Source: Flavobacteriales bacterium (lineage in GTDB: Bacteria; Bacteroidota; Bacteroidia; Flavobacteriales_F; PHOS-HE28). From it: a stretch of DNA of 64,000 bases. Below the pieces are notes generated by a model that worked only from the letters and a program-made list of their open reading frames with translations, ran no database searches and had not been told where the DNA came from. Of this stretch, positions 1 through 64,000 are shown one piece after another. The position numbers were made by a program, and so were the translations under genes. Location: assembly GCA_024103275.1 (NCBI GenBank), contig JAGFIV010000050.1, positions 1-64,000 on the forward strand, given 5' to 3'. Within the stretch, counting starts at the first letter, position 1, and each line of letters opens with the position of its first letter.

Positions 1-940
1 GCTTGGCGGCCTCGCGAGCGGGCTTGTTGAACTCGCGCGGGTCGAATTTCGACGGGTTCTCGACCAGGAACTTGCGCACCGCGCCGGTCATCGCCAGGCG
101 GATGTCGGTGTCGATGTTGATCTTGCGCACGCCGTACTTGATGCCCTGCACGATCTCCTCGACCGGCACGCCGTACGTCTCCTTCATGTCGCCGCCGTAC
201 TGGCGGATGATCTCGAGCAGCTCCTGCGGCACCGAGCTCGAGCCGTGCATCACCAGGTGGGTGTTGGGGATGCGGGCGTGGATCTGCTTGATGCGCTCGA
301 TCGCGAGGATGTCGCCGGTGGGCTTGCGGCTGAACTTGTAGGCGCCGTGGCTGGTGCCGATGGCGATCGCGAGCGCGTCGCAGTCGGTCTGCTTGACGAA
401 GTCGGCGGCCTGGTCGGGGTCGGTCAGCATCTGGCTGTGGTCGAGCGTGCCTTCGGCGCCGACGCCGTCTTCCTCGCCGGCCTGGCCGGTCTCGAGCGAC
501 CCGAGGCAGCCGAGCTCGCCTTCGACGCTGACGCCGATCGCGTGCGAGAACTTCACCACCTCGCGGGTGACGGCGACGTTGTAGTCGTAGGAGGAGGGCG
601 TCTTGCCGTCTTCCAGCAGCGAGCCGTCCATCATCACGCTGGAGAAGCCGGAGCGGATCGCCGCCATGCACACCGCCGGCGACTGGCCGTGGTCCTGGTG
701 CATGACGATGGGGATGTTCGGGTAGGTCTCGACGGCGGCGTCGATGAGGTGGCGCAGGAAGGCCTCGCCCGCGTACTTACGCGCGCCGGCCGAGGCCTGC
801 ATGATCACCGGGCTGTCGCACTCGGCGGCGGCTTCCATGATGGCCTGGACCTGTTCGAGGTTGTTAACGTTGAACGCGGGCAGGCCATAGCCGTGTTCGG
901 CGGCGTGGTCGAGCAGCTGGCGCATGGAAACGAGGGGCAT
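1..940 (-). CDS. fba: Class II fructose-bisphosphate aldolase, 3' end cut by window edge
   Basis: Cleaves fructose 1,6-bisphosphate to dihydroxyacetone phosphate and glyceraldehyde 3-phosphate in the cytoplasm (glycolysis, gluconeogenesis, Calvin cycle). The translation starts [19 protein letters not shown] and continues with PAFNVNN, typical of the long proteobacterial class II enzyme. Metal-site signatures are visible: HQDHG, the EGELG segment and HGSSS. About 313 codons are present; the family is near 354 aa, so roughly 40 residues lie beyond the left edge. The start is set by AGGAGA just upstream of the ATG. A TAGAAT promoter core lies about 45 bases upstream. It is divergent from aspA and on the same strand as pyk, pgk and the epd-like gene, so it belongs to a glycolytic cluster of betaproteobacterial type. 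Confidence 0.93.
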
Positions 941-983
941 GGGGTTCTCCTGATGGCTGGGCGGGGATGCAAGAATCCGACCG

Positions 984-992
984 GGCATTCTA
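984..992 (-). promoter_or_regulatory. Promoter core (TAGAATGCC) of fba
   Basis: On the minus strand this reads TAGAATGCC, a good sigma-70 -10 hexamer (TAGAAT) followed by GCC. The same nine bases precede pyk and the epd-like gene. No clear -35 hexamer was found at the usual spacing. The predicted leader to the fba start is about 40 bases and holds the Shine-Dalgarno. The rest of the 941-1262 divergent region shows no other feature I can support apart from the aspA ribosome binding site. Confidence 0.55.
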
Positions 993-1262
993 ATACGAGC
1001 GCACGACGCGGTGCCGTTCGCGCGCTCGGCCCGCGGTCGACCGTACCCCCCGCCCCGGGGCCTTCCCGCTGTCGTAGGAGGCGAGGATGCGCAGGCGCGT
1101 ACCCGGGATGGGCACGCCGCGCACCCCGGGTTTGATGCAATGCAGCAAGGTTGGGGTACGATCGCCGCCTTCAAGCAAACACCTTTCCGGCAATCCGGCC
1201 ACGAAACGCAGCGTTCGTGCCGGGTCCTGGAGACATTCGGTTCTGATTCGAAGGAGATGAGC

Positions 1263-2693
1263 GTGAATACATTGGCCGTTCGCATGGAGCACGACCTGCT
1301 GGGCGATCGCGAGGTGCCGGCTTCGGCGTACTACGGCGTTCACACCTTGCGCGCCTGCGAGAACTTCCCGATCAGCGGCATCAGCATCGCGGCCTATCCC
1401 GACCTGATTCGTGCGCTGGCGCAGATCAAGAAGGCCGCGGCCGAGGCCAACTGCCGCCTGGGGCTGCTCGACGAACGCCGCGCCAAGGCGATCGAAGCGG
1501 CCTGCAGCGAGATCATCGCCGGCCAGCTGCACGAGCATTTCATTGTCGATGTCATCCAGGGCGGGGCCGGCACCTCGACCAACATGAACGCCAACGAGGT
1601 CATCGCCAATCGCGCGCTCGAGCTGCTCGGCCATGAGCGCGGCGCGTATGCGCACCTGCACCCCAACGAGCATGTGAACATGGGGCAGTCGACCAACGAC
1701 GTATATCCGACCGCGCTCAAGCTGGCGTGCTACACCGTTGCCCTGCGTCTGGTCGACGCGATGGCCTACCTGCGTGCGGCGTTCGAGCGCAAGGCGGCGG
1801 CGTTCGCCGACATTCTGAAGATGGGGCGCACCCAGATGCAGGACGCGGTGCCGATGACCCTGGGGCAGGAGTTCGAGACCTACGTCGGGATGCTGGCCGA
1901 TGACGAGCGCCGGTTGAAGGCGGCGGCCGCGCAGTTGTGCGAGATCAACATGGGTGCCACCGCGATCGGCACCGGCATCACTGCCCACCCCGACTACGCC
2001 CCGCTGGTATGCCGGCTGCTGGCCGAGGTCAGTGGCGCACCGGTGCGCACGGCGCCGAACCTGATCGCGTCCACCCAGGATTGCGGCGATTTCGTGCTGC
2101 TGTCGAGTACGCTCAAGCGCGCCGCGGTCCGCCTGTCCAAGGTGTGCAACGACCTGCGCCTGCTGTCATCGGGGCCGCGCGCCGGCTTCGGCGAGATCAA
2201 CCTGCCGGCGCGTCAGGCGGGCTCCTCGATCATGCCGGGCAAGGTCAACCCGGTGATGCCGGAGGTGGTCAACCAGATCGCGTTCGAGATCATCGGCAAC
2301 GACGTGACCGTCAGCATGGCCGCCGAGGCGGGCCAGCTGCAGCTCAACGCTTTCGAGCCGATCATCGGTCACAGCCTGTTCAAGAGCATGCTGCACCTGG
2401 CCAACGGCTGCCGCGTGCTGGCCGACTACTGCGTCGATGGCATCACCGCCAACAGCGAGCTGCTGCGTGCCGCGGTGGAGAACTCCATCGGCATCGTCAC
2501 CGCGCTCAACCCCTACATCGGCTATGCGAACGCCACCGCGGTGGCGGCCGAAGCCTTCCGCAGCGGGCGCGGGGTGGCGGAAATCGTCCTCGAGCGCAAG
2601 CTGCTGGCGGCGGAGGTGCTCGGCCAGGTGCTGCGCCCGGAGGTGCTGACCCGGCCGCAGCCGCTCCCCGCCGGCGCGGAGGGGGCTGCCTAA
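1263..2693 (+). CDS. aspA: Aspartate ammonia-lyase (aspartase)
   Basis: Deaminates L-aspartate reversibly to fumarate and ammonia, in the cytoplasm. At 476 aa it matches the family length (E. coli about 478). It opens with [20 protein letters not shown], has the substrate-site stretches TSTNMN and GQSTND, and carries the fumarase/aspartase superfamily signature [29 protein letters not shown] and FVLLSS-LKR favour aspartase over class II fumarase. AAGGAG at 1251-1256 sits 6 bases before a GTG at 1263 and directly touches an ATG at 1257, so the GTG is preferred; an ATG at 1287 is a third option. It runs opposite to the surrounding glycolytic genes and its stop overlaps the pyk stop by 4 bases, so it looks inserted between pyk and fba. 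Confidence 0.92.
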
Positions 2694-4147
2694 AGCGCGG
2701 AGAGGGCCGAGGCGTGCGCCGAGCGGTGCTCGCCGATGCGCACGATCTTCAAGGAGTTGGTGCCGCCCGAGGCGCCGATCGGTTCGCCGATGGTGAGCAC
2801 GATGAGGTCGCCGTAGTCGACCACGCCCTGCTCCAGCAGCACCTGCTCGGCCTCCCACAGCAGCACGTCGCGGTCCTGGTGGGTCTGGCTCATCAGCAGC
2901 GGGTAGACCTGGCGATACAGCGTCATCTGGTTGCGGGCGCTGATCTCCGGGGTCAGGGCGTAGATCGGCAGCCCGGCGTTGAGCCGGCTCATCCACAATG
3001 CGGTCGAGCCGGTCTGGGTGAGCGCGGCGATCGCCTTCACCTTGAGGTGCCAGGCGGTCCAGATCGCCGCCATCGCGATCGACTGGTCGATGCGGGTGAA
3101 CACCCGGTTGAGCACCTCGCGGTCGAGGCTGACCTCGGCCGACTTCTCCGCCTCCAGGCACACCCGGCTCATCGCCTCCACCACCTCCACCGGAAACTGG
3201 CCGGAGGCGGTCTCGGCCGACAGCATCACCGCGTCGGTGCCGTCGAGCACCGCGTTGGCGACGTCCGAGACCTCGGCGCGGGTCGGCACCGGGCTGCTGA
3301 TCATCGACTCCATCATCTGGGTGGCGGTGATGGTGAGCTTGTTGCGGTCGCGCGCGGCGCGGATCATCTTCTTTTGCAGGGCGGGCACCGCGGCGTCGCC
3401 GACCTCCACCGCGAGGTCGCCGCGCGCCACCATGATGCCGTCGGAGGCCTCCAGGATCTCGTCGAGGTTGGCCACCGCCTCGGTGCGCTCGATCTTGGCG
3501 ATCAGCATCGCCGCGCTGCCGGCGGCGCGCAGCAGCTGGCGCGCCATGTACATGTCGGCCGCGCTCTTGGGGAAGGAGACGGCGACGAAGTCCACCCCGA
3601 TCTGCGCCGCGGTGCGGATGTCGTCCATGTCCTTGGCGGTCAGCGCCGGGGCGGTGAGCCCGCCGCCCTGGCGGTTGATGCCCTTGTTGTTGGACAGCTC
3701 GCCGCCCACCTTGACGATGGTATGGATCTCGGGGCCGAGCACGCGCTCGACGGTAAGCTTGAGCCGGCCGTCGTCGAGCTGCAGCACGTCGCCCGGCCGC
3801 ACGTCCTTGGGCAGGTCCTTGTAGTCGAGGCCGACGCGCTGGCCGTTGCCCAGCTCGCAGCGGGCGTCGAGGATGAAGGGCGCGTCGCGGGTCAGGGTAA
3901 CGCGGCCGCTCTCGAACCGGCCGATGCGGATCTTGGGGCCCTGGAGGTCGGCGATGATGCCGACCGGGCGTTCGGCGCGCGCGGCGGCGTCGCGGATGGT
4001 CGCGGCGCGCGCGACGTGGTCTCTGGCCTCGCCGTGGGAGAAGTTCATCCGCACCAGGTCGAGGCCGGCGTGGACCATGCGCTCGAGCGTCTGCAGGTCG
4101 GATGAGGCGGGGCCGAGGGTGGCGACGATCTTGGTGTGACGGGACAT
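2690..4147 (-). CDS. pyk: Pyruvate kinase
   Basis: Transfers phosphate from phosphoenolpyruvate to ADP, the last step of glycolysis. The 485-aa product starts MSRHTKIVATLGPASS. It shows MNFSHG near residue 35, the DLQGPKIRIG segment, the active-site block LIAKIERTEAVANLDEI, then MVARGDLAVEVG and TATQMMESMI with the MLSAETASG loop. Length and motif order are normal for the family. A GGAG lies about 10 bases before the start and a TAGAATGCC promoter core lies just upstream, so it can be transcribed on its own as well as with pgk. Its last bases overlap the aspA stop tail to tail. Confidence 0.95.
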   Translation of the reverse strand: MSRHTKIVATLGPASSDLQTLERMVHAGLDLVRMNFSHGEARDHVARAATIRDAAARAERPVGIIADLQGPKIRIGRFESGRVTLTRDAPFILDARCELGNGQRVGLDYKDLPKDVRPGDVLQLDDGRLKLTVERVLGPEIHTIVKVGGELSNNKGINRQGGGLTAPALTAKDMDDIRTAAQIGVDFVAVSFPKSAADMYMARQLLRAAGSAAMLIAKIERTEAVANLDEILEASDGIMVARGDLAVEVGDAAVPALQKKMIRAARDRNKLTITATQMMESMISSPVPTRAEVSDVANAVLDGTDAVMLSAETASGQFPVEVVEAMSRVCLEAEKSAEVSLDREVLNRVFTRIDQSIAMAAIWTAWHLKVKAIAALTQTGSTALWMSRLNAGLPIYALTPEISARNQMTLYRQVYPLLMSQTHQDRDVLLWEAEQVLLEQGVVDYGDLIVLTIGEPIGASGGTNSLKIVRIGEHRSAHASALSAL

Positions 4148-4173
4148 CCTGAGACTCCGCGCGGAGGGCTTCA

Positions 4174-4182
4174 GGCATTCTA
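4174..4182 (-). promoter_or_regulatory. Promoter core (TAGAATGCC) of pyk
   Basis: Reads TAGAATGCC on the minus strand, identical to the cores before fba and the epd-like gene. It lies 26 bases from the pyk ATG, giving a short leader of about 23 bases. No convincing -35 box. Confidence 0.5.
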
Positions 4183-4224
4183 GCAGCGGCCGGCGCGCCG
4201 TCTTCGCCCCGAGCCCGGAAATGC

Positions 4225-4249
4225 GACGGCCGCCCGAGGGGCGGCCGTC
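4225..4249 (-). terminator. Hairpin between pgk and pyk
   Basis: GACGGCCGCC and GGCGGCCGTC form a perfect 10-bp stem with a 5-base loop (CGAGG), placed just after the pgk stop on the minus strand. The downstream T tract is poor (GCATTTCC), so it may attenuate rather than stop read-through into pyk. Confidence 0.6.
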
Positions 4250-4270
4250 ATGCGCGCGCAGGCGGCTGCT

Positions 4271-5455
4271 TCAGTCGTTGAAGCGCGCTTCGAGCGCGGC
4301 GATCGCGGGCAGGGTCTTGCCCTCGAGGAACTCGAGGAAGGCGCCGCCGCCGGTGGAGATGTAGCCGACGTCGGCGGCGATGTCGAACTTCGCGATCGCT
4401 GCCAGGGTGTCGCCGCCGCCGGCGATCGAGAAGGCCTCGGAGTGGGCGATCGCCGAGGCCATCATCTTGGTGCCGCCGGAGAACTGCGGGTACTCGAACA
4501 CGCCGACCGGGCCGTTCCAGACGATGGTGCCGGCGTGGGCGATGATGTCGGCGAGCTTGGCCGAGCTCTTGGGGCCGAAGTCGAGGATGCGGTCGTGCGG
4601 GCCGACCTCGTCCACCGAGATGCGGTTGGCGCGCGCGAGCGCGGAGACCTCGTCGGCCACCACCACGTCCACCGGCAGCGGCACCTCGGCGCCGCGCGTC
4701 TTCATGATGTCCATCACCTGCTGGGCCTCGCGCACCATCTCGGGCTCGGCGAGCGACTCGCCGATGCGCTTGCCGGCGGCGAGCAGGAAGGTGTTGGCGA
4801 TGCCGCCGCCGACGATGAGCTGGTCGACCTTCTCCGCCAGGGTCTTCAGAATGCTGAGCTTGGTCGACACCTTGGCGCCACCGACGATCGCCACCAGCGG
4901 GCGCTTCGGCGCGTGCAAGGCCTTGGTCAGGGCGTCGATCTCGGCGCCCATCAGCATGCCGGCGCAGGCGATCGGGGCGAAGCGGGCGATGCCGTGGGTG
5001 GTGGCCTCGGCGCGGTGGGCGGTGCCGAAGGCGTCATTGACGTAGACGTCGCACAGCGCGGCCATCTTCTTCGCCAGCGTCTCGTCGTCCTTCTTCTCGC
5101 CCCTATTGCAGCGGCAGTTCTCGAGCAGCACGATCTCGCCCGGCTTGAGCTCGAAGCCGCCGTCGACCCAGTCCTGGACCAGCCGCACCGGCCTGTCGAG
5201 GAGCTGGCCGAGGCGCACCGCCACCGGCATCAGCGAGTCCTCGGCGCGCAGCTCGCCCTCGGTGGGGCGGCCGAGGTGGGAGGTGACCATCACCGCCGCG
5301 CCCTTGTCGAGGCAGTAGCGGATCGACGGGATCGAGGCGCGGATGCGGGTGTCCTCGGTGATGTTGCCGGCCTCGTCCTGCGGCACGTTGAGGTCGGCGC
5401 GGATGAAGACCCGCTTGCCGGCGACGTCGAGGTCGGCGAGCTTCTTGACTTGCAT
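4271..5455 (-). CDS. pgk: Phosphoglycerate kinase
   Basis: Interconverts 1,3-bisphosphoglycerate and 3-phosphoglycerate with ADP/ATP. The 394-aa product starts [20 protein letters not shown], with substrate-binding [24 protein letters not shown] and [14 protein letters not shown] in order. The C-terminal nucleotide domain has [30 protein letters not shown] and the GGGD loop. Upstream of the ATG, CTGGAGCC provides a ribosome binding site. Only 2 bases separate it from the stop of the epd-like gene, so the two are co-transcribed. A strong hairpin follows it. The epd-pgk adjacency matches the epd-pgk-fba order of E. coli. Confidence 0.95.
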
Positions 5456-5457
5456 GA

Positions 5458-6567
5458 TCAGGCTCCAGAGTGGGCAGTGCGAAAATCGGTGGTCGCCGGC
5501 GCGGCTGTCCACAGGCCGCGCCAGTGACGGGTCAGGTCGAGCATGCGGTTGGCGAAGCCCCATTCGTTGTCGAACCACACCATCAGGCTGAGCAGGCGGG
5601 AGCCGCTGACCTGGGTCTGTCCGCCGTCGATGATCGCGGAATGGGGGTCGTGGTTGAAGTCGATCGAGGCGTGCGGTTCGTCGGACCAGGCCAGCAAGCC
5701 GGCGAAGGGGCCCTCGGCGGCCGCGCGCAGCAGGCGGTTGACGCTGGCGGCGTCGGTGTCGCGGCGCAGCGCCAGCACGAGGTCGATCGCCGACACGTTG
5801 TGGGTCGGCACCCGGATCGCCTTCGCATGCACCTTGCCGGCCAGGGCCGGCAGCAGGCGCTCGACGCCGCGCGCGAGCCCGGTCGACACCGGGATGATCG
5901 ACTGCATCGCCGAGCGGGTGCGCCGCAGGTCGGTGTGGTGGTAGCCGTCGATCAGCGGCTGGTCGTTCATCACCGAGTGCAGGGTGGTGAGCAGGACCTG
6001 GTCGAGGCCGAACTCGCGCTCGAGCAGGGCGAGCAGCGGCACCACCGCGTTGGTGGTGCACGAGGCGTTGGAGACGAGGCGCGCGTCGGCGGGCAGCTGG
6101 CGGTGGTTGACGCCGACCACCACGGTGGCGTCGACATCGGCGCCGCTGTTGCCGGGGTGCGACAGCAGCAGGCGCGGACAGCCGGCGTCGAGGAAGCGCT
6201 GCAGGCCGCGGCGCTCGCCATACTGGCCGGAGCACTCGACCACCAGGTCGATGCCGAGCGCCGCCCAGTCGAGCTCTTCGGGCGTGGTGGCGTGGCTCAC
6301 CGCGATCGGCTCGCCGTCGATCAGCAGGCCCGCGGGCGTGGTGTCGACGTGGCCCGGGAAGCGGCCATGGGTGGAGTCGAACCGGGTCAGGTAGGCGATG
6401 CTGGCGAGATCGGCCGGCTCGTTGATCGCCACCACCCGGTAGTCGGCGCGGTGGGGCGATTCGTGCAGCGCGCGCAGGTAACAGCGGCCGATGCGGCCAT
6501 AGCCGTTGATCGCGATGCGGGTCGGCGCGGCGGGCGCCGGAGGGGCAGGGGGGGGAGAGGCTTTCAT
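5458..6567 (-). CDS. epd: Erythrose-4-phosphate / glyceraldehyde-3-phosphate dehydrogenase family, Epd-like
   Basis: NAD-dependent dehydrogenase of the GapA/Epd family. The nucleotide fold begins [15 protein letters not shown] after a proline-rich leader; the catalytic cysteine is in SNASCTTN and the partner histidine in [11 protein letters not shown]. Several stretches follow E. coli Epd rather than Gap[33 protein letters not shown] and [19 protein letters not shown]. Context agrees, because in E. coli epd precedes pgk and fba. Epd makes 4-phosphoerythronate for pyridoxal phosphate synthesis, but some betaproteobacterial members of this clade may serve as the glycolytic enzyme, so the substrate is uncertain. 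The start lies only about 10 bases from a promoter core and has no Shine-Dalgarno, suggesting a nearly leaderless message. Confidence 0.85.
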
Positions 6568-6574
6568 TTAGGCC

Positions 6575-6583
6575 GGCATTCTA
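6575..6583 (-). promoter_or_regulatory. Promoter core (TAGAATGCC) of the epd-like gene
   Basis: Third copy of TAGAATGCC on the minus strand, 7 bases from the epd-like ATG. It marks the rightmost base that can be assigned to the betaproteobacterial part. No -35 box is recognisable to its right, as expected if the join cut it away. Confidence 0.5.
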
Positions 6584-6633
6584 GCGCGGCTGGACGCCGC
6601 TGGCCGTGCCGCATCGCTCCCATCCCCATCTCC
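6584..6633. other. Probable chimeric junction between two genomes
   Basis: Left of this stretch all genes are betaproteobacterial glycolytic genes; right of it all are Bacteroidota-type. The stretch contains neither a -35 box for the leftward gene nor a TAnnTTTG-type box for the rightward gene, although most other left or right genes have their own core element. The exact breakpoint cannot be read from sequence alone. Confidence 0.65.
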
Positions 6634-9600
6634 ATGAAAAAAGGCTCCTCCCTGCTGTATGCGGCCGTATTGATCAGCACGCTCGCACTGCCCCGGATGA
6701 CGCAGGCGCAGACCTGGCACTCCATCGGCAGCGGCACCAACCTGAACGCTGATGATGAGTTCCCGACCCCGTTCGCGGATTACTACGCCGGCCTTCGGAT
6801 GCAATCCATCTACCTGGCATCGGAGCTGAGCGCAGCGGGCCTGCAAGCCGGGGACGAGATCTCCACCATCCGCTGGGAGGTGACCGCCTTGCAGGGCGTG
6901 GACACCTTGAATGATTTCACCGTGCGGCTGGCCCACATCACCTTGTCCACACTCTCAGGCTTCCAAGTGTTCCCCGGTGGCGGCGTTGCCACCACCCCCA
7001 TCGACTACAAACCCGTGCTGGGGATGAACGAGTTCAAGTTCCGCTCCAATTTCACGTGGGACGGCACCAGCAACGTGATCGTGCAAGTGACCCAGTTCAA
7101 CTGCACCTACGGGGATTGGTCCGCCAATGCCCAAGTGCCTTCCACCAACACCACCGTGGACCGCACATACATCCTGGCGGATGACCTGATGTTCACCGCC
7201 ACGCAGGCAACCGCCTTGAGCGGCGGTACGCTGGCCTCCAACCTGCGGCCCGATGTGGGCTTCGGGGTGGCACCGGCCTGCGATGCGTTGGCGGCCACGG
7301 ATTACACACTGTGCCAGAACGGCTCCGTGCCCACGGGTGAAGGCCTGGCCGCAGGCACCTGCAGCGATGCCGAAGGCGGCTTCTTTACCGCCACGTTCAA
7401 CTTCCCCGGCAACAATTTCGCGTTCAGTGGCACCAATAAGTTGCGCTCCACGTTGACCATTCCCCCGCTGCCCGAGGGGGCCGTGTTGAAATCGGCCCGC
7501 CTGATCTTATCCGATGTCATGGCCAGCGGGAACACACCATGGAGCAACTTGTACATGGAGTTGGACGGCCAGATCACGGGTACCGTACAGCTCTTGCCGA
7601 ATTTCTCCGGTTATCAAGGTACCGTGCCGGAAATGATCCTCCAGCTGACCGGAAGTGCCGCTGTAGGTGATGTGATGTTGTACACCCAGAAAAGCCCAAA
7701 TACATCGGGCACCAGCCAGATCGGCTCCGTACGGGTCGAATACGACTACACCCTGCCCACGCCGCATTGGTACACGGCAGCCAGCGGGGGCAGCCCCATT
7801 GCGTCCGGCAACAGCATATTCGACCCGGTGGCGGCGGGACTGGTGGATCCTTCCGTGGTGGGCAGCACCACGTTCTACGTCACCTGCGGGGTGCCTTCCA
7901 CACCCTGCGCCGGAGGAACCCGCACCCCGGTAACCTTCAACGTGGTGGCCGGTGATGTGCCGGTGGCCACGGCGGCCACGGGCATCCTGGCCGATGGCTT
8001 TACCGCCAACTGGGATGCGGTCAGCGGGGCCACGGGCTACCACCTGGACGTAAGCACCAGTTCCACGTTCAGCACCCCCGGCGCGCACCTGGTGGGCTGG
8101 AATTTCACGGATGGCAACACCACGGCGGACAGCGGGATACCGGCCAACTCGGCCAAGACCATCAGCTCCACCGCCACCGGGACGCAAGCATATACCGGCG
8201 GCATGATCTCGTATGATGGTTGGCAAAATGGCAACGGTACTAAGTATTGGCTGATCGACCTGAATACGACGGGCTATACCGACCTGACACTTTCCTCGGT
8301 GCAACGGAGCTCCAACACGGGGCCGAAAGACTTCAAGGTGCAGTACAAGGTGGGTACCACCGGCACCTGGACTGACGTGCCGGGCGGAGCGATAACCGTG
8401 GCCAATAACATCACCACGGGGGTCTTGAACAACCTGCCCCTGCCGGCGGATTGCAACAACAGGACCCAACTGTTCATCCGTTGGATCATGACCTCAAACC
8501 TTCGGGTGGGCACTGGTAACGTGACCGGTACCGGTACCAGCCGGATCGACGACATTTCGGTTGATGGGAGCTCCCCATCCTTCGTTTCCGGCTACGAAAA
8601 CCTGGCCGTTTCCGGCACCTCGCAGGCGGTAACGGGCCTGGATCCCGAGACCACCTACTATTACCGGGTCCGTGCGGATGCCGGCTGCAACGGCGGGGTG
8701 AACAGCAACACGATCAGTGTGACCACCGCCGCATCGGCCACGCCGGAGCTGACGGCAGGTACGTTGGCGGACTTCGGCAGCCTGTGCATCAACACGGAGG
8801 GTGGGCCGAGCAGCTTTACGGTTTCCGGCACCAACCTCACCAACGCGGACGTAACCGTAGGGCCGCTGGCGGGCTTCACCTTCAGCACCACCGAGACGGG
8901 CACCTACACGGCCAGCCTTTCCATCGCCCAGCCCGGCGGCAGCTTCAGCCAGGACGTCTGGGTGAAGTTCATGCCCACGGCCGCCCAGAACTATGACGGC
9001 AACATCACCGTGGGCGGCGGCGGTGCGCCGGACATCTCCGTGGCAGCAACGGGCACCGGCCTGAACACCCCCGCCGTGGCCACCACGGGCGGTGCCAGCC
9101 AGACCAGCGGCGATGAGGCCGAGGTGGATGGCAGCTTCTCGGAAGGATGCAGCACCGTGAACGCCTACGGCATTGAATACAGCACCACCAGCGGCTTCAC
9201 CCCGGGCACGGGCACGCAAGTGGCCTCCAACAACGCCAGTTCCGGCAACTACAGCAGCACGCTCACCGGCCTGGCCCTGTGCACACCCTATTACTACCGT
9301 GCCTATGCCACGGACGGCACGGGCACGGTGTACGGCACCGAGCAAAGCTTCACCAACACCACCACGGACGCGCCTGTGGCCACCGCCGCCACGGGCGTTG
9401 GTGCGGACAGCTTCACCGCCAACTGGGGTGCGGTGACCGGGGCCACGGACTACTTCCTGGACGTGAGCACCAGCCCCACGTTCGGCACCTCCACGCCGGC
9501 CTCCGTGCAGGAAGGCTTTGACGGGGGCCGGGCCAGCCTACCCTCCGGATGGAACCACACCGGACTGGGAACCGATTACACCTCCTCCGGCAATTACGGC

Positions 9601-12600
9601 GTGGCCTCCCCCAGCCTGAAATTCGACGACAGCAATGACCAACTGACCAGTGCCGTCCTGGCCGGGCCTGCCACCAGCCTGAGCTTCTGGTACAAAGGGC
9701 AAGGAACCAACGGCAGTGCGAGCGAACTGCTGATCGAGGCCTACAACGGCAGCACCTGGGCCACGGTCGGTTCATTGACCGCGATCCCGAACAACCATGT
9801 GGACACGTGGACCGCCGGCTTCAGCAGCGCGTTGAATTACATCCAGTTCCGGTTCACCTACACCAAGGTCACCGGCAACCTGGCCTTTGACGATGCGGCC
9901 ATCGACTACGACATGCTCACCCCCTCGTATGTGCCGGGCTACCAAAACCTGCCGGTTTCCGGGACATCCCAGGCCGTGACCGGGCTGGCCAGCGCTACCA
10001 CGTACTACTACCGCGTACGGGCCACCAGCGGTTGCAGCACCAGCACCGACAGCAACACGGAAAGCGTTACCACGCTGACCTTGGGCTGCACCGACCCGCT
10101 GGCGGACAACTATGATCCCGGGGCGTCACCGGACAATGGCAGCTGCACCTACTGCACGCCCACCTTCAGCTACAACGTACCCACGCCCACGCCGATCACC
10201 ATCGGCAGCGGCATCCCCGACCAGAACATGGCCGTTGCCGAGGATTGCCACGACTTCAAGATCGCCCTGAACGCCTTTGAGCGGTATGTGGGCGCCATCA
10301 TCCCCACGGGCAACGTATACACCACCACGGCAGGCTACAGCCCCACCTCCGGAAGCGATCCCACACCCGACCCCAACAACGCCCGGTGGAACTTCCTGGT
10401 GAGCGTGGACCTGGGCACGTACGACTTCACCAACGTGCAGGTGTACATGGACCTGGACTTCGACCCCGGGGCCACGCCGGTTTGGAAGACGGTGGACATC
10501 AGCGCGCTGGCCATCTCGCAGGGGCAGGGCACCTCGCACGTGCAACAGCAAAGCCAGAACCTGAAGTCGGCGTTCTGGCCCCTGATCTTCCCCGGCGTGA
10601 GCTTCGATGCCACCGTGGCGGGCATCTACGACCTGCGCGTGCGGGTGGTCTCCCCCACCACGGGCGTTGAACTGATCAACCATCCCATCCAGGTGGTGGT
10701 AGAAGCACCGGGCTGCATGGACCCGCTGGCGGACAACTACAATGCCGGCGCCACCATCGATGACGGCAGCTGCACCTACTGCGCACCCACCATCACCTAC
10801 AATGCACCCACCCCCACGCCGATCCTCATCGGCAGCGGCATCCCCGACCAGAACATGGCCGTGTCCCAGGACTGCCGCGGCATCGATGTGGCCCTGAGCG
10901 CCTTTGAGCGCTACGTGGGACCGATCATCCCCGCAGGCAACGTGTACACCACCACCGTGGGCCACAGCCCCGTCTCCGGCAGCGACCCGACACCCGACCC
11001 GGTGATGGCCCGCTGGAACATCCTGGGCAGCATCGACCTGGGCACCTACGACTTCACCCAGGTGAACGTGTTCCTGGACGCCGACTTCGACCCCGGGGCC
11101 ACCCCGGTGTGGAACACCATGAACGTCAGCCAGGGCATGATCGACAACGGCATGGGCAACCTCCATGTGTACCAGGCGGCGGAAAACCCCGCCTCGGCCT
11201 TCTGGGCGCTGGCCTTCCCGGGCATCTCCTTCGACCCCGACGTGCCCGGTGTGTATGACCTGCGCGTGCGCCTGGAGTCCACCTACTCCGGCGAGCCGCT
11301 GGTGACCCTGGCCATCCAGGTGGTGGTGGAGGGCATCACGTATTACAGCCAGGCTACCGGCAACATGAGCGACCCCATCTGGGACGTGGTCCCCGCAGGC
11401 ACGGCCGGTGCGGCCACGTTCAGCGGCACCACCAACGTGGTGATCCAGAACGGCCATACGGTGACCAACACAGGCAGCGAGGCTGTAAGAGACCTGACGG
11501 TGGAGGCGGGCGGCAGCCTGGCCTTGGATGCCGCCTCCTTCCTGACGGTGCATGGCGATGAGGCCATCTTCGACGGCAGCCTCACGGCGGGGGACAACAG
11601 CACCTTGGCACTGGCCGGTGCCGATGCCACCATCCTGGAAAGCACCGGCGGCCCACTGAGCCTTTGGAACCTGACCGTGAACACGCCGCAAGGCACCCTG
11701 ACCGACGCCACCATTTCCATCCGCGGCACACTGCAACTGGACGGCGGCGACTTCGATGCCACGATGGCGAACATCACCTTGGCGAGCACCGCCAGCGGCA
11801 CGGGCCGCCTGGGCACGGTGGCCGCCACGGCGGATTACCTGGGCAACCTGACCGTGCAGCGCTACATCCCCGCCGGGCACACCAACTGGCGCATGCTGGG
11901 CAGCGCGGTGGCCGGGCAGACCATCCAGAACTGGAAGGACGATTTCCTGACCGCCGGGTTCCCGGGATCGCACTACCCCCCCTTCGACGACCCCGTGGGC
12001 AGCGGCATCCTCTGGCCCAGCATCCGCTGGTACGATGAGACCGTGGTGTCCACCGACCCCGATGACGGTGTCGTGGGCGTCAGCAGCAACACCCAGCCCC
12101 TGTCCGTGGGCCAAGGCTTCCTGGCCTGGAGCGGCGACAACCTGACCTCCACCACCGCCTTCACCGTGGATGTCACCGGCGCGCCCACCATCGCCCAATC
12201 CCCCGTCACCCTGCCGATGAGCTTCACCTCCTCGGGCGACGTGAACGCCGACGGATGGAACCTGGTAAGTAATCCGCTGCCGAGCCCCATCGACTTCGAG
12301 GCCGTCAGCCGGGGCAACGACGTGCGGAACGCCTATTGGATCTTCGATCCGGTGGCCGGCAACAACAAGGCCTGGACCGGCGGCATCGGCCAAGGCAGCC
12401 TCAACGGCAAGATCCAGAGCAGCCAAGGGTTCTGGGTGAAGGCCGACGGCACCGACCTGACCACCACGGTGGACGAAGGCGCCAAGGTGAACCTCCCCAC
12501 GGGAGGTACTTTCGGCGGCTCCCAGAATGCGGTGCTCCCGGTGTTGTCCCTGCACTTGGCCAGCGGCCTGAACACGTATAGCGACGAGGCCACGATCGTC

Positions 12601-13923
12601 TTCGCCAACGGCAGCCCCGCCTACGGGGGCAACGATGCGCTGAAGATGACCTTCAAGACCGTCGGCGCCCCGCAGGTCGGGGTGCGCAGCAGCGGCGGGG
12701 AACTGCTCTCCGTGGATTTCTTCGGCACCTACAACGAGGCCATCCAGATCCCCCTGGACGTGGACGTGGACGTGACGGGCACCTATACGATCACGGCGGC
12801 CCTCGCCGGATTCAACAGCCTGGGCTGCCTGACCCTGGTGGACCAGCTGACCGGCACGGTGACCCCGTTGGCCGACGGCGCCTCCTACACCTTCAGCATC
12901 ACCGCCGGCGATGAAGGCAACGCCTCCCGCTTCGTGATCAACGGCACCAAGCCGGTGGCCCTGTACGTGGACCATGCACCCTGCTTCGGCCAGGACGGTG
13001 CCGGCGGCGTGATCAGCAACGAAGGCCCGATCGACCTGGTGTGGACCGATGCCTTCGGCAACACGCTGCTGCATCAGGGCATGGAGAATTCCAGCGGCGA
13101 CTACTTCCAGTTCAACGCCCCGGCCGGGAACTACATGGTATACATGAGCCCTGCCGGCGCCTGCGGCCAAGTGTCCGCCAGCTTCACCATCACCGAGCCG
13201 CCGGCCATCGGATCGTCCGTGGCCGTCACGGCCACCACCTGCCCCAACGGCGATGACGGCACGGCGGCGTTATCCGCCACTGGTGGCACCGCCCCCTACG
13301 GATTCCTGTGGAGCAACGGCGCCACCACTACGGAGATCACCGGGCCGGCGGGAGCGTACACCGTGACCGTGACCGATGCCAACGGCTGCATGCTTCCGCT
13401 GGACGTGACCGTGCCTGCGGGCGAAGGCGCCATCGCCGGCTTTGCCCTCAACGGCGAGGCCGTGGCCGGGGTGCCGATGGTGTTCAGCAACACCTCCGTC
13501 CTCGCGGACCAATACTTCTGGGATTTCGGCGACGGGCAGACCAGCACCGAGGAGGCACCGGCGCACACGTGGGCGCTTCCCGGCGAATACACCGTAGCGC
13601 TGACGGCCAGCGATGAGGTGTGCAGCGACACCTTCACCATGACCGTGATCGTGGGCATCGGCACAGGCATCGGCGGAAACGACGGCGGCGACCTGCATGT
13701 ATGGGCCACCCCGGACCACATCGTGATCGCGCATCCCTTCGGCAGCGCGCCCATGGACGTGGACGTGCACGATGCCACCGGCCGCCTTGTGCTGTCGCGC
13801 ACCGCCATCAGCAAGCCCGACCGCATCGCCCTGGACGACCGCAAGCTGAGCACCGGCGTGTGGTTCGTGCGTGTCACCAGCGGCAAGACGCAACGCACCT
13901 TCCGCGTGCCCCTGGTGCGCTAA
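6634..13923 (+). CDS. Giant secreted modular protein with type IX secretion C-terminal domain
   Basis: 2,429 aa, probably surface-bound or released by the type IX system. The ATG at 6634 is chosen because it begins a classic signal peptide (MKKGSSLLYAAVLISTLAL, cleavage after QAQ); the open frame upstream is a shadow of epd. Order: shared N-terminal region (about 27-439); fibronectin III interrupted by a jelly-roll-like insert (440-700); a beta-sandwich unit (703-809); a second fibronectin-like unit (810-909); another interrupted fibronectin domain (913-1150); two tandem 209-residue repeats starting GCTDPLADNYD and GCMDPLADNYN (1151-1568); a beta-rich region; a NWRMLGS domain near 1750; an SprB-like repeat (about 2189-2266); PKD (FWDFGDGQTS, about 2278-2343); and a C-terminal sorting domain ending QRTFRVPLVR. 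No catalytic motif was recognised; adhesin or matrix protein is the best guess. Confidence 0.85.
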   Translation: MKKGSSLLYAAVLISTLALPRMTQAQTWHSIGSGTNLNADDEFPTPFADYYAGLRMQSIYLASELSAAGLQAGDEISTIRWEVTALQGVDTLNDFTVRLAHITLSTLSGFQVFPGGGVATTPIDYKPVLGMNEFKFRSNFTWDGTSNVIVQVTQFNCTYGDWSANAQVPSTNTTVDRTYILADDLMFTATQATALSGGTLASNLRPDVGFGVAPACDALAATDYTLCQNGSVPTGEGLAAGTCSDAEGGFFTATFNFPGNNFAFSGTNKLRSTLTIPPLPEGAVLKSARLILSDVMASGNTPWSNLYMELDGQITGTVQLLPNFSGYQGTVPEMILQLTGSAAVGDVMLYTQKSPNTSGTSQIGSVRVEYDYTLPTPHWYTAASGGSPIASGNSIFDPVAAGLVDPSVVGSTTFYVTCGVPSTPCAGGTRTPVTFNVVAGDVPVATAATGILADGFTANWDAVSGATGYHLDVSTSSTFSTPGAHLVGWNFTDGNTTADSGIPANSAKTISSTATGTQAYTGGMISYDGWQNGNGTKYWLIDLNTTGYTDLTLSSVQRSSNTGPKDFKVQYKVGTTGTWTDVPGGAITVANNITTGVLNNLPLPADCNNRTQLFIRWIMTSNLRVGTGNVTGTGTSRIDDISVDGSSPSFVSGYENLAVSGTSQAVTGLDPETTYYYRVRADAGCNGGVNSNTISVTTAASATPELTAGTLADFGSLCINTEGGPSSFTVSGTNLTNADVTVGPLAGFTFSTTETGTYTASLSIAQPGGSFSQDVWVKFMPTAAQNYDGNITVGGGGAPDISVAATGTGLNTPAVATTGGASQTSGDEAEVDGSFSEGCSTVNAYGIEYSTTSGFTPGTGTQVASNNASSGNYSSTLTGLALCTPYYYRAYATDGTGTVYGTEQSFTNTTTDAPVATAATGVGADSFTANWGAVTGATDYFLDVSTSPTFGTSTPASVQEGFDGGRASLPSGWNHTGLGTDYTSSGNYGVASPSLKFDDSNDQLTSAVLAGPATSLSFWYKGQGTNGSASELLIEAYNGSTWATVGSLTAIPNNHVDTWTAGFSSALNYIQFRFTYTKVTGNLAFDDAAIDYDMLTPSYVPGYQNLPVSGTSQAVTGLASATTYYYRVRATSGCSTSTDSNTESVTTLTLGCTDPLADNYDPGASPDNGSCTYCTPTFSYNVPTPTPITIGSGIPDQNMAVAEDCHDFKIALNAFERYVGAIIPTGNVYTTTAGYSPTSGSDPTPDPNNARWNFLVSVDLGTYDFTNVQVYMDLDFDPGATPVWKTVDISALAISQGQGTSHVQQQSQNLKSAFWPLIFPGVSFDATVAGIYDLRVRVVSPTTGVELINHPIQVVVEAPGCMDPLADNYNAGATIDDGSCTYCAPTITYNAPTPTPILIGSGIPDQNMAVSQDCRGIDVALSAFERYVGPIIPAGNVYTTTVGHSPVSGSDPTPDPVMARWNILGSIDLGTYDFTQVNVFLDADFDPGATPVWNTMNVSQGMIDNGMGNLHVYQAAENPASAFWALAFPGISFDPDVPGVYDLRVRLESTYSGEPLVTLAIQVVVEGITYYSQATGNMSDPIWDVVPAGTAGAATFSGTTNVVIQNGHTVTNTGSEAVRDLTVEAGGSLALDAASFLTVHGDEAIFDGSLTAGDNSTLALAGADATILESTGGPLSLWNLTVNTPQGTLTDATISIRGTLQLDGGDFDATMANITLASTASGTGRLGTVAATADYLGNLTVQRYIPAGHTNWRMLGSAVAGQTIQNWKDDFLTAGFPGSHYPPFDDPVGSGILWPSIRWYDETVVSTDPDDGVVGVSSNTQPLSVGQGFLAWSGDNLTSTTAFTVDVTGAPTIAQSPVTLPMSFTSSGDVNADGWNLVSNPLPSPIDFEAVSRGNDVRNAYWIFDPVAGNNKAWTGGIGQGSLNGKIQSSQGFWVKADGTDLTTTVDEGAKVNLPTGGTFGGSQNAVLPVLSLHLASGLNTYSDEATIVFANGSPAYGGNDALKMTFKTVGAPQVGVRSSGGELLSVDFFGTYNEAIQIPLDVDVDVTGTYTITAALAGFNSLGCLTLVDQLTGTVTPLADGASYTFSITAGDEGNASRFVINGTKPVALYVDHAPCFGQDGAGGVISNEGPIDLVWTDAFGNTLLHQGMENSSGDYFQFNAPAGNYMVYMSPAGACGQVSASFTITEPPAIGSSVAVTATTCPNGDDGTAALSATGGTAPYGFLWSNGATTTEITGPAGAYTVTVTDANGCMLPLDVTVPAGEGAIAGFALNGEAVAGVPMVFSNTSVLADQYFWDFGDGQTSTEEAPAHTWALPGEYTVALTASDEVCSDTFTMTVIVGIGTGIGGNDGGDLHVWATPDHIVIAHPFGSAPMDVDVHDATGRLVLSRTAISKPDRIALDDRKLSTGVWFVRVTSGKTQRTFRVPLVR
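10084..11337 (+). repeat. Two tandem 627-bp coding repeats (209 aa each)
   Basis: Inside the giant protein, units beginning at 10084 and 10711 both encode G-C-x-DPLADNY at the start and DNGSCTYC/DDGSCTYC, then GSGIPDQNMAV, FERYVG, GNVYTTT and DFDPGATPVW in the same order. The spacing is exactly 627 bases. DNA identity is high but not complete, so the duplication is not recent. Cysteines at the start of each unit resemble the short calcium-binding-like GCTDP repeats common in Bacteroidota surface proteins. Confidence 0.9.
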
Positions 13924-13944
13924 GGGCCTGTAAGCTTAAACCGG

Positions 13945-13974
13945 AAGGGGCCGTCCCAAAAGGACGGCCCCTTT
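13945..13974 (+). terminator. Intrinsic terminator after the giant T9SS gene
   Basis: GGGGCCGTCC and GGACGGCCCC pair perfectly around the loop CAAAA, extended by two A-T pairs and followed by TTT. It begins 21 bases after the stop codon. Confidence 0.85.
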
Positions 13975-14028
13975 CCCTTGCCGGAGCGTTCCGAAATTGA
14001 TCCAAGATCCTTCGTGTTCCCCGGCAAC

Positions 14029-14036
14029 TACCTTAG
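14029..14036 (+). promoter_or_regulatory. Possible -7 box (TACCTTAG)
   Basis: TACCTTAG lies 45 bases before the ATG of the 603-aa T9SS protein. It is one base off the TAnnTTTG form and resembles the TACATTAG boxes at 37501 and 55944. An upstream -33 element is not obvious. Confidence 0.4.
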
Positions 14037-14081
14037 GTTTCCTTCGTAGAATATATAAGCAACCTCCACACCTCCCTGACC

Positions 14082-15893
14082 ATGCCAAGTTCCTATTCCC
14101 GCCTGTTTCAATCCTTCCTGCTGGCCAGCACCCTGCTGGCCACGCCCCTGCATGCGCAGGAATGGCACACCGTGGGCACCGGCACCGCCACCAATGGCGC
14201 CAACGGCATCCCCTGCCCGTTCGGCGACATCTACGCCGGGCAGCGGGCACAATACCTCTACCTGGCCTCCGAGCTCAGCGCCGCCGGGCTCGGCGCCGGG
14301 GATGCCATCGTGAAGGTCCGCTGGGTGGTCACCGCGCTCAACGGGTCCGGCATGCACGAGAACTACACCATCCGGCTGGGGAATACCGCAGCCTCGTCGC
14401 TAAGCGGGCTGCAGCCCAACCCCACGGGGGCTTCCACCACCCCGGTGGACTACCAGCCCGTGGTGGGGAACAACGATTTCACGTTGAATACGCCTTTCAT
14501 CTGGAACGGCACGAGCAACCTGCTGGTGGAGGTGACGCATTTCAGCCCCACGTACGGCACCGCTTCGGCCAATGCGTCGGTGGCCTTCACCAGCACGGCG
14601 CCGGTGAAGCGCAGCTATTCGTTGCTGGACGACCTGATGTTCTCCTCGGGACAGACCATTGCACTGGCGGGTGAAATCCTCAACTCCACCGGTCTTCCGA
14701 ACATCGTCCTGGGCGTGGCCACGGCTTGCCCGCCATTGACCGCTGCGGGAATGACCTTGTGCCAAGATGCGGAGGTGCCGCCCGACCTGGGCATCGAGGT
14801 TTCCGGATGCGGCGACATGCTGGGCGGCAACTTCCGCGAAACGGTGGCCTTCCCCGGCACCAACCTCGCCTGCACCGGCACCGACTACACGCTGCGGGCC
14901 TCCATCACCCTGCCCGAGCTGCCCGACGGGGCCTCCGTGGTGGCCGGGCGCTTGATCCTGCAGGGCGTGGAAGCCTTGGACCCCGTGTGGCTGAGCGACC
15001 TGTACCTGAAATTGGACGGCAGCATCGAGGGCGAGATCCAACTGATGCCCGCCTTTGACGAGTATTCCGGCACGGTGCCGGAACTGATCATCGCCATTAC
15101 CGGCCCCTACGAGGCCGGCGTGGCCAACCTGTACACGGCTTCCACTTTCGGAACGGGCCACATCGGCAACGCCCGCGTGGAATTCGACTACCTGCTGCCC
15201 ACACCGTTCTGGTATGATGCGCCCACCGGGGGCAATATGGTGGCCTACGGGGTATCCGTGATCGACCCCGTCGCGGAGGGCCTGGCCAGCACCTCGACGC
15301 CGGGCACGACCACCTTTTACGCGGACTGCGGGGTTACCAGCACAGCCTGCACGGGCACGCGTGTTCCCGTCGAATTCACGGTCGTGCCGGCCCCGGAGCC
15401 GTCCTTCACGGTCGACCCCGCCGTGATCACCCAAGGCGTCCCGGCCACGTTCACGTATACCGGCACCCCGGCCGACAGCTATTTCTGGGATTTCGGGGAT
15501 GGGGACACGGGCACGGGCATGGCGGCCGCGCATGAATGGGCCGAGCCCGGCACCTACACCGTGGTGCTGACGGTCACCGTTGGCGAATGCGAAGGAAGCG
15601 TAAGCCAGGAGGTGACGGTGGAAGTGAACACCGGGGTGGGCACGGCGGCATCCGCGGAGGGCTTCCGGGTACGTACCGACGGGACCATGATCCACCTTGA
15701 TCGCGGGACCGCCACGGGGCCTTTGCAGGTGAGGCTGCTGGATGCCACGGGCCGCGTGGTGTTCGAGCAAACGGCACGCGCCTCATCGGAACGGATCGAG
15801 GTGCCCTGCGCCGGGCTTCCCGCCGGCCTTTGGTACGTGCATCTCAGCGGTCCGGGCATGCAACGCACCTTCCGCGTACCGCTGGTTCGCTGA
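14082..15893 (+). CDS. Secreted PKD-domain protein with type IX secretion C-terminal domain
   Basis: 603 aa with a signal peptide (hydrophobic LFQSFLLASTLLATPLHAQ, cleavage after HAQ). Residues about 24-440 are paralogous to the N-terminus of the giant protein just upstream: EWHTVGTGTATNG, IYAGQRAQYLYLASELSAAG, VVGNNDF, the WNGTSNLLVEVTHF stretch and a FWYDAPTGGN...FYADCG unit follow the same order. A PKD domain (SYFWDFGDGDTG) spans about 450-515, then a C-terminal sorting domain (LLDATGRVVFEQTA, LPAGLWYVHLSG) ends with QRTFRVPLVR, identical to the neighbour. It therefore looks like the compact sibling of the giant protein, or the giant one is this architecture with a 1,700-residue insertion. 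It has its own terminator. Function unknown; no enzyme motif. Confidence 0.85.
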   Translation: MPSSYSRLFQSFLLASTLLATPLHAQEWHTVGTGTATNGANGIPCPFGDIYAGQRAQYLYLASELSAAGLGAGDAIVKVRWVVTALNGSGMHENYTIRLGNTAASSLSGLQPNPTGASTTPVDYQPVVGNNDFTLNTPFIWNGTSNLLVEVTHFSPTYGTASANASVAFTSTAPVKRSYSLLDDLMFSSGQTIALAGEILNSTGLPNIVLGVATACPPLTAAGMTLCQDAEVPPDLGIEVSGCGDMLGGNFRETVAFPGTNLACTGTDYTLRASITLPELPDGASVVAGRLILQGVEALDPVWLSDLYLKLDGSIEGEIQLMPAFDEYSGTVPELIIAITGPYEAGVANLYTASTFGTGHIGNARVEFDYLLPTPFWYDAPTGGNMVAYGVSVIDPVAEGLASTSTPGTTTFYADCGVTSTACTGTRVPVEFTVVPAPEPSFTVDPAVITQGVPATFTYTGTPADSYFWDFGDGDTGTGMAAAHEWAEPGTYTVVLTVTVGECEGSVSQEVTVEVNTGVGTAASAEGFRVRTDGTMIHLDRGTATGPLQVRLLDATGRVVFEQTARASSERIEVPCAGLPAGLWYVHLSGPGMQRTFRVPLVR

Positions 15894-15912
15894 AGATCGA
15901 ACTTGAGAGAGG

Positions 15913-15944
15913 AAGCCCTGCCGGAATAGGCGGGGCTTTTCTTT
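15913..15944 (+). terminator. Intrinsic terminator after the 603-aa T9SS gene
   Basis: AAGCCCTGCC and GGCGGGGCTT pair over 10 bp with one wobble around the loop GGAATA, followed by TTCTTTT. Confidence 0.85.
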
Positions 15945-16209
15945 TGGCTTCACCGTGTCGCGAATGATTGCTTGTGGTGCGGGTTGGCGGGTTGACGGGT
16001 TTCGGGTTTCGGGTTGTGCGCCACAGGCTGATAACCACCAGCTACTTCTGCCTTCTCGACTTGCCGAAGCCTTGCCGAATGCGGACTGCAATAGACACCT
16101 GAAAACTGAGAACTACCAACTGAAAGCTGAGAGCTAACAACTGGGAACTGAGAACTATTCCTGCCTACACGCCGCCGAAGCCTGGGCAAAGGCGGACCTC
16201 CCCCGTACT
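15945..16209. repeat. Non-coding region with short degenerate repeats
   Basis: About 265 bases between a terminator and the metG stop. At 15993-16015 the motif CGGGTTTCGGGTTTCGGG is repeated in tandem. At about 16100-16157 there is a run of near-copies of AACTGAGAACTA / AACTGAAAGCTGAGAGCTAA, roughly 17-22 bases apart. On the minus strand the latter reads as a serine/glutamine-rich peptide (NSSQFPVVSSQLSVGSSQFS), a well-known spurious ORF type produced by such repeats, so it is not called a gene. Confidence 0.65.
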
Positions 16210-18309
16210 TCACCGCACCTCGCTCCCCGGCGGCATGGCCTCGGTGGGTTGCACGAAGCGCAGGCGTCCCCCGGCATCCTCGGCCATAAGCACCATGCCC
16301 TGGCTTTCCACGCCGCGCATCTTGCGGGGCACCAGGTTGGTCACCAGCACCACTTGCCGGCCGGGCAGTTCCTCCGGGGTGAAGTGCTGCGCGATGCCGC
16401 TGAGCACCGTGCGCGGCCGCTCCTCCCCGATGTCGATGGAGAGCTTCAGGAGCTTATCGGCCTTGGGTACTTTCTCCGCTTCGCGGATGGTGCCCACGCG
16501 CAGGTCGAGCTTGGCGAAATCGTCGAACTGGATGAGGGGCTTGGTCCCTGCCACGGGCTCGGCGCTCCCGGCCGCTTCCGCTGCCCCTGTGGGCGCATGG
16601 GCCTTCAACCGCTCCACCTCAGCGGCGATCTCGGCATCGCCGATGGGCTTGAACAGGTGTTCGGGCTTGCCGATGACCGCACCCGGCACGATCAATCCCT
16701 CGCGCAGCGCATCGGCCCACTTCAGCGGTCCCACGTTGAGCATGCGCCGGATCTTTTCCGCCGTGAAGGGCATGAAGGGTTCGAGCACCACGGCCAGCGC
16801 GGCGGTGATGCGCAGGCCGTTGAAGAGCACGGTGCGCACGCGGTCCGGGTCGCTCTTCTCCAACTTCCACGGCTCCGTGTCGGTGAGGTATTTGTTGCCC
16901 AGCCGCCCCACGTTCATCGCATGGAGCAAGGCATCGCGGAAGCGGAACTTGTCGATGTCGGCGGCCACCTTGGCAGGCAAACCCGCCAGTTCCGCCCATA
17001 GCAGGGTATCCTGCACGTCCTGCTGGGCGTTGGGAGGCGCGGGCTCGGGCACCTTGCCGTCATAGTACTTGTTGCACAGCACGAACACGCGCTGCACGAA
17101 GTTGCCGACGATGGCCACCAGCTCGTTGTTGTTCTTGTCCTGGAAGTCCTTCCACGTGAACTCGCTGTCGCGGAACTCCGGCAGGATGGTGGCCAGTGCG
17201 TAGCGCAGCTCGTCCTGGCGGCCGGGCCAGCGCTCCAGGTATTCGTGCGCCCACACGGCCCAGTTGCGGCTGGTGCTCAGCTTCTGCCCTTCCAGGTTGA
17301 GGAATTCGTTGGCGGGCACGTTCTGCGGCAGGATGAATCCGCCGTGCTGCTTCAGCAGGATGGGGAAGATGATGGCGTGGAAGACGATGTTGTCCTTGCC
17401 GATGAAATGCAGCAGGCGCGTGTCGTCGGCCTTCCACCATTTCTCCCAATCGGTGCCGTGGTCGGCGGCCCATTGTTTGGTGGCGCTGATGTAGCCGATG
17501 GGGGCATCCAGCCATACGTAGAGCACCTTGCCGTCGGCACCGGGCAGCGGCACGGGCACGCCCCAGTCCAGGTCGCGCGTCATGGCACGGGGGCGCAGGC
17601 CCTCCTTCAGCCAGCTGTTGCACTGGCCCAGCACCTGCGGCTTCCATTCGGCGGGGTCGTGCTGCGGGGCGCCGTCCAGCAGGCCGGTGTTGATCCACTG
17701 CGTCATCCACTCCTGGCTGCGCTCCATGGGCAGGTACCAGTGCCTGGTGGGGCGCAGCTCGGGCGTGGTGCCGGTGAGGGTGCTCTTGGGGTCGATGAGC
17801 TCCTTGGGGCTGAGGGCGCTGCCGCATTTCTCGCACTGGTCGCCGTAGGCGCCGGGGTTGCCGCACTTGGGGCAGGTGCCGGTGATGTAGCGGTCGGCGA
17901 GGAATTGCTTGGCCTGGGTGTCGTAGTACTGCTCCTCGGTCTGCTCGGTGAAGGCGCCGTTGGCGTGCAGCTGCAGGAAGAAGTCCTGCGAGGTCTGGCG
18001 GTGCAGCTCGCTGCTGGTGCGGTGGTAGATGTCGAAGGCGATGCCGAGGTCGGCGAAGGCCTTGGCGATGATGGCGTGGTACTTGTCCACGATGGCCTGC
18101 GGGGTGGTGCCTTCCTTCAGGGCGCGCAGGGTGATGGCGGCACCGTGTTCATCGCTGCCGCAGATGAAGAGCACCTCCCTGCCCCGTGCCCGCATGGACC
18201 GCACGTAGATGTCGGCCGGCAGGTAGGCCCCGGCGATGTGGCCGATGTGCAGGGGGCCGTTGGCGTAGGGCAGCGCGGCGGTGACGGTGGTGCGGGCGGG
18301 GGTTTTCAT
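16210..18309 (-). CDS. metG: Methionyl-tRNA synthetase
   Basis: Charges tRNA-Met in the cytoplasm. 699 aa, long form. The class I signature is PLHIGH (residues 19-24), the zinc-knuckle insert is [18 protein letters not shown], and the second signature is QKLSTS in place of KMSKS. An anticodon-binding helical domain follows, then a linker rich in A and P and a C-terminal tRNA-binding OB domain ([26 protein letters not shown]) from about residue 600. The start was moved in to [18 protein letters not shown] because the longer frame reads through a promoter box. It is divergent from lepA, and a TACTTTCG box lies 10 bases from the start, leaving almost no leader and no Shine-Dalgarno. Confidence 0.96.
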
Positions 18310-18319
18310 GGATGCGGCG

Positions 18320-18327
18320 CGAAAGTA
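18320..18327 (-). promoter_or_regulatory. -7 box (TACTTTCG) of metG
   Basis: Reads TACTTTCG on the minus strand, matching the Bacteroidota -7 element (TAnnTTTG) with C for T at the seventh base. It is 10 bases from the metG ATG. The identical octamer precedes the histidine kinase at 40462. Confidence 0.6.
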
Positions 18328-18406
18328 CAAGCGCCCGCATTGGCCGGGAGCGGGACGGACAAGCACCGGGGGCAACAAATCCGGCCCGGAAAGCCGCTCC
18401 CGGCAG

Positions 18407-18414
18407 TAATTTCG
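18407..18414 (+). promoter_or_regulatory. -7 box (TAATTTCG) of lepA
   Basis: TAATTTCG lies 23 bases before the lepA ATG, divergent from the metG box 80 bases away. No clear -33 element. Confidence 0.55.
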
Positions 18415-18437
18415 CGGACCTTTCGGCAACGCCCTCC

Positions 18438-20225
18438 ATGGACCATATCCGCAACTTCTGCATCATCGCCCACATCGACCACGGCAAGAGCACGCTGGCC
18501 GACCGCCTGCTGCAGATGACCGGCACCATCGCCGAGCGGGACATGCAGGCCCAGAACCTGGACGACATGGACCTGGAGCGTGAGCGCGGCATCACGATCA
18601 AGAGCAAGGCCATCCAGATGAACTACGAGCTGGGCGGCAAGAAGTACCTGCTGAACCTGATCGACACGCCGGGCCATGTGGACTTCAGCTACGAGGTGAG
18701 CCGCAGCATCGCTGCCTGCGAGGGCGCCCTGCTGATCGTGGACGCCACGCAGGGCATCCAGGCGCAGACCATCAGCAACCTGTACCTGGCGCTGGAGCAC
18801 GACCTGGAGATCATCCCCATCCTCAACAAGATGGACCTGCCCAGCGCCAACCCCGAGGAGGTGAAGGACCAGATCGTGGACCTGCTGGGCTGCAGGCGGG
18901 AGGAGATCATGGCGGCCAGCGGCAAGACGGGCCTCGGCGTGGACAAGGTGCTGGAGGAGATCGTGCACCGCATCCCGCCGCCCAAGGGCGACCCGAAAGC
19001 CCCGCTGCAAGCGCTCATCTTCGACAGCGTGTTCAATTCCTTCCGGGGCATCATCGCCTATTTCCGCGTGATGAACGGGACCATCCGCAAGGGCGACAAG
19101 GTTAGGTTCTTCAACACCGGCGTGGTGTACGACGCGGACGAGATCGGCGTGCTGAAGATGGACCTGCAGCCCAAGCCGCAGCTCAGTGCGGGCGACGTGG
19201 GCTACATCATCAGCGGTATCAAGACGGCGAGCGAGGTGAAGGTGGGCGACACCATCACCCACCTGGACCGCCCGTGCGCGGAGGCCATCCACGGTTTCGA
19301 GGACGTGAAGCCCATGGTGTGGGCAGGGATCTTCCCGGTGGACACCGACGAGTACGAGGAGCTGCGCGATGCCATGGAGAAGCTCAAGCTCAACGATGCC
19401 AGCCTCACCTGGACGCCCGAGAGCAGCGCCGCCCTGGGCTTCGGTTTCCGCTGCGGCTTCCTGGGGCTGTTGCACATGGAGATCATCCAGGAGCGGCTGG
19501 AGCGCGAGTTCAACATGACGGTGATCACCACGGTGCCCAACGTGGGCTACAAGGTGACCACCACCAAGGGGGAGACCGTGGACGTGCACAACCCGAGCGA
19601 GCTGCCGGACGTGATGCACATCGAGCACATCGAGGAGCCGTACATCAAGGCGCAGGTGATCACCAAGAGCGAATACATCGGCCCCATCATGACGCTTTGC
19701 ATCGAGAAGCGGGGCACGCTCACCAACCAGCACTACCTGACCACGGACCGGGTGGAGCTCACCTTCGAGCTGCCCCTGGGCGAGGTGGTGTTCGACTTCT
19801 ACGACAAGCTCAAGAGCATCAGCCGGGGCTACGCCAGCTTCGACTACCACCCGATCGGTTTCAAGGAAAGCGACCTGATCAAGCTGGACATCCTGCTGAA
19901 CGGCGAGAAGGTGGACGCGCTGAGCGCGCTGATCCACCGCGACCATGCGCAGGAGCTGGGCCGCAAGATGTGCAGCAAGCTGAAGGAGCTGCTGCCGCGC
20001 CAGCAGTTCGACATCCCCATCCAGGCGGCCATCGGCGCGAAGATCGTGGCCCGGGAAACGGTGAAGGCCCTGCGCAAGGACGTGACGGCCAAGTGCTACG
20101 GCGGCGACATCAGCCGCAAGCGCAAGCTGCTGGAGAAGCAGAAGGAGGGCAAGAAGCGCATGCGCCAAGTGGGCAGCGTGGAGATCCCGCAGCAGGCATT
20201 CCTGGCGGTGCTGAAGCTGGATTGA
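18438..20225 (+). CDS. lepA: Elongation factor 4, back-translocating ribosomal GTPase
   Basis: Ribosome-dependent GTPase that acts on post-translocation ribosomes and helps ribosome assembly. 595 aa, usual length. The GTPase motifs are in order: AHIDHGKST (residues 8-16), the switch [16 protein letters not shown], and NKMDLP. The translation-factor domain 2 follows, then the LepA-specific C-terminal part with ERLEREFNM, the [16 protein letters not shown] stretch and RKCY-like [20 protein letters not shown]. The start [15 protein letters not shown] is the family start; the longer frame is unsupported. Gene is alone between a divergent metG and a convergent rtcB. Confidence 0.97.
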
Positions 20226-20392
20226 GTCCTCGGATACCCGGACGCTGCGCGTCTTGCGGCTCGCCGCTACGCTTATGCCCGGTCTGAAAATCCAGCTTCG
20301 GATCCTCGGACGCTGCGCTTATGCCCGGAAGCGTGGCCAGCGGCCGCCCTTCCTCCTCCCCTCCTTGGTGCGGGCAGGCGAACGGCCCTGGA
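20226..20392. repeat. Short intergenic repeats between lepA and rtcB
   Basis: CGGACGCTGCGC occurs twice (about 20239 and 20308) and CGCTACGCTTATGCCCGG / CGCTGCGCTTATGCCCGG twice (about 20267 and 20312), so a unit of about 45-70 bases is partly duplicated. No gene or clear terminator hairpin was seen. Confidence 0.5.
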
Positions 20393-21808
20393 TCAATCCT
20401 CCGCCGCGCTGCCGTCGCCGCACATGCGTACCACCTTGGGCGTGAACGAACCGATCACCTCCACCAGGTCGCGTTGGCTTCCCATCACTGTGGCGATGTC
20501 CTTGTAGGCCATGGGTGCTTCGTCCAGTCCACCGCCGATCAGCGTGATGCCGTGGTTCGCCAGGTGCTGCTTCACGGCACGGGGGTCCAGCGTTTCCTTG
20601 GCGCGGGTGCGGCTCATGGTGCGGCCCGCGCCGTGGCTGGCCGAGGCGATGCTTTCCGCCACGCCCGTTCCGCGCACGATGTAGCCGGGTGCCGTCATGC
20701 TCCCGGGGATCACGCCGAGCACGCCCTTGCCTGCGGGCGTGGCTCCCTTGCGGTGGACGATCACCTCCCTTCCGGCATGCACTTCCTTCCATGCGAAATT
20801 GTGGTGGTTCTCCACCATGGCGGCGGGCCGTTCACCCAACGCCCGGGCGATGCGTTCATGGATCTGGTGGTGGCAGGCGGAGGCGAAGTCCCCGGCGAGG
20901 TTCATCGCGGCCCAGTACTCCTGGCCCTCGGCACCGTCCAGCGATAGCCATGCGAGGTTGCGTGCCTCGTCGGGCAGCCTGCAATGTTCCTTCGCCACAC
21001 GGGTGTAGTGCGCCGCGATGCCCGCGCCCAGCCCGCGCGAGCCGGAGTGCGACAACAGCGCGAGGTATTCGCCCGGCGGCAGCCCGAATTCATTCCCCGG
21101 ATCGGTGATGGCCACCACGCCAAACTCCACGAAGTGGTTGCCGCTTCCACTGGAACCGATCTGGCGCCATGCGCGGTCCTTCAGGTGCTTCACCACGGGA
21201 ATGGTGCCGAATTCGGCGCGCTCCAGCACGGGATGGTCCATGGGCCTTTCATGCACGGCGCGGCCGAAGCGGGTATGCTCCACCAGCAGTCGCCCATGGT
21301 CGGCGGCGTGGGTGGACAGCACGGCCGGCGGGATGTTGAAGATGCTCAAGCACATGCGGCAGCCGATGTCCACGCCCACGCCGTAGGGGATCACCGCGTT
21401 CTCCACGGCCAGCACGCCGCCGATGGGCAGCCCGTAGCCATGGTGCGCATCGGGCATCAATGCACCGGCCACCGTGACCGGCAGCTTCATGGCCACCTCC
21501 ATCTGGTGGATGGCGCCCTGCTCGATGTGCTCACGCCCATAAGCGCGATAGTCCTTGCGCGGCACCAGGTCGAACAGGCCCTCGCGCGTGCGGTCGCGGC
21601 CGGTAAGCGCATCGGCGATCGGCGCGTACGGCCCATGCTCCCCGAAGGCCGCGGGATCCGCTGCAATGCGCGCCAGCAGCGCCAGTGCTTCTTCCTTGTT
21701 CATCTTGCGGGGATGCTTCAACATCACGTTGATGGCGATGCCGATGGCGCGTCCCTCCGGGAAGCCCGCGGCGATCAGATCCTTGCCCTGCAATTCCAAT
21801 CCTTCCAT
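20393..21808 (-). CDS. rtcB: RNA ligase RtcB (3'-phosphate/5'-hydroxyl splicing and repair ligase)
   Basis: Joins RNA 2',3'-cyclic-phosphate or 3'-phosphate ends to 5'-hydroxyl ends using GTP and Mn2+. 471 aa, longer than E. coli RtcB (about 408). Metal and nucleotide residues are visible: VDIGC (147-150, followed by RMC where GMC is usual), GNHF (223-226), SHSGSRG (253-259), ENHHN (333-337), HRKGATPA (352-359), PGSM (369-371 region) and the guanylylated histidine in ASHGAGR (His about 392). The start MEGLELQGKDL is chosen because upstream codons run into tRNA-like genes. It lies only 26 bases after the His-like tRNA on the same strand, so all three are likely one transcript. No rtcA, rtcR, Ro or prfH gene is nearby. 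Confidence 0.94.
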   Translation of the reverse strand: MEGLELQGKDLIAAGFPEGRAIGIAINVMLKHPRKMNKEEALALLARIAADPAAFGEHGPYAPIADALTGRDRTREGLFDLVPRKDYRAYGREHIEQGAIHQMEVAMKLPVTVAGALMPDAHHGYGLPIGGVLAVENAVIPYGVGVDIGCRMCLSIFNIPPAVLSTHAADHGRLLVEHTRFGRAVHERPMDHPVLERAEFGTIPVVKHLKDRAWRQIGSSGSGNHFVEFGVVAITDPGNEFGLPPGEYLALLSHSGSRGLGAGIAAHYTRVAKEHCRLPDEARNLAWLSLDGAEGQEYWAAMNLAGDFASACHHQIHERIARALGERPAAMVENHHNFAWKEVHAGREVIVHRKGATPAGKGVLGVIPGSMTAPGYIVRGTGVAESIASASHGAGRTMSRTRAKETLDPRAVKQHLANHGITLIGGGLDEAPMAYKDIATVMGSQRDLVEVIGSFTPKVVRMCGDGSAAED

Positions 21809-21834
21809 TTTCCGTAGCAAACGTTCATTTCCCT

Positions 21835-21906
21835 GGTGGATGGACGGGGTCGAACCGTCATCTGCAGCGTCACAAGCCGCCGCGCTTCCATTACGCCACA
21901 TCCAAC
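21835..21906 (-). tRNA. tRNA-His-like gene (GTG anticodon), imperfect acceptor end
   Basis: Folds by eye into a cloverleaf. D arm GCGT/GCGC with loop AATGGAA (A14, GG18-19, A21); anticodon arm GCGGC/GCTGC with loop TTGTGAC giving anticodon GTG (His); 4-base variable loop AGAT; T arm GACGG/CCGTC with loop TTCGACC; acceptor TTGGATG against CATCCAC. A G at position -1 faces C73, the tRNA-His hallmark. The oddity is a U1:C72 mismatch in place of G1:C72. CCA is not encoded. It lies 7 bases after the Phe-like gene and 26 bases before rtcB. It could be a working tRNA-His, a decayed copy, or an RNA serving RtcB. Confidence 0.75.
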
Positions 21907-21913
21907 CCGTTCG

Positions 21914-21984
21914 TGGAAGAGGATGGGATCGAACCATCACCTGCCGGGCTTCAACCGGCCGCTCTACCCTTGAGCTGCTCTTCC
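21914..21984 (-). tRNA. tRNA-Phe-like gene (GAA anticodon) with C8 and G37
   Basis: A 71-base cloverleaf with perfect stems: acceptor GGAAGAG/CTCTTCC, D stem GCTC/GAGC with a very short loop AAGGGTA, anticodon stem GCCGG/CCGGC with loop TTGAAGC (anticodon GAA), 4-base variable loop AGGT, T arm GATGG/CCATC with loop TTCGATC, discriminator A73. Two nearly universal positions are wrong: U8 is C, and position 37 after a GAA anticodon is G rather than A. The acceptor starts GGA rather than the usual GCC or GGC. CCA is not encoded. The perfect helices argue against decay, while C8 and G37 argue against an ordinary elongator tRNA-Phe. Confidence 0.72.
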
Positions 21985-22404
21985 TTCCCCATTTGCATCC
22001 TCCCGTTTTTCCGACCATCCGATCTTCCGGTCTGCTGATCGATCTCACGGGTCATAAATCAGCGAACCCGGCCTTTGGGGACCGGGTTCGCTGCCGAGGA
22101 TGCCAGGGTCACATCACTGCATGGAACACCGGTTTACAGATGCGCTGGACTGTTGTTGCCCATCGAGCCTGCACCGTTCACGGCTAAATCGATTGCTGCT
22201 CGCGCAGTCTGCTTCCGTGTGGGGCAGGCGGCCCGGGTGGGGATGCATCAGATGTGTCATGGTCCGTGCGCCGGTGTGGTTTCTTCTTTTTGCGTGGCGC
22301 GGTAAGTGCGCCAGGCTCTATTGACGTGCCGGAGCCGTGCAGGTTGCCTGCGCCGGAAATTTTTCCTGTCGTACCATGCCCGGGCTTCGGCACATAAGGC
22401 TTCC
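21985..22404. other. 420-base non-coding gap between the SDR gene and the tRNA-like pair
   Basis: Apart from the hairpin at 22061-22092 I see no gene here; open frames across it are high-GC shadows. It must hold the promoter for the tRNA-like/rtcB unit, but no TAnnTTTG-type box stands out in the 76 bases between hairpin and first tRNA-like gene. Confidence 0.5.
22061..22092. terminator. Strong 11-bp intergenic hairpin
   Basis: AGCGAACCCGG and CCGGGTTCGCT pair perfectly around a 10-base loop. On the minus strand it is followed by GATTTAT. It probably ends the transcript of the SDR gene upstream on that strand, separating it from the tRNA-like/rtcB unit. Neither side has a strong T tract. Confidence 0.6.
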
Positions 22405-23217
22405 CTACCTCCCCGTAAAATGGTCCATGGTGCGGTAAATGCCCATCCAGCGGCCCACGACCAGGTCGAAAAGCCGCTGCGGCAAAAGGGCCTGCAGCAG
22501 GCGCACGAAGCCCACCGGCCACGGCATGGCCACCATGGATCGCCTGCGTTCGATGCCCCGGATGATGCGCCGCACCACGCGTTCCGGCTTCAACACGGGG
22601 ACCCATGGTGAGCGCACCCCGGCGAACATGCCGGTGGAGATGTAGTACGGTGCCACGGTGGTGACGCCGATGTCCAGGCCCTGCTCCTTCATCTCGATGC
22701 GCACGCTTTCCGACCAGCCCATGGCGGCCCACTTGCTGGCGGCATACACGGCCATGCGCGGATTGCCGATCAGCGCCGCTGCGGAGGCGATGATGCACAA
22801 ATGGCCGCTATTGCGAACCACCATGTCGGGCAATACCGTCAACGCGACGTGCATGGGCGCCACGGCATTGACGGCCATGGTGCGGTCGATCTCGCCCGGC
22901 CGCATATCCTGGAACAGCCGGTTCCCGGTGACGATCCCCGCGTTGTTGACCAGGATGTCCACCGGGCCATGGGCCGTCTTCAATGCAGCGTAGGCCTCCC
23001 GCACCCCCACCGGATCGGTGATGTCCACCCGCTGCACCGCCACGGGGCCCAATGCACCCAGCTCAGCGGCCGTGGTCTCCATCGCCGCCTGGTCGATGTC
23101 CCAAATGATCAGCTTGGCGCCCCGCTGCAACACCTCGCGCCCCATGAGCTTTCCGATGCCCGATGCGGCCCCCGTGATGAGGACGTTCCTGCCCCGGAAG
23201 ATGGTGCGTGGCGGCAT
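22405..23217 (-). CDS. Short-chain dehydrogenase/reductase
   Basis: NAD(P)-dependent oxidoreductase of unknown substrate. 270 aa. The Rossmann glycine motif TGAASGIG lies near residue 14, WDID near 39 suggests an NAD(H) preference, NNAG is near 92, and the catalytic triad is Ser in CIIASAAA plus YAASK. The C-terminus is hydrophobic (PVGFVRLLQALLPQRLFDLVVG), like lipid- or membrane-associated SDR members. A TACTTTTA box lies about 18 bases before the start. It stands alone between a tRNA-like/rtcB unit and a divergent DUF4142 gene. Confidence 0.88.
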   Translation of the reverse strand: MPPRTIFRGRNVLITGAASGIGKLMGREVLQRGAKLIIWDIDQAAMETTAAELGALGPVAVQRVDITDPVGVREAYAALKTAHGPVDILVNNAGIVTGNRLFQDMRPGEIDRTMAVNAVAPMHVALTVLPDMVVRNSGHLCIIASAAALIGNPRMAVYAASKWAAMGWSESVRIEMKEQGLDIGVTTVAPYYISTGMFAGVRSPWVPVLKPERVVRRIIRGIERRRSMVAMPWPVGFVRLLQALLPQRLFDLVVGRWMGIYRTMDHFTGR

Positions 23218-23234
23218 GTGTCCTTTGGTTTTCC

Positions 23235-23242
23235 TAAAAGTA
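23235..23242 (-). promoter_or_regulatory. -7 box (TACTTTTA) of the SDR gene
   Basis: Minus-strand TACTTTTA followed by GG, 17 bases before the ATG. Confidence 0.45.
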
Positions 23243-23378
23243 GCATCTGCGGACGGGACCTTCTGCCTTCCGGTGTACAGGGCGAGGGAGGAATGGCGGC
23301 CAAGAACATTTTACACGTTGATCTGTATCCTTTATCGCCCTGAGGCATCTAAACCATAAACATCAGGACAGAACGATC

Positions 23379-23927
23379 ATGAAAAACAAAACCACAATGC
23401 TGACGCGGGGTGCCCTGCTATTGGGGGTCTCCGCCTTCCTTTATGCGGGTGCCTTCGCGCAGGAGGCGCCGAAGTTGACCGATCCCGAGATTGCGCACAT
23501 CGCGGTGACGGCCAACCAGATCGACGTGAACTACGCGGGCATCGCCAAGGCGACCTCGAAGAACAAGGATGTCCTTCATTTCGCGGAAACCATGGAACGC
23601 GACCATGGCGGCACCATCAAGCAAGCGGAGGCTTTGGCGAAGAAACTGAATGTGACCCCGAAGGACAATGCCATGAGCAAGTCGCTGATGGAAGGGGCGG
23701 CCAAGGAAACGAAGGCACTGAAGGCGCTGAAAGGCGCAGCGTTTGACAAGGCGTACATCGACAATGAGGTGGCTTACCACAAGGCGGTGCTGGACGCGAT
23801 CAAGACGGCACTGATCCCGCAAACGCAGAACAGCGAGTTGAAAGGCCTCCTCGAAGCCGTGCTGCCGGTGGTGGAAACCCACTTGGGCCACGCGGAAATG
23901 ATCCAAAAGAAATTTGCCGCTAAATGA
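23379..23927 (+). CDS. DUF4142 family exported protein
   Basis: 182 aa with a signal peptide (GALLLGVSAFLYAGAFAQ). The mature part is alpha-helical and has the DUF4142 (ferritin-like helical bundle) pattern: DPEIAHIAVTANQIDVNYA, FAETMERDHGG, a central lysine-rich segment, and YIDNEVAYHKAVLDAIKTAL with ETHLGHAEMI near the end. Histidines in RDH, AYH and THLGH sit where the family has them; a metal role is not established. Its stop overlaps the ATG of the cupredoxin lipoprotein (ATGA), so the two are translationally coupled, which hints at an envelope redox or stress role. Confidence 0.88.
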   Translation: MKNKTTMLTRGALLLGVSAFLYAGAFAQEAPKLTDPEIAHIAVTANQIDVNYAGIAKATSKNKDVLHFAETMERDHGGTIKQAEALAKKLNVTPKDNAMSKSLMEGAAKETKALKALKGAAFDKAYIDNEVAYHKAVLDAIKTALIPQTQNSELKGLLEAVLPVVETHLGHAEMIQKKFAAK

Positions 23928-24289
23928 GCCCGGTGACCGTAAAACCCCTCCATCTGCTGGCGCTGGCCAGCCTGCTGTTCGTGGCGTGCGGAACGCCCGA
24001 GGAGAAGGCCCCGGCAACAACGGTTCCGGCGAAGCCGGTCGCCAAATCGGTGGCGGTGAGCATAGCTCAAATGAAATTCCAGCCCGATACGGTGCGGATC
24101 CACCCCGGTGACACGATCGTGTGGACCAACAATGACGTGGTGGACCATGATGCCACGGCATTCCCGGACAGTGCATGGACTTCCGGAACACTGCACCCGG
24201 GCGATAGCTGGCGTTTCGTGCCACAAGCATCCACGCCCTATTTCTGTAGCATCCATGTCGTCATGAAAGGTGCGGTCATCGTGGAGTGA
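23924..24289 (+). CDS. Cupredoxin (plastocyanin-like) lipoprotein
   Basis: 121 aa. A lipobox LFVAC puts the acylated cysteine at residue 22, so it is a periplasm-facing lipoprotein. The mature domain is a small blue-copper fold: FQPDTVRIHPGDTIVWTNND, then copper ligands His75 (VDHDATAF), Cys108 (YFCSIH), His111 and Met114 (VVMKGAV), a complete type 1 site. It starts inside the stop codon of the DUF4142 gene. Likely an electron carrier or copper-binding protein; its partner is unknown. A long perfect hairpin follows. Confidence 0.9.
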   Translation: MSPVTVKPLHLLALASLLFVACGTPEEKAPATTVPAKPVAKSVAVSIAQMKFQPDTVRIHPGDTIVWTNNDVVDHDATAFPDSAWTSGTLHPGDSWRFVPQASTPYFCSIHVVMKGAVIVE

Positions 24290-24309
24290 CGGCGCCTGGC
24301 ACGTTCGTG

Positions 24310-24345
24310 ATCAAGGAAGGCGGCCCAACGGCCGCCTTCCTTGAT
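24310..24345. terminator. 16-bp perfect hairpin between convergent genes
   Basis: ATCAAGGAAGGCGGCC pairs fully with GGCCGCCTTCCTTGAT around the loop CAAC. It lies 20 bases after the cupredoxin stop and faces the DUF2905 gene. There is no long T tract on either side; it can serve as a two-way transcription end or mRNA stabiliser. Confidence 0.7.
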
Positions 24346-24424
24346 TATGCCATTCCATCATCCATGCCCGGCCGATCCGCGGGGAGCGGTGATATTGCCC
24401 GGGTGATTCAACGGTGCCCGGTGG

Positions 24425-24640
24425 CTACAGGCGGCGCAGCAACCGGAGCAGCCCGCTGACCAGAAGCGAGATCAGCAGCATGGTGGTGATGGGGACATAC
24501 AGGTTGAAGCCTTCGCGCTTGATGCGGATGTCCCCCGGCAGGTGCCCGATCCATCGCCACCAATTGCCCTTGGTGATCCATGGCCATAACAGCCCTGCAA
24601 GGAGGAGCAGGACCCCGGCGGCAATGAGCAGGCGGCGCAT
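24425..24640 (-). CDS. DUF2905 family small membrane protein
   Basis: 71 aa, two membrane helices (residues about 4-23 and 49-66) around a short loop with the family motif GHLPGDIRIKREGFNLYVPITT. Function unknown. It begins 9 bases after the anti-sigma gene stop and may share its transcript, but a TAGCTTTG box lies across the end of the anti-sigma gene and could start it separately. Confidence 0.88.
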   Translation of the reverse strand: MRRLLIAAGVLLLLAGLLWPWITKGNWWRWIGHLPGDIRIKREGFNLYVPITTMLLISLLVSGLLRLLRRL

Positions 24641-24644
24641 GCCG

Positions 24645-24652
24645 CAAAGCTA
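24645..24652 (-). promoter_or_regulatory. -7 box (TAGCTTTG) of the DUF2905 gene
   Basis: Exact TAnnTTTG on the minus strand, 4 bases from the ATG, overlapping the stop codon of the upstream gene. A start from here would give a leaderless message. Confidence 0.5.
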
Positions 24653-25792
24653 CCGGCCCACCCCCACGCTGATGCTGACCCGGCGGCCCAGGCGCAAGCG
24701 GAGGCGACCGCCCTCCCCGCTGCGCTGCAGTTCAACTCCCCCGCCCAGCGCACCTGCGGCCTTGTCCGCCATGGCCAAAAGGTCCTCTCCGTCCAGCACG
24801 GCACGGCGCGGCTGGCTGTTGAGCACACGTTCCCGCGTGATGTTGGCCAAGGCCTGTCCCAAGGTTTGATCGGTCGGCGCAGGGGCGGATGCCTGCTGCG
24901 CAACCGACCTGGCCGCCACGGGAGCCTCATCTCCTTGCACGCCTTGCCGGATGACCGGTTGCCCGATCGGTTCCGGGGCATGCGCCACCGGTCCCGGGTC
25001 ATCGGCAAGCGGTAACGGATCCGTTGCGCCCGTGCTTCCCTTCACGGTCTCTTTCGCAGCAAGTGCCGCCTGGCGCGGAACATCAACGGCCGGCTCCTTG
25101 TCGTGCCGCTCTTTCAGCGATGCGCGCTCCTTCCTTGGGCCATGCACGGAAGTGCTGCCATGTGCAATTTCGGTATCGGGAACAGCGGTTGCACCCCCGG
25201 AAGCAGAACTCGGCGTTTCCGCCCCGGTACGCCCGTCCTTGCCAGGGTGTGTGGGCAAGGGCTTTTCCAACCGCACCAGTGGGCCCATCGTCGGATCGGG
25301 CCCTTCGTTGAACCGGATGCCAAGGCCGACCAGGAGCAGTACGCTGGCCGCCGCCGCCATGCGTCCCCAGATGGGGATCACCAGGCCGCGCCGCCTTTTC
25401 AGCCGCTCCTTCCCGGGAAAGGCCATCGGCACGGGCTCCATGCGGGCCAAGGCCATCCATTGCGCCTGTTTCGCCGCCCACGGATGGCGTTGCAGGAAAA
25501 GATCCAAGGCCTGCTCCTGGGCGGCATCCAATTCCCCTTCCATGCGGGCAGCCAGGAAATCATCCAACCGGGCGGGATCCGGCATGCCCTTGGGCGGGAG
25601 GCTGCGGTACAGGCTTTCCTTCGGCAGGGCTTCCACCGTTCCGGGGCCGATGATGGGCAAAGGTCCTGGTTCCGGCCTCAAGTCGGGGTGGAGCAGCAGG
25701 AAAGCCTCCAGCTCCCGTTCCTGTTCAGCGGTGAGCCGTCCTTCCCAGCGGTCCAGCAGCCATGCTTCGTATGTGTGCAGTTCCGGTTTCAT
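24650..25792 (-). CDS. Probable anti-sigma factor, single-pass membrane protein
   Basis: 380 aa. The N-terminal half holds two short acidic helical repeats (TYEAWLLDRWEGRLTAEQERELEAF and RLDDFLAARMEGELDAAQEQALDLF) like cytoplasmic anti-sigma domains, but without the zinc-binding HxxxCxxC motif. One membrane helix lies around residues 135-160 (GRMAAAASVLLLVGLGI). The rest is a low-complexity periplasmic region rich in A, P and K, ending in a basic beta-like tail. Its ATG overlaps the stop of the sigma-factor gene by 4 bases, which makes the anti-sigma role likely though the fold is inferred from position. Confidence 0.75.
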   Translation of the reverse strand: MKPELHTYEAWLLDRWEGRLTAEQERELEAFLLLHPDLRPEPGPLPIIGPGTVEALPKESLYRSLPPKGMPDPARLDDFLAARMEGELDAAQEQALDLFLQRHPWAAKQAQWMALARMEPVPMAFPGKERLKRRRGLVIPIWGRMAAAASVLLLVGLGIRFNEGPDPTMGPLVRLEKPLPTHPGKDGRTGAETPSSASGGATAVPDTEIAHGSTSVHGPRKERASLKERHDKEPAVDVPRQAALAAKETVKGSTGATDPLPLADDPGPVAHAPEPIGQPVIRQGVQGDEAPVAARSVAQQASAPAPTDQTLGQALANITRERVLNSQPRRAVLDGEDLLAMADKAAGALGGGVELQRSGEGGRLRLRLGRRVSISVGVGR

Positions 25793-26274
25793 AGCACGTT
25801 TTCCAAGCTGCCGATGTGGTTCTTCAATGCCGTGCGGCCCCGATAGATGTACACCTTCACCTGGGTGACGTTCAACCCGGTGGCCGAGGCGATCTCCTCA
25901 TAGGAATACCCCTCCAGGTCGCGCAGCAATACCACGCTGCGTTGCACGGGGGGCAATTGCGCCAAGGCAGCGTCGAGGATCTCCTTCAGGTCGGGCGGCG
26001 GGGCCGTACCGGCGGCATACCCGTCATGTTTAGGTTCCAACGGGACCTGCCGACCGGCGTACCGTACGTTGTCAACCAGGAGATGGTGGGCCGTGGTGAA
26101 CAGGTAGCTCCTGGCCTTGGTGCCGTCCACCTCCTCCACGCGCTGCCACAGGCGCGCGAAGCTCTCCTGCACCACATCCTTCGCCTGCTCCAGGTCGCGC
26201 AAGTGCTTATGGGCGAAGCGGTAAATGCCGTCTGCATGCAGGTCCACTGCGGTATTGTATTCAGCGGGCGTCAA
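25789..26274 (-). CDS. ECF-type RNA polymerase sigma factor
   Basis: 161 aa. Region 2 contains LRDLEQAKDVVQESFARLW and the SYLFTTAHHLLVD segment; region 4 contains LPPVQRSVVLLRDLEGYSYEEIA followed by the helix-turn-helix GLNVTQVKVYIYRGR. The frame has no ATG; a TTG at 26274 (TPAEYNTAVDLHADG) is the best start. TAACTTTC about 40 bases upstream is a possible promoter box. It is coupled by a 4-base overlap to the membrane anti-sigma gene, so it probably answers an envelope signal; its regulon cannot be read here. Confidence 0.88.
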   Translation of the reverse strand: MTPAEYNTAVDLHADGIYRFAHKHLRDLEQAKDVVQESFARLWQRVEEVDGTKARSYLFTTAHHLLVDNVRYAGRQVPLEPKHDGYAAGTAPPPDLKEILDAALAQLPPVQRSVVLLRDLEGYSYEEIASATGLNVTQVKVYIYRGRTALKNHIGSLENVL

Positions 26275-26314
26275 CGACGAGGGTATTGGTACGGGTACGA
26301 CGGGATGGCCATCC

Positions 26315-26322
26315 GAAAGTTA
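26315..26322 (-). promoter_or_regulatory. Possible -7 box (TAACTTTC) of the sigma/anti-sigma operon
   Basis: Minus-strand TAACTTTC followed by G, 40 bases before the TTG start of the sigma gene. Confidence 0.4.
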
Positions 26323-26450
26323 CAGGCCCTGAAGATCACCCGTTCCGGCAGGGCGCCATTCATCCCGCCCCCCATGCCGTCCATCACGATCGATGTAACC
26401 AAATGACCCCCAAAATGGTCTCACGGGCAATGACCTAAAACCGGACCACC

Positions 26451-26828
26451 ATGAAAACGACGCTTCTTTCCCTGGCTGCCGCCTTGGCTCTTACACTGGG
26501 CAACGCCAACCTGCATGCCGCCACGCCCGGCACCCCCGCATCCGTTGCCGGGCTCGCCGACAACAGCGGGCTGCAGCGCGCGGTGAAACACCAGATCAAC
26601 CGCCACATGATCTTTCCCTTGGAGGAGGAAGGACAAGACATGTTCGGCGCGGTGGACGTCTCCTTCGCCGTGAATGCCAACGGCCGTCTGGTGGTGCTCT
26701 CCGCCAACTCGGACAATGACGCCCTCCGCAGCTACGTGGTGGAGCGCCTGGGCCGTGTGCAAGTGGCCGCCAACCCTTCGGGATTGTGGAGGATCTCCCA
26801 CGTCCGCTTCGTGTTCCGGCCCGAGTGA
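26451..26828 (+). CDS. Small exported protein, TonB C-terminal-like fold
   Basis: 125 aa with a signal peptide (LLSLAAALALTLGNANLHAA). The mature 100 residues (KHQINRHMIFPLEEEGQDMFGAVDVSFAVNANGRLVVLSANS..LRSYVVERLGRVQV) follow the strand-helix pattern of the TonB C-terminal domain (Y/FP...G.V.V.F.V...G.V). There is no membrane anchor, so it is not an ordinary TonB. Such stand-alone exported domains are common in Bacteroidota and of unknown role. It is divergent from the sigma/anti-sigma pair and could be a target of it, which is only an inference from position. Confidence 0.7.
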   Translation: MKTTLLSLAAALALTLGNANLHAATPGTPASVAGLADNSGLQRAVKHQINRHMIFPLEEEGQDMFGAVDVSFAVNANGRLVVLSANSDNDALRSYVVERLGRVQVAANPSGLWRISHVRFVFRPE

Positions 26829-26897
26829 GCGCGGAAAAGATCCGGCCGCCTGTAACAAATCGCCACCCAGCCTGTCCTACGGGAAAGCAATCCCTCC

Positions 26898-27887
26898 ATG
26901 ACACGCCTTATCCTTCCGGCGCTGCTGCTGGCCCCGATGATGGTGATGGCCCAGCAGGACAGCCTGGCCACCGACAGTGCCACCGTGAAAAGGAACCACG
27001 CCATTTTCGTCACCGCAGGCCCGGGCGGGCTCAAGGTGGGCGTGGAGAACACGGACAGCACACACCGGAAAGACCAGTCCGACACGCTGCGCATCACGAC
27101 CAAGCGCAAGCAGATCCGCATCATCACCAGCCTACGCACGGACATCGACACCTCGGAAAGCTTCAATGACAGGGTGCGCGAACTGCGGCGTGAGCGGCGC
27201 AACACCTATACGTACTGGGCCGGGCTGGAATATGGCATGAGCACGTTCCTCACCAGCGACGGTCGGATCGGTGACGGACCGGAGAGCGGGCCGCTGCAAC
27301 TGAACAATGCGCGAAGCCGCTTCTTCGCCATCAACTTCATGGAGCAGAAGGTGGAGTTCGGCACCCACCACGCCGGGTTGCTCACCGGGCTGGGCCTCGA
27401 GTTCCTCAATTACAAGCTCAGCGACAACGTGTCCTTGGCCGCCAACGGCGACAGCACCTACGCCGTACCGATGGAACTGCCGGTGCTGAACAAGAACAAG
27501 CTGCGCCAGATCGGGCTGCGGGTTCCGCTGATGCTGGAATTCAATACCCAGCGCGCCAAGCTTCCGGCCGATGCCGGGGAACTGGCCAAGAAGCCGGGGT
27601 GGACCTTCGACCGCAAGCGCAATTTCCATCTGGCCTTCGGCGTGGTGGGGAGCTGGTACTTCGACACCATGTACAAGCAGAAGTACAAGGAGGACGGACG
27701 CAATGTGAAGAACCGGACCAAGGATGACCTCAACCTGCTGCCGTATCGCCTGGCCGCACGTGCCCAGGTCGGCTTTGCCAGCGTGAACCTTTTTGCCGAA
27801 TACGCCTTGACCCCGATGTTCCAGGAGGGTACCACCCCCGATATGCGTGCATTGAACTTCGGCATCACCTTGGTGGGCTTCAATTGA
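26898..27887 (+). CDS. Outer-membrane beta-barrel protein, PorT-like
   Basis: 329 aa with signal peptide MTRLILPALLLAPMMVMAQ. After a charged linker (VRELRRERRNT) the sequence alternates hydrophobic and polar residues typical of an 8-10 strand barrel: YTYWAGLEYGMSTFL, FGTHHAGLLTGLGLEFLNY, LRQIGLRVPLMLEF, FHLAFGVVGSWYF, YRLAARAQVGFASVNLFAEY and a last strand ALNFGITLVGFN. It follows the TonB-like gene by 69 bases in the same direction. Role unknown. Confidence 0.75.
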   Translation: MTRLILPALLLAPMMVMAQQDSLATDSATVKRNHAIFVTAGPGGLKVGVENTDSTHRKDQSDTLRITTKRKQIRIITSLRTDIDTSESFNDRVRELRRERRNTYTYWAGLEYGMSTFLTSDGRIGDGPESGPLQLNNARSRFFAINFMEQKVEFGTHHAGLLTGLGLEFLNYKLSDNVSLAANGDSTYAVPMELPVLNKNKLRQIGLRVPLMLEFNTQRAKLPADAGELAKKPGWTFDRKRNFHLAFGVVGSWYFDTMYKQKYKEDGRNVKNRTKDDLNLLPYRLAARAQVGFASVNLFAEYALTPMFQEGTTPDMRALNFGITLVGFN

Positions 27888-27932
27888 TCAGCGGGCACCG
27901 CGACGAGGGGAAACAGTTCGCAACCGCCCGTG

Positions 27933-27967
27933 CAGGGCCGCCGGAAACGGTGGCCCTGATTGCTTTC
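27933..27967 (+). terminator. Hairpin terminator between convergent genes
   Basis: CAGGGCCGCC pairs with GGTGGCCCTG (one wobble) around GGAAAC, followed by ATTGCTTT, in the gap between the barrel gene and the convergent fibronectin gene. Confidence 0.65.
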
Positions 27968-27984
27968 GGAATGCGGTGCCCGCC

Positions 27985-29544
27985 TCACCAACGCACCCCC
28001 ACCGCCTCGCTCGGATCGCTTTCGGTGCCGTCCATGCGCACTAGGCGCACCACGTACTGGTTGAATGCGCCCTTCACGGCTTGCCGGTCGGTGTATCCGG
28101 CGGCATCGGGCGGCAGGGCCTTGACCAGCACCGGCGCCGCACCGTTCACCGCACGGTACAGGTTCAGCGCCTTGCCGCTCCGGGTGCGGGTGGCCCACTC
28201 CAGGGCGATGCCCTCGGCCGTGCGCTTCGCCATCAACAGGCGTGGCCCCGCGAGGTCTTCGCTCCGGCCACGCAGCTCCACGGACGCGGAGGGCCGGCCG
28301 CGCACACCGCTGACGGAGCGGCCCACCACGCGGTAGCGGTAGGAACGGCCGGCCACGATACTGCTGTCACGGAACAGCGCGGTGCCCGCCGGTATCGGCG
28401 CGGCGTTCACGGCGCGGAAGGCGGTATCGCCCGCCCCGGCGCGCTCCACGTCGGTCATGAAAATGCCTGCATCCGCCGCCCAAGGGTCGCGCCAGCTCAC
28501 CCAGGCCACGCCGTCCGCCTCGCGCACGGCGACCTCCGTGGGGGTACTGGGCACGCGGCCATCGAAGGCCTGCACCGTGACGGTCATGGAGGGCATGCTC
28601 ACCGGCCCGCCGATACTCACGGCCCGGATGCGGTAGCGCCGCACGGCGTTGTCCGTCGCACTGCTGTCAGTCCATTCCACCGCGCCTTGCGCCGGCGCAC
28701 GGATGCCGGAGGCGGCAAGCGCGAAGGTGCTGTCCTTGGGCGCCCCGCGCTCCACCTGATAGAAGGCCACGTCAGGGCCTCCGGGCTGCCAGCGGAGCAC
28801 GATGCCGCGTGCGGTGGCCTCCGCCGTTACGGCTGCGGGCGGCATCACCTTCGGCTCGTCGTTGCTCAGCCCCTGCACGGGCATGCCCACGGTGGACCTC
28901 CCCACCATATCCACCAGTTCGATGCGGTAGAAGTAGGTCTCCTTCACGCGCTGCACGTGGTCGGTGTAGCCGGTGTCGGTGGGCGGCAGGTCGGCGATGG
29001 GGGAATACGGCCCGTCGAAGCGGTCGGCGCGATGCACCACGATGCCGCGCACACGCGCACCGTTCCCCACCTTCCACCGCAGGCGGATGGCCCGTTGGCC
29101 CGGCAGGTCCGCGGCGCTTGCCGAACTGATCCACGGGCGCACCTCATCGGCCAGGTTGTCCGCGGAGATCCACGCGGAGCTCGCGGCTTCGCGGCCTGTG
29201 GAATCCACCGGCACGGCACGGTACTCGTAGATGCCCAGCGCGGAGAAGGCGCTGTCCCAACACTGCACGAAGGTGGTGTCGTGCCGGTTGCCGATGAGGA
29301 CCGCGGGATGGATCTCCGCCTCGTCGCCCACATGCTGGCGGCGGCGGTAGATGCGCACTTTGGCGATGGTGCAGGCGGGCGCGGCCCAGGTCACTTGGAT
29401 CCGGGTGCCATGGCCTTGCGCATGCAGGGGCTTCAGCGCACAGGCCCCTTGGGCGGCTTTGCCGGCGGCCTGCTGGCCCATGCTGGGCACGGCGACCAGG
29501 AGCAGGAGGGAGAACAGGATCGTTTTCATCGCAGTGCCGTTCAT
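27985..29544 (-). CDS. Exported fibronectin type III repeat protein, last gene of an outer-membrane operon
   Basis: 519 aa. The ATG at 29544 overlaps the previous gene's stop (ATGA) and gives MNGTAMKTILFSLLLLVAVP, a signal peptide ending at MGQQ; ATG at 29529 is an alternative. The mature part is about five fibronectin-like units, recognisable by IRLRWKVGNGARVRGIVVHRA, IVLRWQPGGPDVAFYQVERG, VAWVSWRDPWAADAGIFMTD and IALEWATRTRSGKALNLYRA, each followed by a YRYRV/YRIRAV strand. No T9SS C-terminal domain and no lipobox. It is translationally coupled to the 2,078-aa protein, so the two probably act together at the cell surface. Confidence 0.82.
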   Translation of the reverse strand: MNGTAMKTILFSLLLLVAVPSMGQQAAGKAAQGACALKPLHAQGHGTRIQVTWAAPACTIAKVRIYRRRQHVGDEAEIHPAVLIGNRHDTTFVQCWDSAFSALGIYEYRAVPVDSTGREAASSAWISADNLADEVRPWISSASAADLPGQRAIRLRWKVGNGARVRGIVVHRADRFDGPYSPIADLPPTDTGYTDHVQRVKETYFYRIELVDMVGRSTVGMPVQGLSNDEPKVMPPAAVTAEATARGIVLRWQPGGPDVAFYQVERGAPKDSTFALAASGIRAPAQGAVEWTDSSATDNAVRRYRIRAVSIGGPVSMPSMTVTVQAFDGRVPSTPTEVAVREADGVAWVSWRDPWAADAGIFMTDVERAGAGDTAFRAVNAAPIPAGTALFRDSSIVAGRSYRYRVVGRSVSGVRGRPSASVELRGRSEDLAGPRLLMAKRTAEGIALEWATRTRSGKALNLYRAVNGAAPVLVKALPPDAAGYTDRQAVKGAFNQYVVRLVRMDGTESDPSEAVGVRW

Positions 29545-32500
29545 TGTCCGCAGGGTCCGTCGGTGCGGTGCAGGTAGAAGCCGCCGGCGTTCACACCGGC
29601 CTTCACGGTAAAGGTGTAGCTGTCGCCCACGCCGCAGATGGAGGCGCTGGCGCTGGTGGAGCCGCAGGCATCGAGCCCGAAGCTGCCGTTCTGCAGGGAG
29701 GCTTCGAAGAGCGCAGAGGCACCGGTGGACAGGTCCATGCTGCTGCAATTGGGGATGGGGCTCAGCAGCCAGAAGTTGAGGCTGGCATCGGCATAGGCCA
29801 TGCCCCCGAAGCCGATGCTGCCGCTGAGGTCCACCCAGTTGCGGCCTTCCACGGCACAGCCGGCATGGCCTTCCACGCCCAGCAGCAGCAGGTCCACACT
29901 GGGCACCGGGATGTCCACGAGGCTCAGCTTGTCCTGCAGATAGAGGCCCTTGATCTGCTTGCCCGCCATGTGCGCGGGCAGGCTCTTCAGGCGGAAGCCG
30001 GCCATCATGTTGGAGAGCAGGGTGTCCGGGATGCTGTTGTGCGAACCGATCAGGAAGGCCGGGTGGTGATCGTTCAACGGCCAGGGCACGGGCGGCACGA
30101 TCACGTGCGCATCGTAGCAGCTCACCAGGAAGCCGCCCTTGTCCACCAGCAAGCCGAGCTGGGCGTCCACGATGTTCACCGCGCCGAACATGTTGTTGTG
30201 CAGGCCCAGGCTGCCCACCAGGCGTGCATGCTCGAAGTCGTAGCTCATGGCCATGTTGCCGAAGGGCGTGGCCAGCTGGTCCATGCCGATCTTGCCGTCC
30301 TGCAGGCTCACGGCGCCCTTCACCGTGAACGACAATTCATTCTCCGGCGCATCGGCGATGCCCTCCATGTTCACCAGGTTGCCCTTGAAGGAAAGCTCCT
30401 CCCACTGGCTGCTGCCCATGGTCTGCCTTCCGCTGTTGAGCAGCATCATCTTGTCGCCGCCGAAGGCGATGGCCTGCCGCGTGGAACCCTTGTAGTGCTG
30501 GCCATCCTCGCGGATCAGGTCGATGAAGGTGTTGCCCGCCTTGTGGTCCAGGAAGCCGTAGGCGTAAACGGGCGCCCCGGTCTCGCCGGCGCCGGGATCG
30601 ATGCGGAAGCGGCCGTAGCAGGTGAAGTGGCCGGGGCCGATCTCTTGCGAGGCCATGCGGTCATCGAGCTGGAAGTACACGTTGCCGCGGCCCGTGGTGA
30701 TGGTGGCGCCGAGCGGTTTCAGGCGGCTGGCGGGCTGGCCGTTCTCCTTGTAGAAGCTGAAGAAGCCGGTGGTCTGCGGCAGGCCGTGGATGGCCAGCGA
30801 GCAGTTGGCCAGCAGGTCCACGCCATCGGGCGTGAACTGCATGGCGCCCACGGGCACCAGGTCCACGATGTCGTGGTAGCGGTAGTTGCGTGCACGCACC
30901 TCGGCCAGGGGCATGCCGCGGCTGAAGAGCGAGAAGCTGGAGAGCTCCACCTGGCCCGGCACCAGTTCCGGCGGGCCCTTGATGGACGCCACGGAGGTGC
31001 TGCCCGCGGTGAGTGCACCGAAGCGCCAGGCGCCGGCCTTGCCTTGGAAGAGGTAGCCCGGATCGTAGCCGAAGGTCCAGGTGGTGCCGGGTGCGGGCTG
31101 TAGCGGAGCCACGCCGCCGAGGCGCACCTCGCCCAGGTTCTTCGCGGCCATCTCCAGCGCGTTGGGGCGGATCATCACCTGGCTCATGTCGGCCTTGGCC
31201 AGCTTCATGTCCAGCACGCCGCTGGGGATCACGATGGCGGCCAGTTCGTTGTTGAAGGTCCACGGGCTGGTGGCGCTGAAGCTCCAGTCGTTCAGCTTGA
31301 AGTTGAGCGTGCTGCCGCCGCCCTGGATGCCCTCGATGGTGGTGGCGTTCACGCGGATCTCGCCCACGTCCAGGTCCAGCACGGCCGGGGTGATGTCGGG
31401 CACATCCTTCACCTGGATCACCGTGGCGATGCGGAACACGTCGGGCTCCACCACCGAGCGCGTGCGGTCGCTGCGGGCGGGGAAGCCGCGGAGGGAGAAC
31501 TGCGCGTTCGAGGGGGACCATGTGCCGAACAGGCCGCCGCCGTAGGCCAGCGTCATCAGGTTATAGCTGCGTTGGGGCAGCGGTGCGCCATTTCGGAACA
31601 CCGTGATCAGGGGTTGCTCCGCGCCATCACCCAGGTAGAAGCTGCCGGTGAAGTCGTAGGAGAAGTTGAAGGAGGAGAGCTCACTGCCCACCGTGCCGCG
31701 CACCTCGCCGCCGTTCGGTATGGCGTGCACCTCCACACGCCCCGGGAAGAAGGAGAACGGCAGGCCCTTGAGGCTGGCGCGCAGGTCGGTGTAAAGGCCG
31801 ATCGGCACCTGCGCCATGTCCGTCACCACTTTCCCGTCGCGGGGAACGGCGCGCGGCTTACCGCCGGGTCCGGGCGGCCCGGGATCCACGGTGATGGCGC
31901 TGAAGAGGATGCGCTGCGCGGGGTCGTACAGGCGGAAGTTGGGGTTGGCCGGCAGGTTGACGAAGGCCCCGTTGATGGTGGAGCTGCCGTCGTTGTTCTT
32001 GGTCCGCCCGGTCACCTCCACGGGGAAGCCCAGCAGGGTGGTGAGGTCGAGGTCGTCCACGCGTTGCAGCACCAGCGTCACCACGGGCATCTTGGGCACC
32101 ATGCCGAAGTTCGGCGGCGGGCCGGGCACCATCACGTAGGTGACATCCTGCGCGGTGCCGATGTAGCTCACCTGCGGGTCGGACTTGGCGGCATGCACGG
32201 TGAAGGGCCCCATGGGCACGCCGGACAGGGTGAAGTTGCCGTTGGCGTCGGTGGTGGTCTGGTTCAGTTGCGGACCGTATTGATCGCTGCCGATCTCCAC
32301 CCATACGCGTGCACCGGGCACCGGCGCATTGCCGGGTGCGGACACCACATGGCCGACAAGCTGGGTGCCGTTGTCCAGGAACTGTTCCAGGGTCACGGGC
32401 TCGGGCGACACGTCGTTCACGATGATGCGGTCCACCGGGATCAGGTCGCCGCCCGGCTGCACGCGCAGGCGGAACTCGGAGGCAGCGGAGAGGAATTCGA

Positions 32501-35500
32501 AATACGCGATGCCGTCGCTGTCGGAAACCTGCTGGCGGTCGTCCACGCGCACCACGGCACCTGCCACGGGCCCGCCGAACGAATCGAGCTTCACGCGCAG
32601 GCGGTGCCGCTTCTCCTTCACGGTGAAGGCCCCCAGGTCCACAGGTTGATCACCCACGGGGAAGGGCACATTGCGCGTTACCGTGAGCGGGAAGTACTGG
32701 TCGCTGAGCGGCACCAGTTGCACCTGCTGCATGCCCGAAGGGCCGTGCACCATGAACTGCTCGGTGGCCTTGAACGTCATGAAACCGCCGGCCCCGGGCA
32801 ACGGCGCCTGGGCCTGGGTTTGCCCCGGCGGCAGCACCGGTTGCACGTTCTGCCCACCGCCCGCGCCGGGCACTTGGAACGACCACGGAATGATCGGATC
32901 CCCCATCTGGATCAGCGGCGCATTCGTGTTCCCGCTTGGTGGCGCCTGGCCGCCGGTGGTGCCCACCACTTCCATCATCATCTCCGACCGGCCCCACGGC
33001 CCATCGCCCACCTGCACGTCGCAGCGCACGGGCCGGCCCTCTTCATCCTGGATCAGACCCTTCACCCAGCCCACTGGCTTCATCAGGATGCCGCTGGTCA
33101 TGTCCCACTGCAGGCCCATCTTCAGGTCCACCTTGGGGCTGGCGGGGTTGCTGTTGTTCACCTGCCCGGGCGGCACACCGGGCGGTTCGCCGGCCAAGGG
33201 GCGGATGGCGGGCCAGTAGCCCGGCTTGGAAACCAGGATGCTGGCATGCGGGCCCAGGAAGAACATGCCGTCGCTGGAGCCCTTCACCAGGATGCCGGTG
33301 AAATCGAAGAAGCCGTCGGGATCCGTGAGCCGCGTGTATTCCATGTAGGTGAAGTCGGCGGTCCCGGTGTTCTGCTCGCAGCCCACGATCACCGGGGACA
33401 CGTTGCCCGGCGCGGGATCGTAGGCCAGCCTCAAGGTGACCAGCGCATTGGGCAGCGGCTCGGTGGCGGACACCATCACACGGCCCATCACGCGGGGTTG
33501 CAGCGGCACCAGGTCCACGGACACCTCGTACACGGGGATGTCGCCCAATTGGCTGTTCAGCGGGCTGCGTGCACCGTGGAGCACCACGGGCGGCTTGCCG
33601 TACGAGTTGGGCCAGGCCTTGTTCCACGACAGGTAGTGGTAAAGCCCGCGCTCGGTGCTGGTGCGGCAGTCCAGCAGGTAATCGTCGGGAGCGGCGTCGC
33701 TGTGCACCACCATGTTGTGGAAGAGCGCACTGCCATCACCGGTCTTGGTGGCGCACCGGGCCACCAGCGGCACATCACCCAGGCCGGGCATCGGCATGCT
33801 TTGGTCCAGGTGCTGCCCTTCATCGTCCGGGATCTCCGTTGGCGTATGGTCCGCCGGGCGCATCACGCTCACCTGCACGTTCCCCATGGGTGAACCGGTG
33901 CCGCCCATCTGCATGGCGCAATTCCCCTGACGTACGCTCACCTTCAGGTCGTAGCTGCGCACGTAGCAGGCCTGTTCCGGCAATTCCACCACATCACCGG
34001 GCTGCGCGTAGATCTCCAGGTCGGGGCTGCAGTAGTAGGGCGAGGCCACCTCGATCATCAGCACCTTGGAGCTGTTATAGGCATCGATGGAGCCCAGCAT
34101 CAACGGCTCCTGGCTGATCGGGTCGATGATCAGGCTGTTGATCCCCGCCGACGAGCTGCCCAAGGAGATGCCCGTGTAGCTGGGCTGGTGGTAGAAGAGG
34201 TCGAAGTTGCCGTTGCCGTCGGTGGTGCCCGTGGCCACCACCTTGCCGTAGTGCCATTCCACCGCATCACCCTGTTGGCCGGTGAGCACGCCATCCATGA
34301 AAGGCATGGAATCCACGCCGAGGATCAAGCGGTCGTATTGCGTCTGCTGGCCTTTGCCATGGTACACGGTCACTCCAGTGAGCACCACATGCTCCACCAA
34401 TTTGATGGGGATGTTCTTCAAGGGCTTCGCTCCGGTGGTGCTCACGGGGAAGGGGTCCTTCCACTTGTCCTGCGGGAACAGGCTGATCAGCTCCATGCCC
34501 ACCGGCGCGATCAGGCTTTCGCCCATGCCATAGCTGTAGCTCGAGGAGCCGCCGGACTGGTTGAAGGCGCCCATGAACGGCCCCATGGAAAGGGTGCCGC
34601 CCGCCGCACCTGCGCCCATGGCGTTGATCAACGGCCCCGCCATTGCCGTGTTGGTGCCTCCGCCTGGTGCTCCCCCGGCCGGTGGCGGCACGCCAGCGAG
34701 GCCGACCACGGCATTGGGTGAGAGGATGACCCCACCGATGTTCGCGATCGAAAGAGGCCCCGCCGGATCGCAGCCCGGGCGCGTGCTTTCCTTGAAGCGG
34801 TAAAGCAATCGCCCCTTCACATGCGTGTCCGGCAACGGCCCGAGGGGCAAGGTGATCGCCGGGACGTACGTGCCGATGCCCAGGTCGGGAACGGAGACGC
34901 CCGTGCCGCTGGTCGCGGTCGGCGGCTGGATGGTGAAAGTGCACACTTCGCTCCGCCCCCGGTTCTCAAAGAGGACGCTTTCCGTCACGTCGCGGGCCAT
35001 CACGCCCACGGCATAGAGGGTGTTCTCCTTCAAGGTCGGGTCGTAGGACTGCCATGGATAGGAAGGCACCATCAGGTCCGTGCGCACCATGGGGTTGCCG
35101 GCCACGCCGTCCATGGCCAGCATCATCGCGTTCGCGGGGTTCTGCCCGGGCAGCACCTCCAGCACGTAGAGGTCGTAGCGCACGTTGGCCATGTTGATGG
35201 CGCCCACCGGCGGGCTCCAGGTGAACACCGGCCAGGGATCGCCCACGGTGCCGTCGCACCAGGGGAAGGTGAGCACCGGCGGCTGCGCGTAGGTGATGGG
35301 GAAGAAGAGGCAGCCCACGGGTGCCTCGGCGGACAAGGGCTCGCCCGTTTGGTAGTCCACGGCCTGCACGCAGAGCTCGTAGTTGCCTTCCGGCAGGATG
35401 CCCGTCTGGATCACGGCGTTCTGCACCTGTTGCGGCGCGCTGACCTCGAAGTTGTTGCGGTCGATGAAGTCCATCGCCTGCGAATTGGCCTGCAGCACGC

Positions 35501-35777
35501 GGGTCTCCAGCGGGCCCAGCACCACCGGTGCGGGGGGCGCGTAGGTGCTGCGCGTGTGGCCGCTGAAGCCGTTGTCGCCGGTGAGGGTGCCGATGAGCTT
35601 CAAGGCCACCTGCTCGTTGGTGGTGTTGGTGATGTTCACGATCAGCGCGCCCTGGTAGTCGCTAAGGTGGGTGCTGTAGGGCGGCGTGATCACGGGCATC
35701 ACGGAGACCTGTGTCTGCGCTGCCGCGGCGACGGTGACCAGGGCCGCGGCGATCAGGGAGGGGATCCTGTGTCTCAT
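29541..35777 (-). CDS. Very large exported modular protein of unknown function
   Basis: 2,078 aa with a signal peptide (IPSLIAAALVTVAAAAQ). Residues about 21-290 form an Ig-like N-terminal region (TGILPEGNYELCVQAVDYQTG, WPVFTWSPPVG, ENTLYAVGVMARDV). A Gly/Ala/Pro-rich linker follows at about 355-400. The middle contains carboxypeptidase-regulatory-like beta-sandwiches: near 760 (GRVMVSATEPLPNALVTLRL), near 900 (VKGLIQDEEGRPVRCDV) and near 1135 (VVSAPGNAPVPGARVWVEIG, then TTDANGNFTLSGVPMGPF). The last 700 residues are beta-rich without a recognised domain and end with a cysteine pair; there is no T9SS sorting domain. It lies 2 bases after the barrel gene and overlaps the fibronectin gene. Likely exposed at or beyond the outer membrane. 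Confidence 0.8.
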   Translation of the reverse strand: MRHRIPSLIAAALVTVAAAAQTQVSVMPVITPPYSTHLSDYQGALIVNITNTTNEQVALKLIGTLTGDNGFSGHTRSTYAPPAPVVLGPLETRVLQANSQAMDFIDRNNFEVSAPQQVQNAVIQTGILPEGNYELCVQAVDYQTGEPLSAEAPVGCLFFPITYAQPPVLTFPWCDGTVGDPWPVFTWSPPVGAINMANVRYDLYVLEVLPGQNPANAMMLAMDGVAGNPMVRTDLMVPSYPWQSYDPTLKENTLYAVGVMARDVTESVLFENRGRSEVCTFTIQPPTATSGTGVSVPDLGIGTYVPAITLPLGPLPDTHVKGRLLYRFKESTRPGCDPAGPLSIANIGGVILSPNAVVGLAGVPPPAGGAPGGGTNTAMAGPLINAMGAGAAGGTLSMGPFMGAFNQSGGSSSYSYGMGESLIAPVGMELISLFPQDKWKDPFPVSTTGAKPLKNIPIKLVEHVVLTGVTVYHGKGQQTQYDRLILGVDSMPFMDGVLTGQQGDAVEWHYGKVVATGTTDGNGNFDLFYHQPSYTGISLGSSSAGINSLIIDPISQEPLMLGSIDAYNSSKVLMIEVASPYYCSPDLEIYAQPGDVVELPEQACYVRSYDLKVSVRQGNCAMQMGGTGSPMGNVQVSVMRPADHTPTEIPDDEGQHLDQSMPMPGLGDVPLVARCATKTGDGSALFHNMVVHSDAAPDDYLLDCRTSTERGLYHYLSWNKAWPNSYGKPPVVLHGARSPLNSQLGDIPVYEVSVDLVPLQPRVMGRVMVSATEPLPNALVTLRLAYDPAPGNVSPVIVGCEQNTGTADFTYMEYTRLTDPDGFFDFTGILVKGSSDGMFFLGPHASILVSKPGYWPAIRPLAGEPPGVPPGQVNNSNPASPKVDLKMGLQWDMTSGILMKPVGWVKGLIQDEEGRPVRCDVQVGDGPWGRSEMMMEVVGTTGGQAPPSGNTNAPLIQMGDPIIPWSFQVPGAGGGQNVQPVLPPGQTQAQAPLPGAGGFMTFKATEQFMVHGPSGMQQVQLVPLSDQYFPLTVTRNVPFPVGDQPVDLGAFTVKEKRHRLRVKLDSFGGPVAGAVVRVDDRQQVSDSDGIAYFEFLSAASEFRLRVQPGGDLIPVDRIIVNDVSPEPVTLEQFLDNGTQLVGHVVSAPGNAPVPGARVWVEIGSDQYGPQLNQTTTDANGNFTLSGVPMGPFTVHAAKSDPQVSYIGTAQDVTYVMVPGPPPNFGMVPKMPVVTLVLQRVDDLDLTTLLGFPVEVTGRTKNNDGSSTINGAFVNLPANPNFRLYDPAQRILFSAITVDPGPPGPGGKPRAVPRDGKVVTDMAQVPIGLYTDLRASLKGLPFSFFPGRVEVHAIPNGGEVRGTVGSELSSFNFSYDFTGSFYLGDGAEQPLITVFRNGAPLPQRSYNLMTLAYGGGLFGTWSPSNAQFSLRGFPARSDRTRSVVEPDVFRIATVIQVKDVPDITPAVLDLDVGEIRVNATTIEGIQGGGSTLNFKLNDWSFSATSPWTFNNELAAIVIPSGVLDMKLAKADMSQVMIRPNALEMAAKNLGEVRLGGVAPLQPAPGTTWTFGYDPGYLFQGKAGAWRFGALTAGSTSVASIKGPPELVPGQVELSSFSLFSRGMPLAEVRARNYRYHDIVDLVPVGAMQFTPDGVDLLANCSLAIHGLPQTTGFFSFYKENGQPASRLKPLGATITTGRGNVYFQLDDRMASQEIGPGHFTCYGRFRIDPGAGETGAPVYAYGFLDHKAGNTFIDLIREDGQHYKGSTRQAIAFGGDKMMLLNSGRQTMGSSQWEELSFKGNLVNMEGIADAPENELSFTVKGAVSLQDGKIGMDQLATPFGNMAMSYDFEHARLVGSLGLHNNMFGAVNIVDAQLGLLVDKGGFLVSCYDAHVIVPPVPWPLNDHHPAFLIGSHNSIPDTLLSNMMAGFRLKSLPAHMAGKQIKGLYLQDKLSLVDIPVPSVDLLLLGVEGHAGCAVEGRNWVDLSGSIGFGGMAYADASLNFWLLSPIPNCSSMDLSTGASALFEASLQNGSFGLDACGSTSASASICGVGDSYTFTVKAGVNAGGFYLHRTDGPCGQ

Positions 35778-35779
35778 GG

Positions 35780-37477
35780 TCAGAAGCGGTAATTGACGCC
35801 GAGCTGCGCCAGGTCCTCGGTGAAGGAGGGCACGGTGGCATCGCGGCTTCGGTTATCCTGATGGCCCAAGGTGAGCGTGAAGGCGAGCTTGTCCAACTGC
35901 CACGAGGCGCGCAGGTCCAGTTGCCAGGTGCTGCCGTCGCCGCCGGCGGGCAGGGCATTGGCCAGGAAGCTGGTGCGCAGCTCGGTGCGCAGGCGGTCCT
36001 TCTTCAGCCAGGCGCGGCCGGCCTCGGCATGCGCACCCCGGCTTTCCATGCGCCCGGCGAAGTTCTCCGTGCGCCGCCAGATCAACCCGCCGCCGAGGGT
36101 GGCCTGCGCCCGCTTCCAGTTGCGCGTGTAGGCCAGGTCGTTGTGGAACCCGGTGAGCTGGGCGCTGCTGAAGGCGTTCTCGCTGCGGTCGCTGAGCGCG
36201 AAATAGTTGAACGTGTACGACACGGCGTGGCCGCCATTGGGCGCGGCGAAGCGGGCACGCGGCTGCACCAGCAGGTTCTGGCTCACCTGTTCCAGCAGGG
36301 TGGTATCGTTCACGCTGCGGCGCTCCGGCGTCTGTGTGATGCCGAAGTTGGTGTAGTTCACCAGGCAGCCGAAGACCTTCTTGGCTTGGTAGTTCAGGCC
36401 CAGGTTGCCGATGATGCGCCGTGCGGTGGCCTCGCGCAGCTTCTTCAGGTTGTTGTGCTGCCAGCCTGCGGTCAGGTTGGTGCTCAGTCTGCCTTTGAGC
36501 AGGGTGGCCGTCACGGTGCCGGTCACTTGTTCCACATCGGTCTGCAGGTAGTACGCGCCCATGCTCTTGAAGTCGGGGTCCACCCGGCGGTAGGTGAGCT
36601 TGTAGCGGGCGCGCTTGCGTTTCAGCTGCAGGCCGGTCTCCAGGGCCATCAGGCTTTGGGTGCTGGTGCTCGGCCCCAAAATGCCGGACAAGGCCGTAGT
36701 GATGGGCCCGGCATCGCCGGTGAGGGCCGGCGCTTCCACGTCGCGCACATACTCGCTGGCCGCCACATCGAAGTCCCAATGCAGGTCCTTGGCCAATTTC
36801 ACCCGGCCTTTCAGCCCGGCCACCAGGTTCCCCGCCGGGGCCAGGGCGGTGCGCACCGGCCGCCGGATGGAGCGCGGATCGTCCTTGGCACGCAGCAGCA
36901 CCAGGTCCACGTGCTCCTCCTCGGTGCCCACGCCCACCTTCACCGCGAAGCCCTTGCGCTCGTAGGCTGGAACGGGCACGTCGCTGATGAACTTCGTGGG
37001 GTCGTACACCGCGGTGGTATCCTCCTCCACGGCCTTCTGGAAGCGGCCATAGAGGAAGCCGAAGCGGAACTTCCCGGGGTTAAGCTCCACGCCGGCCATC
37101 AGCGCACGGTAGCCTGCCATGGTGAATTTGGAGAAGCTGACGTCCTGGTAGCCCAGGTGCAGCTTGGCCCATTTGTATTTGGGACTGATGCCGAACTGGT
37201 TGAAGGGCTGCTGGAACGAGCGCTGCTGGTCGCTGAGCACCAACAGGAAGGGAAGCTGCACGCCCTTGATGGTGGCCATGGGGGCTCCACTGATGGACCA
37301 GGACCAGGGTGTTCGTCGCGGATCGATGCCACGAGCCTGATAGAAGCTGAATTGTGCCTGCACCCCGGCGTTGAGCCGGAGCCATGGTTGTTCGCCCGCT
37401 TGTGCCAAATCTTGGGCCGGGGCATCGGTGTGCGCGACAGCCAATGCGACGAAAAGGGCCGTGTACTGGGCACGCAT
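35780..37477 (-). CDS. Outer-membrane beta-barrel protein, first gene of the three-gene operon
   Basis: 565 aa. MRAQYTALFVALAVAHTDAPAQ is a signal peptide; the longer upstream frame is unsupported. The mature chain has many amphipathic strands (LRLNAGVQAQFSFYQ, YKWAKLHLGYQDVSFSKF, FRFGFLYGRFQKA, YKLTYRRVDPDF, VSYTFNYFALSD) and ends in the aromatic LGVNYRF typical of outer-membrane barrels. Length suggests 20 or more strands. The GISPKYKWAKLHLGY segment is reminiscent of a conserved hypothetical Bacteroidota family, from memory. It is followed after 2 bases by the 2,078-aa gene. It could anchor or export the two partner proteins. Confidence 0.78.
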   Translation of the reverse strand: MRAQYTALFVALAVAHTDAPAQDLAQAGEQPWLRLNAGVQAQFSFYQARGIDPRRTPWSWSISGAPMATIKGVQLPFLLVLSDQQRSFQQPFNQFGISPKYKWAKLHLGYQDVSFSKFTMAGYRALMAGVELNPGKFRFGFLYGRFQKAVEEDTTAVYDPTKFISDVPVPAYERKGFAVKVGVGTEEEHVDLVLLRAKDDPRSIRRPVRTALAPAGNLVAGLKGRVKLAKDLHWDFDVAASEYVRDVEAPALTGDAGPITTALSGILGPSTSTQSLMALETGLQLKRKRARYKLTYRRVDPDFKSMGAYYLQTDVEQVTGTVTATLLKGRLSTNLTAGWQHNNLKKLREATARRIIGNLGLNYQAKKVFGCLVNYTNFGITQTPERRSVNDTTLLEQVSQNLLVQPRARFAAPNGGHAVSYTFNYFALSDRSENAFSSAQLTGFHNDLAYTRNWKRAQATLGGGLIWRRTENFAGRMESRGAHAEAGRAWLKKDRLRTELRTSFLANALPAGGDGSTWQLDLRASWQLDKLAFTLTLGHQDNRSRDATVPSFTEDLAQLGVNYRF

Positions 37478-37500
37478 CAGTGCTTTGCGTTGGCCTTGAC

Positions 37501-37508
37501 CTAATGTA
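37501..37508 (-). promoter_or_regulatory. Possible -7 box (TACATTAG) of the outer-membrane operon
   Basis: Minus-strand TACATTAG, 23 bases before the ATG; the same octamer precedes the exported protein at 55956. Confidence 0.45.
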
Positions 37509-37695
37509 ATGATAATCGGTCCCACCCAATCAATGACCTGCATCATGATCCGGATTATCAAACCATCGTGGTGAATAATCAGCCCAGGTTCCAGCCACGG
37601 CCCTATCAGGGCCGTGCCCCTTTCCCACCGCATCCGGCACCAGGCAACCCAGCGGGACCTTCCGGCACGGATCCAAGGCGTAGTCACGGTGTTCC

Positions 37696-37703
37696 TACCT
37701 TTG
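37696..37703 (+). promoter_or_regulatory. -7 box (TACCTTTG) of yebC
   Basis: Exact TAnnTTTG, 55 bases before the yebC ATG. The leader holds a small hairpin, CGGTCGC/GCGACCG with a 3-base loop, at 37712-37728. Confidence 0.55.
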
Positions 37704-37758
37704 CGGCCCTTCGGTCGCACGGCGACCGTGCCGTACCTTCCTCAAGCATCACCACACC

Positions 37759-38511
37759 ATGGGCCGCATCTTCGAAAAACGCAAGCATAAGATCTTCGCG
37801 CGCAACGCCAAGTTGAGCAAGCTCTTCACCCGCATCGGCAAGGAGATCTCCATGGCCGTGAAGGCCGGCGGGCCGAGCCCGGAGGCAAACCACCGCCTGA
37901 AGGTGGCCATCCAGAACGCCAAGGGCATGAACATGCCCAAGGACAACATTGAGCGGGCGATCAAGAAGGCCGCGGGCGGCGCCGAGGCGGACTTCACCGA
38001 GATGACCTACGAGGGCTATGCCCCCGGAGGCGTGGCCATCTTCGTGGAGACGGCCACCAACAACCCCACGCGCACGGTGGGCAATGTGCGCAGCTTCTTC
38101 AACCGGTGCGACAGCAACCTGGGCACCAGCGGGTCACTGGCCCATGTGTTCGAGCGCAAGGCGGAATTCGTGGTGGAGGGAAAGGCCTTGAAGGGCATGG
38201 ACCTGGATGAATTCGAGATGGCCTGCATCGACGCGGGGGCGGAGGATTTCATCGAGGACGGGGACAGCTTCCTCATCCTGGCGGCGTTCACGGACTTCGG
38301 GTCCATCCAGCACAAGCTGGACGAGCTGGGCATCGAGGCCAAGAGTGCCGAGCTCAAGCGCTTCCCCTTGTCCACCGTGCCGGCCGACCTGGACACGGCA
38401 CGCAATGTGATGAAGCTGATCGACATGTTGGAGGAGGACGACGACGTGAACGCCGTGTACCACAACATGGAGCTGAGCGAGGAGGTGGAAGCGGCGCTGG
38501 CCGAGGGTTGA
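37759..38511 (+). CDS. yebC: YebC/PmpR family protein
   Basis: 250 aa, full length. The N-terminal helical domain has the family pattern (RKHKIFARNAKLSKLFTRIGKEI, MNMPKDNIERAIKKA); the middle has YEGYAPGGVAIFVE and TDNPTRT-like ATNNPTRTVGNVRSFF; the end has DDDVNAVYHNMEL. YebC proteins were annotated as transcription regulators; more recent work on relatives points to a role in translation of difficult peptides. Which applies here cannot be read from sequence. It is convergent with the histidine kinase gene. Confidence 0.93.
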   Translation: MGRIFEKRKHKIFARNAKLSKLFTRIGKEISMAVKAGGPSPEANHRLKVAIQNAKGMNMPKDNIERAIKKAAGGAEADFTEMTYEGYAPGGVAIFVETATNNPTRTVGNVRSFFNRCDSNLGTSGSLAHVFERKAEFVVEGKALKGMDLDEFEMACIDAGAEDFIEDGDSFLILAAFTDFGSIQHKLDELGIEAKSAELKRFPLSTVPADLDTARNVMKLIDMLEEDDDVNAVYHNMELSEEVEAALAEG

Positions 38512-38548
38512 ACCGCGATCTTCCCGTGCACCAAGGGCCGCTCAGGGT

Positions 38549-40462
38549 TTATCCCCCGGGGAATTGGATATGGTATTCGGTGCCGCTGGCATCGGACTTC
38601 ATGGTCATGCGGCCGTTCAGTTGCTCCACCAGGCTCCCGATCAGGCTGCGCCCCAAGGTGTCCCCCGGTCGGTCCTGTTTTTCCTTGGGGATGCCCTTTC
38701 CGTCGTCGCTGTAATGCAGGTCGATCTGCCCGTCATCGGCCCGATGGATGCGCAGGTTGATGAACCCTTGCTCCCTGCCGGAAAACGCGTGCTTGAATGA
38801 ATTGGTGATCAGCTCATTGAGGATCAGTCCCAACGGCACCATCGTATCCAGGTCCAGCACCAGGTCGGGATCGATGGCCGTGCGGTACCGGATGCCATCC
38901 TTCACCTTGTTCAACTGCACCAGCTCGGCGAACAGGTCACGGATGTAACGCGACAGGTCCATGTGGGCCAGGTCGTTGCCCTTGTACAGTTTTTCATGGA
39001 TGAGCGCCATGGAGGCAACCCTGCTCTGGCTTTGTGCAAAGACCTGCTGGAGCCTTTCGTCGGTGATGTTGCCCGCCTGCAGGCGCAGCATGCTGGACAC
39101 CACTTGCAGGTTGTTCTTCACCCGGTGGTGGATCTCGCGGATCAGTACCCGGATGCGCGCATTGGCCTGCTCGAGTTTCTCCTTTTCCGCCACCAACAAA
39201 CGGGTCTGCTCCATGTCGCGGTCACGGGCGGCGCGCAGGTTGTCCCGCATGCGCGTGAGCGAATGGCCGAGCACGTCCTGGTCGCCCCGCACCACCACGG
39301 GCGCGTCGTAGTTGCCCTGCCCGATGGCATCCGCGCTGGCTGAAAGTGAGCGCATGGCCTCGATCACCTCATTGAATGAACGGGCCATCTGCCCCACCTC
39401 GTCCTTGGACTTCACGGGCACGCGTGCCCTTACATCCCCCCGCGCCAGGGAGGCGGTGGCCATGGACACCTCGCTGATGGTGCTTTGCAGCCCGCGCACG
39501 ATCACCGTGGCCATCACCAGCACCGTGCCCACCACGATCAGCAGGGCCACCACCACCAGGACCAACCGGCGCAGCGCGCCCGCGGCAATGCGCCGGCTCG
39601 TTTGCGTGATCGAATCGATCGACCGCTGTTCCACCTCATGCAACTGCCCCATGGCCTTCCCGCTCAGGTCCCACCAATCCCTTCCGCTGAGCCCCAGGTC
39701 GGCGGGCCCCTTGCCCGATTGGATCATGCCCAGCAAGGCCCGTAGCATGTTGACGTCCGCACCCTGGAACGCCTCTTGGAAAGAGGCCAGTACCTGGGGT
39801 GGTGCATCCCGCTCAAACAACTGCAGGTTGGTCTGGTACAAGGTGATCTGCCTGTTCAGGGAGCCCAGGTCCATCGCCCCCCCGTCCTTGGCAAGCATCC
39901 GCAACAGTTCGGTCCGCACCACTCCCAAGGCATTCTTGGTATAGAGCAGGCTTTGGTGGGCGAAGAGCTTTGCGTTCACCTCCATGTCCAGCGTTTGTTT
40001 GGACATCTCCCCCAAATGGCGCAGCAGGTCCTCGTTCATGGCCTGGTAGGCCTGTACCGTCTCCGGAGCCGTGCTGTTTCCATCATCCATGCGCTTGCGT
40101 ACCGTTGCCAACGGTGACACCACATCCACCGGCCTGAAACCCGGGATCACCACGATGTGGGGATTGGCCAGCCGTGCGATCGCCTCATCGCTTTCCGCGC
40201 GGGCGAGCTTCAGTGCGCCGTGGTCCGGCACCACCTTCAGCATGATGGCCATGCTCAACGCACTTTCCTCCTGGAACCGGTCCACCACATCCGCCACCAG
40301 CTGGATGCCCCCGGCCTGCCGTGACATGTAGCCAAGCACATTGTTCCGTTTGAGGCTGGAATCGACCTGCTTGCCGATCAGCAGGATCATCCCGGCCACC
40401 GGGATCCCCAACGTGATCAGGAACTTGGTCCGGATGCGCAGGTCCGCAAAGCGCCAATTCAT
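38549..40462 (-). CDS. Sensor histidine kinase (nitrate-sensing-like input, HAMP, HisKA_2)
   Basis: 637 aa, inner membrane. A first membrane helix (residues about 13-30) and a second (about 305-330) flank an all-helical extracellular region of about 270 residues ([47 protein letters not shown]), resembling the NIT nitrate/nitrite sensor domain. HAMP follows ([18 protein letters not shown]), then a coiled coil and the HisKA_2 phosphorylation motif [20 protein letters not shown] (His near 442). The ATPase has [12 protein letters not shown] and DDGKGIP. The start [14 protein letters not shown] is set 6 bases from a TACTTTCG box. No response regulator is adjacent. Confidence 0.88.
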
Positions 40463-40468
40463 GGGGAG

Positions 40469-40476
40469 CGAAAGTA
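40469..40476 (-). promoter_or_regulatory. -7 box (TACTTTCG) of the histidine kinase
   Basis: Minus-strand TACTTTCG, 6 bases from the ATG, identical to the metG box; divergent from the pccB box 26 bases away. Confidence 0.55.
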
Positions 40477-40501
40477 GGGGAAGCAACCATGCCGTGCTTT
40501 C

Positions 40502-40509
40502 TACATTTG
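40502..40509 (+). promoter_or_regulatory. -7 box (TACATTTG) of the carboxylase gene
   Basis: Exact TAnnTTTG, 38 bases before the first ATG. Confidence 0.6.
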
Positions 40510-40547
40510 GCCGCGCCCCGGGGACCACCCCGCAAGACCACCCAGCC

Positions 40548-42095
40548 ATGGCCATGAAATCGAAATTCGACCTGTTGGAAAGCCGATCAGCCGAAGCCTT
40601 GAAGGGCGGCGGGGCGGAACGCATCGAGGCCCAGCACAAGAAAGGGAAGCTCACCGCCCGCGAACGCATCCATCTGCTGCTGGACGAGGGCAGCTTCCAG
40701 GAGATCGGTCAACTGGTGACCCACCGCAGCGTGAACTTCGGCCTGGACAAGCAGCACTTCCTGGGCGATGGCGTGATCACCGGCCATGGCACCATCGACG
40801 GCCGGACGGTATTCGTGTTCTCCCAGGACTTCACCGTGCTGGGCGGCTCGCTGGCCGAGGCCCACGCCGGGAAGATCTGCAAGGTGATGGACCTGGCCAT
40901 GCGGAACGGCGCACCCCTGATCGGCCTCAACGACAGCGGCGGCGCGCGCATCCAGGAGGGCGTGGTGAGCCTGGGCGGCTATGCGGACATCTTCCACCGC
41001 AATGTGATGGCCAGCGGCGTGGTGCCGCAGATCAGCGCCATCCTGGGGCCTTGTGCGGGAGGGGCGGTGTACAGCCCGGCCCTCACGGACTTCGTCCTGA
41101 TGGTGGAGGGCACCAGCTACATGTTCGTCACCGGGCCCAACGTGGTGAAGACCGTGACCCATGAGGAAGTGTCCAGCGAGGAGCTGGGCGGCGCCTCCAC
41201 CCATGCCTCCAAGAGCGGCGTGGCGCACTTCACCGCGCCGGACGAGCTGGATGCCATCGACCAGCTGCGGCGGCTGGTCTCCTTCCTGCCCAACAATTGC
41301 GAGGAACGGCCCGCTGCCCTGCCCTACGAGCCGGGCGATGAGACCAGGCCCGCCTTGGACGCCATCCTGCCGGACAACCCCAACCAGCCGTACGATATCC
41401 GCGAAGTGATGAACGCGGTGATCGACCCGGACAGCAGCATGGAGGTCCACGCCGACTATGCCCGCAACATGGTGATCGGCTTTGCCCGCGTGGCGGGCGA
41501 GGTGGTGGGCTGCGTGGCCAACCAGCCTGCGGTGCTCGCCGGGGTGCTCGACATCGATGCCAGCATCAAGGCCGCGCGCTTCGTGCGCTTCTGCGATGCC
41601 TTCAACATTCCGCTGCTCGTGTTCGTGGACGTGCCCGGCTTCCTGCCCGGCACCGAACAGGAATGGCGCGGCATCATCAACCACGGCGCCAAGCTGCTCT
41701 ATGCGTTCAGCGAGGCCACGGTGCCCCGCATCACGGTGATCACGCGCAAGGCCTACGGCGGGGCTTACGACGTGATGAACAGCAAGCACATCGGGTGCGA
41801 CGTCAACTTCGCATGGCCTGCCGCGGAGATCGCCGTGATGGGCGCCAAGGGTGCGGCGGAGATCATCTTCCGCAACGACATCCGGGGTGCCCAGGACCCC
41901 GAGGCCATGCTGGCCGCCAAGGAGGCCGAATACCGGGACCGGTTCGCCAACCCGTACGAGGCGGCGGCCCGGGGCTTCATCGACGAAGTGATCATGCCGC
42001 ATGCCACGCGCCGCAAGGTGATCGAGGCCCTGCGCATGCTCCGCAACAAGGCGCAGGCGCTGCCGCGCAAGAAGCACGGGAACCTGCCGTTGTAA
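40548..42095 (+). CDS. pccB: Acyl-CoA (propionyl-CoA type) carboxylase, carboxyltransferase subunit
   Basis: Moves CO2 from carboxybiotin to an acyl-CoA, normally propionyl-CoA, feeding methylmalonyl-CoA metabolism. 515 aa, family length. It opens with [21 protein letters not shown], then [21 protein letters not shown], the oxyanion-hole segments [13 protein letters not shown] and [11 protein letters not shown], and the second half with [30 protein letters not shown] and [17 protein letters not shown]. The biotin carboxylase subunit is not in the window. Two ATGs six bases apart (40548, 40554) are possible starts. Substrate preference is inferred from the family. Confidence 0.92.
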
Positions 42096-42118
42096 GGGAT
42101 CCCGGGCGGGGCGGACCG

Positions 42119-42126
42119 TATTTTCG
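42119..42126 (+). promoter_or_regulatory. -7 box (TATTTTCG) of the TPR kinase/regulator operon
   Basis: TATTTTCG ends 4 bases before the ATG, implying a leaderless transcript, and starts 24 bases after the carboxylase stop. Confidence 0.5.
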
Positions 42127-42130
42127 CCGC

Positions 42131-44194
42131 ATGGCCAAGCCACCCGGAAGCCCACGGCACGGCTGCATCGCCGTCCTGCTTCGCCCGACCGGGTTGCTCC
42201 TTGCCCTCACAACGGCCTGGTCCCTTCCCGCACAATCAGGGACCGATGCGGCCCGGGTGATGGCCTTGCCGGAGGATAGCGCCAAGGTGATGGGCCTGAG
42301 CGACCTGTGTTTCGCCTACCGCCGCGTCCATGCGGACTCGGCGGAGCTGTTCGGGCAGGCCGCGCTTCGCCTGGCCCGTCGGCTGGGTTTCCGGCGTGGG
42401 GAGGCGCAAGCATGCAACGACCTGGCCATCCTGCGGATCGACCGCAGCGCATACGAGGCCGCGGACAGCCTGCTATACCGCTCCTTGGCCTTGCGGAAGG
42501 CGCTGGGCGATCCGGCCGGGATGGCCGCCGTGTACAACAAGCTCGGGATCACCAGGCAGGCCCGGTTCATGTTGGAGGATGCCTTGGAGGAGGACTTGAA
42601 GGCCCTGGCGATCTATGAACAGATCGGCCCGCCCGCACACGAGGCCACATTGCTGAACAACATCGCCATCCTGCAGTTCAACCTCAACCGGTTCACGGAA
42701 GCACTGGCCACGCACAAGAGGGCGGCGTCCATCCGCGCAGGGATCCCGGACAGTGCCGGGTTGGCCGCATCCTTCGGGAATATGGCCAATGTGGAATTGC
42801 GTTTGGGCGACACGGCGAACGCGGTCCATCATTACCAGCAGGCCATCGGCTATTTCAGGGCGAAGGACATGCGGCCGGAGCTGGCGGTGTCGCTGCACAA
42901 CCTGGCCTCCATCCGGTTGGAACAGGGCCGCGCGGAGGAGGCGGCACGGGGGCATGCCGAGGCCTTGGAACTGCGCCGGCAGCTCGGCGAGCCCAAGGGC
43001 ATCGCCTCGTCGTTGGTCGGGCTGGGCGCCGCGCGCCTGCACCAGCGGCGCTTCACCGAGGCGGCCGCCCTCCTGCACGAAGGCCTTGCCATGGGCAGGG
43101 TGGTGCATGCGCGCAACGAGGCAATGCACGCCCTGTTGAACCTGGCCCGCCTGCATGGCCGCTCCGGCCGCGCGGACAGTTCCTTGTTCTTCCAGGAGCA
43201 ATACGCCGCGCTGAAGGACTCCGTGTTCAATGAGGACATGAGCCAACGCCTGGCACAGGCGGAGGCGCGCTTTGAGACCGAGAAGAAGGAACGCCAGATC
43301 CAGGCACAACGGGCCTCCATCGCGGAACTGGAGCGCGAAGGCGAACACCGCAAGTTGTGGCTGGTCACCGCCTGGGGAGGGGTGGCCGTGGTGCTGCTGT
43401 CCGCGTTGCTGCTGCTGCAGGTCCAACGGCGACGGGCCCGGGCGCAGCGGGATGCGGCGATCATCGCGGAGCGCCAGGCCGGCCTGCAAGGGGTGCTGGC
43501 AGCGGCCGAAAAGGAGCGCAAGCGCATCGCCGGGGAGCTGCACGATGGGATCGGACAGCAGGTGGCAGGCTTGAAATTGAACCTGGAAATGCTGGCCGCA
43601 AAGGCGGATTCCGGCCAGCCGGTGCCCCAACGGGGCCTGGCGGAAGCCCTGTCCACCCTGGCCCTGGTGGGACAGGATGTACGCGGGCTTGCCCATGCGC
43701 TGATGCCGCGCGCCCTGGAGGAAGTGGGGCTGGTGCCCGCCATCGGGGAAATGCTGGAGCGTTCCTTCAATGCAGGGAGCATCACGTGCCGGTGGGGCCA
43801 CCACGGGATGGACGGCCGTCTCCCACCCGAAATGGAAACCGGCCTGTACCGCATCACGCAGGAGCTGGTGCAGAACACGTTGAAGCATGCACAAGCCAAG
43901 CAGGTGAACGTCCAGTTGCTGCGGAACAACGGCCATGTGGTGCTCATCTATGAGGATGACGGCCGCGGGCTGCCCGCCCAAGGCGCGTCAACAGGCATCG
44001 GCCTGGGCAACATCCAGGAGCGGGCCAGGGCGCTGAACGGCACGTTCACCATGGCCAACGGACCCCTGCACGGCATCCTGGCCACCGTGCGCATCCCGTT
44101 GCCCGGTCCGGGCCATTCATCGGGAATGGCGATCTTGCAACCATCAAACACCCCTCATGGAAACATCGCACCCCATTCGCCTGGTGATCTGTGA
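42131..44194 (+). CDS. TPR-containing sensor histidine kinase (HisKA_3)
   Basis: 687 aa. A signal sequence or first helix (GCIAVLLRPTGLLLALTTAWSLPAQ) places the sensor outside the cytoplasm. It is followed by about six tetratricopeptide repeats (for example EAQACNDLAILRIDRSAYEAADS, HEATLLNNIAILQFNLNRFTEAL, ELAVSLHNLASIRLEQGRAEEAA), a long coiled coil, one membrane helix (LVTAWGGVAVVLLSALLLL), and the NarX-type dimerisation motif ERKRIAGELHDGIGQQ with phospho-acceptor His471. The ATPase has TQELVQNTLKHAQA and DDGRGLP with GIGLGNIQERA. Its last 38 bases overlap the response-regulator gene, so the two form one unit. Confidence 0.92.
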   Translation: MAKPPGSPRHGCIAVLLRPTGLLLALTTAWSLPAQSGTDAARVMALPEDSAKVMGLSDLCFAYRRVHADSAELFGQAALRLARRLGFRRGEAQACNDLAILRIDRSAYEAADSLLYRSLALRKALGDPAGMAAVYNKLGITRQARFMLEDALEEDLKALAIYEQIGPPAHEATLLNNIAILQFNLNRFTEALATHKRAASIRAGIPDSAGLAASFGNMANVELRLGDTANAVHHYQQAIGYFRAKDMRPELAVSLHNLASIRLEQGRAEEAARGHAEALELRRQLGEPKGIASSLVGLGAARLHQRRFTEAAALLHEGLAMGRVVHARNEAMHALLNLARLHGRSGRADSSLFFQEQYAALKDSVFNEDMSQRLAQAEARFETEKKERQIQAQRASIAELEREGEHRKLWLVTAWGGVAVVLLSALLLLQVQRRRARAQRDAAIIAERQAGLQGVLAAAEKERKRIAGELHDGIGQQVAGLKLNLEMLAAKADSGQPVPQRGLAEALSTLALVGQDVRGLAHALMPRALEEVGLVPAIGEMLERSFNAGSITCRWGHHGMDGRLPPEMETGLYRITQELVQNTLKHAQAKQVNVQLLRNNGHVVLIYEDDGRGLPAQGASTGIGLGNIQERARALNGTFTMANGPLHGILATVRIPLPGPGHSSGMAILQPSNTPHGNIAPHSPGDL

Positions 44195-44801
44195 CGACCA
44201 TCAGATCGTCATCGACGGGTTGCGGCGCCTGTTGGAAGATGTGGCATGGGTGCAGGTGGTCGGCACGGCCACCGGAAACGAGGAACTGATGGCCTTGCTG
44301 GAACACGGCCCCGCAGACCTGGTGATCTTGGACCTGAACATGCCCGGCCTGCCGGGGTCCAGCGTCATGCAGAAGGTGAAGGGGCGATGGCCGGGCCTGC
44401 GGGTGATCATCCTGACCATGGAGACCAGTGCGGCCATGGTGCGCCACATGATGCAGATGGGTGCCGAGGGCTATTTGGCGAAGACCTGTGGCCGCGAGGA
44501 ACTCCTCCATGCGATCCAACAGGTCCACGGCGGAGGCAAACACGTGCCGGGTCCGGGAACCGCGGACCTGGCACGTGCTGCGGATTCGGTCATCGGCGGG
44601 CGGCTTGACGCATTGAGCGGCCGTGAACGCGAAGTGCTGGCGGGCCTGGCGGAAGGACTTTCCAACAAGGAGATCGGTGAGCGGCTCTACATCTCGCACC
44701 GCACCGTGGACACCCACCGGACGAACCTGATGAGGAAACTCGGGGTGCATAACCTGGCCGAGCTGGTGCGGATCGCCATCGCGGAGGGCATGGTGCGGTA
44801 G
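44157..44801 (+). CDS. NarL/LuxR-family response regulator
   Basis: 214 aa. The receiver domain has the acidic pair in VICDDHQIV, phospho-acceptor Asp59 (VILDLNMPG), the switch threonine in IILTMET and Lys109 (GYLAKT). The LuxR-type helix-turn-helix (LSGREREVLAGLAEGLSNKEIGERLYISHRTVDTH) occupies about residues 153-195. It starts inside the kinase gene in another frame (38-base overlap), the usual coupling for this pair. Target promoters are unknown. Confidence 0.95.
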   Translation: METSHPIRLVICDDHQIVIDGLRRLLEDVAWVQVVGTATGNEELMALLEHGPADLVILDLNMPGLPGSSVMQKVKGRWPGLRVIILTMETSAAMVRHMMQMGAEGYLAKTCGREELLHAIQQVHGGGKHVPGPGTADLARAADSVIGGRLDALSGREREVLAGLAEGLSNKEIGERLYISHRTVDTHRTNLMRKLGVHNLAELVRIAIAEGMVR

Positions 44802-44945
44802 CCTCCGCACGGGGGAGAAGCGCTCTTCAACCAGCGTCAAGATCTTGCGGCAAACGGGCGCCGGGCCTGCATTTGTTGAATTGTTGGCAACTTCTTTTCC
44901 GTTCGCCGCCAATGGGTTCTTCCTTTGTACGAAAGGGAATCGGAG

Positions 44946-46277
44946 ATGAATGTTCTACTGATCGGCGGCGGAGGACGCGAGCATGCGTTGGCCTGGAAAC
45001 TGGCCCAGAGCTCGATGTTGGACGAATTGTATGTGACCCCTGGCAACCCGGGCACCATGCGGCACGGGCGCAATGTGCCATTGGACCTGGACGACCCGCG
45101 GGCCTTGCGGCAGCTGATCATCGACAAACGGATCCGCATGGTGGTGGTGGGCCCGGAAGCCCCGCTGGCCGGCGGGCTGCACGACCGCATCGCGGCGGAC
45201 CCGCAGCTCAAGGACCTGGTGACCGTGATCGGCCCGGTTGCCGCCGGCGCGAGGCTGGAGGGCAGCAAGGAATTCGCCAAGGAGTTCATGATCCGGCACA
45301 ACATCCCCACGGCGGCCTTCCGCGCCTTCGGCCGGGACCAGCTTCCCGAGGCGATCGCCCAGCTGGACCACATGGAAAGCCCGTATGTGATCAAGGCGGA
45401 CGGGCTGGCACAAGGCAAGGGCGTGGTGATCACCTCCGACCGGCAGGAAGCGGAACGCGTGCTGAAGGACATGTTGGGCGGCAATGCGCTCGGACATGCC
45501 GCCGACCGCGTGCTCCTGGAACAGCACCTGTCGGGCACCGAGGTCTCCGCATTCCTGATCACCGATGGGCAAGCCTTCAAGATGTTGCCTTCCGCCAAGG
45601 ATTACAAACGGATCGGCGATGGCGATACCGGGCCCAACACCGGCGGCATGGGCGCGGTATCCCCGGTACCCTTTGCCACCAAGGAGTTCATGGCCAAGGT
45701 GCACGACCGCATCGCACTGCCCACCATCCGCGGGCTGCACAGCGAGGGCATCCCCTACCAGGGATTCCTGTTCCTGGGCCTGATCAATGTGGACGGCGAC
45801 CCCTTCCTGATCGAGTACAACGTGCGGCTGGGCGACCCGGAGGCACAGGTGATCTTGCCGCGCCTGCGCAGTGACCTGATGGACCTGTTCGAGGGGATTG
45901 CCACCGGTACGCTGAGTGAACGCCATGTGGACGTGGACGGCCGTGCATGCGTCAGCGTGGTGCTTGCCTCGGAGGGCTATCCGGGGAAATACGCCACGGG
46001 CAAGCCCATCGTGGGCCTGGACCTGGTGCAGGGCGCCCACGTGTTCCAGGCCGGCACGGCCGAGGAAGGCGGCCGGCTCGTCACCCATGGCGGCCGTGTG
46101 CTATGCGTGACCGCCTTCGGGAAAGACATTGAACATGCGATCCTGAACGCTTACACCAACACGGCCCTCATCGATTTCGAGGGCAAGACGCACCGCAGCG
46201 ACATCGGGCACGACCTGCTGCGCGATCCGGCCTCCAAGGGAGGCGGGGGCTCCGGCGTGAAGCTCGGCGTCAAATGA
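44946..46277 (+). CDS. purD: Phosphoribosylamine-glycine ligase (GAR synthetase)
   Basis: Second step of purine synthesis: joins glycine to 5-phosphoribosylamine with ATP. 443 aa. It begins MNVLLIGGGGREHALAWKLA, then VVGPEAPLAGGL, SKEFAKEFM, IKADGLAQGKGVVI, the ATP-grasp LLEQHLSGTEVSAFLITDG, the DGDTGPNTGGMGAVSP loop, and YNVRLGDPEAQVILPRL. The ATG at 44946 is the family start; the frame's earlier ATG adds seven unsupported residues. TCCTTTGTAC about 20 bases upstream may be a weak -7 element. It ends overlapping a small convergent gene by 8 bases. Confidence 0.95.
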   Translation: MNVLLIGGGGREHALAWKLAQSSMLDELYVTPGNPGTMRHGRNVPLDLDDPRALRQLIIDKRIRMVVVGPEAPLAGGLHDRIAADPQLKDLVTVIGPVAAGARLEGSKEFAKEFMIRHNIPTAAFRAFGRDQLPEAIAQLDHMESPYVIKADGLAQGKGVVITSDRQEAERVLKDMLGGNALGHAADRVLLEQHLSGTEVSAFLITDGQAFKMLPSAKDYKRIGDGDTGPNTGGMGAVSPVPFATKEFMAKVHDRIALPTIRGLHSEGIPYQGFLFLGLINVDGDPFLIEYNVRLGDPEAQVILPRLRSDLMDLFEGIATGTLSERHVDVDGRACVSVVLASEGYPGKYATGKPIVGLDLVQGAHVFQAGTAEEGGRLVTHGGRVLCVTAFGKDIEHAILNAYTNTALIDFEGKTHRSDIGHDLLRDPASKGGGGSGVKLGVK

Positions 46278-46455
46278 ACTCGTTCCGTTCCTTCGCGCGC
46301 CGCGTGTAGCGCTTTTCCCAGTACAGCCAATACAGCATGCCGAACACCAGCACGACGGTAATGGCGATGGGGATGCCCCACTGGGGTTTCGAGATCAGGC
46401 CGAAGGACCACTGCAGGAAATGGCCGATGCCGAAGAAAACGTCCGTGGAACTCAT
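46270..46455 (-). CDS. Small single-pass membrane protein
   Basis: 61 aa: MSSTDVFFGIGHFLQWSFGL, a short amphipathic start, then one membrane helix (IPIAITVVLVFGMLYWLYW) and a basic tail (EKRYTRRAKERNEFI) that should face the cytoplasm. A perfect TATATTTG box lies 24 bases upstream, which supports expression. I do not recognise the function. Its end overlaps the purD end by 8 bases. Confidence 0.75.
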   Translation of the reverse strand: MSSTDVFFGIGHFLQWSFGLISKPQWGIPIAITVVLVFGMLYWLYWEKRYTRRAKERNEFI

Positions 46456-46479
46456 GGAAGGAATGGCGTTGTGGAACGG

Positions 46480-46487
46480 CAAATATA
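46480..46487 (-). promoter_or_regulatory. -7 box (TATATTTG) of the 61-aa membrane protein
   Basis: Exact TAnnTTTG on the minus strand. The remaining 270 bases up to 46758 show no gene; a weaker TACCTTGT at 46675 could serve the next plus-strand gene. Confidence 0.6.
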
Positions 46488-46758
46488 AAGGCGGCCGCCA
46501 ATGGCGACCCCCTGCGGCATCTGCCCGTGGCCGGTGTTCAACCCCAACGTGTTGAAGCATGCGGGCAGGTCCGCCAAACAGGCTTCCGGCCGCATTCCTG
46601 CATGCAGCCCCCCGCCCGGGTCTTTCGGCGCAGGCCGATGCCGTGCCGGCAACCCCGTCTCACAGGCATCATGCTACCTTGTGCCGGGGCCGGCACCATG
46701 GTCCGGCGCGGGTTGACCAAGTGAAGGATGGCCCGCCTGCCCCATCCGATCCCTACGT

Positions 46759-47766
46759 ATGCTGACCGCATTCTTCCGGCAAGACCGCCCCACCGCCTTC
46801 CTGCCCCTTCCCCTGCTGGTCCTTCTTCTGTGGCCCGGCGCCGGGAGCGGGGGTGATCCTTCCTTTCTGCCGGTGGAAGGGATCATGGGCCAGGTCGTGG
46901 CCGGCATGCCGCTCTATGCCCCGCTGGCCGCCCTGTTCACCGCCTTGCCCTGGGCCACCCTGCCAATGGGCCTGGTGCTGGCCTTGTGGCTGGCCCATGG
47001 GTTATGCCAAATGGCCAACGATTGCGAGCTCCACGAACGGCGGAACCGCCTGCCTGCCCTGTCCGTTATATTGCTCCTGGCCTTGATGCCCTTCGGGTTG
47101 CTGCCCGATGCCGCCCTGCTGGGCATGTGCATCGTGGTATGGGCGCTCACGCGTGCATGGACTTCCGTCGGGAAGGCCCAGATCGGCTCGGCACTCTTCG
47201 ATGCGGGCCTGCTGCTGGGGCTGGCCAGCCTGGTGTACCTGCCCTATGCCTTCCTCACCGTGGTGGTCTGGGCCACGCTGGCCGTCACGCGCCCATTCCG
47301 GCTTCGCGAATATGTGCTCCCGCTCGCGGGCCTGGCCGGGATGCTGGTGGTCGGCTGGGGCGCGGTCCACTTCATTTCCCCTTCTTCCTGGGACCCTGCC
47401 GCCTCCATGCACTATCCCGCAGGGGCAACCCCGCCGAAGGCGGCCCACTGGATGTACCGCGTGGTCCTGTGGGCGGTGCTCTCCGTGCTGGCCGTGGCCA
47501 CGGTGATCGCCTTCGCCTCGGTCTATGCCCGCAGCGTGATGCGGGAAAAGAACATCCGGGCCTCCTTCCTGGCCTTTGCCTTTGCCTGTGGCCTGCTGGC
47601 GCTGTTCGCCTGGTGGCTGGACGACCGGGTCCCGCCGGTGCTGCTGGCCGCACCCGGGGCCGTGCTGCTCGCCTACCCCTTGCTGCAGGCCCGTAAGCCC
47701 GCGTGGGCCGATGCGGGGCTCTGGTGCCTGTTGTTGCTGGCCTGCTGGGCGCGCTGGGCGGGGTGA
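46759..47766 (+). CDS. Polytopic membrane protein, DUF6427-like
   Basis: 335 aa, nearly all hydrophobic, with about eight to ten membrane helices. The start MLTAFFRQDRPTAFLPLPLLV resembles the short basic-aromatic leader of the DUF6427 family of Bacteroidota (assignment from memory, moderate). A charged loop CELHERRNRLPA near 95 and FRLREYVLPLAG near 185 are the only polar stretches of note, and DDRVPP follows helix eight. No transport or enzyme motif. It lies just upstream of purQ in the same direction; purQ has its own promoter box overlapping the space after this stop. Confidence 0.7.
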   Translation: MLTAFFRQDRPTAFLPLPLLVLLLWPGAGSGGDPSFLPVEGIMGQVVAGMPLYAPLAALFTALPWATLPMGLVLALWLAHGLCQMANDCELHERRNRLPALSVILLLALMPFGLLPDAALLGMCIVVWALTRAWTSVGKAQIGSALFDAGLLLGLASLVYLPYAFLTVVVWATLAVTRPFRLREYVLPLAGLAGMLVVGWGAVHFISPSSWDPAASMHYPAGATPPKAAHWMYRVVLWAVLSVLAVATVIAFASVYARSVMREKNIRASFLAFAFACGLLALFAWWLDDRVPPVLLAAPGAVLLAYPLLQARKPAWADAGLWCLLLLACWARWAG

Positions 47767-47768
47767 GC

Positions 47769-47776
47769 TAACTTCG
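47769..47776 (+). promoter_or_regulatory. -7 box (TAACTTCG) of purQ
   Basis: TAACTTCG followed by CGCC, starting 3 bases after the stop of the upstream membrane protein and 38 bases before the purQ ATG. The same octamer serves ftsX. Confidence 0.5.
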
Positions 47777-47814
47777 CGCCGCGTATCACAGCAACAGCGC
47801 AGCCATCCTTGATC

Positions 47815-48504
47815 ATGAAGTTCGGCATCGTCACTTTCCCGGGATCCAATTGCGATGATGACATGGCCCATGCCGTGGAGGCCGTGACCCAGCGGCCCGT
47901 GGAACGGCTGTGGCACAAGGACCACGACCTTCGCGGATGCGACATGGTGCTGCTGCCCGGCGGTTTCTCCTACGGCGATTACCTGCGCAGCGGCGCCATC
48001 GCGCGCTTCTCGCCCATCATGCAGGAAGTGGTGGCCCATGCCCGCAAGGGAGGATTGGTCCTCGGGGTGTGCAACGGGTTCCAGGTCCTGTGCGAGGCAG
48101 GGCTTCTTCCCGGTGCCCTGCTGCACAACGAAAACCGGAAGTTCGTGTGCCGCAACACCTGGATACGGCCCGCGTCGCGGAACACGGTGCTGACGGCAGG
48201 GCTGAAGGACAAGGCGCTGCGCATCCCCATCGCGCACGGCGAGGGGCGCTACCATGCCGACGGCGACACGCTGAAGGCGCTGAACGACGGGGACCAGGTG
48301 CTGTTCCATTACTGCGACCGGGAAGGCCGCCTGAAGGAGGAATCGAACCCCAACGGCAGCGTGGAGAACATCGCCGGGGTGTGCAATGCAGGCCGCAACG
48401 TCTTCGGCATGATGCCCCACCCCGAGCGCGCGGCCGACCCGCTACTGGGCAATACCGACGGGCGTTTGCTGTTCGAGTCGCTGTTGCAGGGGGCCTTGGC
48501 CTGA
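47815..48504 (+). CDS. purQ: Phosphoribosylformylglycinamidine synthase, glutaminase subunit
   Basis: Provides ammonia from glutamine for the fourth step of purine synthesis. 229 aa. MKFGIVTFPGSNCDDD start, LLPGGFSYGDYLR oxyanion region, nucleophile Cys in LGVCNGFQVL, and His-Glu of the triad in MMPHPERA near the C-terminus. A TTG six bases earlier is possible but the ATG matches the family. The PurL partner is not in the window, so it is the separate-subunit form. Its last 63 bases overlap the convergent CotH gene on the other strand. Confidence 0.95.
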   Translation: MKFGIVTFPGSNCDDDMAHAVEAVTQRPVERLWHKDHDLRGCDMVLLPGGFSYGDYLRSGAIARFSPIMQEVVAHARKGGLVLGVCNGFQVLCEAGLLPGALLHNENRKFVCRNTWIRPASRNTVLTAGLKDKALRIPIAHGEGRYHADGDTLKALNDGDQVLFHYCDREGRLKEESNPNGSVENIAGVCNAGRNVFGMMPHPERAADPLLGNTDGRLLFESLLQGALA

Positions 48505-50511
48505 CAGGCCCGAAGGGCGGAACACCGCCACGAGCTGGCGGTCCGAACGGGGTTCCAGGACCAGTTCGGCGGAAGCATCCTCCATCCCTTTCCATCCCGC
48601 GAATTCCATCCCTTCCCGGGCGATGGCATGCACGTGGAGCGGGACCCCGTCGAACACCTCCATCGTTTTCCGGCGGCCGGTGAGCGCCAGTTCCTCCACC
48701 GCTACCCGGCCGGCCCCGGCCGGTTCCACCTGCACGGTAAGCGTATGCAGCCGGTGGCGGCCCTGTTCGGCGAGCTGCCTGAGCAATGGCCCGGCCCTTC
48801 CGGTGATGTGGTCGCGCAAGGCGGCAATGCCGTCGCCGGGCGAAACCATGGGCATTTGGTCCCGCCAGCGCCGGTGGTCCAGCTCCATCAGGCGGCGGTT
48901 GCGCGCATACAGCGAGTCGGCCACCGGCAACGCTTGGTCCGGGCTGAATGTGGTGGCGCACAGCGCCGCCATGCGGGCCAGGAGCCGTTCGCCGAGGGCG
49001 GGATGGTCCAAGATCGCGCGCAGGAAGGGTGCTTCCGGGACCATTGCGCCCGTCATCCGTTGGACCGTGCGGTCCGCGGGCGGGGCCCACAGGTCCATGT
49101 CGTACAGCACCCAGCGCCACCGGCCCCCGGGCTGCATGGGCCTCCAGGCCCGGACGTTCATCTCATGGTCCGCCCGCCCGGTCCACAGGTCGAAGCAGGC
49201 CAGTTCCACCAGGCTTTCCACGTCCATCAGCCGGTCCAAGCTGTCGATGGCGATACCCCGTTTCAGGGCCTCCAGGGCCTTCAGGTATCCCTTGGCGCTG
49301 CCTTTCACCGCCACGGCGGCCGGGCCTTCCACGATCTCCACGGGCGCGCCCTCGTTCAGGCTCCGCAGCCATTCAGCACCCTTGGCCGGCATGGCGCGGT
49401 ACAACCCCTGGAAGTCGCCGTTGAGGTACAAGGGCACGGCCGATGCCGGTTGCACCTCCAGCCGGTCCCCGCTGCGGCGCACCATCTCACCGATGAAGGC
49501 ATTGCGCAGGAAGGCGTTCGGCGAGGCATCGGCCCTCAAGGTGACATGACGCCAGGGCGTACCGTCCGGCAGGCAGACTGGGGAAGTGCCTTGGAACCGG
49601 TCGCGCACGGAGAGCTTGAAATTGCGTTTCGGCAAGCTGCGGGAACCGCTTCCCGCAATGGCCATCCCCACGGGGAAAAGCTTTCCGTCATGCTGCACCC
49701 ATGCTTGCCGCTGCCAAGCCTTTCCCTTGCGCGCATGGTTGCCGTTGGCGGTGTCCGCGATCCCGTCCGGGCCTTGCCAATCCTGGGGAGCGATCACCAG
49801 GGCCCAGCAGCTGTCGGCCAAGGCGGGCATCCACACGGCTTCCCTGCTGGATACCGCATCGGCGGCGTATGCACGCGCACGCACCACCAGGCCCGGCGGC
49901 AGGGACAGTGGCCCCGTGTAGCGCTCCGCGTCCGGACCCGCCTCCGTTCCGTCCGTGGTGTACCTGATCTCCGCATGATCGGGGCCGCTAATGGCGAGGA
50001 GGCCGTTCCGCTCCGCGAATGCGGGCATGGGCAACAAGCGGCCCAGGATGCTTCCATTCGCCATCCCCGGGGTGGGCTCGGGCGCAAAGCCCCAGTCGCG
50101 GCTGCCATCGGTGGCCCGCCCCATGGAAACGCCGGGAGGCAGGGCGGGCCAACGGAACAGGTCGAGCACCCGCTCCCCGTCCGGGGCCACCAACAGCAAG
50201 GTCCCGCCGTCCCTGGGCAGTTTCAGGGGGATGCTTTCCGGACCGCCATGGGGATCGCACCACAAGACCCGGTGTCCCCCCGGTCCGATCTCCATACCCA
50301 CGGGGATGCGGGCGATGCGCATGCCCAAGGCCAGGATATGGCCGCCCAGGTCTACGCGACCGGTCCCGGCATTGTAAAGCTCCACCCAGTCACCATGGAC
50401 GCCCTTGCCGTCCGTCCCCGCCGTGCGCGCACATTGCAGTTCGTTGATCAACACCTGGCCATGGACGGCCCCGCCGAAAAGAAGGCAGGTCAAGGGAAGC
50501 CACTGGCGCAT
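48442..50511 (-). CDS. Exported lamin-tail / CotH kinase family protein
   Basis: 689 aa with a signal peptide (MRQWLPLTCLLFGGAVHGQ). A lamin-tail domain comes first (VLINELQCA, GDWVELYNAGTGRVDLGGH), then a chitobiase-like segment (ISGPDHAEIRYTTDGTE). The CotH kinase-like domain follows: GSGSRSLPKRNFKLSVRD, the NAFIGEMVRR segment, VPLYLNGDFQGLYRAM, and WRWVLYDMDLW with the acidic metal-site-like D-M-D. A beta domain ends the protein (AGKGRV-like EPAGAGRVAV, EFAGWKG). CotH proteins include protein kinases of spore coats; in Bacteroidota they are exported and of unknown substrate. No clear T9SS C-terminal domain. The 3' end lies inside purQ antisense. Confidence 0.83.
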   Translation of the reverse strand: MRQWLPLTCLLFGGAVHGQVLINELQCARTAGTDGKGVHGDWVELYNAGTGRVDLGGHILALGMRIARIPVGMEIGPGGHRVLWCDPHGGPESIPLKLPRDGGTLLLVAPDGERVLDLFRWPALPPGVSMGRATDGSRDWGFAPEPTPGMANGSILGRLLPMPAFAERNGLLAISGPDHAEIRYTTDGTEAGPDAERYTGPLSLPPGLVVRARAYAADAVSSREAVWMPALADSCWALVIAPQDWQGPDGIADTANGNHARKGKAWQRQAWVQHDGKLFPVGMAIAGSGSRSLPKRNFKLSVRDRFQGTSPVCLPDGTPWRHVTLRADASPNAFLRNAFIGEMVRRSGDRLEVQPASAVPLYLNGDFQGLYRAMPAKGAEWLRSLNEGAPVEIVEGPAAVAVKGSAKGYLKALEALKRGIAIDSLDRLMDVESLVELACFDLWTGRADHEMNVRAWRPMQPGGRWRWVLYDMDLWAPPADRTVQRMTGAMVPEAPFLRAILDHPALGERLLARMAALCATTFSPDQALPVADSLYARNRRLMELDHRRWRDQMPMVSPGDGIAALRDHITGRAGPLLRQLAEQGRHRLHTLTVQVEPAGAGRVAVEELALTGRRKTMEVFDGVPLHVHAIAREGMEFAGWKGMEDASAELVLEPRSDRQLVAVFRPSGLSGQGPLQQRLEQQTPVGIAQ

Positions 50512-50705
50512 GCAGCCAAATTAGGCCACTTCGCCCATGGCCGGCGACGAAGCGGCAGGTCCCTTTTCAACCGTGGTGGACGCCGCAAGATCCCGCACCG
50601 CCGGCAGTGGCGCCACCGATGTGTCGTTCCGAACGGCTTGCATGGCGATGCCGACCCTTGATGGCCCGCCGGCTCCGTGTTGGCCAAAGATCATTCCTTC
50701 AGGAA

Positions 50706-50719
50706 GGGGTATACACCCC
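50706..50719. promoter_or_regulatory. Near-palindrome in the CotH/T9SS divergent region
   Basis: GGGGTATACACCCC is symmetric except at two central positions. The inverted half TATACCCC occurs again at 50809-50816, just before the ATG of the T9SS protein. It could be an operator. The rest of 50512-50820 shows nothing else beyond the TACATTTG box at 50796. Confidence 0.3.
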
Positions 50720-50795
50720 AGGATCGCATGGCCCACATCAGGCATGGATGAGGCGGCATCATGTAAAACGGGTAAGTGGGGCACGGGTTTGCTGC

Positions 50796-50803
50796 TACAT
50801 TTG
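50796..50803 (+). promoter_or_regulatory. -7 box (TACATTTG) of the 457-aa T9SS protein
   Basis: Exact TAnnTTTG followed by GTGC, 17 bases before the ATG. Confidence 0.6.
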
Positions 50804-50820
50804 GTGCATATACCCCAACC

Positions 50821-52194
50821 ATGCGCCACATTACCATTCTCTCGGCCTGCTTGCTCCTTCACCCCATTTTCGCGCAACAGATCACCAATGTCACGGTCCA
50901 GCCCAGCCCCCTGCATGCGTGCGTTCCGATCACGTTCACCATTTCCGGCACCAGCGCGGGCGGCCTGGCGGTCGATTTCGTTGAATCCAACTTCGGGGAG
51001 ACCTCGGTTGCCTTGACGCTGACGGTGACCACCGGGCCGGGTTCCTCGCCGTACAGCACCCAGCTGGGCCCCTATACGGCCTTGAGCGAGGGCGAATACG
51101 CACTGGTCTTCAAGCTGAAGCGGAACGGCAACATCACCTCCACATGGACAGGCACGTTGACGGTGCTGGCCCCGGTGCTTCCCAACATGGGCGATCCGAC
51201 CAGCATCAATGTATGCCCGAACGACCCCCCGTTCCTGTTGCTGTCCCGGTTGAACGGCAACCCGGATCCCGGTGGTTCCTGGTTGAGCCCGGCCGTACAA
51301 ACGGTGCCTGATGGCATGTTCTATCCGGGAACGAGCTTAGAAGGGAGCTACATGTACTACATCGAGATGCCTGCGCCGTGTGAGACGCAGTTCCAGACCC
51401 TTTCCATCACGTATTTGCCCAACAACACCGCCGGCCTGGACGGCACGGCAACACTTTGCCCCCTTCCGGGAGGTGCGCCGGTCGACCTCTCGCAATACCT
51501 CGGCGGGAGCCCGGACCCCGGCGGGACCTGGAGCGGCCCGAACACGACGGGGATCTTCATCCCGGGGGTAAGCCCGGCGGGTGATTATGTGTACCAGGTG
51601 GCGGGCATTCCGCCTTGCCCGGACCCCACCGCCACGGTGACGGTGGTGGCCGCCACGCCCAACGAAGCCGGTACCGGAAGCGAGGCGGTATTCTGCTTCG
51701 ATGAGACCGCCGCCCTGATGACACCGTACATCACCGGGGCCCAGACCACGGGCCTTTGGTATGACCCCTCCGGTACGCCGGTAGCCTATTTCGTCAACCC
51801 GATCGACGTATCCACCTCCGGCCCCGGTGAGTACGCATACATCGTGGACACCCCGCCGTGCCCGGCCGATACGGCCTACGTAACGGTGACCTTGGACGGG
51901 CCGCCTTGCACGCTGGGGATCGGGCAAGCGGACCTGCGATCCCCTTCCCTGCACATCATGCCCAACCCGGCCAGCGGCCTGGCCATGGTGGAAGTGGAAC
52001 GGGCGGATGTCCGGCAAGGGCTTTCGATCATCGTCACGGATGCGGGGGGACGGGTGGTCCTTCGCGAAGCATTGCCAGCGGCGACGAACATCCGGCAAGC
52101 GTTGGACCTGTCCTCCCTTGCTGGTGGCGTGTACACGGTCCGCATCCTGGGCGATGCCACCTTCCCGGCCCGTCGCCTCATCGTGCAGCAATAG
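50821..52194 (+). CDS. Secreted protein with type IX secretion C-terminal domain
   Basis: 457 aa. MRHITILSACLLLHPIFAQ is the signal peptide. Residues about 20-125 form a beta-sandwich (ITNVTVQPSPLHACVPITFT, EGEYALVFKLKRNG). Three to four Ig-like units follow, each opening with a cysteine and ending GSYMYYIE, GDYVYQVAG or GEYAYIVDT before a P-C pair, the gliding-type repeat seen in Bacteroidota surface proteins. The C-terminal sorting domain is textbook: MPNPASGLAMVEVE, SIIVTDAGGRVVLRE, LSSLAGGVYTVRIL and a final basic RRLIVQQ. Ends 3 bases from a convergent small gene. Function unknown. Confidence 0.85.
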   Translation: MRHITILSACLLLHPIFAQQITNVTVQPSPLHACVPITFTISGTSAGGLAVDFVESNFGETSVALTLTVTTGPGSSPYSTQLGPYTALSEGEYALVFKLKRNGNITSTWTGTLTVLAPVLPNMGDPTSINVCPNDPPFLLLSRLNGNPDPGGSWLSPAVQTVPDGMFYPGTSLEGSYMYYIEMPAPCETQFQTLSITYLPNNTAGLDGTATLCPLPGGAPVDLSQYLGGSPDPGGTWSGPNTTGIFIPGVSPAGDYVYQVAGIPPCPDPTATVTVVAATPNEAGTGSEAVFCFDETAALMTPYITGAQTTGLWYDPSGTPVAYFVNPIDVSTSGPGEYAYIVDTPPCPADTAYVTVTLDGPPCTLGIGQADLRSPSLHIMPNPASGLAMVEVERADVRQGLSIIVTDAGGRVVLREALPAATNIRQALDLSSLAGGVYTVRILGDATFPARRLIVQQ

Positions 52195-52197
52195 GAA

Positions 52198-52347
52198 TCA
52201 CAGGGCGTTGCGCGTCACCCAATACCGGTAGGCCACCAAGGCTTGGCGGGCCCTGCCCAAGCGGGACAGGTCCCGGTGCCATTGGTTGGGCAGCACCGCG
52301 CGGTTGATGGCCGCCAGCACGCGGAATGCCCGTTTGCGCAAGGTCAT
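52198..52347 (-). CDS. Small conserved-looking basic protein (49 aa)
   Basis: MTLRKRAFRVLAAINRAVLP, then NQWHRDLSRLGRARQALVAYRYWVTRNAL: basic, one or two helices, no export signal. It resembles a small Flavobacteriales protein of unknown function that I recall with an ...A.V.YRYWVT...L ending, moderate confidence. A perfect TATCTTTG box lies 46 bases upstream, so the longer TTG-started frame, which begins inside that box, is unlikely. It lies directly downstream of dnaG on the same strand. Confidence 0.65.
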   Translation of the reverse strand: MTLRKRAFRVLAAINRAVLPNQWHRDLSRLGRARQALVAYRYWVTRNAL

Positions 52348-52392
52348 TGGACGGAGATGGCGGCCTGCCGGACCACGGCTGCGGCCCACGAC

Positions 52393-52400
52393 CAAAGATA
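52393..52400 (-). promoter_or_regulatory. -7 box (TATCTTTG) of the 49-aa protein
   Basis: Exact TAnnTTTG on the minus strand in the short gap after the dnaG stop. Confidence 0.55.
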
Positions 52401-52406
52401 GGCGGG

Positions 52407-54359
52407 CTAGCCCACCACCACCCGGCCCGTCACCACGGCAAAAGCCTTCTTGGCATCCTGCAGGGCCATCAGCACCTTCATCACCCGTTCCATTTCCAAG
52501 GGGTCGGTGAGTGCCTTCAGTTCATCCTGCCGCGCCTTCAGCATGCGGTCCACGCGCCGTTCCTTCACCATGTTCAAGGTCTGCTGCACCGCGCTCCGCA
52601 GCAGCTGCTGCTCCTTGGGGACATGGATCTTGTGCATGGCCTCCCAGTTCGGGCTCAGCACATGCCGGTCGGACAACAGGTCGATGGCAAGGTCGCGCCA
52701 CTGCGGGTCCGCCGCATCGGTGTATCGGTGGGGGCTGATGTCCTCGCCGTTGTTCAGCGCCTTCCGATAGTCCAGGTAAATGGCCGCGCAGACGGGATCT
52801 TCCAGCTCGATGTCGTCCGTGGCAAATGACTGGAAAATGAATCCGGCCACGGTGTATTCCTCCTCCAACGGGTTGTCATCGGCATCGAGCAACTGCACCG
52901 TGATCTTCTCTCCCCCATACATCAGCAGCAGGCGCAACAGGTCGCGCTCCAGGGCGGCCGATCCGTCATCCAGCTGCACCGGCGGCTGGGGCATGGCCAA
53001 GGCGGGGTCCGGCGGCTCTTCGGGCAGTTCCGCCCCTGCGGTGCGCCTTCGGAGGGCGCGCCGGAGCACCTTGTTCAACTCGCTCAACAGGGCCTGTTCG
53101 GCCACCTCCAGCAGTTTGGCGCACTGCTTCACATACAGCGAGCGCAGCACATGGTCCGGCACCAAGGCGATGCTTTCCACCAGCTCGTGGATGGCGGCCG
53201 CCTTGCGCACGGGATCCTCGCCGGCCTCGGCCACCAGCAGGTCGGCCTTGAAGGCGAGGAAATCCTTGGCGGCATCGCCGATGTACGCCTGGATGTCGCT
53301 GCTGGCATGCTTGCGCGCGAAGCTGTCCGGGTCGTCGCCCTCGGGGAAGGCCACCACCTTCACGCTCAGGCCTTCCTTCAGGACCAGGTCGATGCCCCTG
53401 AGCGAGGCCTTCATGCCGGCCGCGTCGCCATCGTAGAGGATGGTGACGGCGGGCGCGAACCGCTTGATCAGCCGCACCTGCTCCTCGGTGAGGCTGGTGC
53501 CGCTGCTGGCCACCACGTTGCGGATGCCGGCCTGGTGCAGGCTGATCACGTCCGTGTAGCCTTCCACCAGCAGGCAGGCCTGCTGCTCCACGATGGCTTT
53601 CTTGGCGTGCGCGATGCCGTACAGCGACCGGCTCTTCACATACAAGGGGCTCTCCGGGCTGTTGAAGTACTTGGGGAGCTTTTTGTCGCTGCGCAGGGTG
53701 CGGGCGCCGAAGGCGATGGGCTGGCCGCCGAGGCCGAGGATGGGGAAGGTCACCCGTCCCTGGAAGAAATCCCACGGGGTGCCGTCCTCGCGCCTTTTGA
53801 TCCACCCGGCCGATTCCAGCAGCTCCGTTGCCAGGCCATGGGCCAGCGCCGCTTGGGCAAAGGCATCACCCTTGGCGGGCACGTAGCCCAGCTGGAATTC
53901 CCGGATGGTCGCCTCCCGAAACCCGCGCTCCGTGAAATAGGACAGGCCGACCCGCCGTCCTTCCTCAGTATTCCAGAGTTGGTCCACGCTCCAATCCAAC
54001 GCCCATTGCTGCACCACGGCCAGGCTCTCGCGCTCACTCTGCTCCAGCTGCTGCTCGGGCGACTGTTCCTCTTCCTCCAACTCGATGTTGTACCGCTTGG
54101 CCAGCCAGCGGACGGCCTCCACGAAAGAAAGGTGTTCGTGTTTTTGAAGGAAGGTGATGGCATCCCCGCTTTCACCGCAGCCGAAGCACTTGTAGATGCC
54201 CATGTGCGGGTTCACGTTGAACGAAGGCGTCTTCTCGTTGTGGAACGGGCACAGCCCCAGGTAGCGCGGCCCCTTGTGCTTGAGGTTGATGAAATCGCCC
54301 AGCACCTCCTCGATGCGGACGGCATCCTTCACTTGTTGTATGGAGCTGGCGGTGATCAC
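52407..54359 (-). CDS. dnaG: DNA primase
   Basis: Makes RNA primers for chromosome replication with DnaB. 650 aa. The N-terminal CHC2 zinc finger is complete (CPFHNEKTPSF...YKCFGCGESGD), then the catalytic core with the Toprim acidic residues in LLVEGYTDVI, YDGDAAG and GDDPDSFAR. The last 200 residues are the less conserved DnaB-binding part, with a low-complexity PEEPPDPALAMPQPP linker. There is no in-frame ATG near the conserved start; GTG at 54359 (VITASSIQQVKDAVRIEEV) is chosen. A TAAATTCG box lies 33 bases upstream, overlapping the stop of the preceding lipoprotein gene. Confidence 0.95.
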   Translation of the reverse strand: MITASSIQQVKDAVRIEEVLGDFINLKHKGPRYLGLCPFHNEKTPSFNVNPHMGIYKCFGCGESGDAITFLQKHEHLSFVEAVRWLAKRYNIELEEEEQSPEQQLEQSERESLAVVQQWALDWSVDQLWNTEEGRRVGLSYFTERGFREATIREFQLGYVPAKGDAFAQAALAHGLATELLESAGWIKRREDGTPWDFFQGRVTFPILGLGGQPIAFGARTLRSDKKLPKYFNSPESPLYVKSRSLYGIAHAKKAIVEQQACLLVEGYTDVISLHQAGIRNVVASSGTSLTEEQVRLIKRFAPAVTILYDGDAAGMKASLRGIDLVLKEGLSVKVVAFPEGDDPDSFARKHASSDIQAYIGDAAKDFLAFKADLLVAEAGEDPVRKAAAIHELVESIALVPDHVLRSLYVKQCAKLLEVAEQALLSELNKVLRRALRRRTAGAELPEEPPDPALAMPQPPVQLDDGSAALERDLLRLLLMYGGEKITVQLLDADDNPLEEEYTVAGFIFQSFATDDIELEDPVCAAIYLDYRKALNNGEDISPHRYTDAADPQWRDLAIDLLSDRHVLSPNWEAMHKIHVPKEQQLLRSAVQQTLNMVKERRVDRMLKARQDELKALTDPLEMERVMKVLMALQDAKKAFAVVTGRVVVG

Positions 54360-54392
54360 GGTATACGCTGCCGGGCCAGGATCCCGGCCCCG

Positions 54393-54400
54393 CGAATTTA
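54393..54400 (-). promoter_or_regulatory. -7 box (TAAATTCG) of dnaG
   Basis: Minus-strand TAAATTCG; identical to the leuS box. It overlaps the last codon and stop of the lipoprotein gene. Confidence 0.5.
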
Positions 54401-54877
54401 CCGCCCGGCCGGGGCGTTGCCGGTGTCGTTGATAATTGTCCCCAGGCTGTCGTACTCCACCGTGCGGGCCAGGTTGCCTTGGTCGTCGTAGAACCTCCAT
54501 GTTCCCGTCTCACGGCCGTTCCGGTGCTGCCCGGTATAATACATGGCGCCGTTCGCCCGGAAGGCCGTGGTGATGCCTTGCAGTACGCCATCGCGGTACT
54601 CGCTGCGGCTGCGCACCCGCCCGTTCGGGAAATAGGTGGTCCAGATCCCTTGGCGCCGGCCATTCACCATTTGGCCCTCCAACTCCAGCCTGCCTTGGGC
54701 ATCATAGGCTTTCACCGGGCCATCCGTTACGGTGTCGGCCCCCTTCGAACGATTCCCGGCCTGGGTGGTCGCCGGGGCGGCTTCCGGGGCCGCTTGCCGG
54801 TCCGCGCCCTGCGGGTTGCAGGCCGCCAAGGCCAGCAGGACCAACACCAACCTAAGCCTCGCTCCGTGATGGATCAT
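54398..54877 (-). CDS. MORN-repeat (YwqK-like) lipoprotein
   Basis: 159 aa. The lipobox LALAAC places the acylated cysteine at residue 20. After a low-complexity linker come four to five MORN-variant repeats: YDAQGRLELEGQMVNGRRQG, WTTYFPNGRVRSRSEYRDG, AFRANGAMYYTGQHRNGRETG, WRFYDDQGNLARTVEYDSLG. The family is often labelled toxin-antitoxin YwqK antitoxin, but nothing here supports a toxin partner. Its start overlaps the stop of the polyprenyl synthase gene (ATGA). Confidence 0.85.
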   Translation of the reverse strand: MIHHGARLRLVLVLLALAACNPQGADRQAAPEAAPATTQAGNRSKGADTVTDGPVKAYDAQGRLELEGQMVNGRRQGIWTTYFPNGRVRSRSEYRDGVLQGITTAFRANGAMYYTGQHRNGRETGTWRFYDDQGNLARTVEYDSLGTIINDTGNAPAGR

Positions 54878-55884
54878 TTGTTGCGCTCCACGGTCATGTC
54901 CAACAAGCCTTCCAAGGCCCGCCGGGCCTCGTTCGCAGGCATTTGGTGCAGCAGTTCCAAGGCCCGGTCGCGCTGCCCATACATGCGCTCCCGCGCATAG
55001 GCCACCCCTCCGGCCTCCACCACCTTGGCCACCAGGCGGGCCACGGCCTTGCCATCGCCGCTTTCGTGCTTCACCACGCGCACCATCCAGCGGCGGTCCT
55101 TGGCATCCACCTTTTGGAGGGCATGGATCAGCGGCAGGGTGAGCTTGCCTTCCTTGATGTCGATCCCGGTGGGCTTGCCCAGGTCCAGGCCCGCGCCGTA
55201 GTCGAACAGGTCATCCTTGATCTGGAACGCCGTGCCCGCATAGGTGCCGAACCGGTGCATGCGGTCCACTTCCTCCGCGCTGGCGCCGGCGGCAAGCGCA
55301 CCGCTGGCGCAGCAGGCCGCGATCAGGCTGGCCGTCTTCTTCCGGATGATGTCGAAGTACACGTCCTCCCTGAAGTTCAGGCCCCGGGCCTTCTCCATCT
55401 GCAGCAGCTCCCCCTCGCTCATTTCGCGAACGGCCGTGCTCACGATCTCCAGAAGGCCGAATTGTTTTTGCTCCACGGCCAGCAAAAGCCCTTTGCTCAG
55501 CAGGTAGTCCCCCACCAGCACGGCGATCTTGTTCTTCCACAGGGCATTGACGCTGAAGAAGCCCCTGCGCATGTTGCTGTCGTCCACCACGTCATCGTGC
55601 ACCAACGTGGCCGTGTGCAACAGCTCGATCAGCGAGGCGGCGGTATAGCAGGCATCGTTCACCGGCCCGAACAGGCGGGCGCTGAGCAAGGTGAAGAGCG
55701 GCCTGATCTGCTTGCCTTTCCGCTGGACGATGTAGTGCATCACCCGGTCCAGCAGGGCCACCTTGCTGCCCATGGCCTTGCGGAAATGTTGTTCGAAGCG
55801 GTCCATCTCCGCCGCCACCGGCCCACGGATCCCCGATAAGGACCGTGGAATGGTCGCAGTCTGTTCCGCAAGCTCCGGTCCCAT
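54874..55884 (-). CDS. Trans-polyprenyl diphosphate synthase
   Basis: Condenses isopentenyl diphosphate onto an allylic diphosphate to make the side chain of menaquinone (octaprenyl-type, by family). 336 aa. Substrate residues GKQIRP near 60, first aspartate-rich motif LVHDDVVDDSNMRRG near 95, GDYLLSK, and second aspartate-rich motif FQIKDDLFDYG near 215, followed by GKPTGIDIKEGKLTLPLIHAL. Small residues before the first motif fit a long-chain product, but length cannot be fixed by eye. CATCTTTG lies just before the ATG as a possible -7 element. Coupled to the lipoprotein downstream. IspD in this window supplies the same isoprenoid pathway. Confidence 0.9.
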   Translation of the reverse strand: MGPELAEQTATIPRSLSGIRGPVAAEMDRFEQHFRKAMGSKVALLDRVMHYIVQRKGKQIRPLFTLLSARLFGPVNDACYTAASLIELLHTATLVHDDVVDDSNMRRGFFSVNALWKNKIAVLVGDYLLSKGLLLAVEQKQFGLLEIVSTAVREMSEGELLQMEKARGLNFREDVYFDIIRKKTASLIAACCASGALAAGASAEEVDRMHRFGTYAGTAFQIKDDLFDYGAGLDLGKPTGIDIKEGKLTLPLIHALQKVDAKDRRWMVRVVKHESGDGKAVARLVAKVVEAGGVAYARERMYGQRDRALELLHQMPANEARRALEGLLDMTVERNK

Positions 55885-55943
55885 GATGCAAAGATGGGAC
55901 GTGCGGCCGGATCGCCGGCCGCGCCGGAAATGCGCGGGCCGCG

Positions 55944-55951
55944 TACATTAG
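55944..55951 (+). promoter_or_regulatory. Possible -7 box (TACATTAG)
   Basis: Ends 4 bases before the ATG of the 239-aa exported protein, implying a leaderless message; same octamer as at 37501. Confidence 0.45.
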
Positions 55952-55955
55952 GCAC

Positions 55956-56675
55956 ATGAAGCGCCGCTTCGTAGCCTTGTTGCCGGTGTTGCCGTTCCTG
56001 CTTTCGGGGCCGGCGGCCGTGGCGCAGAAGGCCAAGGCGCATGAGGCCCGCGTGGTGCTGTACAAGGAGCGTCGGGCGGCCCAATGGGACACGGTGATGT
56101 GCGTGAAGAACGTGCTGAAGATCAATCCTACGGTGTTCCTGCGCGGCGAGATCCCGCTGTACTACGAGCGGGCCCTTTCGCCGCGGCTGAGCGCGGAGGT
56201 GGCCGCAGGCATCACCATGCGCAACTACCTGGGCGGCGGCTTCAGCGGCGACCTGCCGGACGACTTCAGCGCGGGCACCAAGATCCTGGCACGGCCCGCG
56301 GCGCACCTGGGGTTCCGGTGGTACCTGACGGACGACCTTGAACCGCAAGGGGTCTATCTCCATGGCGAGTTCGTGTACCTAGACCACAGCAAGGACATCT
56401 TCATGAAGGACAGCACGGGCCATGTCACCGACCTCAGCCTGCGCGACCGGCGCGTGTACAACGATGTCCGGCTGTACCTGGGCTACCAGCGCCTGTCCTC
56501 CACGAACAACTGGCTGTTCGATGCCTATTGCGGCATCGGCTTGCGCAACCGGGCGATCACGGCGGTGAAGGAACACTTGGACCTGGGCGAGCGCCTCTGG
56601 TCCTACGCCATCGAGGAAAAGCACGACAATGTGGCGGCCCTGTTCCTGGGCGTGAAGGTCGGCTACGGCTTTTGA
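55956..56675 (+). CDS. Exported protein, probable small outer-membrane barrel
   Basis: 239 aa with signal peptide MKRRFVALLPVLPFLLSGPA...AQ. The mature chain alternates polar and aromatic residues in strand-like blocks (EIPLYYERALSPRLSAEVAAG, AAHLGFRWYLTDD, VYLHGEFVYLD, VRLYLGYQRLSS, WLFDAYCGIGLRNR) and ends AALFLGVKVGYGF with a terminal Phe, which fits an outer-membrane barrel of about eight to ten strands. No family recognised. Its last 13 bases overlap the convergent rlmN. Confidence 0.72.
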   Translation: MKRRFVALLPVLPFLLSGPAAVAQKAKAHEARVVLYKERRAAQWDTVMCVKNVLKINPTVFLRGEIPLYYERALSPRLSAEVAAGITMRNYLGGGFSGDLPDDFSAGTKILARPAAHLGFRWYLTDDLEPQGVYLHGEFVYLDHSKDIFMKDSTGHVTDLSLRDRRVYNDVRLYLGYQRLSSTNNWLFDAYCGIGLRNRAITAVKEHLDLGERLWSYAIEEKHDNVAALFLGVKVGYGF

Positions 56676-57757
56676 CCCGCCGGCTTCAACAGCCGTTCAC
56701 CCGCCGCCAGCGCAGGTTCGTTCTTGTTGGCCAGTTGGCCGCAAGCTGCATCGATGTCGCGGCCCCGGCTGCGGCGGATGCGCGCGGTGATCCCCTTGCC
56801 CTCGAGGAAGGACCGGAACGCATCGGCCCGTTCTGCCGGGGTGCGCTGGAAGCGGCCGTCGCCGGTGGGGTTGTACTCGATCAGGTTCACCTTGGCGTGC
56901 AGCCGGGCACAGATGCGCGCCAGGTCCCGCGCATCCTCCAGCGAATCGTTCAGGTCGCGGAAGAGGATGTACTCGAAGGTGACGGGCTTGCCGGTCAGGC
57001 GCGTGTAGTGTTGCAGGGCGCCGATGAGTTCCTCGATGTTGTTGGAGTCGTTGATGGGCATCATCGTGCCCCGCTTGGCATCGGTGGGGGCATGCAGCGA
57101 GAGGGCCAGGTTGAACTTGGCCCCGTCATCGCCCAGTTTGCGGATCATCTTGGCGATGCCTGCGGTGCTCACGGTGATGCGCCTGGGGCTCATGTCCATG
57201 CCGTCGGGCGCACAGATGTGCGCGATGCTGCCCATCACGTTCGCGTAGTTGAGCAAGGGTTCGCCCATGCCCATGTACACGATGTTGGTGAGCGGCCTTT
57301 GCAGGCGTTCCTCCGCCATGCGTGCGATGTTCACCACCTGGTCCACGATCTCGCCGGCGGTGAGGTTGCGTATGCGCCTCAACTGCCCCGTGGCGCAGAA
57401 GGCACAGTTCAGGCTGCAGCCCACCTGGCAGCTTACGCACGCGGTGATACGGCTTTGCGTGGGGATCAGGACGCCTTCCACCACATGGCCGTCCCACGTG
57501 CGGAACGCGCATTTCACGGTACCGTCCGTGCTGTTCTGCTCCTCGGCCACCGTCAGCGGGCGCAGCACCGAGCGCTCCGCCAGCGCCGCCCGGAACGACT
57601 TGGGGAGGTCGCTCATGTCCCCGATCGCGGAGGCGTGCTTCTTCCACAGCCATTCCCACACCTGTTTCGCGCGGTAAGGCTTCTCACCCAGCTCCGCCAC
57701 AAGCGCGGACACTTCCTCCTTCGATAGTTCGCGGAGGTCGATGGGCTTGGTGTTCAT
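56663..57757 (-). CDS. rlmN: Dual-specificity 23S rRNA / tRNA adenine-C2 methyltransferase
   Basis: Radical-SAM enzyme that methylates A2503 of 23S rRNA and A37 of some tRNAs. 364 aa. The cluster motif C-x3-C-x2-C is CSLNCAFC within the CVSCQVG..ATGQLR stretch near residue 125; MGMGEPLLNY, VSTAGI and LALSLHAPTD follow; the C-terminal methyl-carrying cysteine is in ACGQLAN near 340. ACCTTTGC upstream of the ATG may be part of a -7 element with G for T at the first base. It stands alone next to a MITE-like element. Confidence 0.95.
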   Translation of the reverse strand: MNTKPIDLRELSKEEVSALVAELGEKPYRAKQVWEWLWKKHASAIGDMSDLPKSFRAALAERSVLRPLTVAEEQNSTDGTVKCAFRTWDGHVVEGVLIPTQSRITACVSCQVGCSLNCAFCATGQLRRIRNLTAGEIVDQVVNIARMAEERLQRPLTNIVYMGMGEPLLNYANVMGSIAHICAPDGMDMSPRRITVSTAGIAKMIRKLGDDGAKFNLALSLHAPTDAKRGTMMPINDSNNIEELIGALQHYTRLTGKPVTFEYILFRDLNDSLEDARDLARICARLHAKVNLIEYNPTGDGRFQRTPAERADAFRSFLEGKGITARIRRSRGRDIDAACGQLANKNEPALAAGERLLKPAGQKP

Positions 57758-57917
57758 GCCGCAAAGGTCGGGATTCGCGCCCGCTTCCTGCCGTTGCGCG
57801 TCGCTTTAGGGCGATATGCCCCGACAGCCCAAGGCTTTTTCCGGATGTCCCCGCAACGTGGCCGACGAGCGGGCCTGGATCCCATCCCCCATGACGTGAT
57901 CCCACGCGGAAAGCGTA

Positions 57918-58080
57918 ATACCATTTCGCATTAAGGATTGGTCCAGAGATACGCAGCTATTTTTTCGCAGGACGAGCCGAAGAGGTGGTTGCGTAGCCGA
58001 AGCTACGAAGCCGCCTCTTCGGTGAAGTAGTGTGGAAAAAGAGCAAGTAGATGGGGCCAAGCTTTATTGCGAGATGGTAT
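57918..58080. mobile_element. 163-bp MITE-like element with terminal inverted repeats and an internal hairpin
   Basis: The ends ATACCATTTCGCATTAA (57918-57934) and, inverted, ATACCATCTCGCAATAA (58064-58080) match at 15 of 17 positions. Inside, 57979-57997 and 58002-58020 form a 19-bp near-perfect stem around a CGAA loop (one mismatch, two wobbles). The base composition is more AT-rich than the neighbours (TATTTTTTCG, GGAAAAAGAGC). There is no open frame. It fills the gap between rlmN and ispD. No transposase in the window matches it, so it would be a non-autonomous element or a repeated extragenic structure. Confidence 0.65.
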
Positions 58081-58186
58081 GACCACCAACCGTACCGGTG
58101 CGCCCACGGCATCGAAGGCCAAGCGATTGCCCTTGGAGAGGATAGGATGGTCCGCGAACAGGTCCAACTTCGGGACGGTATGGATG

Positions 58187-58858
58187 CTACCGGCTCCTCC
58201 CGGCCAAGAGTGCTTCGGCCAGCCGCAGGTCCAGCGGGGTGGTCACCTTGAAGTTGCGCTCCTCCCCCTCCACCAGGAAAAGCTCGATGCCCAGTCGTTC
58301 CACCATGGTGGCCTCATCGGTGAACGCGGGTTCAAAAGGCAGCCCGAAGGCCTTGCGCAGCAGGTGGGCCCGGAAACACTGGGGCGTCTGTACCATGCGC
58401 AGCTGCGAACGGTCGATGGCCCGGGAGGAGCCGCCCGACACTTGCCGCACGGAGGAGCTCACCGGCACCACCGGGATGGCGGCACCGTGTTCCAGGGCAG
58501 CTTCCATGCAGCGGCCGATCAGGGCCGGGTCCGCCAAGGGGCGCGCCCCGTCATGCACCGCCACCAGGCCGTCGTGTTTCACGCCATCCAGGCCCGCCCT
58601 CACCGAATGGAACCGCTCCGCGCCGCCCGGGACGACCCGATGCTCCGGTAGTGGCCCATGCCCGGCACACAACCTCCCCCAAGCCCCGATCTGATCCCGC
58701 GGCAGGACCACCACCAGCTCCATGTCCGCATCGTAGCGATGAAAGGCCCCGATGGCATGGAACAGCATCGGCTTCCCGGCCAAGGGCAGGAACTGTTTAG
58801 GGACATCGCTCCCGAAGCGCCGGCCCGATCCGCCCGCTACAATGATGGCCGTCTTCAT
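58187..58858 (-). CDS. ispD: 2-C-methyl-D-erythritol 4-phosphate cytidylyltransferase
   Basis: Third step of the MEP isoprenoid pathway: CTP plus MEP gives CDP-ME. 223 aa. The CTP-binding start is MKTAIIVAGGSGRRFGSDVP with KQFLPLAGKP, then VVPGGAERFHSVRAGL, VAVHDGARPL, QTPQCFRAHLL and FTDEATMVE near the end. MKTA at 58858 fits the family; MDGK eight codons earlier is possible. It follows queA on the same strand with an 80-base gap and can be read as the end of the ftsX-queA block. Confidence 0.93.
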   Translation of the reverse strand: MKTAIIVAGGSGRRFGSDVPKQFLPLAGKPMLFHAIGAFHRYDADMELVVVLPRDQIGAWGRLCAGHGPLPEHRVVPGGAERFHSVRAGLDGVKHDGLVAVHDGARPLADPALIGRCMEAALEHGAAIPVVPVSSSVRQVSGGSSRAIDRSQLRMVQTPQCFRAHLLRKAFGLPFEPAFTDEATMVERLGIELFLVEGEERNFKVTTPLDLRLAEALLAGRSR

Positions 58859-58938
58859 GGCCTTAACGGGTTTGCCGTCCATCCTCGGGGATCCACTTTC
58901 CGCCAGCGTCTCTTCCGCCGCCGTGGCCGCGCCAAGGG

Positions 58939-59988
58939 TCAGATGATCAGCATCGCATCGCCGTAACTGAAGAAGCGGTACTTCTCCTTGATGGCGACCT
59001 TGTACGCATTCCACACCTTCTCATAGCCCCCGAAGGCCGCCACCATCATCAACAGGGTGCTTTCGGGCATGTGGAAATTGGTGAGCATGCGGTCCGCCAC
59101 GGTGAACTCGTATGGGGGGAAGATGAACTTGTTCGTCCACCCGTTGTAGGGCTTGATGTGCTCATCGGTGCTCACGCTGCTCTCGATGGCACGCATGGTG
59201 GTGGTGCCCACGCAGCACACGTGGCGCTTGGCGTCCTTGCTGGCGTTGATCACGTCGCAGGCCGCCTGGTTGATGGCCACCTGCTCGCTGTCCATCTTGT
59301 GCTTGGTGAGGTCCTCCACTTCCACGGGCCTGAAAGTGCCCAGGCCCACATGCAAGGTCACGTAAGCGAAATTGATGCCCTTGAGCTCGGCACGCTTCAT
59401 CACCTCGCGGCTGAAGTGGATGCCTGCGGTGGGCGCGGCCACGGCCCCTTCATGCCGCGCAAAGATGGTCTGGTACCTTTCGGCATCGCTCGTCTCCAGG
59501 TCCCGCTTGATGTAGTGGGGCAAGGGCGTCTCGCCCATCTCGGTGATGGTCTTCTTGAATTCCTCGTAGCTCCCGTCGAACAGGAAACGCAGCGTACGGC
59601 CCCGGCTGGTGGTGTTGTCGATCACCTCGGCCACCAGCTCGTCGTCCTTCCCGAAATAGAGCTTGTTGCCGATGCGGATCTTGCGGGCAGGATCCACCAC
59701 CACGTCCCATAGCAGGCTGTCGCGGTTGAGCTCGCGCAGCAGGAACACCTCGATCTTGGCACCGGTCTTCTCCTTGTTGCCCCACATGCGGGCGGGGAAG
59801 ACCTTGGTGTCATTGACGACGAAGGTGTCCCCCTCGTCGAAGTAGTCCAGGATGTTCTTGAATTTCTTGTGCTCGATCTTGCCTGTCTTGCGGTCCATCA
59901 CCATCAGTTTCGCGCCATCGCGATCCTTGGTGGGGTACATGGCAATGAGTTCCTTGGGGACGTCGAACTTGAATGCGGCTAATTTCAT
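58939..59988 (-). CDS. queA: S-adenosylmethionine:tRNA ribosyltransferase-isomerase
   Basis: Converts preQ1 in tRNA to epoxyqueuosine. 349 aa, family length. It has [20 protein letters not shown], the [14 protein letters not shown] motif near 58, [15 protein letters not shown] near 180, and the [24 protein letters not shown] block, then [11 protein letters not shown] and [13 protein letters not shown]. The other queuosine genes are not here. It has its own TACCTTCG box and a hairpin leader, so it may be expressed separately from truB upstream. Confidence 0.95.
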
Positions 59989-59996
59989 GATGTGGC

Positions 59997-60014
59997 CGGG
60001 GCTTACAGGCCCCG
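59997..60014 (-). promoter_or_regulatory. Leader hairpin of queA
   Basis: CGGGGC and GCCCCG pair around a 6-base loop between the queA promoter box and ATG. In plus orientation it is followed by TTTT, but no plus-strand gene ends here, so a 5' leader role is more likely. Confidence 0.4.
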
Positions 60015-60033
60015 TTTTGGTATTTTAGGGCTG

Positions 60034-60041
60034 CGAAGGTA
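60034..60041 (-). promoter_or_regulatory. -7 box (TACCTTCG) of queA
   Basis: Minus-strand TACCTTCG followed by CAGCC, 45 bases before the queA ATG. Confidence 0.5.
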
Positions 60042-60076
60042 CAAAAACCGGAGGCTGTTATGTATCCTACTGGATA

Positions 60077-60793
60077 TCAATCACCTAAGTCTCTTCCGGC
60101 GGCCCATTGGTCCAGCCAGGCCGACCACTCCTCAGGAGTACGGGCCTGCCGGACGTGAAAGCCACCGCTCGCGGTACGCCTCAGCGCCGACAGGAAGGCC
60201 CCGCACCCGAGGGCCTCGCCGATGTCATGCGCCAAGGATCGGATATAGGTGCCCTTGCTGCAATCCACCTCCACGGTCACCTCCGCGCCGTGCATGTGCA
60301 GCAGTTCCAGCCGATGGATGGCCAGCGGCACGGGCGGCAGCTCCACGGTTTCCCCGCTGCGTGCCAGGTGGTAGGCCTTTTCGCCCTTGTACCGCTTGGC
60401 GGAAAAGGCGGGCGGCCGCTGCAGGATGTTGCCGGTGAAGTGCTTCAGCACCTGGCGAACCTCTTGCTCACCGATGTGTTCCCACGGGCGTTCCCGTACC
60501 ACTTCGGTCTCGGCATCGTAGCTGGGGGTGGTACTGCCCAGCCGGAGCGTGGCCACGTAGGACTTGTCCTCGTCCGTCAACCGGGGAAGGTCCTTGGTGC
60601 ATTTCCCGGTGCCCACGATGAGCAGCCCGCTGGCCAACGGGTCCAGCGTACCCGCATGCCCCACCTTCACTTTCTGTCCGGTCAGTGCGCGCAGGGCCCC
60701 GCGGATCTTGTTCACCACGTTGAAGCTGGTCCAACCCACGGGCTTGTCCACCAGCAGGATGGCACCGGCCACCGGATCCGGTTTCGCGCTCAT
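60077..60793 (-). CDS. truB: tRNA pseudouridine-55 synthase
   Basis: Isomerises U55 in the T loop of nearly all tRNAs. 238 aa, bacterial short form. [20 protein letters not shown], the catalytic block [15 protein letters not shown] with nucleophile Asp51, [25 protein letters not shown] and [15 protein letters not shown] are all in place. Its ATG overlaps the uppP stop by 4 bases, so it is translated from the same message. Confidence 0.96.
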
Positions 60794-61578
60794 GCCATGT
60801 TCAGGTCGGTGCCCATGGCCAGCAGGACCAGCAGCAGGGTGCCAACGGCGATGCGGTACCACCCGAAGGCCTTGAAGCCATGCTTGGTGAGGAAGCCGAC
60901 GAACCCGCGGATGGCCAACAGGGCCACCACGAAGGCCACGGCATTGCCCAGCAACAGGATACCCAGGTTGTCCCCGGCAAAAAGGTCGTGGTCGACCCTC
61001 CAGCCTTGCACCAGCTTGTACCCCGAGGCGGCCGCCATGGTAGGCACGGCGAGAAAGAAGGAAAACTCCGCCGCATGCTTGCGGGTGAGGCCCAAGGCCA
61101 TGCCCCCGATGATGGTGGCCGCCGAGCGGGATACGCCCGGTACCAGGGCCAGGCACTGGAACACGCCGATGCCGAAGGCCCGCGCATAGGACACGTCGTT
61201 CACTCCCTTCGGCTGAAACCAACGGTCCACGAACAGCAGCACGATGCCGCCCAGCAGCAGGGCTGCGGCCACCACCGCCACGTTCTCCAGCAGGCGGTCG
61301 ATGGCATCGCCGAACAGCAGTCCGAAGATGGCTGCGGGGATGAAGGCCACCAGCAATTTCCAATAAAACCCCAGCGAACGGAGGAACCGCCGCCAGTAAA
61401 GCACCACCACCGAGAGGATGGCCCCGAACTGGATGTTGACCATGTAGGCCTTGGTGAACCCGGTGGGTTCCAGCCCCAGCAGGGCCTGCACGATCACCAT
61501 GTGGCCGGTGCTGGATACGGGCAGGAACTCGGTGAGCCCCTCCACGATGGCAATGACAATGGCCTCAAACAACGACAT
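60790..61578 (-). CDS. uppP: Undecaprenyl-diphosphatase
   Basis: Recycles the cell-wall lipid carrier by removing a phosphate from undecaprenyl diphosphate at the inner membrane. 262 aa with about eight helices. Active-site motifs are [15 protein letters not shown] near residue 13 and [11 protein letters not shown] near 157. It lies between DUF3098 and truB, an order typical of Flavobacteriales. Confidence 0.95.
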
Positions 61579-61613
61579 GCCGGAACTTCACCGTTCGCCA
61601 CCAGGCTTGGCGC

Positions 61614-61859
61614 TCAGGCACCGGGGCGCGGTTTGCGCATGATCGCATAGATGATGAACACGTAGCCCACCAGGCAGGTGATGGGTGCAATGGTGATGCG
61701 CCGCGAGCTGAACAGCTCGGCTTCATTGAACACGTTGGGGTCGCCGCTGCCCCCGCCGCTCATCAGGATGAAGCCGAGGATGACGATGCCGATGCCGATC
61801 AGCAGCAGCTTGTAATTCAGTGGTTCAAAGGCCAGTTCGTCCTCGGTTTTGGCAGCCAT
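61614..61859 (-). CDS. DUF3098 family small membrane protein
   Basis: 81 aa with two membrane helices ([20 protein letters not shown] and [19 protein letters not shown]) joined by a loop [12 protein letters not shown]. This matches the DUF3098 family, which sits after ftsX throughout Bacteroidota; function unknown. It starts 1 base after the ftsX stop, so it is co-translated and may assist FtsX. Confidence 0.9.
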
Positions 61860-61860
61860 G

Positions 61861-62736
61861 TCAGGTCCAGTTGATGTCGTCCGTGTTCATGCGAAGGTAG
61901 CGCCCCACGGCGAAGGCGGTGGATACCAGGGAGATCAGCAGGCCCAGCACGACGATGCCGCCGAGCAGGACGGCCAACGACCGCGGATGTACCAAGGCCG
62001 CCAGGTCGGGCTGCCAATGCACCAGCATGCGGATGGTACCCACCAGCAAGCCCATGGCCAGGATGGAGGCCACCACACCCTGCCACAGGCTGGTGCCCAG
62101 GAAGGGCTTTTTGATGAACCACCCGGTGGCGCCCACCAGGTGCATGGTGCGGATGAGGAAGCGCTTGCTGTAAATGGCCAGGCGGATGGTGTTGTTGATC
62201 AGCGCCACGGCGATCACCAGCAGCAGCGCGCTGAATCCGAGCATGATCCAGCGCAGCTTGCCCATGTTGGCATCGATGTTCTCCACCACCACCGGATTGT
62301 ACTTCACCTCGTGCACGCTGGGGTCCTGCCGCAGGTGGTCGGCCACCCACTTCAGGCTGTCCGGCAGGGCGTAGGCCCCGTTCATGCGCAGTTCGATGGA
62401 CGGCAGCAGCGGGTTTTCACCCAGCACGCCCAGGAAATCCTCGCCCATGTCCTCCTTGAGCTGTTCGGCGGCCTCATCGGCGGTCACGTAGCGCGTTTCC
62501 CTGGTGAAAGGCTCCGCCTCCAGCTGCTTGCGGAATTTCATCACGTCCACCTCCTTCAGGTCGCGCTTCAGGTAGATGTCCACCTTGACGTTCTCCTTGA
62601 AATGGCGCTCCAGCTCCCTGGCGTTCAGCAGCATGAAGCCCAGCAGGCCCAGCATGAACAGCACCAGGGTGATGCCCACGATGGTGCCCAGGTTGCTGCT
62701 GCGGGTGTACCTACGGATCTTGCGTGCCTTGGCCAT
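61861..62736 (-). CDS. ftsX: Cell division protein FtsX
   Basis: Membrane subunit of the FtsEX complex that controls peptidoglycan hydrolases at the septum. 291 aa with four helices: about 18-40, 170-192, 220-245 and 262-284. The extracellular loop between the first two ([44 protein letters not shown]) and the [15 protein letters not shown] neck are as in the family. The start [15 protein letters not shown] precedes the first helix. A TAACTTCG box lies 9 bases upstream. ftsE is not adjacent. First gene of the ftsX-DUF3098-uppP-truB operon. Confidence 0.95.
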
Positions 62737-62745
62737 GCCAGGCGG

Positions 62746-62753
62746 CGAAGTTA
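62746..62753 (-). promoter_or_regulatory. -7 box (TAACTTCG) of the ftsX operon
   Basis: Minus-strand TAACTTCG followed by CCGCC, 9 bases before the ftsX ATG. Confidence 0.55.
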
Positions 62754-62843
62754 TTCGGCCCGGCGGCACGTGTACCGCCCGGCCTCGATCAGGTTTTCCA
62801 CGCAGTCGCGGCAAAAGCACCGGCCCCTGCGGCGGCGGCTGGC

Positions 62844-62851
62844 TAAATTCG
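62844..62851 (+). promoter_or_regulatory. -7 box (TAAATTCG) of leuS
   Basis: TAAATTCG followed by CCGCC, 17 bases before the leuS ATG; divergent from the ftsX box. Confidence 0.55.
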
Positions 62852-62868
62852 CCGCCATCCAAGGGCAA

Positions 62869-64000
62869 ATGGCGTACGACCACAAGAAGATCGAGGCGGA
62901 ATGGCAGCACCGGTGGAAGGAGCAGAAGACCTTCCGCACGGAAACCGGGGGCACCCGGCCCAAGTACTACGTGCTCGACATGTTCCCCTACCCCAGCGGC
63001 GCCGGTCTGCATGTGGGACACCCGCTGGGCTACATCGCCAGCGACATCGTGGCCCGCTATAAGCGCCATTGCGGTTTCAACGTGCTGCATCCGATGGGTT
63101 ACGACAGCTTCGGCCTGCCCGCCGAGCAGTACGCCATCCAAACGGGACAGCATCCCGCCAAGACCACCGAGGAGAACGCCGCCCGCTACCGCGCCCAGCT
63201 GGACCGCATCGGCTTCAGCTTCGACTGGGACCGCGAGGTGCGCACCAGCGATCCCGCCTTCTACAAGTGGACCCAGTGGATCTTCCTGCAGCTCTTCAAC
63301 AGCTGGTACGATCCCCGCGCCGACAAGGCCCGGCCCGTCAGCGAACTGGTTGCGCGCTTTGAAAGCCAAGGCTGCCACGGGCAGGATGCCAGCGTGCTCA
63401 CCGGCGATGTGGAGGAATTCATCGGCGAGTTCAGCGCGGCGGAATGGAACAGTTTCGACGAGCGCACCAAGCAGATGGTGCTTCAACGCTTCCGCTTGGC
63501 CTACCTCAGCGAGGCCTGGGTGAACTGGTGCCCGGCCCTGGGCACCGTGCTGGCCAACGATGAGGTAAAGGACGGCGTGAGCGAGCGCGGCGGCCACCCC
63601 GTGGAACGCAAGCGCATGCCGCAATGGAGCCTGCGCATCACCGCCTATGCCCAGCGCCTGCTCGATGGCCTGGACGGCCTGGACTGGAGCGAGAGCATCA
63701 AGGAGGCCCAGCGCAACTGGATCGGGCGGAGTGAAGGGGCCTCCGTGCGCTTTCCCATCGGCGACGACTTCATCGAGGTCTTCACCACCCGGCCCGACAC
63801 GCTCTTCGGGGTCAGCTTCCTCACCCTGGCACCGGAGCATGTGCTCGTTCCCAAGTTCACCGCCCCGGAGCGCAAGGCCGAAGTGGAAGCCTACGTCTCC
63901 ACGGCCAAGAACCGCAGCGAGCGCGAGCGCCAGGCCGAGGTGGACAAGGTGAGCGGCGTCTTCACCGGCAGCTACGCCAAGCATCCCTTCACCGGCGCCG
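62869..64000 (+). CDS. leuS: Leucyl-tRNA synthetase, 3' part beyond window
   Basis: Charges tRNA-Leu. The first 377 residues are present. It starts [16 protein letters not shown]; the class I signature HVGH is at 48-51 ([16 protein letters not shown]); [15 protein letters not shown] and [13 protein letters not shown] follow. The editing (CP1) domain includes the [12 protein letters not shown] motif near 305. An insertion of about 70 residues ([18 protein letters not shown]...QMVLQRFRL) interrupts the segment before the WVNWCP motif, as in Bacteroidota LeuRS. The KMSKS loop is off the right edge. Confidence 0.95.

Follow-up and report, generated by a model that had tools for sequence, protein, structure and literature searches.

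The tRNA-rtcB locus

What do two divergent tRNA genes do directly in front of an RNA ligase gene, i.e. do they form a repair unit with it, and what would they contribute? In the 64 kb stretch of DNA analysed here (the window), rtcB, encoding a 3'-phosphate RNA ligase of 471 aa plus stop codon, occupies 20393..21808 of the minus strand. It is preceded on the same strand by divergent extra copies of tRNA-His(GTG) at 21834..21906 and tRNA-Phe(GAA) at 21913..21984 and by a conserved leader block at 22060..22133, giving the 5' to 3' order leader block, tRNA-Phe, tRNA-His, rtcB. The gaps measure 6-7 nt between the two tRNA genes and 25-26 nt between tRNA-His and the rtcB ATG, and no protein gene separates the tRNAs from rtcB. 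ARAGORN detected exactly two tRNA genes in the whole window, i.e. Phe and His, which score 61.1 and 50.1 bits, respectively, with Rfam RF00005 (gathering score 29), and the RtcB ORF matches Pfam PF01139 at 269 bits. The minus-strand gene order and spacings given in an earlier, sequence-only reading are thus confirmed by ARAGORN, Rfam and Pfam.

The start codon of rtcB (ATG at 21808) was fixed by alignment with nine relatives and is kept in 10 genus members, and this 10-member alignment contains no internal stops. The window RtcB can be aligned to the Pyrococcus RtcB structures 1uc2/7lfq across the catalytic region and retains the motifs GVDIGC, GSGNHF, HSGSRG, HRKGAT and SHGAGR. Rfam scans revealed no known element besides tRNA in the window and matched RF00005 alone at ten rtcB loci. 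The leader block contains a strong terminator-like hairpin at about 22060-22093 (fold z = -3.1), and a scan for sigma-70-type promoters, with a model that does not cover Bacteroidota promoters, gave no match.

Housekeeping copies of tRNA-Phe and tRNA-His are located on other contigs of the same genome (L009 and L020, respectively), which makes the window pair redundant. As the sequence-only reading had observed, both RNAs depart from normal tRNA at key positions, the differences from the housekeeping copies lying at positions 8, 37 and 38. In tRNA-Phe, C8 replaces U8, the D-loop is short and the anticodon loop reads UUGAAGC (G37, C38) instead of CUGAAAA. In tRNA-His, the loop reads UUGUGAC instead of UUGUGGU and the acceptor stem carries a U1/C72 mismatch; this mismatch and the change of U8 could impair tRNA function. 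G-1 and C73 are the HisRS determinants of tRNA-His, and A73 and the GAA anticodon are identity features of tRNA-Phe; all of them are retained, as is the GUG anticodon of tRNA-His. Both RNAs show what is expected of functional tRNAs, i.e. a cloverleaf with compensatory changes, an anticodon, U33 and identity elements, and deviate at U8 and positions 37-38.

Selection on the tRNAs

Between genomes, tRNA-Phe is 86-100 % identical, while the fourfold sites of rtcB are only 48-62 % identical (97 % versus 61 % for G000 and G032). Conservation of tRNA-Phe against near-saturated fourfold sites indicates that it is under purifying selection. In the stems of tRNA-Phe, 100 % of cells are paired and four pairs have changed on both sides (10 genomes), and the corresponding values for tRNA-His are 96.6 % and five pairs (seven genomes). 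For neither set did any of 500 shuffles attain the observed percentage of paired cells or the covariation score, and sliding the register gave values far below those of the true register in both; the sets are small and related, which inflates the test, and these results count as support rather than proof.

Comparison within the genus

Full-length rtcB was found in 10 of the 45 genomes of the genus, and in all 10 it is preceded by an array of 2-10 tRNA genes on the same strand. The array abuts rtcB without an intervening gene in nine of them, and a PcfJ-like gene lies in between in G064 (L138). One of the conditions under which the sequence-only reading would have failed, namely relatives with ordinary His/Phe clusters here and rtcB elsewhere, does not apply, since the relatives share the tRNA-rtcB arrangement.

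In its complete form, the operon has the order leader hairpin, tRNA-like RNAs, slipin (SPFH/Band-7), tRNA array and rtcB. Slipin, recognized by Pfam Band_7, lies 5' of the array in every array-bearing genome except the window genome and G032, both of which keep just leader, Phe, His and rtcB, in the same order. The only homologue of slipin in the window genome is a distant one (28 %) located elsewhere, and the tRNA-like RNA found near slipin is also missing from the loci of the window genome and G032, the search of the window having yielded Phe and His alone.

Array size varies from two tRNAs (window, G032) to about 10 (G064), and the order is almost collinear across genomes, with losses: Arg-Gln-Glu-Asn-Asp-Ile-Lys-Phe-His. 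A Tyr-like gene, read by eye, closes the array in G022 and G061, so that the isotypes found between slipin and rtcB in the genus are only Arg, Gln, Glu, Asn, Asp, Ile, Lys, Phe, His and Tyr, one gene of G064 having an ambiguous anticodon. In the relatives, the arrays cover about ten isotypes, the tRNAs folding as cloverleafs with proper anticodons and, in nearly all cases, U33. Their sequences have diverged from the housekeeping copies and are similar to one another; global identities between array and housekeeping tRNAs of other isotypes were apparently inflated by aligner settings and were not used.

The ligase gene itself is frequently lost, as indicated by remnants in three genomes, i.e. 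C-terminal fragments in G028 (L145:4143-4370) and G066 (G066:C3:392729-393022) and a remnant with stops adjoining an intact array in G065 (L147:291-413). Array and/or slipin are thus present with only this remnant in G065, and with no rtcB found in G012 (76 % complete).

The leader block was matched in nine other genomes of the genus, eight of which are array carriers, the exception being G015. Its hairpin lies directly before tRNA-Phe in the window, and at the far 5' end in complete operons, i.e. upstream of a further tRNA or tRNA-like gene, the tRNA-like RNA and slipin. The comparison shows that the window locus descended from, or shares its origin with, the larger leader/tRNA-like RNA/slipin/array/rtcB operon, and the simplest reading is that an internal deletion in the lineage of the window genome and G032 would have spared leader, Phe, His and rtcB. 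That the leader was retained next to Phe-His-rtcB after such a deletion supports, but does not prove, a single transcription unit. Candidate roles for the leader block are the terminator of a neighbouring gene or an attenuator. Upstream of the hairpin, a short ORF of about 40 codons, conserved as judged by eye, is present in G061, G017, G060, G062, G065 and G003, ending in ..FQGFDEKPCP.. in G061 and G017; it was not seen in the window. Such an ORF at the start of the operon, followed by a terminator-like hairpin, could possibly represent a leader peptide with attenuator.

Linkage beyond the genus

A further 78 rtcB loci from outside the genus, nearly all titled Bacteroidota, were scanned with the tRNA covariance model (E<0.01, 4 kb upstream). 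Same-strand tRNA or tRNA-like matches lay ≤4 kb upstream of rtcB at 29 of the 78 loci and opposite-strand matches at none of the 78, and 104 of 107 matches at these loci were on the rtcB strand. Considering also the linkage in all 10 genus members, the association between tRNA genes and rtcB is not due to chance. Arrays of 10-13 tRNAs were found near rtcB at L037, L101, L108 and L109, the arrays of other families being broader in isotypes than those of the genus, and WYL-domain regulators and the RNA-repair polymerase-beta RlaP are neighbours at some loci of other genomes.

At Hymenobacter rtcB loci (L051-L060, L063 and L071, about 5000-5850; L085:3874-4250), one to three tRNA-like RNAs lie upstream, many of which have a UACUUCG motif at the place of the D-arm and a normal T-arm.

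tRNA-like RNAs upstream of slipin

A structured RNA lies 5' of slipin in the genus and at most other slipin loci examined. It contains tandem permuted tRNA-like modules, each with the T-arm first, then an acceptor stem that a short loop closes, and the D-arm last (e.g. L142:7900-8145, L148:2450-2690, L101:3690-3830, L108:10950-11125 and L049:4170-4330, in addition to about 15 further loci). In the permuted arrangement, 6.2 of 7 acceptor positions are paired (30 junctions), compared with 4.0 of 7 for conventional pairing (testable at 16). Rfam recognized only tRNA fragments at the scanned loci of this RNA, and in the operons of the relatives these slipin-linked tRNA mimics are without a full anticodon arm. 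Since bacterial Y RNA is likewise a circularly permuted tRNA mimic (PMC11472068), a Y-RNA-like partner for slipin is conceivable, and by this analogy the permuted RNA may be that partner.

Relation to known RNA-repair systems

RNA-repair systems combining slipin (SPFH/Band-7) and RtcB with a 'novel tRNA-like molecule' were reportedly described by Burroughs and Aravind in 2016 (NAR 44:8525), and the permuted RNA is probably this molecule. The operon of the relatives resembles such systems in joining a Band_7 slipin, RtcB and a tRNA-like RNA, and RlaP, as in slipin-RtcB systems, is a neighbour at one further locus. Of these components, the window contains RtcB; in contrast to slipin-RtcB systems, slipin and a cognate tRNA-like RNA, i.e. 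the tRNA mimic, are missing, and complete tRNAs with anticodons are present.

The strongest functional analogy comes from Anabaena sp. PCC 7120: translational stress lifts the repression of rtcB, slipin and a silent array of 26 tRNAs at the same time, and the array helps survival (PMC10272220, PMC9938897). As in this trn array/TrcR regulon, where redundant tRNA array, rtcB and slipin form one stress response, the clustered tRNA genes of the window are redundant with the housekeeping set. The Anabaena genes, however, are unlinked and repressed by TrcR, whereas here they are physically joined.

The rsr-yrlBA-rtcBA operons of Proteobacteria (PMC7790460) also combine rtcB with a tRNA-mimicking RNA and respond to damaged tRNAs. 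Unlike these, the window genome harbours no RtcR, RtcA or Ro, and its RNAs are full tRNAs rather than Y RNA. A search of the whole genome at E<=0.001 for RtcR, TROVE/Ro, RtcA and archease was negative, which extends the absence of RtcR and Ro stated in the sequence-only reading to the genome level; control by RtcR or Y RNA/Ro was therefore rejected. Phages, finally, possess tRNAs with loop changes at anticodon-nuclease sites (PMC10264068), and phage tRNA sets with tRNA-repair ligases likewise place spare, loop-altered tRNAs beside an RNA ligase, but the window holds a chromosomal bacterial operon with an only distantly similar RtcB.

Repair plus replacement and its alternatives

On balance, we favour reading the locus as an RNA-damage-response operon in reduced form, consisting of a leader hairpin, two reserve tRNAs and rtcB for the repair of cut tRNAs, and we consider this somewhat more probable than all other readings combined. 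Upon damage to tRNAs or translation, the cluster would be transcribed as a single unit, and tRNA-processing enzymes would release free, chargeable and usable Phe and His tRNAs, which would refill tRNA pools depleted by cuts in the anticodon loop. Halves bearing 2',3'-cyclic phosphate and 5'-OH ends would be joined by RtcB. The proposed RNA-repair unit equipped with tRNA genes of its own is supported by one co-directional cluster with the same arrangement in relatives. Among the roles that the sequence-only reading had left open, replacement tRNAs fit best, given the multi-isotype cloverleaf arrays with anticodons, U33 and compensatory changes, while decoys or sensors are unsupported for Phe and His.

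According to the latter idea, the tRNA-like RNAs would either bait anticodon nucleases or act as a damage sensor, in that rtcB is controlled through their cleavage within the leader transcript. Such a role would suit tRNAs that probably belong to the 5' leader of rtcB, are separated from it by no protein gene, are dispensable for translation because of the housekeeping copies, are unusual at positions 8, 37 and 38, and are accompanied in the same operons by slipin-linked mimics without a full anticodon arm. However, up to ten isotypes with matching anticodons, U33 and identity elements are unnecessary for it, the arrays differ freely in size and content next to a constant rtcB, and altered loops speak against good bait, so that we regard it as unlikely. 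Slightly less likely still is a decaying remnant, in which slipin and most tRNAs were lost and the two remaining tRNAs are relics of little function. The absence of slipin and the 5' tRNAs from the window and G032, the mismatch in the His acceptor stem and the rtcB remnants of G028, G065 and G066, pointing to an easily lost system, agree with decay, but tRNA-Phe is far better conserved between G000 and G032 than the fourfold sites of rtcB, rtcB is intact, and both genomes keep the two tRNAs and the leader in identical order.

A domesticated counter-defence island of phage or plasmid origin, carrying tRNAs and ligase, is very improbable. Jumbo phages do bear tRNAs and RtcB (PMC7824862), some IMG/VR contigs (L152, L153, L156, L158, L159) carry rtcB with 8 to 14 or more tRNAs ahead of it and the distribution in the genus is patchy. 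Judged by RtcB similarity, however, phage origin is weak, i.e. phage RtcB is <60 % identical in all 622 records and the best full-length IMG/VR match reaches 58 %, and slipin, WYL and RlaP as neighbours match the setting of cellular RNA-repair operons. Least credible of all is an ordinary tRNA duplication for codon supply that came to lie beside rtcB by coincidence: both RNAs do score as tRNAs in Rfam, but the strand-specific linkage inside (10/10) and outside the genus (29/78 versus 0/78), as well as sequences diverged from the housekeeping copies and alike among themselves, already disfavour it.

With repair plus replacement as the preferred reading, the altered 37-38 loops may turn the spare tRNAs into poorer nuclease substrates. 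Where a retrieved housekeeping copy allowed comparison (i.e. for isotypes other than Glu and Ile), every array copy of His, Asp, Gln and Arg differs in the loop at 37-38, as do 10 of 11 Phe copies, and no Lys copy does. Evasion of anticodon nucleases, as proposed for phage tRNAs, is a possible explanation by analogy. The changes could also reflect relaxed constraint, which is conceivable because the loops of array tRNA-Lys are unchanged, one array tRNA-Phe (G065) has lost U33 and a repeat is inserted in some array tRNAs. Colicins E5 and D or PrrC attack six of the genus-array isotypes (PMC10264068, PMC9223846), an overlap that is suggestive only, given the broader arrays of other families. A point against the model is that RtcB2-PrfH fails to protect Escherichia coli from these two colicins, both of which cut tRNA (PMC9223846).

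It is tempting to speculate, as a tentative extension that we hold to be doubtful, that Bacteroidota possess a modular defence against tRNA-cutting toxins, combining an RNA ligase, nuclease-resistant replacement tRNAs altered at positions 37-38 and 8, and a slipin-bound circularly permuted tRNA mimic, with the window as a minimal two-tRNA form working without slipin. If so, cells would, besides mending cut tRNAs, hold linked, sequence-altered spares, a cellular counterpart of the nuclease-insensitive tRNAs of phages, and tRNA arrays, the function of which has long been unclear, would be physically linked to RtcB repair. The two-tRNA form is compact enough for testing in a laboratory host.

Viral contigs and a dispersed repeat

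In viral-classed IMG/VR contigs (L150-L159, especially L152, L153, L158 and L159), rtcB of 33-53 % identity is preceded by 8 to 14 or more same-strand tRNA genes. A palindromic repeat, GCCTGCCTGCCGGYAGGCAGG, has no match in the window genome and lies inside the T-arm region of array tRNAs in G003, G060 and probably G062 (L033 His and Lys, L124 Asp, L148:5135-5226). The insert was considered as an RtcB-spliced intron and rejected, the motif being dispersed with 4 to 20 matches per genome on both strands.
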